NCBI RefSeq assembly: GCF_000231405.2
Contig: NZ_CP007032.1
Location: forward strand, 930,001-994,000
Source: Desulfitobacterium metallireducens DSM 15288
GTDB lineage: Bacteria; Bacillota; Desulfitobacteriia; Desulfitobacteriales; Desulfitobacteriaceae
Reading direction: 5' to 3'
Length of the DNA stretch: 64,000 nt
Positions within the stretch are counted from its first letter, which is position 1; every line of letters begins with the position of its first letter. Of the stretch, positions 1 to 64,000 are shown piece by piece. A program made the position numbers and the translations under genes. The notes under the pieces are model-generated. The model saw only the letters and a list, made by a program, of their open reading frames with translations. It did no database searches and had not been told where the DNA came from.

Positions 1-295
1 AAATATGATAAAAGGGCTTGAAACGCTTTCGCCTGAAGAAGTTACTTCTCATAATAATTGTCGACTGGGTAAATGGTATAATTCGGGTGATAATTCCTTT
101 AAGGACATCTCAGAATTTAAGGCTATGGATGAACCGCATCGCTTAGTCCATGAAATGGCACAGGAGGCGGCTAAAGCTTATCAGCAAGGAGATATTAGAA
201 AGGCTCAAAGTTGTCTTAAAAAATTAGATCTCCAATCAGGTAAAGTCATAAAATATTTAAATAACCTTATTGATAAAGCGGAAAATGTAAAATAG
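1..295 (+). CDS. Methyl-accepting chemotaxis protein, C-terminal CZB (zinc-binding) domain, 5' partial
   Basis: This is the tail of a gene whose start lies before the window: the reading frame is open back to base 2, and the first ATG (base 5) has no ribosome binding site. The roughly 97 visible residues match a chemoreceptor zinc-binding (CZB) domain: an N-terminal His next to a C-x-L-G-K-W motif (CRLGKW, around residues 20-25), then an H-x3-H pair (HRLVH). In the family these His and Cys residues bind zinc at the end of a chemoreceptor or diguanylate cyclase. The short helical tail ends in TAG and is followed at once by a strong hairpin terminator. A methyl-accepting chemotaxis protein is the commonest host of this domain, but the signalling part is not visible, so a cyclase cannot be excluded. 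Confidence 0.75.
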   Translation, partial: NMIKGLETLSPEEVTSHNNCRLGKWYNSGDNSFKDISEFKAMDEPHRLVHEMAQEAAKAYQQGDIRKAQSCLKKLDLQSGKVIKYLNNLIDKAENVK

Positions 296-302
296 TAAAG
301 AA

Positions 303-330
303 AAAGGATAGTGGCTTGCCACTATCCTTT
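303..330. terminator. Bidirectional intrinsic terminator between the chemoreceptor and cstA
   Basis: A perfect 12-bp stem (303-314 with 319-330, arms AAAGGATAGTGG and its complement) encloses a 4-base CTTG loop. The A-rich left flank and T-rich right arm allow it to end both the plus-strand chemoreceptor gene and the convergent minus-strand carrier gene that stops at 365. Confidence 0.8.
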
Positions 331-364
331 CTCTTTGACAGAAAACGATTACCTCATAAAAAAC

Positions 365-2149
365 TTAACTCTGAGGATCGAGTTTTGGAGTTGGAGTTCC
401 GTGCATCAGCTCAAACCATCTGCGAATGGCTATGACAAGGATGATCGTTACTAAGACCATCATGATCCCGGTTAGAGCGGCTAAAAGGTTTTTGCCGACG
501 GGAAGATAGTAAATGACAATATTTTGATATCCCGCAGCAATTGTGGTTATGGTAACGAAGATGAAGGGGATGATTGTTGTCCAAGCATATTGGGCTTTAC
601 CCATCTTAAAAATTATGGTAGTCCCAATGGCTAAGGCCATACCTGCGAGTAATTGATTCGCTACCCCGAATAAGGGCCAAATGGTTGAAATATCACCATT
701 ATAGACGAGATAACCCCAGGTGAGTGAAATTAAGGCACTTGATATAATCATTCCTGGAAACCAGTTTACTCTACCGAAAGGCTTATAAACTCTTCCTCCT
801 AATTCTTGTAATAAATAGCGACCAACCCGTGTACCCGCATCAATGGTTGTGAGAATGAAAAGGGCCTCGAACATAATGACGAAATGGTAGAGGTAACTTG
901 AAATAGAGGCAAGGAATGGGATTTTGCTGAAGATATCTGCCATTCCTACACCTAGGGATACTGCGCCTCCGGCTCTGCCTGCTACATTTTCACCGACCAG
1001 TGCGGAAAGTTGGGGAAGTTCCTGAATGGTCATGCCTAACTTCTGAAAAACTGCAGGAGCAGTATTGATGGCGAAGTAATCTGCAGGATGTAAACTCGTT
1101 GCAGCAATTAATGCCATTAAAGCGACAAATCCTTCAACAATCATAGCTCCAAAGCCAATCGGGAGGATATCCCGCTCGCGGGAAATCATTTTTGGAGTGG
1201 TCCCAGTTCCAATAATCGCGTGGAACCCTGAAAGAGCGCCGCAGGCGATAGTGATAAACATGAAGGGCCACACTGGGCCAGGAATAATAGGACCACCACC
1301 ACCGACAAAGGGTGTAAAGGCAGGCATTCTCAGGTTGGGTTGGATAAAGATAATGCCTAAAGCTAAAGCACCAATAACGCCTATTTTTAAATAGGTACTG
1401 AGGTAATCGCGTGGCGCAAGGAGGAGCCAGACGGGGAGAGCTGCAGCCGCAAAGCCATAGACTGCGAGAATGATCGCGAGCTGTTGATGTGAATAGGTAA
1501 AATACGGAGCAAAGAAGGATTGTTCAACCATAGGGCCGAGGATGACCCCAAGAAAAATTAAAGCTACACCAATAACAGTCGCCTCTCCGAGTCTGCCAAT
1601 ACGTATCCATCTGAGATAGATTCCCACAAAGAGAGCAATGGGGATGGTGACGCCAACGGTAAACGTTCCCCAGGGACTGTTAAAAAGGGCATTGACGACG
1701 GCTAAAGCTAATCCTGCCATGGTGATGATTAAAATGAAGAGCACGGCAAATGAAGAAACTATGCCCGCGACAGGACCAAGTTCATCTTTAGCAATTTCAG
1801 AAATAGACAAACCATCATGGCGTACTGAGGCAAAAAGGATAACCATGTCATGAACAGCACCAGCAAGGACTGTACCAATAAGGATCCAGAGAACGCCCGG
1901 CATGTAGCCATATTGAGCTGCAAGAGTGGGCCCGATTAAGGGGCCAGCACCCGCAATTGCTGCAAAATGGTGTCCAAATAGAACCCATTTGTTAGTCGGG
2001 ACATAATCTCGATCATCATTATGGATCACTGCCGGAGTCTTACGACTATCATCCAAGGCTAAGATTTTCGCAGCGATGAACGAACCGTAGAGACGATAAC
2101 CTAGAGTTAAAACGAGAGCTGCTACAATAACGAGCCAAATTGCATTCAT
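365..2149 (-). CDS. cstA: Carbon starvation protein CstA-family transporter (pyruvate/peptide uptake)
   Basis: The product is a 594-residue polytopic membrane protein of the CstA/BtsT family, which in enterobacteria imports pyruvate (BtsT) or peptides and pyruvate (CstA) with protons. Visible family signatures are the N-terminal segment with D-R-D-Y-V-P-T-N-K and G-H-H-F-A-A-I-A-G-A-G-P (residues about 46-70), the G-A-V-H-D segment near residue 100 and F-H-A-I-I-G-T-G-T-T-P-K near residue 315. Around sixteen hydrophobic helices are apparent. The ATG is preceded by a good GAAGGAGGT site at about 2156-2165. The gene stands alone, convergent with the chemoreceptor. A second, shorter CstA paralogue lies at 48079-49566, so substrate preference may be divided between the two. 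Confidence 0.9.
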   Translation of the reverse strand: MNAIWLVIVAALVLTLGYRLYGSFIAAKILALDDSRKTPAVIHNDDRDYVPTNKWVLFGHHFAAIAGAGPLIGPTLAAQYGYMPGVLWILIGTVLAGAVHDMVILFASVRHDGLSISEIAKDELGPVAGIVSSFAVLFILIITMAGLALAVVNALFNSPWGTFTVGVTIPIALFVGIYLRWIRIGRLGEATVIGVALIFLGVILGPMVEQSFFAPYFTYSHQQLAIILAVYGFAAAALPVWLLLAPRDYLSTYLKIGVIGALALGIIFIQPNLRMPAFTPFVGGGGPIIPGPVWPFMFITIACGALSGFHAIIGTGTTPKMISRERDILPIGFGAMIVEGFVALMALIAATSLHPADYFAINTAPAVFQKLGMTIQELPQLSALVGENVAGRAGGAVSLGVGMADIFSKIPFLASISSYLYHFVIMFEALFILTTIDAGTRVGRYLLQELGGRVYKPFGRVNWFPGMIISSALISLTWGYLVYNGDISTIWPLFGVANQLLAGMALAIGTTIIFKMGKAQYAWTTIIPFIFVTITTIAAGYQNIVIYYLPVGKNLLAALTGIMMVLVTIILVIAIRRWFELMHGTPTPKLDPQS

Positions 2150-2244
2150 GGATTAGACCTCCTTCTTTTAGTCAGGAATTAGTTTGCAAATTTATAGCAA
2201 ATTTCATTCATGCTTTATTTAAAGTTTTATTTTAAATAATAAAA

Positions 2245-2265
2245 AGCTCCCGCAGAGCGAGAGCT
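2245..2265 (-). terminator. Terminator of the NlpC/P60 gene
   Basis: A 9-bp stem with one mismatch (2245-2253 with 2257-2265, AGCTCCCGC / GCGAGAGCT) and a 3-base loop. Read on the minus strand it is followed by TTTTTATT, so it ends the wall-hydrolase gene that stops at 2282. Confidence 0.7.
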
Positions 2266-2281
2266 AAAGAAAGTTGACTTA

Positions 2282-2926
2282 CTAATAGACGCGTTTTGCC
2301 CCAATATAAGCATTTTTCCAATAGGGACTAAAACTCGAAATAATAACGCCTTTGGAGGTCGTTGCACTCAAAAATTGATTATCGCCAATGTATATTCCAA
2401 CATGACTGACTTGTCCGCTGGATAAAAAGCTAAAAATGACCAGATCCCCAGGTTGGAGAGCGTTAAATCTCACTGGTGTACCTATGTTATATTGATCACG
2501 GCTGACGCGTGGAAGAGTAATCCCATTTTTCGCAAAGACGTACTGAGTAAATCCTGAACAATCAAAACCAGAAGGGGTATTTCCGCCCCATAGATAGGGA
2601 GCCCCTGTATAATTTTGAGCTGTTGAGAGAATCTGTTGAGTCTTAAGTGCTCGGGTTAGGGCTTGCTCGGTTAAAGGACCATAGATCCCATCCGCCTGGA
2701 GTTTCGCGCTTTGTTGAAACGCCTGAACTGCAGTTTTGGTTTTGATGCCGTAAATTCCATCGACGGGTCCTGGATTATATCCCAGTGTTTTAAGATCGGA
2801 CTGTAAAGCTTGAACTGAGGAATCGCGGGTACCCACTTTAAGCAGAGTTGCGGCATGGGCAGTTGGAGTAATAGCAAGAACGCTGAGCATGATCAGTACA
2901 GCAAATAAGATCAGTCTCTTTTTCAA
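2282..2926 (-). CDS. Secreted peptidoglycan endopeptidase: PG-binding domain plus NlpC/P60
   Basis: The 214-residue product has an N-terminal signal peptide (KKR, a hydrophobic stretch, cleavage near AHA-A at about residue 25), then one PG_binding_1 repeat (about 30-90, with V-Q-A-L-Q and G-P-V-D-G-I-Y-G), and an NlpC/P60 peptidase domain (about 100-214). The catalytic Cys lies in F-D-C-S-G-F-T and the catalytic His in S-H-V-G-I-Y-I-G. Such enzymes cut D-Glu-diaminopimelate bonds in stem peptides outside the membrane. The start codon is TTG at 2926, chosen because an AAGGAG site lies 8 bases upstream (2935-2940) and the signal peptide begins there. The gene is divergent from pcrA and ends at its own terminator. 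Role in vegetative wall turnover versus germination cannot be decided from sequence. Confidence 0.9.
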   Translation of the reverse strand: MKKRLILFAVLIMLSVLAITPTAHAATLLKVGTRDSSVQALQSDLKTLGYNPGPVDGIYGIKTKTAVQAFQQSAKLQADGIYGPLTEQALTRALKTQQILSTAQNYTGAPYLWGGNTPSGFDCSGFTQYVFAKNGITLPRVSRDQYNIGTPVRFNALQPGDLVIFSFLSSGQVSHVGIYIGDNQFLSATTSKGVIISSFSPYWKNAYIGAKRVY

Positions 2927-3075
2927 TCCTAATTCTCCTTTCGTTCTATCAAATTGTACAACTTATCACTAATTATAAAGCCTGACTACAAAGATAAGTA
3001 GGCTAAGTTGTTGGTTAATATGTGAATATATGTAAAGATGAATAATGAATACTTCTCCTCGTCCACTCCGAGATA

Positions 3076-3084
3076 TGGTATAAT
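3076..3084 (+). promoter_or_regulatory. Extended -10 promoter for pcrA
   Basis: A TGG-TATAAT extended -10 element (TATAAT at 3079-3084) lies about 33 bases before the pcrA start. No good -35 hexamer is visible 17 bases upstream, as expected for an extended -10 promoter. Confidence 0.55.
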
Positions 3085-3116
3085 AGAAAGTCGAAAAAGT
3101 GAGGTGGAGTGGGAAA

Positions 3117-5387
3117 ATGTATCGGTTAGAAGATTTAAACCCGGTGCAGCGTCAGGCTGTCGAACATCGAGATGGCCCTTTATTGATTTTAGCAGGGGCA
3201 GGTTCCGGAAAAACGCGAGTCCTGACCTATAGGATTGCCCATTTAATTGCGCAAGGAATTGATCCCTGGAATATTCTTGCGATTACCTTTACGAATAAAG
3301 CCGCTCAAGAAATGCGTGAACGAGTGGGCGCTCTAGTTGGAAGTGAAGGACATGGGCTCTGGGTCGCAACATTCCATTCTGCTTGTGTTCGAATTTTACG
3401 GAGTGAGATTGAACAGTTGCCAGGTTATACGCGTAGTTTTGTGATTTATGATTCCAGTGACCAACAAGCGGTTATCAAGGCGTGTATGAAAGAATTAAAT
3501 TTTGATGAGAAGAAGTTAGCTCCCCGAGCAATCGGCGGAGTGATTAGTGATGCCAAAAATAAGTTGCAGGGTCCAGAGGAATTTTCACGACATGCCACAG
3601 ATTATTTCGAGCAAAAAGTTGAGAAAGTTTATGAACTTTACCAAAAAAAGCTTAAAGCAAATAACGCCTTAGACTTTGACGATATTATCATGCTGACGGT
3701 TCGGCTCTTTCGAGAGAATCCAGAAGTCCTGGATCATTATCAAAATAAATTTCGTTATATCATGGTTGATGAATATCAAGATACGAACCATGCTCAATAC
3801 GCACTGGTCAATCTTCTGGCTAAAAAAGATCGAAATCTCTGTGTCGTGGGGGACGATGACCAGTCTATTTATATGTTCCGAGGCGCAGATGTCCAGAATA
3901 TTTTAGACTTTGAACGGGATTATCCTGAAGCGAAAGTGTTAAAGTTAGAGCAGAACTATCGCTCCACGCAGCATATTCTCGATGCGGCCAATTCCGTGGT
4001 GCGCAACAATACCGAACGCAAAGAAAAATCACTCTGGACGGAAAATGAGGCGGGGAATCCTCTTGTTTATTATGTTGCAGAGAGTGAGCACGATGAGTCT
4101 CGTTATATTGCAGAACGGATTCAACGCTTGAGGGATGTGGAAGGTCGTAAATTTAATGATTTTGCGATTCTCTACCGCACCAATGCTCAGTCCCGGGTCA
4201 TTGAGGAACGCTTTATGAAGCAAGGTATTCCTTACCGGATTTTCTCAGGCTTAAAATTCTATGAGCGCATGGAAATCAAAGATACGATCGCTTATCTGCG
4301 TATTCTTTATAATCCCTCTGATCAGGTGGCTTTTTCACGTATTCTTAACGTTCCGAAACGGGGGTTGGGAGAGAGTACCTTAGAGAAGATTCTTGAATAT
4401 GCCAACGAGCAAGAGATGCCTATTCTGGATGCCATCATGGAAGCTGATTATATTCCCGACTTGACGACACGTGCTAAAAAGCCGTTATTAGCCTTTGCTC
4501 ATCTGATGCAGGAGTTGAAAGTCCTCGCACTCGAAGAAAGCTCGGTGACGCGTTTGGTGGAGGAGATCCTGAAGCGAACGGGTTATTGGGACTTGCTCAC
4601 CGTTGATAAATCACCGGAAGCAGAAGCACGTTTAGAAAACTTGCGCGAGTTCTTATCGGTAACAGCCGAATATGATGAAAAAGCGTTGGATCAGGATGAA
4701 AATAGTGCTGAGAGCGAAGATGAGGAAGAATATTTTGTTCCTGGAATTGCTGGCTTCTTGGAGCAGGTTTCACTTGTGGCGAGTATTGACTCTTTAGATC
4801 CGGCTGAGGAAGCCATTGCTTTGATGACGATTCACAGTGCAAAAGGGTTGGAGTTCCCAGTCGTCTTTCTTGTGGGCATGGAGGAAGGAATTTTTCCGAG
4901 CAGTCGCTCGATGATGGAGCCAACCCTGCTCTCCGAAGAAAGGCGCTTATGCTATGTTGCCATTACACGTGCTAGGGAGAGACTTTATCTTACCTATGCA
5001 GAACAACGGATGCTTTATGGCAGAACACAATATAATCGGCCTTCGGAATTCATGGAAGAGATCCCTCCTCAATTGCTTGTGGACCGTGACCCGATTGATC
5101 CACCACCGACGCGTATGAAAAAACCGCAATCTCAAGGCGGAAACGGAGGAATCCGAAATTCCGAAGGACGTTCGACGTGGGGAACGTGGGATCGAGAAGC
5201 CGGAAACCCAGTTATAGCACCCTCGACGTCTGATTATCATGTTGGGGAAAAAGTGGAACATGCGAAATTTGGCAAAGGAATCATCGTTTCGATTAAAGGC
5301 GAAGGAAGTCAGGCTGAAATTTCGATTGTGTTTGGTGGGCAAATTAAGAAACTCATTGCTGAGTATGCTAAGCTTACAAAACTCTAA
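3117..5387 (+). CDS. pcrA: ATP-dependent DNA helicase PcrA/UvrD, superfamily 1A
   Basis: A 756-residue 3'-5' helicase used in nucleotide excision repair, replication restart and removal of stalled RNA polymerase. Motifs in order: Q-motif L-N-P-V-Q-R-Q-A; Walker A A-G-A-G-S-G-K-T (26-33); motif II V-D-E-Y-Q-D-T-N (about 217); motif III G-D-D-D-Q-S-I-Y; motif V with T-I-H-S-A-K-G-L-E-F; motif VI Y-V-A-I-T-R-A-R-E-R-L. The C-terminal 60 residues (K-F-G-K-G-I-I-V) form the tudor-like RNA-polymerase-binding domain of PcrA. The ATG at 3117 is preferred over an in-frame GTG at 3099, because the GAGGTGG site at 3101-3107 sits correctly before it and the family starts at this point. It heads a likely operon with the pyrophosphatase and ligA, as in many clostridia. 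Confidence 0.96.
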   Translation: MYRLEDLNPVQRQAVEHRDGPLLILAGAGSGKTRVLTYRIAHLIAQGIDPWNILAITFTNKAAQEMRERVGALVGSEGHGLWVATFHSACVRILRSEIEQLPGYTRSFVIYDSSDQQAVIKACMKELNFDEKKLAPRAIGGVISDAKNKLQGPEEFSRHATDYFEQKVEKVYELYQKKLKANNALDFDDIIMLTVRLFRENPEVLDHYQNKFRYIMVDEYQDTNHAQYALVNLLAKKDRNLCVVGDDDQSIYMFRGADVQNILDFERDYPEAKVLKLEQNYRSTQHILDAANSVVRNNTERKEKSLWTENEAGNPLVYYVAESEHDESRYIAERIQRLRDVEGRKFNDFAILYRTNAQSRVIEERFMKQGIPYRIFSGLKFYERMEIKDTIAYLRILYNPSDQVAFSRILNVPKRGLGESTLEKILEYANEQEMPILDAIMEADYIPDLTTRAKKPLLAFAHLMQELKVLALEESSVTRLVEEILKRTGYWDLLTVDKSPEAEARLENLREFLSVTAEYDEKALDQDENSAESEDEEEYFVPGIAGFLEQVSLVASIDSLDPAEEAIALMTIHSAKGLEFPVVFLVGMEEGIFPSSRSMMEPTLLSEERRLCYVAITRARERLYLTYAEQRMLYGRTQYNRPSEFMEEIPPQLLVDRDPIDPPPTRMKKPQSQGGNGGIRNSEGRSTWGTWDREAGNPVIAPSTSDYHVGEKVEHAKFGKGIIVSIKGEGSQAEISIVFGGQIKKLIAEYAKLTKL

Positions 5388-5447
5388 ATGATATAGCTTT
5401 ATTGCAGCATTTGTTAAAATAATAAAATGTGGAAGGGACAGTTAGAA

Positions 5448-7082
5448 TTGACAGAACATGTATATGTAGTAGGACATAGAAATCCAGATACGGACTCGAT
5501 TTGTGCGGCAATATCGTTTGCGCGCCTTAAACAACGAATGGGACAGGAAAATGTCGTGGCCTGCAGGGCAGGTAAAGTGAACCGGGAAACAGAATATGTT
5601 CTTAATGCGTTTAATGTGCCTGCTCCAGAGTATTTGGCTGACGTGAATCTTCGTGTTAAAGATTTGTTAAATGGCCCCATCCCCACAGTTGATCCTAAGA
5701 CTCCTTTACAGGAAGCTTGGCAGATTATGAAGAAAAACAGCCAGAAAACGTTGCCGATTGTGGATAGAAATAGGCGTATGCTGGGGATGATTTCGGTGGG
5801 GGACCTGTCCGGGTCTTATATTGAAAATATGGGTGATTTAGACTTTGGCAGCCTTCATATTTCAGCACAAAACGTCGTTAAGACGCTCAAGGGAGAGATT
5901 TTGGTCGGCTCTGAGGATCAAGAACTTCAAGGGTGCGTCTATGTCGGGGCGATGCATCATAAAACGTTTGAAACCTTCATTCAGCCTGGTAATGTCGTTT
6001 TGGTTGGCGATCGGGTGACAGCTCAAGAAAGCGCACTTCGGATAGGTGTCTCAGCCCTTATTTTAACGGGAGGGGCAAAGCTATGTGAGGAGTCAGAGAA
6101 ATTGGCTCGTGAAAAAGGAGCCATTGTTATTTCTGTTCCGACAGATACATTTACCGCGGCACGTCTTCTGCCCATGAGTGCTCCGGTCCAAAGCATCATG
6201 AAAACGGAAGGAGTTGTCACCTTCCAGGAAGATGATCTGATTTCAGAAGTCCGCCAAAAAATGCTGGAAACGCGTTACCGGAACTATCCCGTGTTGGACG
6301 AGCAGGAACGGGTTGTTGGCCTAATCAGTCGTTATCATTTATTAAAACTGAATCGAAAAAAATTGATTCTTGTGGACCATAATGAATGGGGGCAAGCAGT
6401 TAAAGGCGCTGAGCAGGCTCAGGTACTTGAAGTGGTTGACCATCACCGGGTGGGTGGAATTCAGACTACAGACCCGATTAGCTTTCGTAATGTACCGGTG
6501 GGTTCAACGTGTACGATTGTAGCGAAGTGTTATCAGGAACAGGGGATTGAGCCTGAAAAAGGAATTGCCGGAATTATGCTCGCAGCTATTCTTTCAGATA
6601 CGGTCATCTTCAAATCTCCAACCTGCACGGAGGCGGATAAAGAGATTGTTGCCTATCTCGAAAAGATTGTGGGAATCGATGCTAAGGAATTTGGAATTCA
6701 AATGTTCAAGTCCTCGTCGAATTTGGCGGAACGCAAGGTTGAAGAATTGATCGAAGAAGACTTGAAGGAATTCGCTGTGAGTGACTTCAAAGTCGGAATT
6801 GGTCAAGTCAGTGTGATGGGTTTGGATGGAATAGACGCCCTTCGTGAAGAATTAAACAAAAAACTCGAAGCAACACGTGGCGATAAGGGGTTACATTATT
6901 TACTTCTGATGATTACGGATCTGCTCGAGGAGAATACGGACCTTTGGATTGCTGGAGATAAGCCTGAAGAAATCGCCAAGGCCTTTAATCTGCCTCTCGT
7001 AGAGAATAGGGTCTTCTTACCGGGTGTCCTTTCTCGGAAGAAACAAGTGGTTCCGCCGTTAACGAAGTATTTTTTGGGTTAA
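5448..7082 (+). CDS. ppaC: Family II manganese-dependent inorganic pyrophosphatase with CBS-DRTGG-CBS regulatory insert
   Basis: The enzyme hydrolyses pyrophosphate in the cytoplasm. The N-terminal DHH catalytic part carries G-H-R-N-P-D-T-D-S (His10, Asp14 and Asp16 are metal ligands). It is followed by a first CBS motif (about 65-120), a DRTGG domain, a second CBS motif (about 245-305), the rest of the DHH domain with V-D-H-H (about residue 330) and a DHHA2 domain. CBS-type pyrophosphatases are inhibited by AMP/ADP and activated by ATP or diadenosine polyphosphates; the DRTGG form is typical of clostridia. An ATG at 5427 is in frame, but the GGAAGGGA site (5429-5436) lies inside that extension and points to TTG at 5448, giving 544 residues. 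It stands between pcrA and ligA, about 40 bases after pcrA. Confidence 0.92.
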   Translation: MTEHVYVVGHRNPDTDSICAAISFARLKQRMGQENVVACRAGKVNRETEYVLNAFNVPAPEYLADVNLRVKDLLNGPIPTVDPKTPLQEAWQIMKKNSQKTLPIVDRNRRMLGMISVGDLSGSYIENMGDLDFGSLHISAQNVVKTLKGEILVGSEDQELQGCVYVGAMHHKTFETFIQPGNVVLVGDRVTAQESALRIGVSALILTGGAKLCEESEKLAREKGAIVISVPTDTFTAARLLPMSAPVQSIMKTEGVVTFQEDDLISEVRQKMLETRYRNYPVLDEQERVVGLISRYHLLKLNRKKLILVDHNEWGQAVKGAEQAQVLEVVDHHRVGGIQTTDPISFRNVPVGSTCTIVAKCYQEQGIEPEKGIAGIMLAAILSDTVIFKSPTCTEADKEIVAYLEKIVGIDAKEFGIQMFKSSSNLAERKVEELIEEDLKEFAVSDFKVGIGQVSVMGLDGIDALREELNKKLEATRGDKGLHYLLLMITDLLEENTDLWIAGDKPEEIAKAFNLPLVENRVFLPGVLSRKKQVVPPLTKYFLG

Positions 7083-7118
7083 AATAGATTTAACGAACAA
7101 TTTTTGCTGCTTGAGTAA

Positions 7119-9233
<2,115 letters not shown>

Positions 9234-9249
9234 AGACCTGAAAGTGTGG

Positions 9250-9421
9250 CTTAGCGCACAGGAATGAACGATTTGCGCGGAGGGGCGCTAAGGCGCACAA
9301 CGCTTCCGTGGGTTAGCGTAGCCACTCGGTTCACTACAGGTACTACCCTGAGGTTTGGCGAAGCTCCCGCGGAAACGAGTGCGCCAGCCCTGGAGTGCTG
9401 AGTGAATGGATGTGCGCTAAG
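9250..9421. repeat. GC-rich inverted-repeat element (MITE-like or structured-RNA candidate) between ligA and gatC
   Basis: The 172-bp segment begins with CTTAGCGCACA (9250-9260) and ends with its exact complement TGTGCGCTAAG (9411-9421). Nested inside, 9292-9312 (GGCGCACAACGCTTCCGTGGG-like arm) pairs imperfectly with 9366-9385. The whole can fold as a long interrupted hairpin. It is clearly richer in GC than the flanks and has no credible reading frame with a ribosome binding site. No transposase or target-site duplication is evident. The layout fits a non-autonomous palindromic element or a structured transcript; no second copy was noticed in this window. Confidence 0.6.
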
Positions 9422-9520
9422 ACACATGACCCAAGCTTTTTCGTTAACGAAAGTGCTTGCTCCCAGCGAACTCATTTGTTATAGTAAATTTAATTATTTT
9501 GCCAAAGGATGGTGATTTAG

Positions 9521-9805
9521 GTGAAAATTTCCCGCCAAGAAGTAGAACATGTCGCCATGTTGGCGCGTTTAGAACTTTCCGAAAAGGAAGTTGCAACCTA
9601 TACAGAACAGCTCAATTCAATTCTTGATTATGCAGCCATGTTAGACCAGCTGAATACAGATGAGATTAAACCTACGGCCTATGCCGTGCCGCTTCATAAT
9701 GTTATTCGCGAAGATCAGGTCCAGCCTTCTCTCGAACGTGAAAAGGTACTGGCGAATGCTCCTGTTGCGGAAGATGGTTTTTTCAAGGTGCCTCGTATCG
9801 TCTGA
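9521..9805 (+). CDS. gatC: Asp-tRNA(Asn)/Glu-tRNA(Gln) amidotransferase subunit C
   Basis: A 94-residue small subunit of the GatCAB complex, which converts misacylated Glu-tRNA(Gln) or Asp-tRNA(Asn) to the correct amide. The family pattern is clear: V-E-H-V-A-M-L-A-R-L-E-L near the N terminus, L-N-S-I-L-D-Y in the middle and R-E-D and G-F-F-K-V-P-R-I-V at the end. The start is GTG at 9521, preceded by an AAAGGATGGTG site. It is the first gene of a tight gatC-gatA-gatB operon; GatC belts GatA to GatB and has no active site of its own. Confidence 0.95.
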   Translation: MKISRQEVEHVAMLARLELSEKEVATYTEQLNSILDYAAMLDQLNTDEIKPTAYAVPLHNVIREDQVQPSLEREKVLANAPVAEDGFFKVPRIV

Positions 9806-9831
9806 TAAATTAGAAGGGAGAACAGCTAAGC

Positions 9832-11307
9832 ATGGAGATCACATCCCAATCTATTGGAGAACTGCATGAGCTTTTAGCCGCCAAGAAGATTAGCGCGGTT
9901 GAGCTTACCCAAACGATGCTTCATAGAATTAAACATATAGATCCAGAAGTAAAAGCATTTCTTCAGGTTACAGAAGATTTGGCCTTAAGCCAAGCAACAC
10001 AGGTTGATGAGAAAATTGCGCGGGGTGAAGCGATCGGAGTCTTAGAAGGTATTCCGATGGCCCTTAAGGATAACCTGAGCACTGAAGGCATTCGGACAAC
10101 CTGTTCCTCGAAAATGTTGGAAAATTTTATTCCACCGTATAACGCAACCGTAGTCGAGAAACTTAGAGATGCTGGGGCAGTTATGCTCGGGAAGTTAAAT
10201 ATGGATGAGTTCGCGATGGGTTCCTCCACGGAAAACTCTCGTTTTTTTGCAACGTGCAATCCTTGGGATTTAGAGCGGGTTCCCGGAGGATCTTCCGGAG
10301 GCTCGGCAGCGTCAGTTGCCTCTGAGGAAGCCGTTTTTACCTTGGGTTCAGATACCGGTGGTTCTATTCGCCAGCCAGCATCCTTTTGTGGAGTCGTTGG
10401 CCTCAAACCGACTTATGGTGCCGTATCCCGTTTCGGGTTAATTGCCTATGCTTCTTCTCTGGATCAAATTGGGCCAATTACGAAAACGGTTGAGGATAAT
10501 GCTCGGGTTCTTGAGGAAATCGTCGGTCATGATCGTAAAGATTCGACTTCCGTTTCGTTTGAGGTTCCCAATTATGCAGAATTTCTTGCCCAAGATGTGA
10601 AAGGACTGCGTATTGGTGTACCCAAAGAATATTTCGCAAAAGGCTTAGATGAAGGCGTTAAAAAAGTTTTAGATGAGGCTCTTGCGACATACCAAAGATT
10701 AGGGGCGATTGTTGAAGAATGCTCACTCCCTCATACCGAATATGCAATGCCTGCTTATTATTTGATTGCGACAGCTGAAGCAAGCTCAAATCTTGCCCGG
10801 TATGATGGTGTGCGTTATGGCTATCGTACAGAAGAGGCAGAGGATGTCTTGAATCTGTTCAAAAAGACGCGCTCGGAAGGGTTTGGGTCCGAAGTTAAGG
10901 CCCGAATCATGCTGGGAACCTATGCTTTAAGCGCAGGTTATTATGATGCTTACTATTTAAAGGCGCAAAAAGTAAGAACCCTTATTCAAAATGATTTTAA
11001 TAAGGCCTTTGATCAATTCGATGTACTGCTTTCTCCGACTGCGCCGACGACGGCGTTTAAAATTGGAGAAAAATCAGGAGATCCGCTAACAATGTATCTA
11101 TCCGATGTTTGCACAGTACCCATTAACCTCGCAGGGATTCCGTCGCTTTCATTGCCAGCGGGCTTTGTTGAGGGGATGCCGGTAGGAATGCAACTCATGG
11201 GTCGTCCTTTCTCGGAAGGAACCCTTTATCGCGTAGCCCATGCTTTTGAACAAAATACCGATTTCCACACACGGAAACCGAGTCTGGTCAAAGGAGGCTC
11301 GCGTTAA
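9832..11307 (+). CDS. gatA: Glutamyl-tRNA(Gln) amidotransferase subunit A
   Basis: The 491-residue amidase subunit releases ammonia from glutamine and channels it to GatB. The amidase-signature catalytic triad is visible as Lys79 (A-L-K-D-N), cis-Ser154 (G-G-S-S-G-G-S) and Ser178 (G-S-D-T-G-G-S-I-R). These are the positions known from Staphylococcus aureus GatA. It follows gatC after 26 bases with an AGAAGGGAG-type site and runs to within 1 base of the gatB start, so the two are probably translationally coupled. Confidence 0.97.
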
Positions 11308-11308
11308 G

Positions 11309-12763
11309 ATGAGTATATTAGATCGTTATGAAATGGTTTGCGGAGTCGAAGTCCATGTGGAGCTCGCGACCAAAACAAAGATTTTCTGTAATTGCAGCAC
11401 AGAATTTGGCGGCGAGCAAAATACGCATGCCTGCCCAGTTTGTTTGGCTTTACCAGGAACTCTGCCGGTGCTTAATCGGGGCGTTGTGAATCTTGCGATT
11501 AAAGCAGGACTTGCGTTAAACTGTGAAATTGCTGAGTTTTCCAAGTTTGATAGGAAGAATTATTTCTATCCTGATTCCCCGAAAAATTATCAGATTTCAC
11601 AATATGACTTACCAATTTGCAAACAAGGTTGGGTCGATATTGAAGTCGATGGCGAAAAGAGAAGGATTGGGATTACCCGTGCCCATATGGAAGACGATGC
11701 AGGCAAGCTCGTACACAGTGGAGAAACGATTTCAACTTCCTCTGAATCGGCTGTGGACTATAACAGGACTGGCGTTCCCCTTCTTGAGATCGTTTCCGAA
11801 CCCGATATGCGCTCGATCCCTGAAGTTTTGGCCTTCCTTGAAGAATTGGTGAAGATCATGCAATATACGGAAGTCTCTGACTGTCGGATGGAGCAAGGCT
11901 CAATTCGTTTTGATATCAATGTTTCCCTAAGACCATGGGGGCAAAAGGAATTCGGGACCCGTACAGAATCGAAGAATTTGAATTCATTTAGTTCAGTTCG
12001 GCGCTGTCTAGAGTATGAGATCGGTCGTCAAGCTGAGCTTCTGGACGACGGGGACGAAGTTATTCAAGAGACGTTGACCTGGGATGAAGGACGAGGAATT
12101 ACCTTATCCCTCCGTTCTAAAGAGGAAGCTCATGATTATCGCTACTTTCCAGAACCTGATCTACCTCCGCTCGTCATCGATCGGGAGTGGGTCGAAAACG
12201 TTCGTCAAGCCCTGCCTGAACTGCCTGCTGCCCGCAGAGAACGGCTTAAATCCCTTGGCTTATCTGATTATGATGCAGGCGTAATTACGAATACTAAAGC
12301 GCTTTCTGACTTTTTTGATGAAGCCATGAAGCGTTATGCTGATGCTAAAAATCTGGCGAACTGGACGATGGGGGAATATACACGTCTCCTCAATGCTCAA
12401 GGGGTTAGTGTTGAAGAATCTCCAGTTAAGCCACAACAACTGGCAACGCTCCTTGGACTAATTGATAAAGGAACGATTAGTGGTAAAATCGGGAAAACTG
12501 TGATTGAAGAGATGTTTGCTTCAGGGAAAGATCCAGAAGTTATTATCAAAGAAAAAGGCCTAGCTCAAATCAGTGATGAAGGCGCCTTACTCAAAATCGT
12601 CGATGAAGTGATTGCTAAAAATCCTCAATCAGTCGAAGATTACAAGGCAGGAAAAACACAGGCGATTGGCTTCCTCGTTGGGCAGACGATGAAAGCGACA
12701 AAAGGGCAGGCTAATCCCGGTGTTGTCAACAACCTGCTGAAGGAGCGTCTGGCTCTACAGTAG
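11309..12763 (+). CDS. gatB: Aspartyl/glutamyl-tRNA amidotransferase subunit B
   Basis: The 484-residue kinase/transamidase subunit phosphorylates the misacylated tRNA and adds ammonia. Family marks are C-G-V-E-V-H-V-E-L near the N terminus, the cysteine cluster C-N-C ... C-P-V-C (metal site), [12 protein letters not shown], and a C-terminal YqeY-like tail domain. The upstream in-frame ATG at 11240 is rejected: the AAGGAGG site at 11291-11297 and the family start M-S-I-L-D-R-Y-E place the start at 11309, directly after the gatA stop. It ends before a strong terminator. Confidence 0.97.
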
Positions 12764-12793
12764 AATATCTGAACGATTGTTATCTATATGGCG

Positions 12794-12841
12794 AAACGCT
12801 TCTTTCTTTTCAAATTCGATTTGAATCAGAAAGAAGCGTTT
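12794..12841 (+). terminator. Terminator of the gatCAB operon
   Basis: A 13-bp perfect stem (12794-12806 with 12829-12841, AAACGCTTCTTTC and complement) has an inner AAATTCGATTTG dyad and runs into a T-rich tail. Confidence 0.85.
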
Positions 12842-12980
12842 TTGCTTTATTTGATCTATAATACAAATCCGATAAATAAGTATACAGTATAACAGTAGAA
12901 TTAGAGTTAAACTAAAGGAGAGTTAGTGATAGTATGTTAGATAGCTATAACCTTATGAGTTAAAAGAGAGGTAGAATGAG

Positions 12981-14129
12981 ATGGTTAAGAAGCATTTAAC
13001 AATTGTGGATACCACTTTAAGAGATGGAGAGCAGACCGCAGGCGTGGTTTTTTCAAACCAGGAGAAATTGATGATTGCACGAATGTTAGATGATTTAGGG
13101 GTGCAGCAGATAGAGGCTGGAATTCCTGTAATGGGTGGGGACGAGCAGCGTGTTATTAAAGAAATTGTAAACTTAGGCCTTAATGCAAGTATTATGGGTT
13201 GGAATCGGGCCGTTATTAAAGATATTCAAACGTCTCTAGATTGTGGATGCGATGCAGTAGCCATTTCGATCTCGACCTCAGATATTCATATTGAGCATAA
13301 ATTGAAAACCACCCGCGAGGATGTTCTGGAACGGATGGTTAAAGCAACTGAATTTGCGAAGAAAAATGGGGTTTATATTTCAGTTAATGCAGAGGATGCC
13401 TCTCGTTCTGACATGGATTTCTTAGTTCAGTTCGCGCAAGAAGCGAAGAAAGCAGGGGCTGACCGTTTGCGTTATTGTGATACTGTCGGCATTCTCGATC
13501 CGTTCACAACCTATGATCGGATTACGGAATTGATTGAGAGAACAGGCCTTGATGTTGAGATGCATACCCATAACGATTTTGGCATGGCAACGGCAAATGC
13601 CCTGGCTGGGGTTAAAGCAGGTGCAACGCATGTTGGTGTTACTGTGAATGGACTGGGCGAAAGAGCAGGGAATGCGGCTTTGGAAGAAGTTGTCATGGCT
13701 CTTAAACATCTTTTGGATACTGATCTAAATTTCGCGACAGAACGATTTGTCGAAGTATCCGAGTTTGTGGCGCGTGCTTCGGGTCGAGAATTACCCGTAT
13801 GGAAGGCGATTGTGGGAAGCAATATGTTTGCCCATGAATCGGGAATCCATGCTGATGGCGCCTTGAAAAATCCCTTGACCTATGAGGTCTTTAAGCCGGA
13901 AGAAGTCGGACTGGAACGACAAATCGTGATTGGTAAACATTCAGGAACAGCTTCAATTAAAGCGAAGTTTTGGAATGAATATGGCAAGGAAATAGGCGAT
14001 GAGGAAGCCAATGAGATCCTCAAGCGAGTACGTGCCTTGTCTGTGGATATGAAACGCTCACTTTTTGATAAGGAACTTGTATATATCTATAAAGAGATGA
14101 AACGTGTAGCAAATTTAAAAGACATCTAA
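12981..14129 (+). CDS. nifV: Homocitrate synthase-like enzyme (NifV / isopropylmalate synthase family)
   Basis: A 382-residue DRE-TIM metallolyase that joins acetyl-CoA to a 2-oxoacid. The catalytic signature D-T-T-L-R-D-G-E-Q (10-18) and the metal-binding H-x-H (M-H-T-H-N-D-F-G) are present, as are N-G-L-G-E-R-A-G-N and the C-terminal G-K-H-S-G-T. Length and the lack of the LeuA allosteric domain favour homocitrate synthase (NifV), whose product is the organic part of the nitrogenase cofactor. No nif genes lie in the window, so a role in another pathway (2-oxoglutarate-type chain extension or a citrate/isopropylmalate synthase) stays open. The ATG follows an AGAGAGG site. It sits between two strong terminators and so is a single-gene unit. 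Confidence 0.78.
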   Translation: MVKKHLTIVDTTLRDGEQTAGVVFSNQEKLMIARMLDDLGVQQIEAGIPVMGGDEQRVIKEIVNLGLNASIMGWNRAVIKDIQTSLDCGCDAVAISISTSDIHIEHKLKTTREDVLERMVKATEFAKKNGVYISVNAEDASRSDMDFLVQFAQEAKKAGADRLRYCDTVGILDPFTTYDRITELIERTGLDVEMHTHNDFGMATANALAGVKAGATHVGVTVNGLGERAGNAALEEVVMALKHLLDTDLNFATERFVEVSEFVARASGRELPVWKAIVGSNMFAHESGIHADGALKNPLTYEVFKPEEVGLERQIVIGKHSGTASIKAKFWNEYGKEIGDEEANEILKRVRALSVDMKRSLFDKELVYIYKEMKRVANLKDI

Positions 14130-14147
14130 GGGACAGAACATAATAGG

Positions 14148-14186
14148 AAAACGGCGGTTTTGAGAGTATTTCAAAACCGCCGTTTT
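14148..14186 (+). terminator. Terminator after the nifV-like gene
   Basis: A 16-bp perfect stem (14148-14163 with 14171-14186, AAAACGGCGGTTTTGA and complement), a 7-base loop, then a T run. Confidence 0.9.
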
Positions 14187-14280
14187 TGGATTAATTCGCT
14201 TAAGCAACGCTCTCCTAATTATAAAGGGTGGCAGGATTTACTAGCGGATGGGCGAATATTAAGCCTAGGGGGGTGTTGCA

Positions 14281-15099
14281 ATGGAAGGTAAATTAAAAGC
14301 GGATGTTATAGAAACTGAAGTAATCAAGATTAAAGGTTTCAATAATCAAATTGTCAGTGAGCAGGTTGTGGTCGAACAAGCACTCACCGTCTATCTCAAT
14401 GACGAGGAATTTATAACAATAGTCTGTTCCCCTGGGCAGGAAAAAGAGTTGGTGATCGGTGTGCTCTGTTCTGAAGGGATTATAAAAAAACTAGATCAAC
14501 TGACGAAACTTTCAATAGATACGAAAGAGGGCTTAGTCTGGGTTGAGACGAGTGTTAAAAGAGCTATGGGCGAAGCCATGTATCTTAAACGTTATTTGAC
14601 ATCCTGCTGTGGTAAAGGAAGAAGTTCCTTCTACTATGCCAATGATGCCCGATTAGCCAAATCCATCCAGAGCTCGCTGCAAATTACCTCTCAAGCAGTT
14701 AGCCATTATATAAATCTTCTGGAAGAGAATTCAGAATTATTCCATCTCACCGGCGGGGTGCATGGTGGAGCCTTGGCTTCAGCTGGACAACTCGAGTATA
14801 GTGCTTTTGATATCGGTCGTCATAATGTATTGGATAAATTATATGGATATGCCTTTACAAAAGAAATGGATCTTTCCCAAAGAGTCATTGCCTTTAGTGG
14901 ACGAATGTCATCGGAAATTGTGATTAAAGCAGGTAAAATGGGATGCCCTATTTTGATTGGCGTTTCTGCTCCCACCGATTTGGCACTTACGCTTGCTGAA
15001 GAACTTGGAATTACGGTCATCGGTTTTGCACGACAAAACAGGATGAACATATATACTCATCCAGAACGTGTCCTTATATCTGAAGAGCGATTTGCTTAA
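14281..15099 (+). CDS. fdhD: FdhD, sulfurtransferase for formate dehydrogenase maturation
   Basis: The 272-residue protein carries sulfur from a cysteine desulfurase to the molybdenum or tungsten bis-PGD cofactor of formate dehydrogenase. Diagnostic segments are T-S-C-C-G-K-G (Cys109/Cys110), T-G-G-V-H-G-G-A (about 158), D-I-G-R-H-N-V-L-D-K and G-R-M-S-S-E-I-V-I-K. The sulfur-carrying loop has adjacent cysteines in C-C-G-K-G, not the C-x-x-C of Escherichia coli; this form is common in Firmicutes. The ATG follows a GGGGGGTG site. The next gene, 56 bases later, is a cysteine desulfurase homologue, which suggests the two form a sulfur relay. No formate dehydrogenase is visible here. Confidence 0.93.
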   Translation: MEGKLKADVIETEVIKIKGFNNQIVSEQVVVEQALTVYLNDEEFITIVCSPGQEKELVIGVLCSEGIIKKLDQLTKLSIDTKEGLVWVETSVKRAMGEAMYLKRYLTSCCGKGRSSFYYANDARLAKSIQSSLQITSQAVSHYINLLEENSELFHLTGGVHGGALASAGQLEYSAFDIGRHNVLDKLYGYAFTKEMDLSQRVIAFSGRMSSEIVIKAGKMGCPILIGVSAPTDLALTLAEELGITVIGFARQNRMNIYTHPERVLISEERFA

Positions 15100-15154
15100 A
15101 TAAAGAGATAATCGATAGAACGAATTTTAAAGTTTTCTGCAAGGGGGAGCGGCT

Positions 15155-16294
15155 CTGATCTATTTAGATAACGCAGCTACGACGTGGCCTAAACCAGAAT
15201 CTGTCTACCAGGCGGTGGATCAGTGTATGCGGAAAAAAGGAGCCAATCCTGGTCGCTCTGGACATCATATGTCTTTAATGGCTGGACAGATTATTTTTGA
15301 AACACGTGAGCTTATCGCCCAATTGTTCAATATTGCTGATCCTTATCAAGTTATATTTACCGCTAATGCTACCGAAGCACTGAATTTGGGAATTAAAGGG
15401 CTATTAAAGTCTGGTGATCATGTCATTACTAGCTCATTCGAACACAATTCAGTGGCACGTCCCTTGGAACGCATGAGAACTCAAGGTGTTGAGGTGACAA
15501 AGCTTCCTGCTTTAGAGAGTCAGGGAGTGTTACCTGCTCAAGTAGAAGAAGCGATCCAAAGCAATACTCGACTTATTGTTCTTAGCCATGCTTCCAATGT
15601 TACCGGTGTCCTTAATCCTATCCGCGAAATAGGCAAGATCGCACAGGATAGGGGTATCGTGTTTATGGTGGATTCTGCCCAGACCGCAGGAACATTTCCA
15701 ATTGATGTTCAGGCCATGGGAATTGATTTACTGGCCTTTGCTGGACATAAAGGATTACTGGGCCCGCAAGGGACAGGAGGTTTATATATTCGAGAAAATT
15801 TAAACCTCATTCCGCTTAAAGAAGGGGGAACAGGGGGCAATTCTGAATTTCTCACCCAACCTAAAATTTGCCCGGATCGGTATGAAAGCGGTACTCTCAA
15901 CACGCCCGGCATTGCAGGTTTGGGGGCAGGAATTGGGTTCATTTTTCAGGAAGGCCTTATGAAAATCAGAGAAAAAGAAAGAATTTTAACCGAACGACTA
16001 TTGAATGGCTTAGAAGAAATTCCAGGAGTGATTCTTTACGGACCTCCTCGGGGCATCGAAAGAGCTCCCGTTATTTCTTGGAATATCGAGGGTAAAGAAC
16101 CTTCTGAAGTATCCTTCCTTCTGGATAAAATGTTTGATATTGAAACTCGGTCAGGTCTCCATTGTGCTCCTGATGCACATCGTACGCTGGGAACCTTCAT
16201 CCGAGGGACAGTTCGGTTAGGTTTGGGGTATTTCAATACGAAAGAGGAAGTCGATCAATGTTTGGAAGCGATTGCTAGCATCGCTAGGGAATAG
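15155..16294 (+). CDS. Cysteine desulfurase-family PLP aminotransferase (class V), apparent CTG start
   Basis: A class V PLP enzyme that in this family removes sulfur from cysteine to form an enzyme-bound persulfide. The N terminus Y-L-D-N-A-A-T-T-W-P-K-P, the PLP lysine in F-A-G-H-K-G (about Lys199) and the Cys in S-G-L-H-C-A-P near the C terminus are visible. All conserved N-terminal sequence lies upstream of the first usual start (GTG at 15215). The only stop-free path back (in-frame TAA at 15128) offers no ATG, GTG or TTG, but CTG at 15155 follows AAGGGGGAG (15141-15149) at good spacing, giving 380 codons including stop. It probably supplies sulfur to FdhD; an IscS/SufS-type general role is the alternative. 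Confidence 0.85.
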   Translation: MIYLDNAATTWPKPESVYQAVDQCMRKKGANPGRSGHHMSLMAGQIIFETRELIAQLFNIADPYQVIFTANATEALNLGIKGLLKSGDHVITSSFEHNSVARPLERMRTQGVEVTKLPALESQGVLPAQVEEAIQSNTRLIVLSHASNVTGVLNPIREIGKIAQDRGIVFMVDSAQTAGTFPIDVQAMGIDLLAFAGHKGLLGPQGTGGLYIRENLNLIPLKEGGTGGNSEFLTQPKICPDRYESGTLNTPGIAGLGAGIGFIFQEGLMKIREKERILTERLLNGLEEIPGVILYGPPRGIERAPVISWNIEGKEPSEVSFLLDKMFDIETRSGLHCAPDAHRTLGTFIRGTVRLGLGYFNTKEEVDQCLEAIASIARE

Positions 16295-16354
16295 TTCTTA
16301 TTTAACAGGGGATAAATCCCTAGACACTCTGGGGTGAGTCCGTTAAAATAAGAA
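16295..16354 (+). other. Possible three-way-junction RNA between the desulfurase and the CPBP protease
   Basis: Directly after the desulfurase stop, 16295-16306 pairs with 16342-16354 (12 bp, one bulged A). Inside are two further small hairpins: 16307-16321 (AGGGGA-TAAA-TCCCT type) and 16326-16339 (ACTC-TGGGGT-GAGT). There is no T run after the outer stem, so it is not a standard terminator. It may be a processed 3' end, a regulatory leader of the next gene, or chance. Confidence 0.35.
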
Positions 16355-16406
16355 AAGAAACAAGAAGATTTTAATTGGATTAAATCTATTTTGAAGAGGA
16401 AAATTG

Positions 16407-17120
16407 ATGGAAAAACTTAAAAATGAAGCAAAGGTCCCGCTTAAAAATCCTCGCTGGAATATTTGGCAAGGGCTTTTTTTGTTACTATTGATTCTTTTAA
16501 TTGAATTACCCTTAGGCTGGCTAAATTCGCCGCAGAAATTAGATCAGATGCAAGGTTTCTTGCATTTTTTAGCGGTCGGCATAGGAGAGGCAGTCTTGTA
16601 CCTGTTTCTTCTCCGTCTTTTTATGAATTTAATGCATGGCTCGTTTCGGGATTTGGGGTTTGTTCGGCCAAAATCGAAATATGTACTACTCGGATTTCTA
16701 ATGGGTATATTCCTCTTTCTTACGATTGGGCTTATGGGGAATTTCCTGAGTAATCTGTTAGGTACCCCGGCACCCCAGAGTTTTACCTTAACGGTTATTG
16801 GGTCAAACTATAGTTGGCAGATGCTACTCCTAATGTTCTTGGGGGGGGTACTCGCTCCTATTAAGGAAGAAGCCTTCTTTCGGGGACTTATTTATCCGCC
16901 GCTTCGTCAGATGCTTGGCAGGGGAAAGGGAATTCTTTTGAGTGCAGGATTTTTCGCGGTTTTGCATTCTGATCTTATTCGTTTTCTCCCTCTTTTTGTG
17001 GGGGGAATCATCTTAACGTGGCTCTATGAAAAAACATCGAGCATTTGGCCTTCGATAATTGCACATGGAACCTGGAATATTTTAATGGCTTTAGCGCTTT
17101 GGATTCAAAAACTAGAGTAA
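16407..17120 (+). CDS. CPBP-family intramembrane metalloprotease (Rce1/Abi-like)
   Basis: A 237-residue membrane protein with about seven to eight hydrophobic segments and the CPBP (CAAX protease and bacteriocin-processing) motifs: E-E-A-F-F-R-G (motif 1), F-A-V-L-H (motif 2) and H-G-T-W-N (motif 3). These Glu, Arg and His residues form the active site of intramembrane glutamic/metal-type endopeptidases. Bacterial members process peptides or give bacteriocin self-immunity; the substrate here is unknown. An in-frame TTG at 16404 directly precedes the ATG at 16407; the ATG is chosen because GAAGAGGA (16393-16400) fits it. It lies 24 bases before rlmD. Confidence 0.88.
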   Translation: MEKLKNEAKVPLKNPRWNIWQGLFLLLLILLIELPLGWLNSPQKLDQMQGFLHFLAVGIGEAVLYLFLLRLFMNLMHGSFRDLGFVRPKSKYVLLGFLMGIFLFLTIGLMGNFLSNLLGTPAPQSFTLTVIGSNYSWQMLLLMFLGGVLAPIKEEAFFRGLIYPPLRQMLGRGKGILLSAGFFAVLHSDLIRFLPLFVGGIILTWLYEKTSSIWPSIIAHGTWNILMALALWIQKLE

Positions 17121-17144
17121 ACATGAGCAGAAGGGTTTGAAAAG

Positions 17145-18482
17145 GTGAAAGAAATCAACAACAGTTACAATAAAAAAAATGAGAGCATTATTATAGAGTG
17201 TCTAAGGATTTCCTCAGATGGCTCTGGAGTAGGGTATGACCAAGAAGGGAAAGCAACCTTCATTCCCGGAATGTTGCCTGGAGAAAAGGGTCAAGTGTTA
17301 GTCACAGAAAGGAAAAAGTCCTGGCAGAGAGCGCAACTTTTATCTCTTGAAAATGAGGTAAAGGAGAGGATGAATCCCCCCTGTCCTGTTTTTGAAGTTT
17401 GTGGTGGTTGCCAGTTACAGCATCTCGATTATGCTGAGACCCTCAAGTGGAAAGAAAGCTGGGTTAGGGATGCGTTAGAACGCATTGGAAAAATTAATTT
17501 AGAACACGTAAATGTGTACCCCACGCTCGGTATGGAAGAGCCCTGGCGGTACCGGAATAAGGTTCGCCTGCATCGAAGCGCTTCTGGAGAATTGGGTTAT
17601 TATCAAGAAAAGAGCCGGGAAACGGTTGAGTTCCCGGATTGTTTGCTGATTAGCGAATCCATGAATGAATGGGTGCGAAAGATTAGGGATGGGCGGAAGG
17701 AAACATCAAGACCCCTAGTTAATGCACTGGATAAAATTCGAAACATTACGTTTAGAGAAAACTCAAAAGGGGATGGCATGATCATTTTCGACTCAATGTC
17801 GATGACTGATATTCCTCCGGAGATTTTAGTGTCCCTAAAAGAGGTCATGAGCGCTGATCCGAAAATTCAATCTGTTTGGGGTATCAATCATCAAGGCGTC
17901 CCTGAATTATTGTGGGGACAGGAATTTTTAACCGAAGAAATACTAGGATTGACGTTTAATTTATCGCCGCTTGCATTTCTCCAGGTTAATCCACTTCAGA
18001 CACAAAAGCTTTACTCTACTGTTTTAGATTGGACGAATATTACAGAAGAAAGTCAAGTTTGGGATCTCTATTCTGGAATTGGAACGATTACCTTGGCCTT
18101 GGCACAAAGAGCTAGGAAGGTGTGGGGAATCGAAGAAAATCCTTATGCTGTTGAGGATGCGAAAATCAATGCCGATTTGAATCATATTTCTAATGCTGAA
18201 TTCCTCCAAGGCAAAGTAGAAGATGTGCTTCTTCAAATTCCGCAGAGCCCAGATATCGTCGTTTTAGATCCTCCACGGGCAGGGGTTCACTCTCGGGTCC
18301 TCAATTCCCTGATTGAAGTTAAACCGGAGCGGATTATCTATGTTTCTTGCGACCCAGGTACGTTGGCACGGGACGCGGGGATACTTCAGAGAGCGGGTTA
18401 CTTCGTGAAAAAGGTTCAGCCAGTTGATATGTTTCCTTGGACGCAGCACGTTGAGACTGTTGTGTTGATAGAGCGGAAGTAG
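17145..18482 (+). CDS. rlmD: 23S rRNA (uracil-5-)-methyltransferase RlmD/RumA-type
   Basis: A 445-residue SAM-dependent methyltransferase that makes 5-methyluridine in 23S rRNA. It has an N-terminal TRAM domain (about 10-70), four Fe-S cysteines (C-P-V-F-E-V-C-G-G-C near 76-85 and a Cys in F-P-D-C), a SAM-binding loop W-D-L-Y-S-G-I-G-T-I-T-L, D-P-P-R-A-G and the catalytic nucleophile in Y-V-S-C-D-P-G-T-L-A-R-D. Firmicutes often hold several paralogues (RlmCD, TrmFO excluded), so the exact uridine is uncertain. The start is GTG at 17145; the site before it is weak. A terminator follows at 18537. Confidence 0.9.
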   Translation: MKEINNSYNKKNESIIIECLRISSDGSGVGYDQEGKATFIPGMLPGEKGQVLVTERKKSWQRAQLLSLENEVKERMNPPCPVFEVCGGCQLQHLDYAETLKWKESWVRDALERIGKINLEHVNVYPTLGMEEPWRYRNKVRLHRSASGELGYYQEKSRETVEFPDCLLISESMNEWVRKIRDGRKETSRPLVNALDKIRNITFRENSKGDGMIIFDSMSMTDIPPEILVSLKEVMSADPKIQSVWGINHQGVPELLWGQEFLTEEILGLTFNLSPLAFLQVNPLQTQKLYSTVLDWTNITEESQVWDLYSGIGTITLALAQRARKVWGIEENPYAVEDAKINADLNHISNAEFLQGKVEDVLLQIPQSPDIVVLDPPRAGVHSRVLNSLIEVKPERIIYVSCDPGTLARDAGILQRAGYFVKKVQPVDMFPWTQHVETVVLIERK

Positions 18483-18536
18483 CTTGGTAGTACAGGGCTT
18501 AGCGGTTTTTTGGCAAAATTTAAATGTGTTTTATAT

Positions 18537-18570
18537 GTTCCCTCAGACTAATGTTCTGAGGGGACTTTTT
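18537..18570 (+). terminator. Terminator after rlmD
   Basis: An 11-bp stem with one G-T wobble (18537-18547 with 18555-18565, CCCTCAGA core), then TTTTT. Confidence 0.85.
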
Positions 18571-18677
18571 GTCGTTAAACTCAATAATCGTTGCTTCTAA
18601 AACTCCGGGAAACCTGTAGAGGCATTCTTCCATTTCCCTGGGATAAATACGTTTAAGCCTGAACGAGATACGCATTA

Positions 18678-19244
18678 TCAGCTAGAACAGCCACGTGAGT
18701 CGTCAATAGGAAAGTAAAACGCTAGGGCTTCGGGACGGCTGTTTATGATAGTTTCGGCTATCAACTCCTCTGCTTCCACCATACCGCTTTGTATCCAGTC
18801 AATATAAATACCAACAGCTCCGTGACAGTAAAAGTCGATAGCGATTTTTATGGCCGGAGAGATAGCCTTGAGTCCATACTCTTTATGCAAAGCGCCTGTA
18901 TAATAATCTACGCACCAACGATAGTAAAATTCCGGGAAATTACACGGGTTGTCGTTTTTGACCATTGCCGAAAAAAAGTAACTATTTTCCTTTGTGAAAT
19001 TAAGAACGGAGAGTACTCCCTGATAAGAGCGCATGGCACGCGTCTTCTCAATTCCCTCAACAAAATCATATAGCACATAATTGATCAGAGTGTACTTGTC
19101 CGCAAAATGGTTGTAAAACGTCTGCTTGGCCGTTTGTGAGCAGTCAAGTATGTCTTTTAGCGTAATTCTACTGAGAGGACGTGCTTTTGCTAAAGAGAGC
19201 AATGTATTTTTATACAAGTCTTTCGTTGCTTTACTCACGGACAT
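18678..19244 (-). CDS. TetR-family transcriptional regulator
   Basis: A 188-residue regulator. The N terminus is a TetR helix-turn-helix: residues with I-T-L-K-D-I-L-D-C-S-Q-T-A-K-Q-T-F-Y-N-H-F are the usual recognition helix pattern (about 25-46), and the C-terminal ligand domain resembles the TetR_C family seen next to dihydroxyacetone-kinase-type regulators. An upstream in-frame ATG (19304) lacks a site; the start at 19244 has GGAGGT (19251-19256, minus strand) at correct spacing. It is divergent from the ferredoxin-like gene at 19530 and probably controls it and the following block; ligand unknown. Confidence 0.85.
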   Translation of the reverse strand: MSVSKATKDLYKNTLLSLAKARPLSRITLKDILDCSQTAKQTFYNHFADKYTLINYVLYDFVEGIEKTRAMRSYQGVLSVLNFTKENSYFFSAMVKNDNPCNFPEFYYRWCVDYYTGALHKEYGLKAISPAIKIAIDFYCHGAVGIYIDWIQSGMVEAEELIAETIINSRPEALAFYFPIDDSRGCSS

Positions 19245-19386
19245 ACAGTTACCTCCACTCGTGTTATAGAGAGTCCCTCCAAGAAAAGTGTAAATACTGC
19301 CCAAAGTCAGGTTGAGCCATTGTCTTTAAAAAGCAGAATTTTTCTCAAAGAAGTCAACAATATAGACTTTAGGATTTTTTCGTCTG

Positions 19387-19415
19387 TTGATGCGTTTAAT
19401 AAACAACATTATATT
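19387..19415 (+). promoter_or_regulatory. Sigma-A-type promoter of the ferredoxin-like gene
   Basis: TTGATG (19387-19392), a 17-bp spacer and TATATT (19410-19415) lie 115 bases before the gene at 19530. No clean TetR palindrome is evident around it. Confidence 0.5.
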
Positions 19416-19529
19416 TAGAAGTGTCAGAGGTATTTTATCCAGATATCAGTCTTTCTTATCATAATCCCATTGTGAAAAGGCAGTCAAGCACAAAGCGGCA
19501 AGCAAAAGAATTAAAGAGGAGCGATTTAC

Positions 19530-20645
19530 ATGCTGAAAGTTAAAAACCTCACTCAAGCGGAAATCGAAGAAAACTATGTCAAGCTGCGCGACAGGATGAA
19601 TGAGTTGAGCTTCGGTTATTGTCCGACGGAATCCGGCATCGAATTTGTTCTGCTCAAACGCTTCTTCACCCCGGAGGACGTAGCATACTGGCTGGAGATG
19701 GAGACAGAAACGTACTTCACCGCTCAGCGGTACGCAGAAATAACCGGGATAACCCTTGAGAGTGCGTCTGAAGTACTTGAAGATATGTCCCATAGGGGAC
19801 TGCTCTACAGGGTACGCCGTGGCGGAAGAGCCGAGTACTATGTTGTTCCGGTAGCTCACGGCGTATATGAGTTCAATGTTAACCATTTGGACGAGAAAGA
19901 TTGGACAACGGCTCTTGCCGGCCATTTTGGACAGGGGATGCTTCAGCAGGTATACGATGCAGACATACCGTTCTACCGTTCCGTTCCTATCAATATGGAT
20001 GTGGTGAAGGGCAGCGAGGTCTATCCTTACGATGATATTGTGGAGCAAGTCAAACAGTATAACGTTTTTGGCGTCTCTACCTGTACCTGCCGCCAGCTCA
20101 ACAAGACTTTAGGCGCGCCAGATATGGGCTTTGAAATGGAGACCTGCATCACTTGCGGTGAAATGGCGGAGTTTTATATCGAAAATGGTATAGCACGGGA
20201 AATTACCATTGACGAAGTATTGGACATTCTGAAGAGAAGTACCGAGAAAGGTATGGTCACTCAGTGTGTCTATTCCAAGAACAGCGAGATCGTTTGCTCC
20301 TGTCATGTTGACGGCTGCGGTATCCTCCAGGCAGCCAAACTCTTCGGCGGCAATGCTACCAGGAACATTAGCAATTATCACCTGGAGCAGGATCAGGATC
20401 TCTGCATAAGTTGCGGCAAGTGTGTGGAACGGTGTCCGATGCACTCAATAAAGATGGATGAAGAAAACAAACCTGTCGCTGACTCATCTTGTGTAGGCTG
20501 TGGTCAATGCGTTTCCGTCTGTCCGGTACATGCTAAAGTGCTGGTGAAAAAAGAATCAATCAATAAACTGCCTGATTCGATTTTTGATGCTTACAGTCAG
20601 ATGCAGGAATATCGTAAGTCCGTTGGAAACCTCTCGAAAAAATAA
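19530..20645 (+). CDS. Winged-helix/4Fe-4S ferredoxin-domain protein of unknown role
   Basis: A 371-residue soluble protein. Residues about 40-115 look like a winged-helix segment, and the middle carries several cysteine motifs (C-T-C-R, C-I-T-C-G, C-S-C-H-V-D-G-C-G). The C terminus has a two-cluster bacterial ferredoxin: C-I-S-C-G-K-C-V-E-R-C-P (about 290) and C-V-G-C-G-Q-C-V-S-V-C-P (about 320). I recognise the ferredoxin part but not the whole family. ATG 19530 follows AAAGAGGAG. By eye its GC content is higher than that of the surrounding genes. Its position opposite a TetR gene and before a flavoprotein suggests an electron-transfer or redox-sensing job in this accessory block. Confidence 0.8.
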   Translation: MLKVKNLTQAEIEENYVKLRDRMNELSFGYCPTESGIEFVLLKRFFTPEDVAYWLEMETETYFTAQRYAEITGITLESASEVLEDMSHRGLLYRVRRGGRAEYYVVPVAHGVYEFNVNHLDEKDWTTALAGHFGQGMLQQVYDADIPFYRSVPINMDVVKGSEVYPYDDIVEQVKQYNVFGVSTCTCRQLNKTLGAPDMGFEMETCITCGEMAEFYIENGIAREITIDEVLDILKRSTEKGMVTQCVYSKNSEIVCSCHVDGCGILQAAKLFGGNATRNISNYHLEQDQDLCISCGKCVERCPMHSIKMDEENKPVADSSCVGCGQCVSVCPVHAKVLVKKESINKLPDSIFDAYSQMQEYRKSVGNLSKK

Positions 20646-20740
20646 TCCCCTCAGCGAGGTCTCGCTGTATGCATGAAATGGCATAACAGAAAGTGTCGGT
20701 TCGTATAGAGCGTATTATCAGGTATAGAAATATAAGTGAA

Positions 20741-20776
20741 AGAGGCACAGGTATTCGTATGTCTGTGCTCTCTTTA
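20741..20776 (+). terminator. Weak hairpin terminator after the ferredoxin-like gene
   Basis: The arms 20741-20750 (AGAGGCACAG) and 20763-20771 pair with one bulge around a 12-base loop; the T run after it is short. A second small palindrome (AGCGAG-GT-CTCGCT) lies at 20653-20666. Confidence 0.45.
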
Positions 20777-20855
20777 TACCATGAAGATTGTAAACACGCG
20801 ATATAGCCAAGTTGTAGATTTGATGGAAAGTAGTTATCAAGGAGGTTAGTATATT

Positions 20856-22049
20856 ATGAGTAATTTTGACACTGAAACTATCATCGTTGGCGGTGGTAGT
20901 GCGGGGATGTCCTGCGCTTATGGGCTAAGGAAGGAGAACCGGGCGTTTACACTCATCTGTGACCGCATAGGCGGGCGTATCGTGTATGATTCTAAGCTAG
21001 ACATGAATTATGGCGCGGTTTTTTATTTTGGGAACTACCATCATATGTTGGGCTCAGGGATTTTGACACCCGGCCCCGATGTTCTTCCGAGTTTGCGCCA
21101 GGGATGCTGCCACCCAGATGATCACAAGCAATTCGCGGCACTCTCAGCTCACACCCTGGGGCATGCCGGCAGTCTGTTGAAGTTTCAGAGCTATATGAAG
21201 AATAAATTCCTGCCCCATTACGAAAAGTTTAAGAAAGAGTGTGAAACCCGTGAAGTCGCTTCTGTTCTCAAGGACGACCCTTTCATGAGCGATCTGTTCT
21301 ACAAAACAGCCGATAAGATGATTGGGGAGGTCGGTTTTCAGAAAATTGCCGATGACCTTGTGAGTCAGTTTGCTCATGGGTGCACAGGTACGCCAATCAA
21401 GAAGCTTTCGGCACTGGATTACTTGAATTGTGTCCAGGCTTTGGTTATGGATTTGAAGCGTTTTCGTTTTGAAGCGGATCGAATAACTCGTGAACTGTCT
21501 GAGAACAAAGGTAAAGTTGTTTTTGATATGGTGAACGCCGTTGAGAAGATCGAGGGTGGCTGGCGCGTCTCTACTGCAAATGGCAACAATTTCACAGCGG
21601 AGCATCTTGTGTTGGCAACTCCCGCCAATGTGACCAGAGACTTGCTGGCCACTGTAAGGGAAGTAAAACCGTTAAAAATAAGAAATGCATCCGTATTGCA
21701 TGCTTATCTAATTAAAGGGGAAATGAAAGCACGCTACAGGAAGCACATCGTTCATATCTTTAATGATTCAATCCCTATTATTTTTACCGCGCGAAAGCGT
21801 TTGGGCATCTATGAAATTTTTACAGAAATACCTTTTGAGAATCACTTTGACAAGTATTTTGATGAATGGGAAGTATTGGGGCATAAATATTTTGATCATG
21901 CTCTATTTACAAACCCGAACCTGGTGCTTCCTCAGAACCTGGCTCCTGGGTTGATAATGGCTGGTGATCATAATGGCCTGGGAATGGAGCCGGCGGCGAT
22001 CAGCGGTGTGTACGCTGCAAACAAAATACTCGGAAGAACACAGGACTAA
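20856..22049 (+). CDS. FAD-dependent oxidoreductase (amine oxidase/protoporphyrinogen oxidase-like fold)
   Basis: A 397-residue flavoprotein. The N-terminal dinucleotide fold is marked by V-G-G-G-S-A-G-M-S-C-A-Y (about 9-20), then an FAD-contact region D-M-N-Y-G-A-V-F-Y, and a C-terminal FAD closure segment M-A-G-D-H-N-G-L-G-M-E-P-A-A-I-S-G. The order fits the flavin amine oxidoreductase superfamily, whose members oxidise amines, carotenoids or porphyrinogens; the substrate cannot be told. A strong AAGGAGG site precedes ATG 20856. Part of this gene occurs again in a decayed copy at 24098-24216. The next gene encodes an SRPBCC membrane protein. Confidence 0.82.
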   Translation: MSNFDTETIIVGGGSAGMSCAYGLRKENRAFTLICDRIGGRIVYDSKLDMNYGAVFYFGNYHHMLGSGILTPGPDVLPSLRQGCCHPDDHKQFAALSAHTLGHAGSLLKFQSYMKNKFLPHYEKFKKECETREVASVLKDDPFMSDLFYKTADKMIGEVGFQKIADDLVSQFAHGCTGTPIKKLSALDYLNCVQALVMDLKRFRFEADRITRELSENKGKVVFDMVNAVEKIEGGWRVSTANGNNFTAEHLVLATPANVTRDLLATVREVKPLKIRNASVLHAYLIKGEMKARYRKHIVHIFNDSIPIIFTARKRLGIYEIFTEIPFENHFDKYFDEWEVLGHKYFDHALFTNPNLVLPQNLAPGLIMAGDHNGLGMEPAAISGVYAANKILGRTQD

Positions 22050-22105
22050 AGCTGTATCACAGAGTTTTTGTTAATTAATTGTTGGGTGAAAGGAGAATGC
22101 TAAAA

Positions 22106-22849
22106 ATGGGATTTATTCAGTCCTTTATAACAAATCATACTGCTTGGTTTGTTCTAATTTGTATCGCGGTTTTTGGAATCTTATTAGTAGCTGGATTATG
22201 GAAATATGGTTTAGGGTTACCACTGACAGAAAAGGAAAAGAAGATGCGGTTACCGGGAGATGAACTGCTTGGGGACAAAAAAGACCCCAGCATGCGCCTA
22301 CAATTAGCCCTTACAATAAATGTTCCCCGAGAAAAGGTCTGGCCTTATTTAGCTCAACTTGGCCAGCGTCGGGCGGGATTTTACAGCTTTGGGGCATTGG
22401 AAAGGTTTTTTACTTTCCATATCTATAACACGTATTCCATTGTCGATGAATGGAAGAATATGTATCCTGGAGAGTTTATCTTTTATCATCAAGACGGTAT
22501 AGGGTCTGAAGTAAAAGAAGTCAAAGAAGGAAAATATTTTACATCTATTTCTGATTCACGCAATCCTTCCAAGTTTCAAGGAGCGATAGGATTTGTACCA
22601 CCTTTTGCCTTAAGTTATTTTGCTTGGACATGGAATTTTCATCTCTTGGATGAAGGAAACGGTAAAACTAGATTTATTACGCGCTGTGATTGTAGTTTCG
22701 CTCCTTTCAAGGGTTGGCGTAAGTTTATAATTATTTTCCTTCTGGGGACGCCTTCGTTTGTGATGTCCAGAAGAATGATGGAGATTATTAAGGACTGCGC
22801 TGAAGGCAGGAAAAAAGATTCTAGACTTCTTAGTAAATTTGCAGGGTAA
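22106..22849 (+). CDS. SRPBCC-superfamily membrane-anchored protein
   Basis: A 247-residue protein with one N-terminal transmembrane helix (about 12-34) and a following domain with the SRPBCC ligand-binding pattern: T-I-N-V-P-R-E-K-V-W-P-Y-L-A-Q-L-G near residue 75, a central W-x-W-N-F and a C-terminal long helix. Such domains bind lipids, sterols or polyketide-like molecules. A second hydrophobic segment near residue 210 (F-I-I-I-F-L-L-G) may touch the membrane. Starts at 22079, 22097 and 22106 are possible in frame; AAAGGAG at 22089-22095 fits 22106 best. It sits between the flavoprotein and hypA, so it may handle the flavoprotein substrate. Confidence 0.72.
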   Translation: MGFIQSFITNHTAWFVLICIAVFGILLVAGLWKYGLGLPLTEKEKKMRLPGDELLGDKKDPSMRLQLALTINVPREKVWPYLAQLGQRRAGFYSFGALERFFTFHIYNTYSIVDEWKNMYPGEFIFYHQDGIGSEVKEVKEGKYFTSISDSRNPSKFQGAIGFVPPFALSYFAWTWNFHLLDEGNGKTRFITRCDCSFAPFKGWRKFIIIFLLGTPSFVMSRRMMEIIKDCAEGRKKDSRLLSKFAG

Positions 22850-22876
22850 GCAATAAATTAAAAAGAGGTAAGCACG

Positions 22877-23221
22877 ATGCATGAAATGGCCCTTACCGAA
22901 AACGTAGTGGAAATAGTACTGACACACGCCAAAATGGCCAATGCGGAAAAAGTTATTCAGGTCAAGCTGAAAATCGGAGAGCTAAGAGACGTGGTCGACA
23001 GCTTGATCGAAAAGTGTTTCCGCTATATGGCCCGAGGGACCGTCGCGGCTGAAGCCATACTTGAAATTACCAAGGTACCGTTTGTTGTCAAGTGCGGTGA
23101 CTGCGGTTCGGAGTATCCGGAATCGATAGGGGATTGTACACAGTGCCGCAGCTGCGGCAGTAGGAATTTGAAACTGGTAAGCGGCAAGGAGTTTCTTGTT
23201 GAAGAAATAAAGATAGTTTAG
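22877..23221 (+). CDS. hypA: Hydrogenase/urease nickel incorporation protein HypA
   Basis: A 114-residue nickel chaperone. It starts with M-H-E-M, where His2 is the nickel ligand of the family. The zinc site has two pairs of cysteines (C-G-D-C near 73 and C-R-S-C near 92). HypA gives nickel to [NiFe]-hydrogenase or other nickel enzymes together with HypB. ATG 22877 follows AAAGAGGTAAG. HypB follows 65 bases later and a nickel/cobalt permease after that. Confidence 0.93.
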   Translation: MHEMALTENVVEIVLTHAKMANAEKVIQVKLKIGELRDVVDSLIEKCFRYMARGTVAAEAILEITKVPFVVKCGDCGSEYPESIGDCTQCRSCGSRNLKLVSGKEFLVEEIKIV

Positions 23222-23286
23222 GCGGAATATCAGATGATGACAAAAGCGATTTACCGACGCAATTTAGGATGGAGGCGTAAAAATTT

Positions 23287-23955
23287 ATGGACACTTTTCG
23301 CGTAATAGAAGTAAAACAGAGCGTCTTGGCTGACAACGACAGGGAAGCGGAAGGCCTGAGGAATGAACTGAAGAAGAATAAAACCTTCCTTCTGAACCTG
23401 ATGTCTTCGCCTGGCTCCGGGAAGACGAGCACCCTGGTCAGAACGATCGGTATGCTGGGGAACGAGTTCCGGATTGGAGTCATGGAAGCGGATATCGACT
23501 CCGATGTGGATGCGCGGACTATTTCCATGACCGGTGCCAAGACGGTCCAACTCCACACCGGAGGCATGTGCCACCTGGATGCGGGCATGACTAGGCAAGG
23601 TCTTGATCATCTGGGAACCGGAGATTTGGATATAGCAATTCTTGAGAACGTTGGAAATTTGGTCTGTCCGGCGGAATTTGATACGGGTGCCGTTAAGAAC
23701 GTGATGATCTTATCTGTGCCGGAAGGGCACGATAAGCCGCTGAAATATCCGCTGATCTTTACAGTCTGCGATGCTCTACTGATCAACAAGATCGATGTGA
23801 TGCCTTATTTTGATTTTGATCTGGAAAAGGTGAAGGAATATGTGCATCTGCGCAATCCGAATCTGAAAATCTTCCCTGTTTCCGCCAAAACAGGAGAGGG
23901 CATGGAGGCGTGGTGCGATTGGCTGCGCCAGCAAGCCAATGATTGGCTGAAATAG
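23287..23955 (+). CDS. hypB: Hydrogenase nickel incorporation GTPase HypB
   Basis: A 222-residue SIMIBI-class GTPase. The P-loop is S-S-P-G-S-G-K-T-S (40-48), the switch region has E-A-D-I-D-S-D, the metal-site segment is N-L-V-C-P-A-E-F-D-T-G and the guanine motif is N-K-I-D. It lacks the N-terminal C-C-G-C motif and the histidine-rich storage stretch found in some HypB proteins, so it is the short form. It supplies energy for nickel transfer from HypA. ATG 23287 has only a weak site (GGAGG at 23271-23275, spacing 11). No hydrogenase structural genes or hypCDEF lie nearby, so the target enzyme is elsewhere. Confidence 0.93.
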   Translation: MDTFRVIEVKQSVLADNDREAEGLRNELKKNKTFLLNLMSSPGSGKTSTLVRTIGMLGNEFRIGVMEADIDSDVDARTISMTGAKTVQLHTGGMCHLDAGMTRQGLDHLGTGDLDIAILENVGNLVCPAEFDTGAVKNVMILSVPEGHDKPLKYPLIFTVCDALLINKIDVMPYFDFDLEKVKEYVHLRNPNLKIFPVSAKTGEGMEAWCDWLRQQANDWLK

Positions 23956-23969
23956 AGCGGCTTGGATAA

Positions 23970-24007
23970 AATTATCCCTGTGGTATATATTCACCATAGG
24001 GATAATT
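23970..24007 (+). terminator. Hairpin after hypB
   Basis: A 14-bp stem with one wobble (23970-23983 with 23994-24007, AATTATCCCTGTGG core) and a 10-base loop. No T run follows, so it may be a transcript-stabilising hairpin more than a terminator. Confidence 0.5.
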
Positions 24008-24097
24008 CACTATAATCAATATTGAACTTGTGCAATAGTTCTTATTTGACTGCTTGAAAAATCATATCATTTATCATTGAAAGCCGGAGAGAGGAAT

Positions 24098-24216
24098 ATG
24101 TCAGTAAACAATGCAACAAAAAATATACAAAAATGTGCTTACGCTGGCATGAACTTGACATGAATTATGGTGCGGTTTTTTATATTGGGAACTACCATCA
24201 TATTTTGGGATCAAAG
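24098..24216 (+). pseudogene. Decayed partial copy of the flavoprotein gene at 20856
   Basis: Bases 24160-24216 are nearly identical to 21000-21057 and encode D-M-N-Y-G-A-V-F-Y-I-G-N-Y-H-H-I-L-G-S against the intact D-M-N-Y-G-A-V-F-Y-F-G-N-Y-H-H-M-L-G-S. Upstream, a start codon at 24098 with a GAGAGGAA site opens a short frame (MSVNNAT...) that resembles the beginning of the gene but is deleted inside and stops at the TGA in CATGA (24161 region) in another frame. Only start and early part remain; the rest is lost. It lies just before the nickel permease, so a second flavoprotein once sat there or a duplication broke here. Confidence 0.75.
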
Positions 24217-24304
24217 CTCTTCAGCGGGCATGTGCCGCTTGCGGGAGTGCCCTTCTCTCAGGAAGAAGAAGTGGATCCATACAAGCTTTTTAAGGGAGGA
24301 ACTT

Positions 24305-25324
24305 ATGAAAAATTTACGTCCAACGATTTTCATTAATCGTCCAAAATGGCTTCGTTACAGTATTTTGATACTTGGGATACACTTACTAGGACTCGCGCTT
24401 TTATTCCCAGTAGTTGGCGTATATCCTCAATTTTTAGGGATTGCCTTTCTAGCATATACTCTAGGCTTAAGGCATGCCTTTGATGTTGACCATATAACAG
24501 CAATTGATAATACGGTACGAAAAATGATGCAGCAGAAACAGGAACCGACTGGGGTAGGATTTTTCTTTTCACTGGGGCACTCCTCAGTAGTTTTTATAAT
24601 GGCTCTAATTACATCTTTTTCTATGACCTGGGCAAAAGAAAATATACCACAATTACAAGCTATTGGTGGTTTAATAGGAACGGTTGTCTCTGGAGGGTTT
24701 CTACTTTTAATAGGGTTATTTAACCTGTACATTTGGTTCGATATTTATCGGTTATTTAAAAAAATGCATAGAGGGAAGTTTGATGAAGGAAACTTAGAAA
24801 AACTTCTTTTAAACCGTGGCTTTATTTCACACCTTTTCAGACCATTTTATCAATTTATTAGTAAAAGTTGGCATGTTTACCCGCTTGGATTTCTCTTTGG
24901 TTTAGGGTTTGATACAGCGTCGGAAGTGGCTTTACTTGCAATCTCTGCAAATGCTGCAAGTACATCAATGCCTTCTACAGCAATTTTATCCTTACCAGTT
25001 TTGTTTGCCGCCGGTATGAGCATGATGGACACAGCTGATGGGGTTTTTATGATCACTGCCTATGATTGGGCTTTCTCTACACCCCTAAGAAAGGTCTATT
25101 ATAATTTATCGGTTACTGGAGTATCCGTGGTAGCGGCATTATTTATAGGGTTAATAGAATTAGCCCAGATTGTGACCCCGAAACTCGGACTCAACGGTAG
25201 CATTTGGGAATGGATTCAAAAACTTGACCTCAGTGGTATTGGTTACTTGTTGGCTGGACTATTTGTATTTGGGTGGGGAGTCTCTTTTTTATTATGGAAG
25301 GTATTAAGGTTGGAACATGCGTAA
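24305..25324 (+). CDS. Nickel/cobalt high-affinity permease (NiCoT, HoxN/NixA family)
   Basis: A 339-residue membrane protein with eight predicted helices. The family signature in helix II, R-H-A-F-D-V-D-H-I, is intact, with F-S-L-G-H-S-S-V-V and L-G-F-D-T-A-S-E as second and third signatures. These transporters import Ni2+ (and Co2+) at very low concentration. An upstream in-frame start at 24167 lies inside the decayed flavoprotein and is rejected; ATG 24305 follows AAGGGAGG (24291-24298). It forms a functional set with HypA and HypB, though its base composition is visibly more AT-rich than hypB, which suggests separate origins. Confidence 0.93.
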   Translation: MKNLRPTIFINRPKWLRYSILILGIHLLGLALLFPVVGVYPQFLGIAFLAYTLGLRHAFDVDHITAIDNTVRKMMQQKQEPTGVGFFFSLGHSSVVFIMALITSFSMTWAKENIPQLQAIGGLIGTVVSGGFLLLIGLFNLYIWFDIYRLFKKMHRGKFDEGNLEKLLLNRGFISHLFRPFYQFISKSWHVYPLGFLFGLGFDTASEVALLAISANAASTSMPSTAILSLPVLFAAGMSMMDTADGVFMITAYDWAFSTPLRKVYYNLSVTGVSVVAALFIGLIELAQIVTPKLGLNGSIWEWIQKLDLSGIGYLLAGLFVFGWGVSFLLWKVLRLEHA

Positions 25325-25451
25325 GGATATTATATTGCCTACATTAGGCAAGGGGTTCCGTTGTCTTAGGATAATTTTATAACTCGGGGGCGAGATTAAG
25401 TCAATCTAAAACAGGATGGCGAAACAAAAAGATTAACAAACCGAACGGGCA

Positions 25452-25673
25452 ATGCGGGAAAAGAGGGTGGAGGAATTAAGTGATTTTCTGATAGCTCAGG
25501 AGAGTGATCTTGCAAAGTTTTACGATATGCTATTTCGAAGATTTGTTGAAAAAGTAAAGATTCAATCGATGGCGGAAGTAGAGTTTGTGAAAGAAGAAGT
25601 TTTAGTAGCAATTAAGCACAATGATGGAAATATTTCTCTTATCAAATATGATGTATCAAATGTATTTTTGTAG
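25452..25673 (+). CDS. Small hypothetical protein
   Basis: A 73-residue charged frame, mostly helical by composition, without a recognised motif. ATG 25452 has no clear ribosome binding site (ACGGGCA upstream), and the frame stays open further upstream. It is kept because the frame has ordinary codon usage and occupies an otherwise empty stretch between the nickel permease and the HxlR gene. It may be a fragment of a lost gene. Confidence 0.3.
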   Translation: MREKRVEELSDFLIAQESDLAKFYDMLFRRFVEKVKIQSMAEVEFVKEEVLVAIKHNDGNISLIKYDVSNVFL

Positions 25674-25735
25674 TTCCATTTGTTATCCTCTCCTGCGGGT
25701 GAGCTATATGTCGTTAGATTTGACGCTTACTGTTA

Positions 25736-25812
25736 ACCACTATATGTAGTGGTTTTGAAGCAAAAAAAGGGCAAAAACCGGGCTGAAAAATGCCAGTTTT
25801 TGCTCTTTTTTA
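25736..25812 (+). terminator. Two hairpins in the gap before the HxlR gene
   Basis: A perfect 8-bp dyad AACCACTA-TATG-TAGTGGTT (25736-25755) is followed by a longer imperfect hairpin: the A-rich arm AAAAAAGGGCAAAAACCGGG (about 25763-25782) pairs with the arm ending at 25812 and runs into a T tract. The second looks like an intrinsic terminator. Bases 25813-25980 hold nothing else that I can recognise. Confidence 0.55.
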
Positions 25813-25980
25813 TGGGGAAATATAGAGGACATAGTGGGTTTTCAATGGGGATTGAGATTTATGTTATATATTCGAGAGTGAACAAAAGATTTTCTTCTCT
25901 GGAGATGACAGAGAAATTTATATAATAAAGGATATAAATTGGAATTTGAAAACGAGATTGCAGTGTCTGCGCGGTCTATA

Positions 25981-26307
25981 TTATTGAACTTCGCGAGACC
26001 ATTTTCGGACTTCACTCAAGGCTTCTACTAACTTTAAGCCATTTTCGGATAAAGAGTATTCAACATGTGGTGGAATCTCATTATATTGGTGACGAATGAT
26101 AATGTTTTGGGTAACAAATTCTTTTAAGATTTTAGTTAGCATCATATCAGTGATACCGTCAAGTTCCTGCTTTAATTGGTTGAAACGTATGGACTTTGCT
26201 GTATAAATTGTCCAGATAATTTGTAGTTTCCATTTCCCACCAAGTATGCTTATAGCATATTCAAGAGGACAATCAGAAAAAGAGTTGTTTTTCTGCATTT
26301 CGTTCAT
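25981..26307 (-). CDS. HxlR-family winged-helix regulator
   Basis: A 108-residue DNA-binding protein of the HxlR/DUF24 family: C-P-L-E-Y-A-I-S-I-L-G-G-K-W-K at residues 13-27 and the helix pair with R-F-N-Q-L-K and M-L-T-K-I-L-K-E. The family Cys13 is present; in YodB, HypR and similar Bacillus regulators this Cys senses quinones, aldehydes or disulfide stress. Starts at ATG 26307 or 26298 are both possible (GAAAGGCAGG upstream). It is divergent from the DsbA-like, old yellow enzyme and MBL genes, which it likely controls through the dyad at 26359-26376. Confidence 0.88.
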   Translation of the reverse strand: MNEMQKNNSFSDCPLEYAISILGGKWKLQIIWTIYTAKSIRFNQLKQELDGITDMMLTKILKEFVTQNIIIRHQYNEIPPHVEYSLSENGLKLVEALSEVRKWSREVQ

Positions 26308-26358
26308 CCTGCCTTTCTGAAATTAATTTGATACAAATCAATCTTAAGAATACACAAT

Positions 26359-26376
26359 ACTATGATTTTGTATAGT
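26359..26376. promoter_or_regulatory. Candidate HxlR operator
   Basis: A dyad ACTAT-N8-ATAGT lies in the divergent intergenic region between the HxlR gene and the DsbA-like gene. A further CATAGTAT copy (about 26431-26438) complements ATACTATG. Position and A/T-rich symmetry suit an HxlR-type site. Confidence 0.4.
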
Positions 26377-26475
26377 TACTCTATTATTTTTGCGTACTTG
26401 TAATTATTGTTTTTTAAAATAAAATAATAACATAGTATAAGGAAATATAGCAATTCTTATAGGAAGGGGTAAATC

Positions 26476-27171
26476 ATGAAGATAGAGATTTGGTCAGATT
26501 ATGCATGTCCTTATTGTTATATAGGTAAAAGAAATCTAGAGATGGCTATGAAGGGAATCACAGACAAAGAGTTTATTGAAGTTGTAATGAAAAGTTTCGA
26601 GTTAGATGCGACAGCCAGTTCACAGGTGACAGGTACAACTCCGGAGCGTATCGCTCGGAAGTATGGATATACTAGTAAACAAACAATGCAGATGATAGAA
26701 AGTGTTACCGAAGCGGCCAAAAATGTTGGGTTGGTTTTCCGTTACGATACAACCCGATACACAAATATGATGAATGCACACAGGCTGACAAAATATGCAG
26801 AAGGACGTGGAAAAGGCCATGAAATTAGTGAAAAGCTGTTTCATGCATATTTTAATGAAAATAAAGAATTAAGTGATCCACAGGTATTAATAGGAATTGC
26901 ATCAAAAGTTGGCATTTCTGAATTCGAAGTAAGAGAAGTAATTGAATCAGACCAATATGCATTAGAAGTACGCCAAGATGAGAAGGATGCTGCGCATTTG
27001 GAAATACATTCGGTTCCTTATTTTTTGGTTAATCGGAAATATGCATTTTCAGGAGCACAGCCTTCTGGTTATATCAAAGAAACTTTATTAAACATACTGG
27101 ATGAGGAAAAGGAGCAACTGGAAGTTTTAAATAGTGGAATGACTTGCGGCCCGGATGGGTGCAAAATATAA
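26476..27171 (+). CDS. DsbA-family thiol oxidoreductase (FrnE-like)
   Basis: A 231-residue cytoplasmic protein of the thioredoxin superfamily with the DsbA/FrnE pattern: W-S-D-Y-A-C-P-Y-C-Y near the N terminus (active site C-P-Y-C at 11-14), a helical insertion, and the cis-Pro region V-P-Y-F near residue 178. There is no signal peptide. FrnE-like proteins isomerise or reduce disulfides and are often induced by electrophile or oxidative stress. The extra C-terminal motif T-C-G-P-D-G-C could hold a second redox pair. ATG follows AGGAAGGGG. The next two genes complete an HxlR-linked redox operon. Confidence 0.9.
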   Translation: MKIEIWSDYACPYCYIGKRNLEMAMKGITDKEFIEVVMKSFELDATASSQVTGTTPERIARKYGYTSKQTMQMIESVTEAAKNVGLVFRYDTTRYTNMMNAHRLTKYAEGRGKGHEISEKLFHAYFNENKELSDPQVLIGIASKVGISEFEVREVIESDQYALEVRQDEKDAAHLEIHSVPYFLVNRKYAFSGAQPSGYIKETLLNILDEEKEQLEVLNSGMTCGPDGCKI

Positions 27172-27234
27172 GAAAAAATTTCGATTTTATATATTGGTAT
27201 TAGAAAAAGTTTGAAATTAAGAAAGAGGAAAATT

Positions 27235-28230
27235 ATGACAATACTTACAACGCCACTGAAAATCAATAAATTAACTTTAAAGAATCGTCTGGTAATGCCG
27301 CCAATGGCATTAGCAAACCTGGAGGATGGATATGTAAACGAAAAGCTGCTGGCTTATTATGATGAAAAATCGAAAGATAGCGCTTTTGGGTTAGTTATCA
27401 TTGAACATAGTTACATTGCAAGAGAAGGTCGGGCTAAACCTACACAGCTTTCCGTTGCTACAGATGATGTGGTTGGTGGTCTGAAAAAACTTGCAGATAT
27501 TATTCACAGCAACGGTTCTAAGACATTTATGCAGATTAATCATTCGGGCAGTTACATTCGTGGAGAGGGTGAAAATCCGCCTTGTGTTGCTCCATCAGCT
27601 GTGCCGCATCCAATTGGAGGTTTAACACCACGAGCGCTGATGAAAGAAGAAATAAAAAAGCTTCCTGGACTATACAGGGCGGCAGCACGCCGTGTGAAAG
27701 CAGCTGGTTTTGACGGTGTCGAAATTCACTCGGCTCACAGCTATTTATTAAATCAGTTTTTTTCACCACTCACTAATAAACGAACGGATGAATACGGTGG
27801 AACATTAGAAAATCGTATTCGTTTGCATTTAGAAGTCATCAAGGAAGTCCGTGATGAAGTTGGAAAAGACTATCCAGTAATGTTGCGTCTTGGTGCTTGT
27901 GATTTTACAGAAGGTGGTATTACTGTAGAGGATAGTATCTTTGCAGCAAAAGCATTTGAGAAGGCTGGGATTGATGCTATTGACATTACGGGAAGTATGC
28001 AGGGTTACACATCTGCTGGCGGCAATACGGGAGAAGGATATTTTTCTGTCATGAGTAGACCGATTAAGGAAGCAATATCAATTCCGGTAATACTGACTGG
28101 AGGTATTGTAACAGCAGCCGGAGCGGAAAGTATGTTAAAAAAGTGTAATGCTGATTTAATAGGTGTAGGGCGTATGGTAATGAAAGACTCACATTGGGCA
28201 AAAAAAGCGTTAGATGAGCTATGCAAATGA
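27235..28230 (+). CDS. NADH:flavin oxidoreductase, old yellow enzyme family
   Basis: A 331-residue FMN TIM-barrel enzyme. M-P-P-M-A (residues near 22), the active-site H-S-A-H-S-Y-L-L-N-Q-F region, S-P-L-T-N-K-R-T-D-E-Y-G-G and the C-terminal G-V-G-R phosphate-binding segment identify it. It lacks the Fe-S/FAD extension of 2,4-dienoyl-CoA reductase, so it is a single-domain OYE, which reduces activated C=C bonds of quinone- or enal-like electrophiles. The upstream TTG (27211) is rejected for ATG 27235 because AAAGAGG (27222-27228) fits. It is followed by the MBL gene at a short gap. Confidence 0.93.
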   Translation: MTILTTPLKINKLTLKNRLVMPPMALANLEDGYVNEKLLAYYDEKSKDSAFGLVIIEHSYIAREGRAKPTQLSVATDDVVGGLKKLADIIHSNGSKTFMQINHSGSYIRGEGENPPCVAPSAVPHPIGGLTPRALMKEEIKKLPGLYRAAARRVKAAGFDGVEIHSAHSYLLNQFFSPLTNKRTDEYGGTLENRIRLHLEVIKEVRDEVGKDYPVMLRLGACDFTEGGITVEDSIFAAKAFEKAGIDAIDITGSMQGYTSAGGNTGEGYFSVMSRPIKEAISIPVILTGGIVTAAGAESMLKKCNADLIGVGRMVMKDSHWAKKALDELCK

Positions 28231-28266
28231 TCAATAGTTCCAATGCCGGTAGAATTGGAAGGTAAA

Positions 28267-28905
28267 ATGATATATACGGTGCCAGTTACAGGCGTTTTTA
28301 TAACAAATATGTATTTTTTGATTGATGAAAAAACAAAACACGGATTTTTAATCGACCCAGGTGCAAGTGCAGATTTGATTCTACAGGTAATTAAAAGATA
28401 TGGCTTTCAAATAGAAAAAATACTAATTACTCATGGGCATTTTGATCATATTGGTGCAGCTGAAATAGTCAGTAACAAACTGCGAGCTCCGATTTATATC
28501 CATGAAAAAGGAAAGCGTTATATTACTGATCCTATATGGAATTTGTCGGAAGAAAGTGGATTAAAAGTAGTTTTAAGAGATGTGCAGTATTTAAATCATG
28601 GAGATGTGATTTCTTTAGAATCAAATCCTAACATAATGGTTCATGTGATTTATGTCCCTGGTCATACAACAGACAGTATAGTATTTTACAGCAAAGAAGA
28701 GAAGGCTGCATTTGTGGGAGACAGTATTTTTAAGGGAAGCTTAGGAAGAAGTGATTTTTATGGAGGAGATGAAGTGCAGTTATTTACAGAGGTGATTACA
28801 AAAATTTTAACTTTACCAGAAGACACAGTCCTTTATTCCGGGCACAGTGAACCCACAACAGTAGGGATTGAAAGAGCTCGAATCTATAAAAAAGTGGTTG
28901 AGTGA
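28267..28905 (+). CDS. MBL-fold metallohydrolase (glyoxalase II-like)
   Basis: A 212-residue beta-lactamase-fold hydrolase with the metal motif T-H-G-H-F-D-H-I-G (about 56), a further H in V-P-G-H-T-T-D-S, D in V-G-D-S-I-F and H in S-G-H-S. It hydrolyses thioesters in the glyoxalase II branch or acts as a persulfide-type enzyme; the exact substrate is not known. An in-frame ATG at 28243 has no site, while GGAAGG (28258-28263) supports 28267. It is the last gene of the DsbA-OYE-MBL set; no clear terminator follows. Confidence 0.87.
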   Translation: MIYTVPVTGVFITNMYFLIDEKTKHGFLIDPGASADLILQVIKRYGFQIEKILITHGHFDHIGAAEIVSNKLRAPIYIHEKGKRYITDPIWNLSEESGLKVVLRDVQYLNHGDVISLESNPNIMVHVIYVPGHTTDSIVFYSKEEKAAFVGDSIFKGSLGRSDFYGGDEVQLFTEVITKILTLPEDTVLYSGHSEPTTVGIERARIYKKVVE

Positions 28906-29158
28906 TGGGCCGTACAATTACTTACAATCCTAGAAATAGTTGCAAAATAAACATGTTTAGTATAAGGATAAGCATAGCGAGTGGGGAATGTTTTTCAGAA
29001 ATATATCCTGCTGCCAAGTGAATACCAGATTTAATACGACATCCTTTTTGTATCCGCAAGGCACGTCGAGACGGTAGTATTGATGTCAAGGGTAAAAGAA
29101 TGAATGTCAAAAAGAACCTAAGTGCATGGGAGCGGTAAGAATCAATGAGAACAAATGA

Positions 29159-30229
29159 TTATCTATTCTCGATGCCAACTATCATAAGTGAAGGATGTTC
29201 TACTAGGTTATAATCAATAGGTGAAAATAGACGACTATAAAATTCATGAGTCGCCCGAACATAGGGACGGGTTGGGAAGCTGGGGTTTTGTTTTACCACA
29301 TTACCCCGTTGTCCGTTGCTTAAGCGGATACCGGTACCGGTTGGATAGGGAGTTATGCATTTAGAAAAAACATTCTGCACTAATTTAGGTTCAAAGAGCC
29401 TATCAGAATTAGCAATTAAATATTCATAAGCCTCATAAGGTTGATGAGCGTTACGATAAATCCTTTTGCTGGTAAGTGCTTCGTAAACATCCGCAACAGC
29501 TGCTAGTCTCCCATACTCATGGATTTGAGTTCCTTTTAATCCCCTGGGATAGCCGCTGCCATCCCAGCGTTCCTGATGTTGTAGCGCAACATGAGCTGAA
29601 ACTATATTGATATCACTGTTTTTTCTTAGAATCTCGAACCCGTATTCCGAATGCTTCTTGATCTCATCAAACTCCTCCTGCGTCAAAGGCCCTATTTTAT
29701 TGAAGATTTCTGATGGAACCTTGATCTTCCCTACATCATGCATGAGCGCACCCATTCCGAGTTCTAATAATTTGTCATCTGACCAACGCATATAAATCCC
29801 CATAATCAAAGCAATAATCGTAGTATTTACAGAATGATGAAAGGTATAATCATCATACCCCTGAATCTCAATTACATTACCTAGCAATCCTTTGTTACCA
29901 AGAAGGTCGCTAATGATATTTCGAACAGCACTCTTTACCTCATCTAACTTACCTGAAACAAGCCGTGACTCATCGATATTCTTATTTATATTTTGAATAG
30001 CTGCATAAGCAACTTCACGAGTTTTTAAGGACACAGCTGAAGTAATCTCAACATCTTCAAAAGTAGCATCCTCGATAAACATTGTATCTAAACCCAGGCG
30101 AGCTAATTTATCAATATAACTTCTTGATAGTGCTATTCCTGCCTGTAAAAGTACTTTGCCATTAGGAGCTACCAAAGGTCTAGCAAGCACAGAACCTTCA
30201 TCTACATAAGCAATATTTACCAAACGCAT
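29159..30229 (-). CDS. HD-GYP domain protein (predicted cyclic-di-GMP phosphodiesterase)
   Basis: A 356-residue protein. Residues 1-100 are an N-terminal domain of unknown type (starts M-R-L-V-N-I); the HD-GYP domain occupies about 105-330 with H-H-S-V-N, H-D-V-G-K-I (the HD pair), H-V-A-L-Q-H-Q-E-R-W-D-G-S-G-Y-P-R-G (GYP segment) and D-V-Y-E-A-L-T. These residues bind the di- or tri-metal centre. Many such proteins cleave c-di-GMP to pGpG or GMP, though some are inactive. There is no transmembrane segment. It is transcribed alone, away from the kinase locus. Confidence 0.92.
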   Translation of the reverse strand: MRLVNIAYVDEGSVLARPLVAPNGKVLLQAGIALSRSYIDKLARLGLDTMFIEDATFEDVEITSAVSLKTREVAYAAIQNINKNIDESRLVSGKLDEVKSAVRNIISDLLGNKGLLGNVIEIQGYDDYTFHHSVNTTIIALIMGIYMRWSDDKLLELGMGALMHDVGKIKVPSEIFNKIGPLTQEEFDEIKKHSEYGFEILRKNSDINIVSAHVALQHQERWDGSGYPRGLKGTQIHEYGRLAAVADVYEALTSKRIYRNAHQPYEAYEYLIANSDRLFEPKLVQNVFSKCITPYPTGTGIRLSNGQRGNVVKQNPSFPTRPYVRATHEFYSRLFSPIDYNLVEHPSLMIVGIENR

Positions 30230-30617
30230 TAATAATACTCCTGTTCCATTTGTAATTATTCCTAATAATGCAACAAATTGATAGCATATACAAATTCGTC
30301 AAGTTTTTTCCAATTCCTTTTATAATTTATTTATCTCAGTATATTTTTCCTAAAAAGAACAGAATTTGAAAGTATATAATGTTACAACTTTGTGCCTCCA
30401 TATTTTTTAATGATTTCATTACATAGATGATCAAGATCGTAATTCCTAATCGGAATTGATACTATTTCAATTAACATAGACTAGTTATTGCCCTAAAGAT
30501 TAAAGGATTCAAGTAAATACTTTATGTTAGCAGTCTAAAGGAGCGGGTAGTAGGATAAAATAACTATGGAACAAAATAGTTTATACGTAAGATCTTTTAC
30601 TTAATGGGGATGGTAAC
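30230..30617 (+). other. Gene-free stretch before the kinase locus
   Basis: AT-rich, with only a small dyad AATTCC-TAATC-GGAATT (30441-30457) and no credible frame. It probably holds the promoter for the locus at 30618-31714, but no clear sigma-A -35/-10 pair was found, which would suit a sporulation sigma factor. Confidence 0.4.
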
Positions 30618-30704
30618 ATGAGAACTCTATATATTGGCAGCAAACATTCGGTGATGAAATTTCCGGAAGGATTTAGTTTGCCTAAAAACGGGAGTAACAA
30701 GTAA
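30618..30704 (+). CDS. Very small open frame (28 residues) before the SKYH-rich protein
   Basis: ATG 30618 follows GGGGATGG and runs 28 codons (MRTLYIGSKHS start, ...NGSNK end) to TAA at 30702. It shares Ser/Lys richness with the next gene. Too short to call with confidence; it might be a leader or a tiny coat peptide. Confidence 0.25.
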   Translation: MRTLYIGSKHSVMKFPEGFSLPKNGSNK

Positions 30705-30779
30705 AGTAAACCAAGGGCGCTTTTAAATGCGTTCAAGAGACTTTATGTCAAAATACTTTAGAAAAAAGGAGGATCAGAA

Positions 30780-30995
30780 ATGGGCTTTTATTCTAAATCT
30801 AAATCGAATAGCAAAGGTTATTATCCTCATAAAAATCACGGCAGTGATTACTATAAAGAATCACATAAAACGGGCGGCATCCTAGGGAAAATTTTTGAAG
30901 TGCTAGGAGGTTCACAGAGGCATTCTAAGTCCTGGTCGAAAGATTACAAGGAACATTATCCCAAAAGCCATAATAGAAAAAAATCATGGTCTTGA
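30780..30995 (+). CDS. Small Ser/Lys/Tyr/His-rich protein, possible kinase substrate or coat protein
   Basis: A 71-residue basic protein in which 39 residues are Ser (13), Lys (13), Tyr (7) or His (6). Repeated S-K doublets lie at residues 5-12 and S-K/S-W near 49-54 and 69-71, with a short hydrophobic patch around 34-42 (ILGKIFEVL). A strong AAGGAGG (30766-30772) at 7 bases supports the start. The C-terminal codons overlap the start of the kinase gene by 10 bases. The composition is like that of spore-coat proteins phosphorylated by coat kinases, such as CotG or CotB; this is an inference from composition, not a family match. Confidence 0.65.
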   Translation: MGFYSKSKSNSKGYYPHKNHGSDYYKESHKTGGILGKIFEVLGGSQRHSKSWSKDYKEHYPKSHNRKKSWS

Positions 30996-31714
30996 ATCTT
31001 TTAAGGCGGGATAAAGTATTTCAGCCGTATGAAAAGGTTAGTGAATATAAAATTGAAAGAAAACTGGGAGAGGGACGTTTCGGTATATGTTATCTCATTT
31101 CCCAAGGAAGTCAATTTTATATACTTAAGCAGCTAAAAAGGGGAATGCTTAAAGAATCTGGGGCCAAGGTCGTTTATGAGGAAGAAGTATTAAAAGATTT
31201 ATGGCATGGGAGCATTCCTCGATTTATTTCTAGAATTGATCAAGACAATTTGTGTGGCTATATCCTCGAATACAAGGAAGGCAAAACTTTTGAGGATATT
31301 ATTTATCTTGATAAGCATAAGTTTTCTCGAGAGGAGATTTACGGAGTAGGTCGTCAGTTAGTTGATATATTAAATTACCTGCATTCTAAGGGTATAGTTC
31401 ATAGAGATATTAGGGTACCAAACACTTTGTATGATGGACATAGTGTTAACCTTGTTGACTTTGGGCTTGCCCGATGGATAGATAATAAAAAATACCAGTC
31501 GGATATGGACTTTGCTTTTTTAGGTGATTTTATCATACACCTTTATTACACTACATTTGTGGCTAAAAGTAGAAAAAAGCTTCCCTGGTATAAGGAATTA
31601 GACTTGACTAATGAAGAACAATTATTCTTAAAAAAGTTAATGGGTGTTGAAGCAAGATTCGGAAATATAGCTGAGGTTGAACAAGCTTTTAATGAAACAT
31701 ATAAAAGATTTTGA
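30986..31714 (+). CDS. Eukaryotic-type Ser/Thr protein kinase, compact, overlapping the SKYH-rich gene
   Basis: A 242-residue protein consisting of a single kinase fold without a transmembrane or PASTA part. The glycine loop G-E-G-R-F-G (about 29-34), a VAIK-like Lys (Y-I-L-K-Q-L), the catalytic loop H-R-D-I-R-V-P-N, and the metal-binding D-F-G (V-D-F-G-L-A-R) are present. The loop has Arg in place of the usual Lys (H-R-D-I-R against H-R-D-x-K), as in some bacterial and spore kinases. ATG 30986 lies inside the upstream gene and TTG 30992 overlaps its TGA; both point to translational coupling. Bacillus YrzF is a possible distant parallel. SpoVB follows at 31857. Confidence 0.85.
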   Translation: MVLNLLRRDKVFQPYEKVSEYKIERKLGEGRFGICYLISQGSQFYILKQLKRGMLKESGAKVVYEEEVLKDLWHGSIPRFISRIDQDNLCGYILEYKEGKTFEDIIYLDKHKFSREEIYGVGRQLVDILNYLHSKGIVHRDIRVPNTLYDGHSVNLVDFGLARWIDNKKYQSDMDFAFLGDFIIHLYYTTFVAKSRKKLPWYKELDLTNEEQLFLKKLMGVEARFGNIAEVEQAFNETYKRF

Positions 31715-31856
31715 AGAAATCCCTTCCTTAGCTGGAATAAATATAATGACAGATTAACAAAGGCAAAAACCTTGAGAAATTAAATCGCGAAGGTTTTAAA
31801 GCTCCTAATGTCTCATAGACATAAACCAAACTTGTTTTTAAGAAGGTCAAAGATAA

Positions 31857-33440
31857 ATGAAGAAACAAAATTTGGTTAAGGGAGCTTTAATTTTAACTGC
31901 TTCTTCTTTCATTACAAGGATGTTGGTTTTTACCCTGTCTATTGTTGAATCTAGAGTTCTCGGTCCAGAAGGTATCGGCTTAAAAAAAATGGCCATGTCT
32001 TTTTTGGGCTTAATGATGACACTTACAACCATTGGCTTACCGGTTGCGATTTCCAAATTAGTTGCTGAAGCCAATACTCAAGGAAATAGAACAAAAGTTA
32101 AAAAAATTCTTATCGTTTCTCTTGCCATCATGGGAAGCCTAAGTGTTATCGTTGGTTCCCTATCAATTATGGTTAGCAAGTTCGGTTCATCTCATTTTCT
32201 AAATGATCCCCGTTCGTATTTTTCCTTCATAGCCTTGATTCCGCTTATCCCCATTGGTGCAGTTTCCAGTGTGCTCAAAGGATACTTCCGAGGCATGCAA
32301 AATATGAATCCGATTGCTCTTTCGCAAGTTTTCGAGAAGATTGTTCAACTCATTTTGACTTATGTATTCGTGCAGTATTTAATCCCTTTGGGCATTGAGT
32401 ACGCTGCTGCAGGTGCCGTTCTAAGTGGTGTCATCGGTGAAATCTTTTCGCTTTTAGTTTTTATTGTTATGTTTAAAATGGAGTATCATAAGAAAATCCG
32501 CATTCCTTATCCTCGTTGGACAAATGTCGTAAAAGGAAAAAGGATGCTCTTCGAATTATTGCAAACAGGTCTGCCCACTACGGGAGACGGTTTTATAAAA
32601 TCTTTTTCCCGAGCACTGCAACCTGTTGTTATCACTAAAAGCCTGGCCATAGCCGGTGTCGGTTCAGCTATGATCGCCAAGCAATATGGCATGTTAACAG
32701 GTTATGTCATGCCGCTTATATTTTTGCCCGGTTTTATCAACCAGTCTTTGAGAGTGACACTCGTTCCGGCTTTGAGCGAAGCAAATGCTAAAAATAATCA
32801 AATGTTAATTCAGCGAAGGCTCAATCAAGCGATTGGAGCTGCCTTGATCGTGGGAGCTCCTAGCACCGTTTTGTTGTATCTCTTTGCTCCAGAGTTGATG
32901 TCCATCATTTACCGCTCCCCGTCAGCAGCCCCCTTACTCAAATTGATCGTACCATTCTTCCTATTCAATTATCTACAGACACCTCTCCAATCCGCATTAG
33001 TCGGAATAGGCTTGGCAAAAAAAGCCATGTTTAATAATATCATCGCTACAGGTATTACGATTGCCCTAATTTATCCTTTGGCTGCCAATCTAGGGTTAGG
33101 CATTTTGGGTGTGATCTTAGCCATTAGCTTCGGGATTATTTCGGAAACACTCTTACATTATTTTTGCGTTGTAAAAGCAATTGATTTTCATCTTGATATC
33201 AAATATGTAACTAAAATTATCTTCGCTGGGCTGAGTATGGGGTTCTGCAGCAGAACCTTATTTGTATCCATAACTCAATTGACATCAATAGAGCTGTTTA
33301 ACCTTACCCTTCTAGCATCCGTTCTCGTTTCTATATTAGTCTATATCACGGTATTAGGTTTCCTGAAAATCATTCATCAGCATGACGTCATGAGAATCCC
33401 TGGAGTTGGTAAAATACTGGGTTCGTTTTTTCCTACCTAA
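31857..33440 (+). CDS. spoVB: Stage V sporulation protein B-like MOP flippase
   Basis: A 527-residue polytopic protein with about 14 helices of the MurJ/polysaccharide-transporter superfamily. The N terminus (K-G-A-L-I-L-T-A-S-S-F-I-T-R) and R-V-L-G-P-E-G-I-G-L motif match SpoVB, which is needed for spore cortex peptidoglycan and probably flips lipid-linked precursors. GAAGG lies before ATG 31857. Clostridia keep several SpoVB paralogues. The gene begins 142 bases after the kinase and shares its direction, which supports a sporulation role for the locus. Confidence 0.88.
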   Translation: MKKQNLVKGALILTASSFITRMLVFTLSIVESRVLGPEGIGLKKMAMSFLGLMMTLTTIGLPVAISKLVAEANTQGNRTKVKKILIVSLAIMGSLSVIVGSLSIMVSKFGSSHFLNDPRSYFSFIALIPLIPIGAVSSVLKGYFRGMQNMNPIALSQVFEKIVQLILTYVFVQYLIPLGIEYAAAGAVLSGVIGEIFSLLVFIVMFKMEYHKKIRIPYPRWTNVVKGKRMLFELLQTGLPTTGDGFIKSFSRALQPVVITKSLAIAGVGSAMIAKQYGMLTGYVMPLIFLPGFINQSLRVTLVPALSEANAKNNQMLIQRRLNQAIGAALIVGAPSTVLLYLFAPELMSIIYRSPSAAPLLKLIVPFFLFNYLQTPLQSALVGIGLAKKAMFNNIIATGITIALIYPLAANLGLGILGVILAISFGIISETLLHYFCVVKAIDFHLDIKYVTKIIFAGLSMGFCSRTLFVSITQLTSIELFNLTLLASVLVSILVYITVLGFLKIIHQHDVMRIPGVGKILGSFFPT

Positions 33441-33648
33441 ACCTATAAATGTTCATCTTTATAATTTTCATGCATAGAACACTTTTATGCGCATTTCATA
33501 GGTATTTGGGTTATAGGTACCTTATTTAAAAAAATTGATTTTAATCACGGATATAATCTTTTGAATTAGTTAAAATCAAAGTATCAAAAGAGATAAAAGT
33601 AATTCAAAAAAGTAGTTAAATTTTTTAATATTTAAGGAGGATGTTCTG

Positions 33649-34347
33649 ATGAAACAATCAATTACAATCAACAATCAAACACACCTTGGGGAGCTGGTAA
33701 CCTATTTCCCTGCCATTACTTCCCGTCTTAATGAACTGCATATTGATTATTGCTGTCAGGGGGATCGAACGCTTGAGGCTGCCATTAAAGAAGTGGGTCT
33801 TACATCAGATTTCATTACTAAAATACAGGATGATTACAGCGATTATTTAGCCAGACCCGATAAGGAACTACCTGTGAGTGAACTATCTGATGAACAGCTA
33901 ATTGACCTCATTCTTGAAATTCACCATCAGCCTGAGCGTGATCTGTGGAAGGAATTAGATAAGCTTGTTAATAAGATTTTGCTCGTACACTATGGGCATG
34001 GCAAAGAACTGCTCTTGAAGCTTCATCGAAATTTTAGTGAATTAAAGATGGAGCTGGAGGAGCATTTTGCCAAGGAGGAGGAGGAACTTTTCCCGGCAAT
34101 GCGCAAACTTAATAAAACTCCAGAGGATAGGGCTGCGATACATTCACTCATTCTAAAATTAGAGGGTGAACATGAAGATGCTGGGAAGATTATTAAGCGT
34201 ATAATCAAAGAGACTGACGATTTCACACCTCCGGAGTACGCATGTCCTACCATGAAGGCTGTATATCTGAAAATACACGAATTGGCAGATGACATATTCC
34301 TTCATATTGCTAAGGAAAATAGTGTTCTTTTCAAGCGTTACGAATAA
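33649..34347 (+). CDS. RIC-type iron-sulfur cluster repair di-iron protein (ScdA/YtfE)
   Basis: A 232-residue protein with an N-terminal ScdA_N domain (H-L-G-E-L-V-T-Y-F-P ... D-Y-C-C-Q-G, about 11-45) and a hemerythrin-like domain holding the di-iron ligands (H-H-Q-P-E-R, H-Y-G-H-G-K, E-E-H-F-A-K-E-E-E, E-G-E-H, H-I-A-K-E-N). It repairs Fe-S clusters damaged by nitric oxide or oxidants. A strong AAGGAGG site precedes ATG 33649. The gene stands alone; no clear regulator palindrome was found upstream. Confidence 0.93.
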   Translation: MKQSITINNQTHLGELVTYFPAITSRLNELHIDYCCQGDRTLEAAIKEVGLTSDFITKIQDDYSDYLARPDKELPVSELSDEQLIDLILEIHHQPERDLWKELDKLVNKILLVHYGHGKELLLKLHRNFSELKMELEEHFAKEEEELFPAMRKLNKTPEDRAAIHSLILKLEGEHEDAGKIIKRIIKETDDFTPPEYACPTMKAVYLKIHELADDIFLHIAKENSVLFKRYE

Positions 34348-34401
34348 AATAGCCATTGGCGAAATAAGCTTACAAAACAAAACTCATGTTTTTTGCTTAC
34401 T

Positions 34402-34866
34402 TTAATATTCACCTTTAATTACGAAAAACGAACCTCGAATTGTTCCAGCTAGTTTAGACCTCTGCCTAGCAAACTTAAACTTCTCTTCTAACTCTTTTGG
34501 TACATCCATTCCTTCAGAAAGCTTAAAACCAACGGCCCGCTTCTTAGGGTCATCAACTGTATACATGATGTTGACCACAAGACCATCCTCATAAAAGACG
34601 TAGGCAAATTTGATATTTTCCACTTGAAAACGCGACGTTTCTAAAGGTTTGGCCACAAACTCAATATCACGTTCTTCTTTCAAGATTCGGTTCACATAAT
34701 CAAGGGTCTCCTGGTTTTCGCTAGCTGGGACAACCGTAAATTCATGCTTGTATTTGTTCATAAAGTAACGGGCTTCATTAGCACGTAAACCAGCAAGCGC
34801 TTCAACTACAGGGGAAGACTCTAAACCAATTGTAGACACATTTTTAAAATCAACGATATATAACAT
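34402..34866 (-). CDS. Conserved hypothetical protein
   Basis: A 154-residue soluble protein, not recognised. It starts M-L-Y-I-V-D-F-K-N-V and mixes beta-type segments with charged helices; no transmembrane part or cysteine pair is present. A start at 34872 is possible, but AAGGAG (34875-34880) fits ATG 34866 better (8 bases). It is convergent with the RIC gene. Nothing in the context assigns a function. Confidence 0.65.
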   Translation of the reverse strand: MLYIVDFKNVSTIGLESSPVVEALAGLRANEARYFMNKYKHEFTVVPASENQETLDYVNRILKEERDIEFVAKPLETSRFQVENIKFAYVFYEDGLVVNIMYTVDDPKKRAVGFKLSEGMDVPKELEEKFKFARQRSKLAGTIRGSFFVIKGEY

Positions 34867-34972
34867 TTTCATCTCTCCTTTTGCCGTTTCGCTGTCTCAT
34901 CTCATCAGCAAGTTGTCACTATACACCATATATTATACAATACAAGAACTTTTAAAAAAAAGATAACGTTAA

Positions 34973-35021
34973 CTGGCCGGTTGGAGCATATCAGTATGCA
35001 TTTAACCAGCTTTTTTTATTG
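34973..35021 (+). terminator. Orphan terminator-like hairpin
   Basis: An imperfect stem (arm CTGGCCGGTTGGAGCAT against ATGCATTTAACCAG) ends in a seven-T tract on the plus strand, although no plus-strand gene ends just before it. It may be left over from a lost gene. Confidence 0.4.
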
Positions 35022-35061
35022 GCTCTATGATGTGGTCGTATAGGAGGCAAATGAAGATTAA

Positions 35062-35253
35062 ATGATAAAACGACCATTTCTTGCATTTTTGGCTTTTTCA
35101 TTGGGAATGGTTTTTACTCTTACTGCTTGCAGCAGCAACAGAACGGATACGACCAATAACAATCAGCAGGCTGAGCAGGCTGCCAAATCGAGTGTAAGCA
35201 CAGACAGCAAGGAACCAGAGCGAATTAGATGCTCGGGTAAAATTAAGTTTTAA
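35062..35253 (+). pseudogene. Truncated lipoprotein: signal peptide and linker only
   Basis: The 63-residue product has a lipoprotein signal (hydrophobic stretch ending L-T-A-C-S) and a Thr/Asn/Gln/Ser-rich linker, then stops after C-S-G-K-I-K-F. The pattern is that of the front of a larger lipoprotein, such as the flavodoxin-type lipoproteins found next to MerR/flavodoxin genes, whose body is missing. A GGAGG site lies upstream at 35043. It may still make a short exported peptide. Confidence 0.55.
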
Positions 35254-35293
35254 CCATGAGCAAGTCATTTCACAATTTTTGTTCCCCTAGGGG

Positions 35294-35324
35294 TTGACTT
35301 AGAGTTAACTCCAAGTGATATGAT
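35294..35324 (+). promoter_or_regulatory. MerR-type promoter with 19-bp spacer and operator
   Basis: TTGACT (35294-35299) and TATGAT (35319-35324) are 19 bases apart. The near-perfect 18-bp dyad CTTAGAGTT-AACTCCAAG (35298-35315, one mismatched pair) fills the spacer. This is the classical layout for activation by a MerR dimer that twists the DNA. Confidence 0.8.
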
Positions 35325-35347
35325 TTCGCTATCAGGAGGTGAAACGC

Positions 35348-35728
35348 ATGACGATTTCAGAAGTCAGCGAAAAGTTTGGTATTACCCAGGATACACTTCG
35401 CTATTATGAACGGATCGGACTGATTCCTCATGTGAACCGCAATAAAAGTGGAATCAGGGATTATACAGAAGAAGACTGCAACTGGATCGGATTTATCAAA
35501 TGTATGCGGAGTGCAGGTCTTCCGATTGAAGTATTGATTGAGTATGTCGGACTGTTTCAACAGGGTGATGAGACCATTAAGGTCAGAAAAGGACTCTTAA
35601 TTGAACAGCGTAATCAGTTAATGGCCAGAATCGAAGAGATGAAGAAAACCCTAAACTATCTAAATCATAAAATTGAAACGTATGATCAACTTGTTGTCGT
35701 TGAACAAGGGCTAAAAAGAGAAGAATAG
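35348..35728 (+). CDS. MerR-family transcriptional regulator
   Basis: A 126-residue regulator with an N-terminal MerR helix-turn-helix: T-I-S-E-V-S-E-K-F-G-I-T at 2-13, then L-R-Y-Y-E-R-I-G-L-I-P, and a C-terminal coiled-coil dimer helix. There are no metal-binding cysteines in the effector region, so it is likelier to be of the redox or drug type. An in-frame GTG at 35339 is part of the ribosome site AGGAGGTG (35335-35342), so ATG 35348 is the start. It sits directly after its own 19-bp-spacer operator and probably activates itself and the operon that follows. Confidence 0.92.
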   Translation: MTISEVSEKFGITQDTLRYYERIGLIPHVNRNKSGIRDYTEEDCNWIGFIKCMRSAGLPIEVLIEYVGLFQQGDETIKVRKGLLIEQRNQLMARIEEMKKTLNYLNHKIETYDQLVVVEQGLKREE

Positions 35729-35796
35729 TTTTGGATTCATGGCTTAACAAAGAGAGCATTCCGCATTGTAGAAAAAGTTTATGAGAGGTAAGAATT

Positions 35797-36336
35797 ATGA
35801 AAAAGGTTCTGATTATATCTACAAGTCTTCGTAAAGACAGCAATTCCGAGTTTCTGGCGAAAGAGTTTGAAAAAGGTGCAAAGGAAGCTGGCAATGAGGT
35901 CGAGTTTATCAGTCTTGCAGGTAAGACTATCAGCTTCTGTACCGGTTGTCTTGCTTGTCAAAAGACACAGAAATGCGTAATCAAGGATGACGCCGTTGAA
36001 ATTGCTGAGAAGGTAAAAGAGGCAAATGTTCTCGTTTTTGCCACACCAATCTATTACTACGAAATGAGCGGCCAGATGAAGACGCTTCTTGACCGATGTA
36101 ATCCGCTGTTTCCGTCCAAATATGCCTTTCGGGAGGTTTATCTGTTGACCACAGCGGCTGACGGGGACGAAAGCGCGATGGACGGGGCCGTCAAGGGAAT
36201 GCAGGGTTGGATGGACTGCTTTAACAAAGCACGTCTTGCCGGTGTTGTCCGTGGTGTCGGTATCGGAGACGGCGGCGAGGCAAAGAATCACACCAATCTG
36301 CTTGCAAAGGTCTATACACTTGGTAAGAAAGTGTGA
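35797..36336 (+). CDS. NADPH-dependent FMN reductase / flavodoxin-like oxidoreductase
   Basis: A 179-residue flavodoxin-fold protein with the FMN-binding start S-T-S-L-R-K-D-S-N-S, a second loop F-A-T-P-I-Y-Y-Y-E-M-S-G-Q-M-K, and cysteines in C-T-G-C-L-A-C-Q, a pattern seen in iron-sulfur flavoproteins and ArsH-like reductases. It likely reduces quinones or electrophiles using NAD(P)H. It is the second gene of the MerR operon; ATG follows a GAGAGG site. Confidence 0.88.
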   Translation: MKKVLIISTSLRKDSNSEFLAKEFEKGAKEAGNEVEFISLAGKTISFCTGCLACQKTQKCVIKDDAVEIAEKVKEANVLVFATPIYYYEMSGQMKTLLDRCNPLFPSKYAFREVYLLTTAADGDESAMDGAVKGMQGWMDCFNKARLAGVVRGVGIGDGGEAKNHTNLLAKVYTLGKKV

Positions 36337-36337
36337 T

Positions 36338-36898
36338 ATGAATCGTTCACTCATCTTCCTTTTATCGATAACCCTTATGGTTTCACTCTCTGCTTGCATA
36401 GGTAATACGGCTGAGAGTCAAACTAGCGACAGAGAAACGGCGAACCGAATAACACGGGAAGCAACCCCGACCTCGGATACGAGCGTAAGTATCGAGAATA
36501 CTGACGTTGCGAATTCATCAGATCATTCGCAGGCGCTTGTAACGACGCCAACAATCAGCATTCGAAGCGGAGACCAGACTTTCCATGCAGCTTTATATAA
36601 CAATCCCTCCGCTAATGCGTTGATAGAAAGGCTTCCGTTGACTTTGGATATGCGGGAACTGAACGGTAACGAAAAGTATATTTACTTTTCAGAGGATTTG
36701 CCTTCGGACAGTGTCCGCGTCGGCGAGATTCAAGCGGGTGATTTGATGCTCTTCGGTTCGGACTGCCTCGTATTGTTTTACAAAAGCTTTTCCACCTCTT
36801 ACAGCTATACTCGTCTCGGACGAATTGAAGAACCGGCAGGTCTTGCCGAAGCCCTCGGTAACGGAAGCGTGTCCGTTAAATTTAATATTGAAAAGTAA
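36338..36898 (+). CDS. Cyclophilin-like-fold lipoprotein
   Basis: A 186-residue exported lipoprotein. A signal peptide with L-S-A-C lipobox is followed by a Thr/Ser-rich linker and a cyclophilin-like-fold domain (about 80-186: F-H-A-A-L-Y-N-N-P-S-A, L-D-M-R-E-L-N-G-N-E-K-Y, A-G-D-L-M-L-F-G). The domain has the cyclophilin-like-2 pattern but no evident prolyl-isomerase active site. An ATG at 36236 lies inside the previous gene; ATG 36338 directly follows its stop, so translation is probably coupled. Function unknown, but the domain recurs with flavodoxin and alcohol dehydrogenase genes in clostridia. Confidence 0.8.
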   Translation: MNRSLIFLLSITLMVSLSACIGNTAESQTSDRETANRITREATPTSDTSVSIENTDVANSSDHSQALVTTPTISIRSGDQTFHAALYNNPSANALIERLPLTLDMRELNGNEKYIYFSEDLPSDSVRVGEIQAGDLMLFGSDCLVLFYKSFSTSYSYTRLGRIEEPAGLAEALGNGSVSVKFNIEK

Positions 36899-36938
36899 AA
36901 TAGCATTAAACTTATAAAATATGGAGGATGACAAAAGA

Positions 36939-38108
36939 ATGTTAGGAAATTTTAGCTATTCAAACCCCACCAAATTATATTTCGGAGAAGACTCATTAAA
37001 TTCCTTGAATGAGGAATTGCCTAAATACGGAAAGAACGTATTGCTTGTTTATGGCGGAGGTTCTATCAAGAAAACAGGTCTATATGACAAGATTGTTAAA
37101 ATTCTCAAGAACAACGGCAAAGAAGTCTTTGAGGATGCGGGCGTTATGCCGAATCCCACCGTCGAAAAACTGTATGAGGGCTGTAAGGTAGCTAAGGACA
37201 ACAACGTCGATTTGATTTTAGCCGTGGGTGGCGGCTCGGTATGCGACTATGCAAAAGCCGTGTCCGTTTCGACCTATTGTGAGGAAGACCCGTGGGGAAA
37301 ATACTATCTGCGCATGGAGGATGTTGATAATAAAATCATTCCCGTAGGATGCGTTCTGACGATGGTCGGTACTGGCTCTGAAATGAACGGGGGCTCTGTT
37401 ATTACCAATCATGCTGCCAAGCTGAAAATCGGTCATGTGTTTGGTGATAATGTCTTCCCGAAATTCTCCATTCTGAATCCCGTATTCACCTATACCCTAC
37501 CGCAATATCAGATGGTCGCCGGATTCTTTGATATCATGTCGCACATCCTGGAGCAATATTTTTCCAACGAGGATGACAACACCTCTGATTATATTATGGA
37601 GAGTTTATTGAAGTCTTTGATCCACAGTTCCAAGATCGCAGTAAAGAACCCTACAGACTACGAAGCCAGAAGTAATATTATGTGGACCGCAACTTGGGCA
37701 CTTAATACACTTGTTGCAAAAGGCAAATCCACTGACTGGATGGTTCATATGATTGGACAGTCCGTCGGCGCTTATACTGACGCTACACACGGTATGACAC
37801 TGTCCGCTATCTCCTTACCCTATTACCGGTTCATCATGGCCTATGGGCTTCAAAAATTCAAACGCTATGCAATCAACGTCTGGAATGTAAGCCCCGAAGG
37901 AAAAACAGACGAACAGATCGCTAAAGAGGGGCTCGACCAAATGGAAGCGTATATGAAAGAGCTTGCCCTTGTGATGAGCATCAAGGATTTAGGCGTAACC
38001 GAGGATATGATTGAAGGCATTGCGAAAGGTTCTTTCATCCTGGAAGGCGGATACAAGGTTCTAACACAGGATGAAATCGTCCATATTTTGAAAGAAAGCA
38101 TGATTTAG
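36939..38108 (+). CDS. Iron-containing alcohol dehydrogenase (butanol dehydrogenase/YqhD type)
   Basis: A 389-residue cytoplasmic dehydrogenase. The family marks are V-Y-G-G-G-S-I-K-K-T-G, D-L-I-L-A-V-G-G-G-S-V-C-D-Y-A-K, G-T-G-S-E-M-N and the iron-site histidines in D-I-M-S-H-I-L-E-Q-Y, D-W-M-V-H-M-I-G and A-T-H-G-M-T-L. It reduces aldehydes to alcohols with NAD(P)H, which would detoxify reactive aldehydes. GGAGG (36923-36927) precedes ATG 36939 and the earlier in-frame ATG at 36921 has none. It abuts the CMD gene without any gap. Confidence 0.93.
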   Translation: MLGNFSYSNPTKLYFGEDSLNSLNEELPKYGKNVLLVYGGGSIKKTGLYDKIVKILKNNGKEVFEDAGVMPNPTVEKLYEGCKVAKDNNVDLILAVGGGSVCDYAKAVSVSTYCEEDPWGKYYLRMEDVDNKIIPVGCVLTMVGTGSEMNGGSVITNHAAKLKIGHVFGDNVFPKFSILNPVFTYTLPQYQMVAGFFDIMSHILEQYFSNEDDNTSDYIMESLLKSLIHSSKIAVKNPTDYEARSNIMWTATWALNTLVAKGKSTDWMVHMIGQSVGAYTDATHGMTLSAISLPYYRFIMAYGLQKFKRYAINVWNVSPEGKTDEQIAKEGLDQMEAYMKELALVMSIKDLGVTEDMIEGIAKGSFILEGGYKVLTQDEIVHILKESMI

Positions 38109-38441
38109 ATGAAAAAACAAACAGCAGGCAGAGATGCGCTTGGATCATTCGCACCTAAATTTGCGGAATTAAACGATGATGTTCTTTTTGGAGAGGTCTG
38201 GTCACGAGAAGATAAATTATCCATAAGAGATCGCAGTATCATTACTGTAACTGCGCTAATAACAAAAGGAATATTTGACAATTCTCTAAAATATCATATC
38301 ACCAACGCAAAAAATCATGGAGTCAGTGCTGAGGAAATGTCGGAAATCATCACGCATCTTGCGTTCTATGTAGGATGGCCCAATGCTTGGGCAGCGTTTG
38401 GATTGGCGAAAGATGTATACGTTGAACAATCAATGAAATGA
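38109..38441 (+). CDS. Carboxymuconolactone decarboxylase-family protein
   Basis: A 110-residue all-helical protein of the CMD/AhpD superfamily: S-I-R-D-R-S-I-I-T-V-T-A-L, then E-M-S-E-I-I-T-H-L-A-F-Y-V-G-W-P-N-A-W-A. It has no AhpD-type C-x-x-C pair, so it is unlikely to be a thiol peroxidase and is closer to the true gamma-decarboxylase branch. The ATG directly follows the dehydrogenase stop, and its stop TGA overlaps the next ATG (ATGA at 38438). Confidence 0.88.
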   Translation: MKKQTAGRDALGSFAPKFAELNDDVLFGEVWSREDKLSIRDRSIITVTALITKGIFDNSLKYHITNAKNHGVSAEEMSEIITHLAFYVGWPNAWAAFGLAKDVYVEQSMK

Positions 38442-38896
38442 ATGATGGATGGAGTGGCTTCTATATGGATAAAAAAGAATTAGAAAAGGTATCCGATTTT
38501 CCATTAGGCGAGGAAAATGTAGCATTTGCGCCATATTTTATCGGAAAGAGTTACTTAGGTCTATTGAATGATAAGGAAGTAAGCATCCATAATGTGACGT
38601 TTGAACCGGGATGCCGTAACAATTGGCATATTCATCATGGTGGCGGACAGATACTGATCTGTGTGGGCGGACATGGCTGGTATCAGGAGTCCGGGAAAGA
38701 TGCCCGGCTTTTGAAAAGCGGTGATGTCGTGTATATTGCACCGGAAATTAAACATTGGCATGGAGCAGTGAGTGATGAAGCCTTTGCACATCTGTCCTTA
38801 TCAGTTCCGATGGAAGGTTCAAGCAATGAATGGTTGGAACCAGTAACGGATGAAGAATATAACATGATGCCGATGCCCATCATCTATAGTGTGTAA
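38438..38896 (+). CDS. Cupin-domain protein
   Basis: A 152-residue single cupin barrel: the first motif N-W-H-I-H-H-G-G-G-Q-I-L-I-C-V-G-G-H-G and second motif S-G-D-V-V-Y-I-A-P-E-I-K-H-W-H-G-A supply metal-binding His and Glu-type residues. Such proteins are common partners of CMD proteins and flavodoxins in Firmicutes and may isomerise or bind quinone-like substrates. Either the overlapping ATG 38438 (ATGA) or ATG 38465 (GGATGGAG upstream) may start it. The operon ends at the terminator at 38977. Confidence 0.88.
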   Translation: MNDGWSGFYMDKKELEKVSDFPLGEENVAFAPYFIGKSYLGLLNDKEVSIHNVTFEPGCRNNWHIHHGGGQILICVGGHGWYQESGKDARLLKSGDVVYIAPEIKHWHGAVSDEAFAHLSLSVPMEGSSNEWLEPVTDEEYNMMPMPIIYSV

Positions 38897-38976
38897 AAGG
38901 TCCAGATATGAGAGTGCCACCTATTATAAAGGGGTATAGTCGATTTAAGTACAGGAAATAAATAATGTTAAGATGA

Positions 38977-39000
38977 AAGCCGTCCGAAGGGGCGGCTTTT
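38977..39000 (+). terminator. Terminator of the MerR operon
   Basis: A 9-bp stem with one wobble (AAGCCGTCC, 38977-38985, with 38990-38998), loop GAAG, then TTTT. Confidence 0.85.
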
Positions 39001-39138
39001 GTATTAAGGCGTGAAGATCGAATAAGAGAATTGAATGATTGTTTAAAACGAAACTTACGTATATCATATTAATTGAAGAATCGACAACAGGTATAAACGG
39101 GCTGTGGCTTTAAAAATAGATAAAGGATTTTAAAAGTT

Positions 39139-41781
39139 ATGAAAAGATTAGTAATTGGGATATTAGCCCATGTGGATGCGGGCAAGACAACATTATCAGA
39201 GAGTATGCTTTTTCTGAGCGGTAAAATTGGGAAATTGGGCAGAGTGGATAATAAGGATGCCTATTTAGACAATTATGAGCTAGAAAGGGCAAGAGGAATC
39301 ACCATTTTCTCAAAACAGGCCATTTTTGAAATGGGTGAGATACAAATTACATTACTTGATACCCCAGGGCATGTAGATTTTTCGGCTGAAATGGAGAGAA
39401 CACTTCAGGTGCTGGATTATGCCATTTTAGTGATTAGTGGTGCGGATGGGGTGCAAGGACATACCAAAACCTTATGGCGGCTACTTGATATGTATCAGAT
39501 CCCTGTTTTTTTATTCGTTAATAAGATGGATCAGAATGGGACGGATAAGGAAAAGTTAATCAAAGAAATAAATTATCAGCTGATTGACAGATGCATTGAA
39601 TTTGAACAGGTTAGGACAGACGGCTTTTATGATCAATTGGCAATGTGTGATGAAATAATGATGGAAGGCTATCTCGAAACAGGAAAAATAGAAGCTGTGC
39701 AGATTAAAAAAGCGGTTATGGAACGTAAAGTTTTTCCATGTTTTTTCGGTTCCGCTTTGAAATTAGAGGGCGTTGAGCATTTTATGCAGGGCATTGCTAA
39801 GTATGCCTTGATACCTTCTTATCCCGACGAATTTGGGGCTAAAATATTTAAAATTTCAAGAGATGAGCAGGGAAACCGATTAACGCATATGAAGCTTACA
39901 GGCGGAAGATTAAAGGTAAAGGATGTCTTAAAAAATAGCAGTTGGGAAGAGAAGGTTAATCAAATTCGTATCTATTCTGGACAGAAATTCGAGGCGGTGA
40001 GCGAGATTGAGGCAGGTTCTGTATGCGCTGTAACTGGGCTCAGCCAAACTAGACCGGGAGAGGCCTTAGGGATAGAGGAAGTTTCAGAAGCACCTGTATT
40101 GGAACCGGTGCTGTCCTATCGTATTATACTTCCGGAAGGCTGTGACCCAAGAGTGATGATTCCCAAGCTGCATCAGATTGAAGAAGAGGAGCCGGAACTT
40201 CATATTGTCTGGGATGAGCAGTTACAGGAAATTCAGGCACAGATCATGGGTGAGGTGCAGATTGAAATTCTGCAGAGCCTTATCCAAAAACGATTTGGGG
40301 TCATAGTAGCTTTCGATGCGGGAAGGATTGTATATAAAGAGACGATTGTCAATGGAGTAGAAGGGGTTGGGCACTTTGAACCCTTGCGGCATTATGCGGA
40401 GGTTCATCTGTTATTAGAACCGGGTGAGCCAGGAAGCGGTCTACAGTTTGGGGTGGAATGCAGTGAGGATATCTTAAGTAAAAACTGGCAAAGACTTATT
40501 CTAACCCACCTTGAAGAAAAAGTTCATAAAGGAGTTCTAACAGGTTCTGCGATTACAGATATGAAAATTACCTTAGTCTCAGGTAGAGCGCACAATAAAC
40601 ATACAGATGGCGGTGATTTTAGAGAGGCTACTTACCGTGCAGTGCGCCAGGGTTTAAAGGAGGCAGAATCCATCGTGTTGGAGCCTTATTATACCTTTCA
40701 GATGGAACTGCCTGAAAAAATGGTAGGCAGAGCAATGACTGACATTGAGAAAATGCATGGCACATGTGAAATATCACAGACGAATGGCGAGATAGCGGTT
40801 CTTATGGGGAACGCTCCTGTTGTTACCATGAGGAATTATCAGAAAGAGGTAGTTGCTTATACCAAAGGACGTGGAAGGCTATTTTACAGCCTGAAAGGCT
40901 ACGAACCTTGCCACAATTCCAAAGAGGTCATCGAAAGTATCGGATATGATTCGGAAAGAGATCTGGAAAATCCTACAGGTTCTGTGTTTTGCACACATGG
41001 TGCAGGCTTTTTAGTGGCTTGGGGTGAAGTGAAGGACTACATGCATGTTGAAAGCTATCTGCAGATAAAAGACGACTTATCGGGAGAGACCGTTCAAAAT
41101 CTGGCCCCATATACAGAAAAAAGATCAATCAGTTTAGATGAGATTGACCAAATTATCAATAATACCTTCTATGCGAACCAAGGAAAGAAGTCTGTCTGGA
41201 AAAGAAGTAAAACAGCCCGTGAAAGTTATTATGAACCGACTACCTATGTCGGCAGTGAGAAGGAATTCAAAGAAGAGTATCTTCTTGTGGACGGCTATAA
41301 TATTATCCATGCTTGGCCTGAACTGAAAGCGCTCGTAGATGAAAATATGGACGGTGCCAGAATGAAATTGCTGGATTCCCTAAGTAATTATCAGGGGATT
41401 AGAAAATGTCAGATTATCGTTGTGTTTGATGCTTACCGTGTTCAAGGGCATTTTGAGGAAGTCATCGATTATCTTAATATCCATATTGTTTTTACCAGGG
41501 AAGCTCAAACAGCAGACCAGTATATTGAAAGATTTGCCCTTGGAAATCAGAAAAGATATAATATCACGGTTGCAACGTCAGACGGTTTAGAGCAGCTTAT
41601 TATCAGGGGAGCAGGATGTTCCTTATTATCTGCTAGAGAGCTGAAGATTGAGATCGAAGGGGCTAATGAAAGATTAAGGCAGGAATATCATGAAATACAG
41701 GGGAGAGATCGTAGTTATCTAATAGATGCATTGTCCCCTGAAGCAAAACAGCAGATGAAAGGACTTGTTAAAAAATCTTAA
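39139..41781 (+). CDS. TetM/EF-G-like translational GTPase fused to a Rae1/YacP-type NYN (PIN) nuclease domain
   Basis: An 880-residue protein. Residues 1-710 follow the TetM/EF-G plan: G1 A-H-V-D-A-G-K-T-T-L (10-19), R-G-I-T-I, G3 D-T-P-G-H-V-D-F, G4 N-K-M-D, a G5-like S-A-L, then domains II-V. The domain IV tip reads G-R-A-H-N-K-H-T-D-G-G-D-F, not the Y-S-P-V-S-T-P loop with which TetM displaces tetracycline, so drug resistance is doubtful. Residues about 713-880 are a complete NYN/YacP domain: L-L-V-D-G-Y-N-I-I, V-V-F-D-A-Y, T-A-D-Q-Y-I-E and A-T-S-D-G-L-E-Q supply acidic metal residues. The Bacillus homologue Rae1 cuts mRNA in the ribosomal A site. The fusion predicts a GTP-driven, A-site-directed RNase. 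AAAGG lies before ATG 39139. Confidence 0.9.
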   Translation: MKRLVIGILAHVDAGKTTLSESMLFLSGKIGKLGRVDNKDAYLDNYELERARGITIFSKQAIFEMGEIQITLLDTPGHVDFSAEMERTLQVLDYAILVISGADGVQGHTKTLWRLLDMYQIPVFLFVNKMDQNGTDKEKLIKEINYQLIDRCIEFEQVRTDGFYDQLAMCDEIMMEGYLETGKIEAVQIKKAVMERKVFPCFFGSALKLEGVEHFMQGIAKYALIPSYPDEFGAKIFKISRDEQGNRLTHMKLTGGRLKVKDVLKNSSWEEKVNQIRIYSGQKFEAVSEIEAGSVCAVTGLSQTRPGEALGIEEVSEAPVLEPVLSYRIILPEGCDPRVMIPKLHQIEEEEPELHIVWDEQLQEIQAQIMGEVQIEILQSLIQKRFGVIVAFDAGRIVYKETIVNGVEGVGHFEPLRHYAEVHLLLEPGEPGSGLQFGVECSEDILSKNWQRLILTHLEEKVHKGVLTGSAITDMKITLVSGRAHNKHTDGGDFREATYRAVRQGLKEAESIVLEPYYTFQMELPEKMVGRAMTDIEKMHGTCEISQTNGEIAVLMGNAPVVTMRNYQKEVVAYTKGRGRLFYSLKGYEPCHNSKEVIESIGYDSERDLENPTGSVFCTHGAGFLVAWGEVKDYMHVESYLQIKDDLSGETVQNLAPYTEKRSISLDEIDQIINNTFYANQGKKSVWKRSKTARESYYEPTTYVGSEKEFKEEYLLVDGYNIIHAWPELKALVDENMDGARMKLLDSLSNYQGIRKCQIIVVFDAYRVQGHFEEVIDYLNIHIVFTREAQTADQYIERFALGNQKRYNITVATSDGLEQLIIRGAGCSLLSARELKIEIEGANERLRQEYHEIQGRDRSYLIDALSPEAKQQMKGLVKKS

Positions 41782-41878
41782 AATCTACCATTTCCCTTGC
41801 GCGTTTTATGTTGAGAACGGTAAAATAGAGCTAACAAAATCAGTTTACTATTTACTTTTAAAATTAGGAGTGTTTTAT

Positions 41879-42280
41879 ATGGCTAAAAAAGTATCACCCT
41901 CTATTGACGAATGGCTTAAACAAGCAAAAGCGGATCCAATGGCTTTACAGGAAGGGATGTTTTTAGTACATAATGGTGTAGTGCGTCAAACACCCAAAGC
42001 TAAAGTCCGCCAAGGATTTGATGATGGTTCGTTAGTAAAAGGAATGGAATTTGCTTATGATGCAGTGAAGGTGGATGCGGCGATTGCGGAAACTTATAAA
42101 ATGGATGGTATTTTCTATGTTAAAGTCTGGCTTAATGAAGGCCAACTTGATGTTGGTGATGATATTATGTATGTTCTAATTGGCGGAGATATTAGACCCC
42201 ATGTTGTAGATGCCTTGCAGTTCCTAGTTGAAAGAATTAAAACCAAATGTGTTGTAGAGATTGAACAAAAGTTAAGTTAA
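41879..42280 (+). CDS. moaE: MoaE-like molybdopterin synthase large subunit homologue
   Basis: A 133-residue protein. The segment K-V-R-Q-G-F-D-D-G-S and the C-terminal V-W-L-N-E-G-Q-L-D-V-G-D-D-I-M-Y-V-L-I-G-G-D-I-R agree with the MoaE-like family annotated in Desulfitobacterium-type genomes. MoaE adds sulfur to precursor Z to form molybdopterin. The catalytic lysine pattern of standard MoaE is not obvious, so this may be a distant paralogue. Upstream extension from 41765 overlaps the fusion gene and is rejected; AGGAG (41866-41870) fits ATG 41879. Confidence 0.6.
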   Translation: MAKKVSPSIDEWLKQAKADPMALQEGMFLVHNGVVRQTPKAKVRQGFDDGSLVKGMEFAYDAVKVDAAIAETYKMDGIFYVKVWLNEGQLDVGDDIMYVLIGGDIRPHVVDALQFLVERIKTKCVVEIEQKLS

Positions 42281-42298
42281 TTGTCGGTTAGTTTGTGG

Positions 42299-42335
42299 AG
42301 AGAGCGCATTCCCTGGTCATGGGACTGCGCTCTCT
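42299..42335. terminator. Bidirectional terminator between moaE-like and ger operon
   Basis: A 10-bp perfect stem AGAGAGCGCA (42299-42308 with 42326-42335) with inner TCCC/GGGA pairs and a T-rich right flank. It lies between the convergent moaE-like and ger genes. Confidence 0.8.
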
Positions 42336-42366
42336 TTATGTTTCCATGGACAAGGTTTTGCATAAA

Positions 42367-42585
42367 TTATTCGTAACTTAAATGCAGCAAGTTCTTAACA
42401 AAATATTGTGTATCCCTTACAGGATTTGGCACAGTAATGTTCAGAGTTAGCAGCAGGCTTAGCATAAAAGCAATGGACATTAAAAAAGTATAAACAGCAA
42501 GTTCCCGCCAGCTTTTATCTCGGATAAGCCCTGGTACTTCAAATAATATAAGTCCAATAAAAGCAACAATCAGCAAAAAAGTCAT
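42367..42585 (-). CDS. Small two-helix membrane protein, D-subunit-like component of the germinant receptor
   Basis: A 72-residue protein with two hydrophobic helices (about 2-20 and 30-50), ending in a short polar tail. It overlaps the end of the GerAB-type gene by 4 bases (42582-42585), so it belongs to the same operon. Small two-helix D proteins are known to accompany some Bacillus gerA-type operons and modulate germination; this one matches by size, topology and place, not by recognised sequence. Confidence 0.65.
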   Translation of the reverse strand: MTFLLIVAFIGLILFEVPGLIRDKSWRELAVYTFLMSIAFMLSLLLTLNITVPNPVRDTQYFVKNLLHLSYE

Positions 42586-43688
42586 TTAGAATTTTCACCT
42601 TTCTTTATGGGTAATCTTCTTATTAAAATTACAATTAATGTAACAATAGGGACTAAGAACTCGCTTATGGACGCATTGAAAGGCCAAACATATTGTCCCG
42701 CATAGACCTGTTCCATATCCGACGGATATAAATTTGCAGCGATAAAAATAGTGATAACTCCAATGGGAACGACAAGCGGTATGTAAGAGCGTAGTTTAAG
42801 CGTTTGGGCAATACCCAGTACGGTTACATAGTAAAAAACAGTGACCTTCATAAAGACGGTGATCAATAATGTTATCGCAACCAGTATGTCCAGCCTGGTC
42901 AAAATATTGGCTACATCGATTTGACGTGTTACTGCAAAAGAAGCAGATGACGCAATAAGCAACCGTGGACCTAATATAAGTGTATCCCGCAGAACAACAA
43001 TCAGCAGTTGGATCGCACTTATACTTAGGCCAATCAGTACGGGCTTTCTTATCTTCTGCTTATTGGCTGTATACGGCAGTATAAAGAGAAAGGCTACAAT
43101 ATCACAGAAGGGAATGACTAATATAACATGGACACCCTGGATAAATTTCAGGGGTGAAACCTCAAGAATGGGTAATAAATTAGTAGGTTTCATGTCACCT
43201 ATTAATAAAATTGTAGTTACCAGGATGGTTACCGTTACAATAATAACAAACAGGAAGCTTAACCGAGCGATAACTTCTATTCCGTTTCGAACAGCCATGG
43301 CACATACAAAAATAAACATGATGAGAAATGCTAAACGCGGGGTTTCAGGCATAATATAGGTAATCCAAAAGCTATTAAAAAAGTACATATAATGAATCAT
43401 ATACTGGAAGAAAAACCAGAGGTAAGTTGCTGAAATCAACTTACCTATATAGGGACCGAAAACATGATCATTGATCTGGACGAGATTTTCCCCTGGGAAT
43501 TTTAATGCAATGGCTAAATAAAGCAATGTAAAGAGAATTGCTATGGTAAAACTCACCAGGACTGCAAGCCAAGTATCCTGCTTGGTTATTGTATAAGCAA
43601 AATTAATGGTTAAAATCATACTTTGTAAGAAGCTTAATACGAATAACATTAATTGTGAATTTGAAATTTCTCCATTTTCAAGCTTCAT
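42582..43688 (-). CDS. Spore germination protein, GerAB/GerKB-type permease subunit
   Basis: A 368-residue, roughly ten-helix protein of the spore germination permease family (APC superfamily). The N terminus S-N-S-Q-L-M-L-F and the central I-P-F-C-D-I-V-A-F-L match the GerAB group. It is thought to bind the germinant amino acid or sugar within the inner spore membrane. GGAGATAA precedes ATG 43688. It is the third gene of the minus-strand receptor operon. Confidence 0.92.
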   Translation of the reverse strand: MKLENGEISNSQLMLFVLSFLQSMILTINFAYTITKQDTWLAVLVSFTIAILFTLLYLAIALKFPGENLVQINDHVFGPYIGKLISATYLWFFFQYMIHYMYFFNSFWITYIMPETPRLAFLIMFIFVCAMAVRNGIEVIARLSFLFVIIVTVTILVTTILLIGDMKPTNLLPILEVSPLKFIQGVHVILVIPFCDIVAFLFILPYTANKQKIRKPVLIGLSISAIQLLIVVLRDTLILGPRLLIASSASFAVTRQIDVANILTRLDILVAITLLITVFMKVTVFYYVTVLGIAQTLKLRSYIPLVVPIGVITIFIAANLYPSDMEQVYAGQYVWPFNASISEFLVPIVTLIVILIRRLPIKKGENSK

Positions 43689-43703
43689 TAAATACTTTAT
43701 CTC

Positions 43704-44867
43704 CTACTCCGGTACTGCCGGCTTGAGTGCCCTGCCCATAAGACGCAAATTTGCGTCGACATTGACTTCTACTTCTATATCCGGGAAAGTCTCATCCCAA
43801 TTACTCTCCATATCTTTCCACTCTTCCGGGTATTTTTGATGCACTGCCTCTCCAAAACCAAAAACGTCAGCGTCAAGCTCCTGGGCTTTTTTTACAGCAG
43901 CTATGACCTCGTTTTGGATTACTTCGGACTTCTTTTTTTCCAGCGTTTTAATTTCAGGAAGCTTCGCCAGGTCTTCGGGGCCAGTTTGCTCACCAATATT
44001 TCCTTCTTCAGTTATATTTACCTTCATTGTTATCTTATCATCTTCGATTTCAGGGATCATTTTACCCTTTGCCCGAATGATTTCCAGACTGACTATATCG
44101 TTATCGGGACCCTCTACTTCTATAATGCCACTTTTTACCTCTCCCAGAACCCAGGAAAGACCCCGGCCTTCTTTTTTATCCAGCTTACCTACTAGTTTAT
44201 CTCCTTTAAATACGGCTGTTCCCGATATGGTGGCAACCTTTTCCTCTCCATCCCCGGAGATTTCAATAAAAGGTGCGATGGGGGCTATTGTTTTGCTCAT
44301 AAGCCTAGTTTCAAAATCTTTAAGTTTTATTTCACTTGTCTGTGATGTAGCGGCTGCGTTCTCTTTAATCAATTTTGCAATATTGTTCGCCGGCACTTTC
44401 TCCAATTTCGATTTTACGTCTAGAACCTCTTCGGCAGTAGATTGCGAAACGAGAACCTGTACATTCACGCGGGTTTCCGGGTCACGTGCAAAGAAGTCAA
44501 CGTATTCGTGGACGCCTTCTTCAGCGATACCCCGTCCAAATATTAAAACTTGATTATGAGGAAAGAACAATTTGCGGCTTGACTTACTGGTTAAATCCCT
44601 TAATGTACCAAAAACAGTTTCTCCTGTATCTTTTATATTCCAAAAGGCTTCCGTGCCGCCGCCTTTTCCCTCCGATGAACTTATCTCTCCAGGCCTTACA
44701 ATTTGTGCTGTAATCTGAACTCTGCCCGATTCTTTCGGCTTATCTACGCCTACTCCCATTACAATGGCTAACGTATCCAGCTCACGGCTGTTCCAACAGC
44801 CGCTGAGGCTCATAATTAATAGGATACACATTGCAGCTTTTAATAATATGCCAACACGATTTTTCAT
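43704..44867 (-). CDS. Spore germination protein, GerAC-type lipoprotein
   Basis: A 387-residue lipoprotein: lipobox L-S-G-C, then W-N-S-R-E-L-D, a hallmark start of Ger(x)C proteins. Three domains follow, and the C-terminal D-V-F-G-F-G-E-A-V-H-Q-K segment is typical. The protein is anchored on the outer face of the inner spore membrane. It lies between gerAA (26-base gap) and gerAB (15-base gap). Confidence 0.94.
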   Translation of the reverse strand: MKNRVGILLKAAMCILLIMSLSGCWNSRELDTLAIVMGVGVDKPKESGRVQITAQIVRPGEISSSEGKGGGTEAFWNIKDTGETVFGTLRDLTSKSSRKLFFPHNQVLIFGRGIAEEGVHEYVDFFARDPETRVNVQVLVSQSTAEEVLDVKSKLEKVPANNIAKLIKENAAATSQTSEIKLKDFETRLMSKTIAPIAPFIEISGDGEEKVATISGTAVFKGDKLVGKLDKKEGRGLSWVLGEVKSGIIEVEGPDNDIVSLEIIRAKGKMIPEIEDDKITMKVNITEEGNIGEQTGPEDLAKLPEIKTLEKKKSEVIQNEVIAAVKKAQELDADVFGFGEAVHQKYPEEWKDMESNWDETFPDIEVEVNVDANLRLMGRALKPAVPE

Positions 44868-44892
44868 GAGTAAGCCTCGTTAATAAATTGTT

Positions 44893-46503
44893 CTATTCTT
44901 TAGATCCATTTTTTCTTTCTTGTGGAGGATTTGGCTTTAATCTGAATTTCTGTCTCTCCGGATCATGCCAGGCAATATCCTTGGGCCTTTTGAGCATTGT
45001 CCAGATAGGCGCTCTGACAAATGTATCCTTCAAGTCACTAGGGCTAAGCGGAGCCAAAGGTGACAAATAGGGTGTTCCAAAAGATCGCAAGGAGGCCATA
45101 TGGATAAATATTGCCAATAATCCCATTGCGATTCCAAATCCCCCCATAAAACCAGCAAGGATGAGAAGTATAAAACGTATGACCGCTCCTGAATCGGTCT
45201 GGGGGGGGACTACAAAACTGGACACAGCCGTTATAGCTACGACAATAACCATAGGTGCTCCTATGAGGCCAGCTGATACTGCAGATTGACCAATTACCAG
45301 AGCTCCTACGATACTGACGGCCTGACCTACCGGACGGGGAAGTCGAACTCCGGCTTCCCTTAAAATTTCAAATGCTATCATCATTAAACCTGCTTCCAGT
45401 ATTGACGGAAAGGGAACTCCCTCATGTGTTGCCGCCATAGTGAGCAGCAAGGACGTGGGGATCAATTCCTGATGAAAGGTTGTTAAGGCTACATAGAGAG
45501 CAGGAGCCAGAATACTGATCGAATACGATACAAATCTCAGTATTCTGATAATGCTTGCAAAAAAAGGGCGGGAATAGTAATCCTCCGCGGTTTGAAAACT
45601 TTCAATAAAAAGCATAGGAACCGTAAGCACGAACGGTGTTCCATCAACCAATATGGCGGCCCGGCCTTCGAGTAATTTCGCAGCAACTTTGTCGGGCTTC
45701 TCACTATTGGAAACTGTAGGAAAGATGGAGAAGGGGGCATCTTCTATAAACTGTTCAATATAACCCGACTCTAGAATTGCATCGGTATTAATTCTCTTCA
45801 GCCGCCGTCTGATTTCCTCTATGAGTTGTGGATTAGCCAATCCTTGTATATATGCAATACATACTTCTGTTTTCGTGCGTGCTCCCAGTTTAGTTTTTTC
45901 CAGCATAAAATCTGGATTCTTAATTTTACGTCTTAAAAGAGCTGTGTTGGTACTCAAGCTTTCAGTGAAGCCTTCCCGGGGTCCCCTTACCGCAGATTCT
46001 GTTTTCGGCTCTTCTAAGCCACGGGTTTTCCAACCGCGTAAATGGATGATCAAAGTTTCTTTTGAGCCATCTATCAACAAAAGAGTATCTCCGGATAAAA
46101 AGCTGTCAACGGCTTCATTTATCGAGGCTGTTTCTTCAACTTCTACCACAGAAAGCAAGGTCGATTTGATATAAGAAATATTATTGATTTCAGACGTTTC
46201 TTCTTTATAAATGAAACGAATATCGTACATCAGCGGTTTCATGATGTTTTCATTGATTAAAGCCTTATCCGTCAAACCATCTATAAAAATGATGGCAGCC
46301 TGGATCTGCCTTTTATAACCAAAAGCAAACTTACGGATAACAATATCACTGCTGGCGCCGATAATACCTTTTAAGGTATCTAGGTTTTTTTCAAGGTCTT
46401 GTGAAAATTTACGGTGAGCTTTTTGTTCATGTATAGTTTCTTCTTTTCTACTGTAGTTCAGTATTTGCCGAAACCGCATTTTTTTTAATATATAGCTGAA
46501 CAT
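44893..46503 (-). CDS. Spore germination protein, GerAA-type receptor subunit
   Basis: A 536-residue protein. The N-terminal half is a soluble cytosolic domain (D-I-V-I-R-K-F, E-E-I-R-R-R-L-K-R-I-N-T-D); the C-terminal half has about five to six helices with the GerA motif P-R-P-V-G-Q-A-V-S-I-V-G. It is the channel-like subunit that responds to germinant bound by GerAB. ATG 46503 is preferred over 46533: AGGGGAG (46509-46515) is right for it. It heads the A-C-B-D operon on the minus strand. Confidence 0.93.
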   Translation of the reverse strand: MFSYILKKMRFRQILNYSRKEETIHEQKAHRKFSQDLEKNLDTLKGIIGASSDIVIRKFAFGYKRQIQAAIIFIDGLTDKALINENIMKPLMYDIRFIYKEETSEINNISYIKSTLLSVVEVEETASINEAVDSFLSGDTLLLIDGSKETLIIHLRGWKTRGLEEPKTESAVRGPREGFTESLSTNTALLRRKIKNPDFMLEKTKLGARTKTEVCIAYIQGLANPQLIEEIRRRLKRINTDAILESGYIEQFIEDAPFSIFPTVSNSEKPDKVAAKLLEGRAAILVDGTPFVLTVPMLFIESFQTAEDYYSRPFFASIIRILRFVSYSISILAPALYVALTTFHQELIPTSLLLTMAATHEGVPFPSILEAGLMMIAFEILREAGVRLPRPVGQAVSIVGALVIGQSAVSAGLIGAPMVIVVAITAVSSFVVPPQTDSGAVIRFILLILAGFMGGFGIAMGLLAIFIHMASLRSFGTPYLSPLAPLSPSDLKDTFVRAPIWTMLKRPKDIAWHDPERQKFRLKPNPPQERKNGSKE

Positions 46504-46717
46504 CATTACTCCCCTGAATCCGTGAGTTATCAATTTCTGGATAGTCCTTCATCTAATTAATTATTAACAAAAAATGTGTATGTTAAACATGATGGCTAAC
46601 TTTAAATACTTCAAAGTTGGTCTATGTCATAATTTCGCCACACTTAGAGTACACAATGGAAGCCGTAAGCCGTTTTATACACATTGAGCAGAATAAATTG
46701 AGTGGAGGGATAAAGGT

Positions 46718-47842
46718 GTGAAAAATTCAAGATGGGGTGTAATATTGTCATTTTTGGGGACGGTAATCCTAACCCTTGTATTGTCGCTTTTTGTAACACA
46801 GATATTCGGAGGGCATTCTGAAAAAGTTTCAGTACCAAAGACATTCTCAGTGAGCTTAGATATGACTGTTTCAGAGATCTCTGCAACCAATAATTTGAAA
46901 CTTGATACAGTGAAAGACGCCCTTAAAATTAAAGAGCCTGCAAATTTGTCCAAAACGCTAGCAGAACTCAATATAAGTGAAAAAGATGCCAATGAAATGA
47001 TTACTAAGAAACTCAATTTAGAGGCTGAAGAAGCAACTAAAAACCCAGCACTTATTGGTATCAAGTTTATTATTTGGGCTGTACTTATGATCTATGCCTT
47101 TATAGCATTAAGGCGTAGAAAAATTACCCCTCAATTTAGAAAGTACATGCTTCTTGCATCGTTTATTCTGACTGGGGTCATTTTAGGTTCGGAACCTAAT
47201 GCGATGTCAACAGTAAAGGATTTTGTTTCTGCATATGCCATTAAAGGAATTATATTTCCACCTAGACTAGTTGCCCTAATCGTCTTTCTCCTTCTCGTTT
47301 TTGTGGCAAATAAATTCACGTGTGGCTGGGCTTGTCAATTTGGGTCATTACAGGATTTCATATTCCAAATAGATCGTAATTCTGATAAGAAGAAAGGGGT
47401 ATTCAGACAATATAAAGTTCCTTTCTTAGTATCAAATACGATAAGAATCCTATTTTTCTTTCTATTTGTCTCAATTGCGTTCTTATGGTCTCTGGATATT
47501 ATCGAGATAATTAATCCGTTTACCATCTTTAATCCTACAGTACTTACCGGAGCTGGAATTTTGTTTATTTTATTTATCCTGGTAGCCAGTCTGATCATAT
47601 ATCGACCTTGGTGCCATTTCTTCTGTCCATTCGGGTTTGTTGGATGGGGAATTGAGAAATTTAGCCTATATAAGATTAAGGTAAATCATGACACGTGCAT
47701 CGATTGCGGAGAATGCTCTAAAGCATGTCCTTCAATGGCTATGGAAGCAATCTTGAAACGTCATAGAGTTACCCCAGATTGCTTTTCGTGTGGAAGTTGC
47801 ATTATTGCTTGCCCTACAAAATCGGTTGAATTTAAGAAATAG
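46718..47842 (+). CDS. NapH/YccM-type membrane 4Fe-4S ferredoxin protein
   Basis: A 374-residue protein with an exported N-terminal region of about 115 residues, several transmembrane helices, C-G-W-A-C-Q-F-G and C-H-F-F-C-P-F-G-F motifs at helix ends, and a two-cluster ferredoxin tail (C-I-D-C-G-E-C-S-K-A-C-P and C-F-S-C-G-S-C-I-I-A-C-P). These proteins move electrons between quinones and periplasmic or extracytoplasmic reductases. The start is GTG 46718 after GGAGGG. No reductase is nearby, so its partner is unknown. A related, decayed gene lies at 50747. Confidence 0.88.
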   Translation: MKNSRWGVILSFLGTVILTLVLSLFVTQIFGGHSEKVSVPKTFSVSLDMTVSEISATNNLKLDTVKDALKIKEPANLSKTLAELNISEKDANEMITKKLNLEAEEATKNPALIGIKFIIWAVLMIYAFIALRRRKITPQFRKYMLLASFILTGVILGSEPNAMSTVKDFVSAYAIKGIIFPPRLVALIVFLLLVFVANKFTCGWACQFGSLQDFIFQIDRNSDKKKGVFRQYKVPFLVSNTIRILFFFLFVSIAFLWSLDIIEIINPFTIFNPTVLTGAGILFILFILVASLIIYRPWCHFFCPFGFVGWGIEKFSLYKIKVNHDTCIDCGECSKACPSMAMEAILKRHRVTPDCFSCGSCIIACPTKSVEFKK

Positions 47843-48078
47843 GGGGTATTAGATCCTTAAGGCTAGAATAAATATGGGATGAGATTCAATAGTTATATAG
47901 TGTATTTTTAAATGGCAATGCAATAATAATGAAGCCAATTATTATAGACTAACAGGCAAAGATGCTTGAAAATTCCCACAAAAGCCAGACATCCGAATTG
48001 GAGGTGACGTGGAACGGGATGATGGCAGGGACCTGTAATTCTATAATTACAACTAAATACATCGTGAGGAGGGAGTTT

Positions 48079-49566
48079 ATGACAACATTCTTAATCGGGA
48101 TTTTGATTCTTGTAGTCGGCGGATTTTTCTATGGTAAATTCTGCGAGAAAGTGTTTGGACCGGATGACAGAGCAACACCCGCTATTGCGAAAGCAGACGG
48201 AGTAGACTTTGTCGGAATGCCAAAATGGAAGAACTCATTAATTGAATTATTAGATATTGCAGGAACAGGACCAATTTTCGGAGCTATTCAAGGAATTTTG
48301 TTCGGACCTATTGCGTTTCTTACGATACCGATCGGTGCAGTTATCGCCGGATCCATGCATGATTATTTTTCCGGCATGATATCGATGCGTAATGGTGGAG
48401 CTCAGATGCCCCGGCTTATTAAAAAATATCTCGGTGATAACGTTATTAAAGTTTATAACTTCTTTTTGTGGATTCTGATGTTTTTGGTTGGCGTTGTTTT
48501 TGTTTATACACCAGGCGATTTAGTTGTAACTCAAATTATTGGTCAGAAGGCAGCAGTTGAAAACCCAACCACCTGGATTGTATATGGAGTCATTTTTGCG
48601 TATTATCTGGCTGCTACTCTCTTCCCGATTGATGCAATCATTGGAAGAATTTATCCTATATTTGGAGCCTTCCTTGTTCTTTCCGCCTTAGGTATTTTTG
48701 GTGGGGTCCTTTTGGATGGTGGGGCGCATCTCACCAATCTATCTTTTTCCACAAATCCATTTACGCAACATCCGAGTGGACTTCCGTTTATTCCGATCTT
48801 TTTTGTTACAGTTGCCTGTGGAATTCTGAGTGGCTTCCATGCTACGCAGGCTACCCTTATATCTAGAACTGTCACTCATGAGAAAGAAGGAAAAGGCACC
48901 TTTTATAATATGATGCTGGTTGAAGGCTTTATCGCAATGTGCTGGGCAGCAGGCGCTATGGTTATATTTGGAAGAGGAGCCGGATTGGATACAGCACCTA
49001 CCTTGATGGTTGGACTTGTATCAAAAGGATTCCTAGGAACAATCGGTGGGATGATCGCGATCATCGGAGTTGTTGTTCTTCCGATCACTTCAGGTGATAC
49101 AGCCTTCCGATCACTGAGACTTATGGTTGCTGAGCAATTTAATATCGATCAGAAGGATTTTAGAAAGAGACTTGCAATAACTGCTATAATGTTCATTCCT
49201 GCAATCATTGTACTCTATTATTCAAAATCAGACCCAGCTGGATTCAATATTCTCTGGAGATATTTCTCCTTCACCAATCAATTTGTTGGAACCTTTGCAT
49301 TGGCGACCATTTCTGTATATCTTTACTTAAATAAGAAAAACTACCTGATCGCATTATTACCGGGTGTTTTCTACTTCTTTGTAACTTTAAGCTTTATATT
49401 CCATGCCCCAATCGGACTGAAATTGGATGAAAGATTGGGAATGGATCCAACAAGCTATACGGCTTCATACATATTGGCAGCAGTATTTTGTATAGGTTAC
49501 GTATGGTTTGTCAGAAAGCATAGTGAGAAAGAAAAAGAAACAATTATGAATGACGTGTCCTGTTGA
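48079..49566 (+). CDS. CstA-family transporter, second copy
   Basis: A 495-residue membrane carrier, shorter than the one at 365-2149 (594). It keeps the family segments D-D-R-A-T-P-A and D-I-A-G-T-G-P-I-F-G-A-I-Q-G near the N terminus and F-H-A-T-Q-A-T-L-I-S-R-T. The short form occurs in Clostridia and is probably a pyruvate or peptide symporter. An in-frame start at 47962 would add 39 mostly polar residues, but AGGAGGGAG (48068-48075) places the start at 48079. A palindrome GTAATT-CTAT-AATTAC (48036-48051) lies in its leader; its meaning is unknown. Confidence 0.88.
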   Translation: MTTFLIGILILVVGGFFYGKFCEKVFGPDDRATPAIAKADGVDFVGMPKWKNSLIELLDIAGTGPIFGAIQGILFGPIAFLTIPIGAVIAGSMHDYFSGMISMRNGGAQMPRLIKKYLGDNVIKVYNFFLWILMFLVGVVFVYTPGDLVVTQIIGQKAAVENPTTWIVYGVIFAYYLAATLFPIDAIIGRIYPIFGAFLVLSALGIFGGVLLDGGAHLTNLSFSTNPFTQHPSGLPFIPIFFVTVACGILSGFHATQATLISRTVTHEKEGKGTFYNMMLVEGFIAMCWAAGAMVIFGRGAGLDTAPTLMVGLVSKGFLGTIGGMIAIIGVVVLPITSGDTAFRSLRLMVAEQFNIDQKDFRKRLAITAIMFIPAIIVLYYSKSDPAGFNILWRYFSFTNQFVGTFALATISVYLYLNKKNYLIALLPGVFYFFVTLSFIFHAPIGLKLDERLGMDPTSYTASYILAAVFCIGYVWFVRKHSEKEKETIMNDVSC

Positions 49567-49596
49567 GTCACATGATTTAACTTTATAAATTAATAT

Positions 49597-49645
49597 AAAT
49601 TTAGGCATTGATAATATTGAACATTATTAATGCCTAAATTTTATA
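49597..49645 (+). terminator. Terminator after the second cstA
   Basis: A 13-bp perfect stem (AAATTTAGGCATT, 49597-49609, with 49629-49641) and an AT-rich loop, then T-rich sequence. Confidence 0.85.
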
Positions 49646-49734
49646 TTTGAGTTAAATGTATATCTAGAGGAATATTGGAGAAAGAAGCAGAATGATTATA
49701 TTAATCTTGATCTGTGAATGAAGAAGGAATTATT

Positions 49735-50154
49735 GTGTTAAAACGTCCCATTATTGAAAAAGAATATATTGACCATTTCCAAGAAATTGGGTATTTTGGA
49801 GAGACTCAGGACCTTGAGATGAATCATATTTCACAAGTGGAAGAATCAATCAAAACTAATCGAGGACATCGCTTTCAACTTTTAGTGTCGAGCGAACTAA
49901 ACTCCAATCTAGGAGCCAAAGAATATGAAGTAGTTGGGTGGATCGAAAGAACTGAGGAGATTCCCTTTGACTTTATCATCTATGATCGTAAACAAAGTAA
50001 ACACTATCTTGCTCGACTGCATGGCAGGAAAGATGGGTGGCCCCTTTTCAGTGTTCAGCCAGAAGGTTATACCTGCGCTCGCTCACAGATGGGTTCGGAT
50101 TGGAACTGCTTAATGTGTATTAAGTATTTTGGAACAGTATGTAAAGCACGATAA
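49735..50154 (+). CDS. Conserved hypothetical protein with a C-terminal cysteine cluster
   Basis: A 139-residue soluble protein, not recognised. The C terminus carries Y-T-C-A-R ... N-C-L-M-C-I-K-Y-F-G-T-V-C, which could bind a metal or a cluster. Starts: GTG 49714 has no site, while GTG 49735 follows AGAAGGAA at about 7 bases and is chosen. It lies alone between two terminators. Confidence 0.55.
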   Translation: MLKRPIIEKEYIDHFQEIGYFGETQDLEMNHISQVEESIKTNRGHRFQLLVSSELNSNLGAKEYEVVGWIERTEEIPFDFIIYDRKQSKHYLARLHGRKDGWPLFSVQPEGYTCARSQMGSDWNCLMCIKYFGTVCKAR

Positions 50155-50179
50155 CCAAGTAAACCGCAAATGCAGGATA

Positions 50180-50233
50180 AAAAGGGAGGAACCTCCTGAA
50201 AACCTAGCGAGTTTCAGGAGGTTCCTCCCTTTT
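50180..50233. terminator. Long perfect hairpin terminator
   Basis: A 22-bp perfect stem (50180-50201 with 50212-50233) encloses a 10-base loop; both sides end in A/T runs, so it can stop the hypothetical gene on plus and the FeS-associated gene on minus. The stem contains the Shine-Dalgarno-like GGAGG on both strands. Confidence 0.88.
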
Positions 50234-50258
50234 GTTGTTTCGGAATTTTTGTTTGCTT

Positions 50259-50750
50259 TTACGGTACCTCAACAGAATGTGTATCTAGAAACTGAAATTG
50301 TTCCTGAGTTAGTGGTGCTTTTGCTTTTAGAATATCTACGGCGGGTTTAGGTAGGTACGTTCCATCTGCTAGCGTGATCGGCAAGCCTTTGTATAGAGCC
50401 ACATAAGTACGCACTGAGCCTGTTCCTACTTCTTTTCCGTCAGCAGCTAAAGAAGAATATATTGTTTCAAGCTCTTTAACCTGAAAGGAAGCATAGTTTG
50501 AAGAATCTTTTATGCCAAAAGCGATTCCTAGATCCTCAACAGGGATCTCAAATGCGTTTTGGATTTCTGCAAAAGTATATGAGCCACGAATATCGGCAGG
50601 ATTATATTGTCCAGCTAAACTCCCCTCTGAGAAGGTTGCTGGTATTTTATCATTTGTTGTTTTCCAAAGATCAAGACCAGAAGTAATTCCTACTGTTCCA
50701 AAGATAACGATGAAGATGATCCAGCCCAGAATGTTTGATTTTATTTTCAT
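50259..50750 (-). CDS. Small membrane-anchored protein accompanying NapH-like Fe-S proteins
   Basis: A 163-residue protein with one N-terminal transmembrane helix (about 8-27) and a soluble part (Y-N-P-A-D-I-R-G-S-Y-T-F-A-E-I, I-P-V-E-D-L-G-I-A-F-G-I). It resembles the extracytoplasmic domain often found fused or adjacent to NapH/NosR-type ferredoxin proteins. Its ATG overlaps the TGA of the decayed Fe-S gene (ATGA at 50747-50750 on minus), so it was the last gene of a two-gene operon. With the partner broken it may no longer function. Confidence 0.7.
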   Translation of the reverse strand: MKIKSNILGWIIFIVIFGTVGITSGLDLWKTTNDKIPATFSEGSLAGQYNPADIRGSYTFAEIQNAFEIPVEDLGIAFGIKDSSNYASFQVKELETIYSSLAADGKEVGTGSVRTYVALYKGLPITLADGTYLPKPAVDILKAKAPLTQEQFQFLDTHSVEVP

Positions 50751-51080
50751 ACGTGGTTTTCCTCCTTTGTAGAAAACTCCACAGTATTTGCAACGGGGCA
50801 GGAGTGTTCAGAGGTGCATTTCATGCAGCTAATGCATTGGTGATTTCGGACGGCATTTGTGGTTGATACACTAATATTCATAGGGCAAGCTCTGTCGCAG
50901 GCTTTACAATTAACACAACTGCTGTTCTTTCGGTGAATTTTGAAAATCCTAAAGAAGTTGAAGAATCCTAAAACTGCTCCATAGGGACAAGCATATTTAC
51001 ACCAGGGCCGTTCAATAAATAGCGAGAGGATTATTGTGGCTCCAAGTATAAGGAGAGCCTGTAGAGCAACTTCGGAGGAC
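50747..51080 (-). pseudogene. Truncated NapH-like 4Fe-4S membrane protein (C-terminal part only)
   Basis: The minus-strand frame has about 110 residues: a last transmembrane helix, then R-P-W-C-K-Y-A-C-P-Y-G-A, a C-V-N-C-K-A-C-D-R-A-C-P cluster site and C-I-S-C-M-K-C-T-S-E-H-S-C-P. Reading upstream meets an in-frame TAG at 51081-51083 and no start codon or site, and the N-terminal 200 or so residues expected for the family (compare 46718-47842) are absent. The stop overlaps the start of the next minus-strand gene. The break is therefore a deletion that reached from before 51080 into the area now used by the pentapeptide gene promoter. Confidence 0.8.
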
Positions 51081-51151
51081 TATGATGTGGAATAAAGGGA
51101 AAATAGTCCATGGTTAATCATACTGAATTGAATAATAAGGAGAAGTAGATA

Positions 51152-52015
51152 ATGTCTGAGAATCATGAGTGTTCTGTAACTTCATTTGATATAGGTCGCC
51201 GAAATCTGAGAGCGGATTGTGAACATTGTTTCGGCCTGTGCTGTATCGCACTGTACTTTTCAGCTTCGGAAGGCTTCCCAAAGGATAAAGACGCTGGTCA
51301 GCCTTGTAATTACCTCCAACAAGACTTTCGCTGTTCTGTCCACAAAAGTCTAAGTGAAAAGGGTCTTAAGGGATGTCGTGGTTTTGACTGCTTTGGTGCA
51401 GGACAAAAGGTTGCCCAAGTCAGCTTTGGAGGATGCGACTGGAAGAAAGCTCCAGAATCAGCGAAGCCAATGTTCGAGGCATTCTTAATCATGCGGCAAC
51501 TCCATGAACTACTTTGGTATCTTACTGAAGCGCTGACCTTACAGCCAGCTCGATCTCTTCATGGTGCACTCCGAACTATACTTGATGAGACGGAACAATT
51601 AACGCATCTCAGTCCTGATTCGCTCATAAAACTGGACGTGGCACAACACCGAGCAGTGGTTAATACTCTGCTCGTCAAGACCAGTGAACTTGTACGCGCT
51701 GAAGCTCGTCATGGGCAGAAGGCTCCTTCGGGTCGCCAGAGGACCTTCCAACGAGGTGCCGATCTTATCGCTAAAGACCTCAGAAAAATTGATCTCAGAG
51801 GAGCTAATTTGAGAGGAGCGTATCTTATTGCGGCTGATCTTAGAGAAACGGACCTGAGTGGGACGGATTTCATTGGGGCTGATTTCCGAGATGCAGACCT
51901 CCGAGGAGCTGACCTTACCCAGAGTATCTTTCTTACCCAAGCCCAACTTAATGCAGCGAAGGGAGATAATAACACAAAGTTGCCTTTGGCGCTCACTCAC
52001 CCAGCAAATTGGTGA
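51152..52015 (+). CDS. Pentapeptide-repeat protein with an N-terminal cysteine-rich domain
   Basis: A 287-residue protein. Residues 20-100 hold about nine cysteines in a pattern (C-E-H-C-F-G-L-C-C, C-N-Y ... C-S-V-H, C-R-G-F-D-C) that suggests a metal or Fe-S site; 200-280 are pentapeptide repeats (A-D-L-I-A, I-D-L-R-G, A-N-L-R-G, A-D-F-R-D). Pentapeptide proteins fold as a right-handed beta helix, and some mimic DNA to protect gyrase from quinolones; the Cys part is a known companion in soil Firmicutes, of unknown role. AAGGAG precedes ATG 51152. Confidence 0.82.
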   Translation: MSENHECSVTSFDIGRRNLRADCEHCFGLCCIALYFSASEGFPKDKDAGQPCNYLQQDFRCSVHKSLSEKGLKGCRGFDCFGAGQKVAQVSFGGCDWKKAPESAKPMFEAFLIMRQLHELLWYLTEALTLQPARSLHGALRTILDETEQLTHLSPDSLIKLDVAQHRAVVNTLLVKTSELVRAEARHGQKAPSGRQRTFQRGADLIAKDLRKIDLRGANLRGAYLIAADLRETDLSGTDFIGADFRDADLRGADLTQSIFLTQAQLNAAKGDNNTKLPLALTHPANW

Positions 52016-52116
52016 ACTTCCGGGTGTTAAAAAAGTAACGTATTTAAATTCCGATTTTATCATTTTGAGTTATAATGAAGAATATGATCGAAAATTGTAT
52101 ATGGAGGACGAATGAA

Positions 52117-53391
52117 TTGAAACTCAAAGGGAAGTTGGGAATTTTTAGTATCTTTTTTAGTGTTTTAATCACGATTATGTTTTGGAGTTTTGAACAACCT
52201 GTAAAAGATCTTGCTTTTATAGGTCAAGTTTCACAACTCTTAGGGACTTTAGCATTGCTTGGCTTTGCCTGGAATAACTTTATTTCTACAAGACAACCTA
52301 TTCTTGACAAGTTATTTGATGGACTGGATCAATCCTATATTTATCATAAATACCTCAGTATTATTTCGCTTGCTCTGGCCATGGTTCATGCAATGACGAT
52401 TGGGATGAGTAAAGCCCAGAATTTAGCGCCAGGAACTCGTCCAGTAAAAAGTATTTTTATAGTATTGGGTTCGCCGAGTATGACGTTATTCATCATCTTG
52501 GTGATTGTGGCTTTTATGGCTAAAAAAATAGACTATGAGAAGTGGAAGAGTATTCATAAATTAGTACTCATCCCTTATGTTATTGCGCTCTTCCATTACT
52601 ACGGAAGCTCATCCTATGTTGTATTTGGAGTTACTCCTTTTAGTCTTTGGATTAACATTGTTAATGCAATTGGGGTTATATCCGCCGTATATAGTCTATT
52701 TATTTATGAGAAAAGTTCTTTTAAATATCGCTACAAAGTGGTTAATACGCAATTCGTGGCTAAGGGAATGTTACAAATTTCAGGGAAGCCGATCGGTGAA
52801 AACTTAAATTACAAGGCTGGGCAATTTGCATTTTTAAAATTCGTAGATGCAAAACTGAAGTTTCCTTCTCATCCCTTTACGATCAGTGAAGCCCCGCATA
52901 AAGATGAAATCCAATTTACCATCAAGTCATTAGGTGACCACACAGGGTCTTTGCTGAAGAACTTAAAGGTTGGCGATGAGTTCGCAGTTGAGAACGCCCA
53001 TGGTCAATTTAATTATTTAACGGGTACTCCTCATCAAATTTGGATTGCGGGAGGAATAGGAATTACGCCACTTCGCAGCTTTTACCAAACACAAATTCCT
53101 AAGGAGTTTTCAATTGACTTTTTTTACGCTTATAATAATGATCAAGAAGGCGCTTATGTAGAAGAGATCAATTCATTGCCGAAAAGAGACAATTTTAGAG
53201 TTCATTTATATGATAGTTCGAAAATAGGTTTTTTAACAGCGGCTGAGGTCGCGAAACATATGAGTAAAGATGTTTCCGTGGATGTTTATTTCTGCGGACC
53301 CAAACCGATGCGAGAAAGTTTAAGAAAAGGATTTGAGACAGGCAATCTTAAAGTTAATGCTTTATATTTTGAAGAATTCCAATTTAGATAA
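52117..53391 (+). CDS. Ferric-reductase-like flavocytochrome with FAD/NAD domains
   Basis: A 424-residue membrane protein. The front half is a ferric-reductase-like transmembrane domain with haem-binding histidines (Y-H-K-Y and V-H-A-M in one helix pair; I-H-K-L and F-H-Y-Y in another). The second half is a ferredoxin-NADP reductase fold: H-P-F-T-I-S for FAD, and G-G-I-G-I-T-P-L and C-G-P-K-P-M for NAD. It moves electrons across the membrane, perhaps for iron or oxygen reduction. The start is TTG 52117: GGAGG (52103-52107) lies 9 bases before it; an earlier in-frame ATG at 52075 has none. Confidence 0.9.
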   Translation: MKLKGKLGIFSIFFSVLITIMFWSFEQPVKDLAFIGQVSQLLGTLALLGFAWNNFISTRQPILDKLFDGLDQSYIYHKYLSIISLALAMVHAMTIGMSKAQNLAPGTRPVKSIFIVLGSPSMTLFIILVIVAFMAKKIDYEKWKSIHKLVLIPYVIALFHYYGSSSYVVFGVTPFSLWINIVNAIGVISAVYSLFIYEKSSFKYRYKVVNTQFVAKGMLQISGKPIGENLNYKAGQFAFLKFVDAKLKFPSHPFTISEAPHKDEIQFTIKSLGDHTGSLLKNLKVGDEFAVENAHGQFNYLTGTPHQIWIAGGIGITPLRSFYQTQIPKEFSIDFFYAYNNDQEGAYVEEINSLPKRDNFRVHLYDSSKIGFLTAAEVAKHMSKDVSVDVYFCGPKPMRESLRKGFETGNLKVNALYFEEFQFR

Positions 53392-53405
53392 AAATATCTA
53401 TAAGT

Positions 53406-53442
53406 AAGCTGACTGGGGTGTATACCTTAGTCGGCTTTTTTA
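53406..53442 (+). terminator. Terminator after the flavocytochrome gene
   Basis: AAGCTGACT (53406-53414) pairs with AGTCGGCTT (53429-53437), one wobble, then a T run. Confidence 0.75.
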
Positions 53443-53546
53443 TATCTGTCCAGAGTTTTTCAAATGAATTTGTTTTCGGAATTTGAGTAATAATAATTTG
53501 GTCAGATTTTTTATAGGAGATACATTCGGAGAATGGAGAAAAAATT

Positions 53547-54995
53547 ATGGAGCATAAACAGAAAGGCTTATCTGCATGGCAATTAGCGATGATGGCGCTC
53601 GGAAGTGTAATCGGAGGTTCATTTTTTTTAGGGTCGTCGGTTGCGATCAATGCGGCTGGACCTTCGGTTATAATAGCCTATATGTTAGCGGGAATTCTCG
53701 TTTACTTTATCCTTTTTGCTTTGTCTGAGATGACGGTCGCAAATCCTGGTATGGGTTCCTTTAGTACCTTTGCAGCACAGGAACTGGGTGAGGGAGCTGG
53801 GTTCGTAGTGGGTTGGGTGTATTGGACGGGTACGGTACTGGCGATGTCCAGTGAGGCTACAGCTATATCAATCCTCATCCGTGAATGGTATCCAAACTTA
53901 TCTATGCCGCTATTAGGAAGCTTTATTATTACTGGAGTAACACTGCTAAATTTATTAGGAGCAGATAGGCTAAGTAAGTTGGAGAGTGGTCTTGCTGCCA
54001 TAAAATTGTTCACTATCGTCTTTTTTATCATTATGGGCTTACTCTTAATTATAGGATTGATTCCGGGAACAACCCCACTTGGTACCGGGGAATTAGTCAA
54101 GGAGCCGTTGATGCCAGGGGGAATAAAAGGGATTGCGGGAAGTATGCTTATTGTCATTTTTGCCTATGCAGGTTTTGAAGTCATAGGATTGGCAGCTTCA
54201 GAAGCGGAGAATCCAAAAGAAACAATTCCTAGAGCCATTACTTATACGGTTATAGCTCTTGTGGGATTGTATATACTCTATGCAGCTGTCCTACTTCCTT
54301 TGATTCCAACAGCTGAGCTTAATGAAAATACGAGTCCGATGGTGGCAGCTCTGAATAGATGGGGGTTTGGATGGGTTGGCACGGCGATTAACTTGGTACT
54401 AATCACGGCGATCCTTTCGGCGATGTTAGCCGCTATTTTTGGACTGGGTAGAATGATAAGGTCTCTTACAGAAGAAGGTCATGCCCCGAATTGGCTGAAA
54501 GATAAAACGGATGTCCCTTATCGTGGAATACTGTTTTCCGGTCTAGCGATGCTTTTAGGATTAGGCTTTGGTTTATTGTTTCCCAGAGTTTATCTTGTTC
54601 TGATCACTTCGGGTGGTTTTGCTTTACTTTTTACCTATGCTGTTATTATGGCGAGTCACATCCATTTCCGTAAAAAGAAGGGATGTCCTCCAGACGGAAA
54701 GTGTCAAATGCCAGGGTATCCATATACCTCTTGGATTGCGCTTATCAGCATGATCATTGTTGTTATAAGTATGCCTTTTATTCCAGGGCAGGGAGTAGGG
54801 CTCATAACAGGCCTTGTCATGGTTGTTTCCTTTTCATTCATTTATCTAGCCATGAGATTTCGCACGAATGATCGCAGAGTAGATACAAAGAGTAGAGGCG
54901 TCTTGGAACTTGAGAGGTATCAGTCGCGATTATCAACTGAATTCTCTAAGGAATTAACAGAAAAGATTGGGGTGAAAGATAAACAAGATAAATAG
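53547..54995 (+). CDS. APC-family amino acid permease
   Basis: A 482-residue, twelve-helix transporter. The first helix has M-A-L-G-S-V-I-G-G-S-F-F-L-G, the usual substrate-binding break, followed by the E-N-P-K-E-T-I-P-R-A-I motif between helices. It fits the AAT (amino acid transporter) subfamily; the amino acid is not deducible. GGAGAATGG-type sequence precedes ATG 53547. Confidence 0.92.
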   Translation: MEHKQKGLSAWQLAMMALGSVIGGSFFLGSSVAINAAGPSVIIAYMLAGILVYFILFALSEMTVANPGMGSFSTFAAQELGEGAGFVVGWVYWTGTVLAMSSEATAISILIREWYPNLSMPLLGSFIITGVTLLNLLGADRLSKLESGLAAIKLFTIVFFIIMGLLLIIGLIPGTTPLGTGELVKEPLMPGGIKGIAGSMLIVIFAYAGFEVIGLAASEAENPKETIPRAITYTVIALVGLYILYAAVLLPLIPTAELNENTSPMVAALNRWGFGWVGTAINLVLITAILSAMLAAIFGLGRMIRSLTEEGHAPNWLKDKTDVPYRGILFSGLAMLLGLGFGLLFPRVYLVLITSGGFALLFTYAVIMASHIHFRKKKGCPPDGKCQMPGYPYTSWIALISMIIVVISMPFIPGQGVGLITGLVMVVSFSFIYLAMRFRTNDRRVDTKSRGVLELERYQSRLSTEFSKELTEKIGVKDKQDK

Positions 54996-55021
54996 AATAC
55001 CGGGTTGAGATAAAGTGAAAA

Positions 55022-55067
55022 GAGGAAGTATCACAAGCTCTCCGTGAAGTGCTTGAAATACTTCCTC
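55022..55067. terminator. Terminator between the permease and the lipoprotein gene
   Basis: GAGGAAGTAT (55022-55031) pairs with ATACTTCCTC (55058-55067), with an inner CAAGC/GCTTG stem. It separates convergent genes. Confidence 0.75.
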
Positions 55068-55087
55068 CTATTTGTAATATAAAATGA

Positions 55088-55651
55088 TTATTTGGCAGCT
55101 TTTGCGGCTTCTAGAATTGCAGTAAGGTAACCTTGGGTATCTGTTAAGGTAGAACCAGTTACAGTATCAACAGGCATTTTTTCTTTAGGGGTATCTTTGA
55201 GTACCTTTTCTAATTCTGTAATTGTCTTTCCAGTTGCAAAGTCTTCGATAGCATCTAAGTTAGCTACATACGCTTTCGTTGCACTGGCTTTTTCTTTCAA
55301 GTTTTTTGAATAGAGTTCATTGTTGGTTCGTTTAGAAGCTAATGGTTTTTTTGGATCTGCATAGCCTTTGGCAAGACCCTTATCCGAATTTGGGACACCT
55401 TTTCCGTCAGCGATGAATTGGTAATCATCAATAGAAGCACCGACAATTTTATCCCCTTGGACAGCGGCTACTGCGCCAAGAACGACAGCATTTTCTCCAT
55501 GGGCAGCATAATCAACTCTTCCCATTTTTAAGGGCTCTGCTGATGCTGTTTTAGCAGCCGTTGCGGATGCGGGTTGATTTGAGCTCGAGCAACCGGCTAG
55601 AGTTCCTGCTAAACCCACTACAAGAACTAGAGATACAATCTTTTTTTTCAT
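55088..55651 (-). CDS. Secreted lipoprotein of unknown function
   Basis: A 187-residue lipoprotein: signal with L-A-G-C lipobox at about residue 21, Ala/Ser-rich linker, then a soluble domain (A-A-V-Q-G-D-K-I-V-G-A-S-I-D-D-Y-Q-F near 65, D-T-V-T-G-S-T-L-T-D-T near 165). The V-T-G-S-T-L-T motif recalls the S/T-G-A-T/S-T segment of FMN-binding domains, to which flavin is attached on Thr. Covalent flavin is only a guess. AGGAGG lies before the ATG. Confidence 0.72.
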   Translation of the reverse strand: MKKKIVSLVLVVGLAGTLAGCSSSNQPASATAAKTASAEPLKMGRVDYAAHGENAVVLGAVAAVQGDKIVGASIDDYQFIADGKGVPNSDKGLAKGYADPKKPLASKRTNNELYSKNLKEKASATKAYVANLDAIEDFATGKTITELEKVLKDTPKEKMPVDTVTGSTLTDTQGYLTAILEAAKAAK

Positions 55652-55946
55652 ATTAGTTCCCCTCCTAATATTATGAAAATTGCCTTACGTGTAATAATTT
55701 AGCATAAAGAACATAATCTGTCTATGTGAAAATTGACATTTGAACAATAAAATATGTAATTTTGTATAAATTATCTTGTATAATTTAGCTCATATTGCAG
55801 AATTTTGGCTTCATTCTCATGAATAGTACAAAAGAGTTATAATAGTTGAGAGATAGAGAAAGGGTTCTAAGATAAGAGGAGATGAGAATCCATGCTATAT
55901 GTTATACTTACGACTGAGGAACTTGACGCTATGTGTGGGAGAAATA

Positions 55947-57539
55947 ATGATTAAAATAACGAACTTAAGAATAGCACTTACGTATGATTCTAAAATGCTC
56001 AAGGATATTGTGGCCCAACGGCTTAATATAGATCGTACTCGTATAGAACATATCACGATTGAAAAACGCGCGGTAAATGCACTTGACAAAGAGGACATTT
56101 ATTTCAAGATGACGGTTATTGTGGGTGTCTCAGGAGATGAACATGAAGTCCTCAAATTGCTCAAGAAGGACAAATGTATTTCCAGTGAAATAGATCTATT
56201 TTATACTGTGCCGAAGGGAAAAATACTAAAGAAACGTCCCATAGTTATAGGGTGCGGACCGGCAGGAATGTTCGCAGCATTGATTCTGGCGCAAGCAGGA
56301 GCAAAACCCATTCTCCTGGAGCGGGGCCTAGATGTAGATAATCGCAAGAGAAAGGTTTTAAAGTTCTGGCAGACTGGAATTCTTGATACCCAAACCAATG
56401 TACAGTTCGGAGAGGGAGGCGCGGGTGCTTTTTCCGATGGTAAGCTGAAAGTCGGGCAGAAGAATGCGCGTAAGAATAAGGTTCTCAGCGAGTTAGTAGA
56501 GGCTGGTGCACCACCTGAGATTATGTATTTAGCTAAGCCCCATATCGGCACCGATCGATTGAACGAAACGGTAAAGCAAATTCGAGAGAAAACGATAAGT
56601 TTAGGCGGCGAGGTACGTTTTAACGCAACGGTTACCGAAATATTGTTTAAAGACGGACAGGTTACAGGGCTCCGCTTCATAGAAAAGGGAAAGGAGACTG
56701 AACTTTCTACAGACCATATTGTTCTCGCGATTGGACATAGTGCACGCGACACGTTCGAAAGTCTGCTCCAGAGTGGCGTACATATGGAACAGAAGCCGAT
56801 TGCGGTGGGAGTGCGGATTGAACACCCCCAGGAGATGATTGATAAAATTCAGTACGGTCGTTTTGTTGGGCATCCTACACTTGGAGCAGCAGATTACAAG
56901 ATGGTCGTGCATTTACCCAATGGAAGAGGCATATATACGTTTTGCATGTGTCCAGGGGGAACAGTCGTTGCGGCGACGTCTGAGGAAAAAGCTCTAGTGA
57001 CCAATGGAATGAGCGAATTTGCACGGGACGGGAGGAATGCCAATAGCGCACTTCTTGTGACCATAGAGCAGAAGGATCTCGGGAGCGATGATCCACTTGC
57101 CGGAATTGCTTTTCAGCGCAGGATAGAGGCGCAAGCCTTCATCGCTGGCGGTGGAGGATATAAAGCGCCAGTGCAAAGGTTGGAGGATTTTCTCCAAAAA
57201 CGCAAGACAACAGCTTTTGGGAAAGTATTGCCGACTTATTTGCCCGGAACGGAGTTTGCGGAAGTGGATTCTTATTTACCGGAGATTGTGACAGATTCGC
57301 TCCGACAAGCCATAGTAGAAATGGGATTGTGGATGCCAGGTTTTGCTTATCCGGATGCTCTTCTGACGGGGGCCGAAACACGCAGTGCTTCGCCAGTGCG
57401 TATCACAAGAGGGGATAGCTTAGAAGCTATTGGGATTAAAGGCCTTTACCCCTGTGGAGAGGGAGCGGGATACGCCGGAGGTATCATCTCAGCAGCGGTA
57501 GATGGAGTGCTTTGCGCTGAGCAGATACTCGATAGCTAA
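55947..57539 (+). CDS. Uncharacterised FAD-dependent dehydrogenase (COG2509 type)
   Basis: A 530-residue flavoprotein with an N-terminal extra domain (1-95), an FAD fold V-I-G-C-G-P-A-G-M-F-A-A (about 100-111), F-G-E-G-G-A-G-A-F-S-D-G-K-L and a C-terminal F-A-Y/S-A-S-P-V-R/C-G-E-G-A-G-Y-A-G-G-I set. This is a widely conserved bacterial family with no known substrate. The start is ATG 55947 after TGGGAGA; the in-frame ATG at 55899 is rejected. It appears to be a single gene. Confidence 0.85.
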   Translation: MIKITNLRIALTYDSKMLKDIVAQRLNIDRTRIEHITIEKRAVNALDKEDIYFKMTVIVGVSGDEHEVLKLLKKDKCISSEIDLFYTVPKGKILKKRPIVIGCGPAGMFAALILAQAGAKPILLERGLDVDNRKRKVLKFWQTGILDTQTNVQFGEGGAGAFSDGKLKVGQKNARKNKVLSELVEAGAPPEIMYLAKPHIGTDRLNETVKQIREKTISLGGEVRFNATVTEILFKDGQVTGLRFIEKGKETELSTDHIVLAIGHSARDTFESLLQSGVHMEQKPIAVGVRIEHPQEMIDKIQYGRFVGHPTLGAADYKMVVHLPNGRGIYTFCMCPGGTVVAATSEEKALVTNGMSEFARDGRNANSALLVTIEQKDLGSDDPLAGIAFQRRIEAQAFIAGGGGYKAPVQRLEDFLQKRKTTAFGKVLPTYLPGTEFAEVDSYLPEIVTDSLRQAIVEMGLWMPGFAYPDALLTGAETRSASPVRITRGDSLEAIGIKGLYPCGEGAGYAGGIISAAVDGVLCAEQILDS

Positions 57540-57607
57540 TTTTAAAACCAGAGTATAAATGATAAGAAATTACGGACTTAAAATATCAATGAGGGAGGAT
57601 TTAGACT

Positions 57608-57985
57608 GTGAGTACCTACGGATTAGTTGGAATGGTTTTCATTTTTTTAGCGTTAATTATTTATAGCATTGGGGTCTGGAGCGAAAGATTTCAAGGGCGT
57701 TTGAAGTGGTGGCATGTAGCAATGTTTTATGTTGGACTTGCATGCGATACGATAGGGACTGGAGCAATGAGTCTCATGTCAGGAGGGTTAATTCAATTCA
57801 CTTTTCATGGAATGACGGGTTTGGCCGCGATCATCATTATGGTTTTCCATGCGGTGTGGGCTACACGCGTTTTAATAAAGGAAAATGAAATTTTAATTGT
57901 AAAGTTTCATGAATTTAGCCTTGTTGTTTGGATTATTTGGTTGATTCCTATGATTACTGGTGGGATTTTTGGGGCAACGGTATGA
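57608..57985 (+). CDS. HsmA-like four-helix membrane protein (TIGR03987 type)
   Basis: A 125-residue protein with four helices: V-F-I-F-L-A-L-I-I-Y-S-I-G-V-W-S at the N terminus, then W-H-V-A-M-F-Y-V-G-L-A-C-D-T, F-T-F-H-G-M-T-G-L and a W-L-I-P end. Histidines in helices (W-W-H, F-T-F-H-G, F-H-A-V-W) may bind haem. The stop overlaps the start of the SDR gene (ATGA). GAGGGAGG-type site before GTG 57608. Confidence 0.75.
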   Translation: MSTYGLVGMVFIFLALIIYSIGVWSERFQGRLKWWHVAMFYVGLACDTIGTGAMSLMSGGLIQFTFHGMTGLAAIIIMVFHAVWATRVLIKENEILIVKFHEFSLVVWIIWLIPMITGGIFGATV

Positions 57986-58716
57986 AGAAAACAGTATTAA
58001 TCACGGGCGGTGCTAAAGGAATTGGAAGAGCAACCGCTGAAGTTTTTGCAGAGAATGATTTTAATGTGGTTATTAATTATTTGAGCTCGGAGAAAGCAGC
58101 TCAAAGTTTTGCCAGCGAATTAAAAGAACGAGGCTTATCTGTCCTCGTCCTTAGAGCTGATATCACTTCAAAAGTGGAAGTCGAGAAAATGTTTGAGGAA
58201 GCTTACCGTACTTTTGGTACGATCGATATACTCGTGAATAATGCGGGAATATCACACTATTCACTTTTTCCTGAAATTACGGAAGCAGAATGGGATAGGA
58301 TGATCAATGTCCACTTAAAGGGAATGTTTAACTGCTGTAAGCAGGTTGTACCGGATATGATCCGGAAAAAGCAAGGGAAGATTGTCAATATATCCTCAAT
58401 CTGGGGAATGGTGGGGGCGTCTTGCGAGGTGAGTTATTCTACGGCTAAGGCGGGCATGATCGGATTTACTAAAGCCTTGGCTAAAGAACTGGGTCCCTCA
58501 AATATTCAAGTGAATTGCGTTGCACCTGGGGTAATCGAGACGGATATGCTGAACCCTTTGAGTGAAGTGGATAAAGATCTTCTAAGAGAAGAGATACCTC
58601 TCATGCGATTTGGTCAAGTTAAAGAAATCGCCAATCTAGTCCTTTTTCTGGCCAAGCAAGAATCAGATTACCTAACAGGCCAAGTGATCAGTCCCAATGG
58701 GGGATTAGTTACTTAA
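57982..58716 (+). CDS. Short-chain dehydrogenase/reductase (FabG-like; EF-P 5-aminopentanone reductase candidate)
   Basis: A 244-residue SDR: Rossmann T-G-G-A-K-G-I-G (8-15), N-N-A-G, catalytic S (V-N-I-S-S), Y-S-T-A-K (Tyr/Lys pair) and a C-terminal G-Q-V. FabG paralogues of this length include YmfI, which modifies elongation factor P; the sequence fits that subfamily as well as ketoacyl-ACP reductase. It begins in the previous stop codon (ATGA), and its stop overlaps that of the convergent decarboxylase by 12 bases. Confidence 0.9.
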
Positions 58717-59607
58717 GAGACTTTCTTTTACACCGATTTGTTCGCCCATTAACACACAACTTTCATAACCTAGTTTGGTTTGCTTAAGAATATCTTCGTC
58801 AATCTGTACTTTGTCTGGCTCGAAGAAGAGAATTACAGTAGAACCCCCAAATTTGAAATAGCCTTTTTCCCCTCCGCGATTGACACGCTTTTGGGGTGTG
58901 TAGGTTTGAATAATTGAACCGACGAAGGTAGCTCCTACTTCGACATATAAGACATCACCAAAATGGTCGGAATGAAAAATGCTCCATTCTCTTTTATTTT
59001 CACAAAAGAGTTTTTGGACCTTTTGAAGTGCAACCGGATTGACAGAATAGTATGCACCTTTGATTTTTTGAGTGCCCTCACAGATCCCGCTATCAATAAA
59101 ATGGAAGCGGTGATAATCTGTGGGACAGAGCCTTAAAATTATGCAGGACCCGTTGCTATATTTCTCAGCCACTTGCTGATCTTTAATTAGCTCTCTCAGA
59201 CTGTAAGTAAAGCCTTTGACTTGAACGAGACTATCCAAATCGATGTTTTCATGAGCAAAAAGTTTGCCATCTCCACAGGAAATTAGAGAATGGTTATTGG
59301 TATCTATTTGGCGTGCACTAGGCTTTAATTTTCGATAAAAGAAATCATTAAAGGACGAAAAATCCATCACGCTTTTTTCGGCACTTGATATATCAATATT
59401 AAATTTATGGATAAAAGGATTTACTTTTTTCTTACTGACTTTTCTGTCCAAATACCAACCATAGAGGCTTGAACACATTCTTTTCTTAATAACCGCTTCT
59501 AAAAGCTTCATACCTACCGGCGAAGAGTAAGTCCACCCTAGAATCTTTTCGCCAGCGACCTGTTCTATTTCGTAGGATTTATTTTTTCGGTTATAATATT
59601 TTATCAA
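58705..59607 (-). CDS. psd: Phosphatidylserine decarboxylase
   Basis: A 300-residue proenzyme that turns phosphatidylserine to phosphatidylethanolamine. It self-cleaves at G-G-S-T ([10 protein letters not shown] near residue 255) to make the pyruvoyl group; D-Y-H-R-F-H supplies charge-relay residues. The start is TTG 59607, with GGAG nine bases before it; TTG 59616 abuts the site and is less likely. The phosphatidylserine synthase gene is not adjacent. Confidence 0.92.
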
Positions 59608-59854
59608 TGATTTCAACTCCTATAGAGGATATTGTAAATTATTTTTTGAGGTTGAGGAAGAGGTTTATTCAATCATGGGTTAAACAAATAAGAAAACGTC
59701 GAATAAAACGCCAAATACTTCCAAAAAGTTGCTATATTTTTCGATACATGTTAATATTTAATAGTAATATTGTTTTTTCGGAATCATGAGCGGGAAACTC
59801 AATTACAGGATGAGTTGTCTGCTTTTTTGTATTTTATGACGAAAAGAGGATAAA

Positions 59855-60421
59855 ATGAATACGATGAATTTACAAAAGTTAGTGGACGAAGCAAGTGAAA
59901 TGGCTTTACGAAATATGTGGGGGGAAGATGCCTACAATGTCAATGAGGCTATCCTGAAGATGGATCCTAATAATTGCGCTGCCTGCACAAGGTTAGCGAA
60001 ATACTATAAGCTAAATGATAATATTACTGAAGCTAAAAATATGTATTTAAAAGCATTAGTTATCGATCCGAATAACAGAGCAGCGATCAATCATCTGTAT
60101 GCTATAGAAAAAGATCAAGAGGAAAGCAATATTGTTGAAAATATAAATACTCTTAAGGAATTGTCAAAAGAAGCACAGAAAGCATTAACAAAAGGTAAGC
60201 ATAATTTGGCTGAGAAACTATACTTAAAAGCTTACAGTATGGAACCATCGCTTATTTACGCAGTGGGTCTGGCCGAAGCCTATAGTAAATTGGGTAAATA
60301 CGACAAGGTAGAGGAGCTGTACAAACAGCTTCTAGATACTCACCCTAAAAAAGCAGATGCAGAAGCGATTGAAAAGGAATTTAAACCGTTACGATTGAAG
60401 GAAAAAATTCTGGCAAGGTAA
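59855..60421 (+). CDS. TPR-repeat protein
   Basis: A 188-residue soluble protein with about three to four tetratricopeptide repeats (pattern A-x-x-x-Y-L-K-A-L-x-I-D-P-N-N near 55-75, A-E-K-L-Y-L-K-A-Y-S-M-E-P near 117-130, Y-K-Q-L-L-D near 155). It is a protein-binding scaffold with unknown partner. AAAGAGG lies before ATG 59855. It is followed by a terminator. Confidence 0.82.
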   Translation: MNTMNLQKLVDEASEMALRNMWGEDAYNVNEAILKMDPNNCAACTRLAKYYKLNDNITEAKNMYLKALVIDPNNRAAINHLYAIEKDQEESNIVENINTLKELSKEAQKALTKGKHNLAEKLYLKAYSMEPSLIYAVGLAEAYSKLGKYDKVEELYKQLLDTHPKKADAEAIEKEFKPLRLKEKILAR

Positions 60422-60441
60422 GATTTTTGGAAGTATACAGG

Positions 60442-60469
60442 AGCATCTGCTGATGGCAGGTGCTTTTTT
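60442..60469 (+). terminator. Terminator after the TPR gene
   Basis: AGCATCTGC (60442-60450) and GCAGGTGCT (60456-60464) pair around a 5-base loop, followed by TTTTT. Confidence 0.85.
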
Positions 60470-60494
60470 AATATAAAAGTGGAGATGAAACAGA

Positions 60495-60713
60495 GTGGAT
60501 AATATGGAACAGAATTTGAATTCTGAAATACTCGACAAATTGACAAAAGTGTGTGTCTGTAAGGGGATATCCAAAGCAACAATAAAAAAAGCGATACGTA
60601 ATGGAGCAAAAACTGTAATCGAAGTTCAAAAGCATACAGGTGCAGGTGGAGGCCCTTGCGGTGGTAAACGGTGCACCGAAAAAATTGAGCAATTGATAAG
60701 AGAAATAGGATAA
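60495..60713 (+). CDS. BFD-like [2Fe-2S]-binding protein
   Basis: A 72-residue protein of the bacterioferritin-associated ferredoxin type: C-V-C at about 20-22 and C-G-G-K-R-C near 55-60, separated by a helical segment with S-K-A-T-I-K-K-A-I. These four cysteines bind a [2Fe-2S] cluster; such domains also end many oxidoreductases. GTG 60495 follows GGAG. Confidence 0.85.
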   Translation: MDNMEQNLNSEILDKLTKVCVCKGISKATIKKAIRNGAKTVIEVQKHTGAGGGPCGGKRCTEKIEQLIREIG

Positions 60714-60783
60714 ACAGTATATAAACTGGGAGATCGGAGATACTTAACACTTATATTCCAAATATTACAGGATGTGAAATGTA

Positions 60784-61491
60784 TTGGATTTCCTTAAAAG
60801 TCAAGACTCATTGACAGCACTTGAATGGATCTTACGAAGTATCGTTAGCTTCGTATTTTTATTGCTTTTAGCTAAAGTGATGGGACAGCGCTCCATTTCT
60901 CAGTTAAGGTTCCTTGACTTTATTATTGCTCTGATCCTTGGAAATATTATAGCCCATCCGCTTTCAGATGAACAATTGGGGTTAAAAGGTTCGATGATTA
61001 CGTCTTCTGTTCTAATTGTGCTATATGTTCTGGCGACGTGGTTGAGTCTGAAATGGACGTTATTCAGACGCTTTGTTGATCCTCCACCGTTTATACTTAT
61101 CAAAAATGGCGCAATCCAATTTCAAAATTTATCGAAGGCAAGAATCTCTATAGATTATTTATTCTCGGAGCTTCGCAAAGAGAAAATAGAGGATATCCAA
61201 AAAGTAGCACTTGCCGTATGGGAACCGGGAGGAACAATATCCATTTTTAGGACCTCTCAATACGAACCGCTTACTCCCGCAGATATGAAGTTAGAGACTG
61301 AAGAGTTTACCCTAACAAGACCAATTATCGCTGAGGGAGAAATTGATCTATTGCTTCTTAAAGAAATCGGAAGGGATCAGACATGGCTTAAAGAGAGGAT
61401 TGGACCGATATATAAGGAAATTCAGGATGTACCGTTAGCGACCATTGATGGAAACGAGAACGTACGGATCTATTCTAAAAGTGACTATTGA
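60784..61491 (+). CDS. DUF421/YetF-family membrane protein
   Basis: A 235-residue protein with three N-terminal transmembrane helices (10-80) and a cytoplasmic tail of two small alpha/beta units (P-P-F-I-L-I-K-N-G, E-L-R-K-E-K-I-E-D-I, V-A-L-A-V-W-E-P-G-G). The tail has the YetF pattern. Family members in spore formers influence spore heat properties and germination, but the mechanism is unsettled. The start is TTG 60784 with AGGA upstream. Confidence 0.87.
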   Translation: MDFLKSQDSLTALEWILRSIVSFVFLLLLAKVMGQRSISQLRFLDFIIALILGNIIAHPLSDEQLGLKGSMITSSVLIVLYVLATWLSLKWTLFRRFVDPPPFILIKNGAIQFQNLSKARISIDYLFSELRKEKIEDIQKVALAVWEPGGTISIFRTSQYEPLTPADMKLETEEFTLTRPIIAEGEIDLLLLKEIGRDQTWLKERIGPIYKEIQDVPLATIDGNENVRIYSKSDY

Positions 61492-61575
61492 GATTTACAA
61501 CGGTTTATGTCATATTATAGGAAAGATAGTACCCGTGGGGGGTAGTATTGAAATTGAAGAGGAGAACATAATAAA

Positions 61576-61911
61576 ATGAGTGATCAATTGGCTATTACTA
61601 TTCAAACGAAGGAACAATTTGAAGAGTTAATGATGGAAAAAGAAAAAGATCCGGTGATCTTATATTTCAGTTCTGAAAACTGTAGTGTTTGCCATGCTGT
61701 TTTTCCGAAGCTGATGAATCTAGTTGATGACTATCCCATTACGGTTGCAAAAATAAACGTGGATGAGCAAATGGAGATAGCGGGACAATCTTTAGTTTTT
61801 ACTGTACCTACTATTCTAATGATGTATGAAGGCAGAGAAATCCTAAGAGAAAGTCGATTTGTTGATTTTGCAAACATTGAAAGAACTCTAGGATTCGCCA
61901 CAAGTAATTAA
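61576..61911 (+). CDS. Thioredoxin-like protein with C-S-V-C active site
   Basis: A 111-residue thioredoxin fold: F-S-S-E-N-C-S-V-C-H-A with cysteines two apart, then F-T-V-P-T with the cis-proline. The active-site middle residues S-V differ from the usual G-P, which would change redox potential. AGAGGAG precedes ATG 61576. It ends at the terminator at 61931. Confidence 0.88.
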   Translation: MSDQLAITIQTKEQFEELMMEKEKDPVILYFSSENCSVCHAVFPKLMNLVDDYPITVAKINVDEQMEIAGQSLVFTVPTILMMYEGREILRESRFVDFANIERTLGFATSN

Positions 61912-61930
61912 TCTACGATACCTAATATGA

Positions 61931-61978
61931 ACGTAGCCTGGGTAATGAACTGAATTTACCCTAGGCTGCGTTTATTTT
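61931..61978 (+). terminator. Terminator after the thioredoxin-like gene
   Basis: ACGTAGCCTGGGTAA (61931-61945) pairs with 61956-61971 with two mismatches, then a T run. Confidence 0.8.
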
Positions 61979-61988
61979 TTCATTTTAA

Positions 61989-62058
61989 TTGACATAAAAT
62001 TCAAAACTGGGTATACTCTTAATTACTAGATCAGTAAGTTACTAATCTAGTAATTAAG
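61989..62058 (+). promoter_or_regulatory. Promoter with tandem TTACT-N5-AGTAA operators
   Basis: TTGACA (61989-61994), 17-bp spacer, TATACT (62012-62017) form a good sigma-A promoter. Directly after it, two 15-bp palindromes TTACT-AGATC-AGTAA (62023-62037) and TTACT-AATCT-AGTAA (62039-62053) lie one base apart. Together the region 62018-62058 is a 20-bp inverted repeat with one mismatch. This should be a repressor site covering the transcription start. Confidence 0.8.
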
Positions 62059-62088
62059 TAGCAGGACGACTATTTTTGGAGGTTAATA

Positions 62089-62571
62089 ATGATGAAAATA
62101 CCCACAACGTTAAAACATAAACCGGTTATTGTATCAGAAAACTATGAAGATATTGATGGGAGATATGCTTATAATACAGATGCCAAAGGTCTTTCGTTAG
62201 GATTAGCACAATGGAATGATCGAGGAAAGGTCGATATTTCCGCCAAAGTTTGGAGATATACAGGAGAAAAATGGTCTAGACAATCTGAGGAATTACCCCT
62301 TCATCGCGTACTTGATCTCGCCATTCTTGTTTGCCGAACTAAACTTCATTTTCGAGAAGCTTACCGGTATGAGAAATTATATGACCCAGCAAATTCGATG
62401 ATCGATAGAGTAGGATTACAGGGCGATGCAATGACAGTGGCTGTTTGTACAGATAATGAAAAAATTGATGAAGACATTAAATTGTTTAGCCAAGTGCTTA
62501 GTGATGATGATGAACTCATTGGCGAACGCTTACGTACTCTATCCAGAATATTGAAGGAGATGGGGTATTAA
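62089..62571 (+). CDS. Conserved protein of DUF6530 type
   Basis: A 160-residue soluble protein: P-T-T-L-K-H-K-P-V-I-V near the N terminus, then Y-N-T-D-A-K-G-L-S-L-G-L-A-Q-W-N-D-R-G and L-P-L-H-R-V-L-D-L-A. I recognise this as probably the DUF6530 family; its function is unknown. GGAGG precedes ATG 62089 (an ATGATG double start). It shares a promoter with the GIY-YIG gene, which begins one base after its stop. Confidence 0.7.
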   Translation: MMKIPTTLKHKPVIVSENYEDIDGRYAYNTDAKGLSLGLAQWNDRGKVDISAKVWRYTGEKWSRQSEELPLHRVLDLAILVCRTKLHFREAYRYEKLYDPANSMIDRVGLQGDAMTVAVCTDNEKIDEDIKLFSQVLSDDDELIGERLRTLSRILKEMGY

Positions 62572-62572
62572 G

Positions 62573-62923
62573 GTGGATCGAAAAAAAGAATTAAAGCTGC
62601 AATACAAGCAAATGAGACCCGATATGGGACTATTTATTATTCGTTCGCAAATGAACAGCAAATGTTATATAGAAGCGAGTCAGAATTTAAAGGGTGCGAT
62701 GAATAGCTCTCAGTTTAAACTGGAAGGCAACTCTCATCCTAATCGGGAGTTACAAAAGGAATGGAATGAGCAAGGGGCAGAGAATTTTATGATTGATATT
62801 CTTGAAAATCTTGAATATGACAAAGATGAATCGAAGAGTGATTATAGAGAAGATTTAGTTTTGCTCCGAATGACCTGGGAAGAAAAATTGATTGAAGAAA
62901 ATATGGAGTTTTATAAAAAATAA
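62573..62923 (+). CDS. GIY-YIG-family small protein, degenerate motif
   Basis: A 116-residue protein related to GIY-YIG nucleases: the GIY strand reads G-L-F-I-I-R and the YIG strand C-Y-I-E-A-S, followed by a conserved Asn-Leu helix and H-P-N-R-E-L-Q-K-E-W-N. The replacement of the YIG Gly by Glu and of the GIY tyrosine leaves catalysis doubtful. Proteins of this length are common in Firmicutes, without known role. The start GTG 62573 lies 1 base after the upstream stop, so translation is probably coupled. Confidence 0.75.
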   Translation: MDRKKELKLQYKQMRPDMGLFIIRSQMNSKCYIEASQNLKGAMNSSQFKLEGNSHPNRELQKEWNEQGAENFMIDILENLEYDKDESKSDYREDLVLLRMTWEEKLIEENMEFYKK

Positions 62924-63046
62924 ATATACATAATACAAGTGGAAGAAATCCTTGTATTAAGATACAATAACTATTATAAAATACATAATTGTTATGTCGT
63001 ACAATGATTGTACTTCGAAATAATTGGAAACCTAAGGAGGAAGAAA

Positions 63047-64000
63047 ATGCAGAAAATCCAAATGAATATTCCCTTGGTTGAAATGGATGGGGATGAGATG
63101 ACAAGAATCATCTGGAAATCCATCAAGGAAATTTTGCTACGACCCTATATCGAATTAAAGACAGACTACTATGATCTTGGACTCCAGAAACGAGATGAAA
63201 CAGAGGACAAAATCACAGTTGATGCAGCGAATGCGACCAAGAAATACGGTGTGGCCGTTAAATGTGCAACGATTACCCCGAATGCTCAGAGGATGGAAGA
63301 GTATAATCTTAAACAGATGTGGAAAAGTCCGAATGGGACGATCAGAGCGATCCTCGATGGAACCGTTTTTCGGGCTCCAATTATTGTGAAGGGTATACAA
63401 CCTTTGATTCCAACTTGGAAAAAACCGATTACGATTGCCCGTCACGCTTATGGCGATATCTATAGAAATGTTGAATATAGAGTCGGTGAGCCCGGAAAAG
63501 CTGAGCTTGTTTTTACCAATGAAAAAGGGGAAGAAACGCGCCAGACCATTTTTGAATTTAAAGATAAGGGCGTTCTCATGGGGATGCATAATATTGACCG
63601 CTCTATTGAAAGCTTTGCACGAGCTTGTTTTAATTACGCTCTTGATGTGAAGCAGGATTTGTGGTTTTCAACGAAAGACACGATTTCCAAAAAATATGAC
63701 CATACCTTTAAAGATATTTTCCAAGAAATTTATGATCAGGAATATAAGCAAAAATTTGAAGAAGCGAAGATTGAATATTTCTATACGTTGATCGATGATG
63801 CTGTTGCTCGTGTTATTCGCTCTGAAGGGGGCTATATTTGGGCATGTAAAAACTATGATGGCGATGTTATGTCAGACATGGTGGCAACTGCCTTTGGAAG
63901 TCTAGCTATGATGACGTCCGTACTCGTTTCACCGGAAGGTAATTATGAGTTTGAAGCAGCACATGGTACTGTTACACGCCATTATTACAAGCATCTTAAA
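63047..64000 (+). CDS. icd: NADP-dependent isocitrate dehydrogenase (type II), 3' partial
   Basis: The visible 318 residues start [20 protein letters not shown], the mark of the eukaryotic-like dimeric isocitrate dehydrogenases (IDH1 type). S-P-N-G-T-I-R and R-H-A-Y-G-D form the isocitrate-binding site, and A-H-G-T-V-T-R-H near the window end contributes to NADP binding. It makes 2-oxoglutarate from isocitrate. AAGGAGG (63034-63040) precedes ATG 63047. The gene runs past base 64000; about 80-90 C-terminal residues are not seen. Confidence 0.93.

Follow-up and report, generated by a model that had tools for sequence, protein, structure and literature searches.

EF-G and TetM reach the A-site region of the ribosome via domain IV. 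A different kind of protein, the nuclease Rae1 (YacP), is described as translation-dependent and as itself entering the A site (PMC10100781, PMC6613710, PMC12320835). Rae1 of Bacillus subtilis is a free-standing protein encoded in the rlmB-sigH operon; it carries Arg118 and a C-terminal KWRR motif, and has no GTPase. The substitution R166P, in this tail, is a loss-of-function rae1 allele in B. subtilis (PMC6613710). A protein in which the two activities could meet was mentioned by Atkinson et al. in 2015, in a single sentence: in ten Clostridiales species, Tet proteins had gained a YacP-like NYN domain, for which a resistance mechanism was suggested (PMC4342817).

Here, we analysed a 64,000-nucleotide stretch, the window, of the complete 3.18-Mb genome of Desulfitobacterium metallireducens DSM 15288. 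It encodes a Tet-like GTPase and a YacP-like NYN domain in one clostridial protein, as in the Tet-NYN fusions of Atkinson et al.; the architecture and the bacterial group are the same, and the protein of the window is a member. The initial annotation implied that this fusion was novel, which was overstated (PMC4342817): the architecture was reported in 2015 and is therefore known, and the window adds a new member. What is added here to the 2015 description is the wide spread of the fusion, its single origin, its replacement of yacP, a domain-IV tip that is not that of Tet proteins, and an altered nuclease tail. In the literature covered, outside of which lie key Rae1 papers, including the 2018 RNA Biol paper on distribution, we found no earlier report that yacP was replaced, that the fusion arose once, that its tip is distinct or that KWRR was lost.

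The gene and its surroundings are composed of the following features.

38976..38999 (+): hairpin AAAGCCGTCC-GAAG-GGGCGGCTTT, seen by eye and absent from the scan output; probably the terminator of the gene upstream
39122..39127 (+): AAAGGA, likely ribosome-binding site, seen by eye, with the ATG 11 bases further on
39139..41781 (+): fusion gene, 880 amino acids and stop; frame read with translation and Pfam
39148..39804 (+): G domain, residues 4-222, with AHVDAGKTT, RGIT, DTPGH and NKMD all present; Pfam GTP_EFTU, 3.1e-51
39835..40062 (+): domain II, residues 233-308; Pfam EF-G_D2
40102..40311 (+): domain III, residues 322-391; Pfam EFG_III
40321..40665 (+): domain IV, residues 395-509; Pfam EFG_IV
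40582..40620 (+): domain-IV tip GRAHNKHTDGGDF, residues 482-494; sequence alignment
40675..40923 (+): domain V, residues 513-595; Pfam EFG_C
40924..41067 (+): structured C-tail specific to the GTPase family, residues 596-643; alignment, pLDDT about 80
41068..41265 (+): disordered linker of 66 residues (644-709) with the conserved short segment EIDQIINNTFYANQGKKSVWKR inside; pLDDT under 50
41275..41778 (+): NYN_YacP/Rae1-type nuclease domain, residues 713-880; Pfam NYN_YacP, 1.6e-52 at 715-876

The frame is uninterrupted, and Pfam finds in it both the GTPase domains and NYN_YacP, in keeping with the two complete halves in a single frame that the initial annotation described. All the Pfam matches, from GTP_EFTU to EFG_C and NYN_YacP, exceed the curated cut-offs; the NYN_YacP match scores 178 bits against a cut-off of 24.6 and covers model positions 1-164 of 166. 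The first half has the G1-G5 motifs and domains II-V of a translational GTPase of the EF-G/EF2 superfamily, and its GTP motifs show no or almost no variation across the family alignment. The sequence that had been given for the tip was exact. The statement that the GTPase is joined to the NYN domain stands in that both belong to the same protein, but the junction is not direct, since the C-tail and the linker lie between them. The C-tail follows the pattern CHN..EVI...NPTGSVFC.HGAGF.V.W..V..YMH, which also occurs in the unfused relatives in the alignment.

An AlphaFold2 model, made from a 35-row alignment, has a mean pLDDT of 82.9. The GTPase is confident and includes the tail, up to about residue 643; segment 644-709 is disordered, and the NYN domain is again confident. 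The listed structure matches span residues 1-634, which is the GTPase side of the fusion. Here, the predicted fold resembles that of EF-G (Z about 41, residues 1-607) and that of ribosome-bound TetM (Z 32.9, residues 1-633). In sequence comparison with the PDB, the first 590 residues match TetO and TetM best, and the last 170 match B. subtilis YacP/Rae1 best (5mq8, 5mq9; 5e-24).

The GTPase half shares with TetM and TetO the five-domain fold, about 30% sequence identity and the GTP motifs. However, the tip of TetM, YSPVSTPADF, contains Pro509, whereas the fusion has HNKHTDGGDF, and TetM has no nuclease. Pro509 is the drug-displacing residue of TetM (PMC8161019). The residue that aligns with it is Lys487, and lysine is found at this position in 23 of 27 fused proteins and in 5 of 7 unfused relatives; nearly all family members have the tip G[RK]AHxKHTEGGDF. 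His485 aligns with the tip histidine of EF-G, which, together with the fold, is the likeness to that factor. The fusion differs from EF-G in having neither the SGGRGQYGH loop nor the DSSE(M)AF tip, in its G domain, which is smaller and has no G' insert, and in the additional C-tail and nuclease. Its score of 297 bits with the EF-G equivalog model TIGR00484 lies below the cut-off of 659, and the genome has an EF-G gene besides the fusion.

The upstream hairpin suggests that the fusion gene forms a transcription unit by itself. We recognised no Tet-type attenuator or leader upstream of the gene, where only the probable terminator of the preceding gene was seen. No conserved neighbours that hint at function were found, the largest recurrent cluster comprising 9 of about 105 loci. 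A MoaE-like protein is encoded directly 3' of the fusion, at 41879-42280 (+), and is not kept as a neighbour elsewhere. Farther upstream in the window, at 34402-34872 (-), there is a 156-residue open reading frame that has no Pfam match.

Could the fusion be a protein for resistance to tetracycline or another drug, with the RNase as an extra mechanism, as Atkinson et al. suggested? TetO and TetM are its best full-length sequence matches in the PDB, and a Tet subfamily with an NYN domain is named in PMC4342817. Against this, the score with the NCBI model tet_protect, for ribosomal protection proteins (RPP), is 423 bits, under the cut-off of 775, and the drug-site proline is replaced by Lys487. 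Moreover, two genomes (G105, G163) carry genuine TetM-type proteins, at 30% identity, alongside the fusion. The near-invariant tip, the wide chromosomal presence, the position as sole YacP of the genome and the lack of recurrent neighbours resemble those of a housekeeping gene. We therefore consider a role in resistance very improbable. The initial annotation warned that a tetracycline-resistance label would be misleading; the different tip and the tet_protect score agree with that warning.

The catalytic core of the nuclease half is well conserved. The active-site acids of B. subtilis Rae1 in 5mq8 and 5mq9, Asp7, Asp53, Asp81, Glu85 and Asp104, correspond to Asp718, Asp764, Asp793, Glu797 and Asp815 of the fusion, and these five are identical in the alignment in all 27 fused and all 29 standalone proteins, so that the acidic NYN residues are intact. 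Other features of Rae1 have been lost. Arg118 is present in 29 of 29 standalone proteins and is retained by seven early-branching fused ones, while the protein of the window has Leu829 in its place and most derived fused members have leucine. The KWRR tail, by a strict pattern, is found in 20 of 29 standalone proteins versus 2 of 27 fused ones, and these two are, by eye, lysine-rich ends and not KWRR. In this stretch, the crystal structure 5mq9 differs from 5mq8 by W164 to L. The C-terminus of the window's protein ends in SPEAKQQMKGLVKKS, with no KWRR, and this protein thus has neither Arg118 nor the C-terminal KWRR of standalone Rae1. After the loss of these features, docking of the fused nuclease may have come to differ from that of Rae1.

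The fusion is widespread across Clostridia. It occurs in at least 30 of 398 genomes, in 12 families, in a sample drawn evenly from the phylum. In the window's own family, NYN_YacP was found in 31 of 46 genomes; 28 of these have the whole frame, of about 880-906 residues, and 3 have frames that lie at contig ends or are shorter. A scan of named genomes gave at least 598 stretches, of which the best 80 loci were examined, and 76 of these 80 have the NYN domain in the same frame. Among these best loci, the fusion is found in Lachnospiraceae (Hungatella, Mediterraneibacter, Anaerostipes, Eisenbergiella), Anaerovorax, Fusibacter and Caproicibacter; the nearest named relative among the matches listed is Desulfosporosinus acididurans. 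Two nearly complete genomes of the window's family, both of genus g2 (G001, G002), have the YacP domain neither free nor fused.

A frameshift or an assembly artefact was ruled out, since the same frame is found in dozens of genomes: open frames of about 880-930 residues recur across the 12 families, and 70 of the 74 named loci that are not cut off contain one. The frames likewise rule out two separate proteins, and the unfused GTPases form a different branch of the tree.

In a tree of the GTPase parts, all fused proteins fall into a single clade (support 100/99), nested among unfused relatives. These relatives have 640-660 residues and share the tip and the C-tail with the fusion, in which the nuclease is attached directly behind the natural C-terminus of the unfused GTPase. 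In the NYN tree, the fused domains likewise all lie on one side (92/85). As the GTPase tree shows, the fusion arose once, and the unfused relative from which it came still exists in other genomes. Unfused GTPases of roughly 650 residues (L083-L088, L092) provide a natural two-protein comparison for the fusion. Of the seven genomes with an unfused GTPase, four also encode a free YacP and three lack YacP altogether, and thus the GTPase serves some purpose even where the nuclease is absent. A separate, nuclease-free EF-G/TetM-like branch was also seen (L090, L091, L093 and L094, in G380, G235, G401 and G394, respectively); its conserved tip, which differs from that of the fusion, is GxxHxxHTHPxDF in the first three and HSRPGDF in L094, and these proteins look uncharacterised.

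Where the fusion is present, the free-standing gene is gone. In each of the 30 fusion genomes of the 398-genome sample, the fused NYN_YacP domain is the only one, and YacP is present in 199 of the 368 genomes without the fusion. The probability of this one-YacP pattern by chance is 3e-10 in a naive hypergeometric calculation that ignores relatedness, and about 1e-4 with the 12 families counted as independent. The ancestral slot has the order cysS-mrnC-rlmB-[yacP]-sigH, and yacP of B. subtilis likewise sits between rlmB and sigH (PMC6613710, PMC8266666). The order rlmB-yacP-sigH was found in all five checked genomes with a free YacP. In nine of ten checked fusion genomes, rlmB is followed by sigH with no yacP, the two being 5-263 bases apart; the tenth is rearranged. 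The identities of the slot genes were checked in the genome of the window and in G092. The association of the fusion with genomes that lack a separate yacP, raised in the initial annotation, is thus borne out. Two families, f47 and f62, have both states, in different genomes. The f47 fusion (in G240) has 70% identity to that of the window and clusters with it in the tree, which suggests that in f47 the intact fusion was transferred and the native gene then lost. One genome (G187) has two yacP copies with equal scores on two contigs (L126, L136), either a true duplication or an assembly duplicate.

Because the fusion replaces yacP and the old gene is lost, the distribution suggests that the fusion has taken over the job of free Rae1. 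This bears on a reading in which the GTPase works as a translation factor in its own right, for instance in paused-ribosome release or back-up translocation, and the NYN domain cleaves RNA by itself, such as precursors of rRNA or tRNA, so that fusion couples only the amounts of the two. The long disordered linker, the existence of the unfused GTPase alone and at times without any YacP, and the loss of the Rae1 docking-type residues would fit such independence, as would an early prediction of a role in rRNA and tRNA maturation for NYN, cited in PMC4342817. The replacement of yacP points the other way, and so does the reported translation dependence of Rae1 (PMC10100781); we regard independent action as unlikely.

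We consider it somewhat probable that the fusion serves Clostridia as a housekeeping translation factor in place of free Rae1, and that its GTPase delivers a tethered Rae1-type nuclease to paused ribosomes, where the nuclease cuts mRNA. The observed parts of this best explanation are the architecture, the intact GTP and nuclease motifs, the single origin, the exclusive replacement of yacP and the tip that is not that of TetM. By homology, the GTPase, of EF-G/TetM type with its own tip GxxHxKHTEGGDF and not an RPP, would bind paused ribosomes in its GTP state at the usual factor site, bringing along the catalytically intact NYN domain on the flexible 66-residue linker. Domain IV would sample an empty or stalled A site. 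An EF-G-like domain IV and a Rae1 domain would compete for space in the A site; as both could not be there together, a two-step order is expected. GTP hydrolysis would release domain IV from the A site, and the tethered nuclease would then enter the vacated site and cut the mRNA of that ribosome. On the simplest account, the docking surface of Rae1 itself would have decayed after fusion because it was no longer needed once the GTPase delivered the nuclease.

A related account has the GTPase act first, clearing or remodelling the A site, for instance by displacing a stalled factor, and then leave, after which an ordinary, freely acting Rae1 domain would cut and the tether would serve local concentration only. 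The unchanged catalytic core is compatible with it, and the linker, with a contour well over 100 Å by arithmetic, could reach from the factor site as far as the decoding site. If docking were unchanged, the loss of Arg118 and KWRR would be unexpected, and we hold this account to be quite unlikely, although sequence work can hardly tell it from delivery by the GTPase. Delivery by the GTPase may be taken one step further, to a reading that we hold to be plausible but somewhat less likely than not: the fusion would be a GTP-gated ribosome nuclease, in which the GTPase took over from Rae1 the choice of ribosomes, cleavage at paused ribosomes is licensed by the GTPase, and the lost docking residues are the trace of this change.

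The fusion links two questions, namely how Rae1 chooses and enters ribosomes, and what purpose the many TetM-like GTPases that do not confer resistance serve. Automated annotation of these fusion proteins as TetM-like resistance proteins would be wrong. Free Rae1 has been displaced in a dozen or more families, which predicts that ribosome-dependent mRNA cleavage would proceed via a GTPase in a large part of Clostridia, common gut genera among them.
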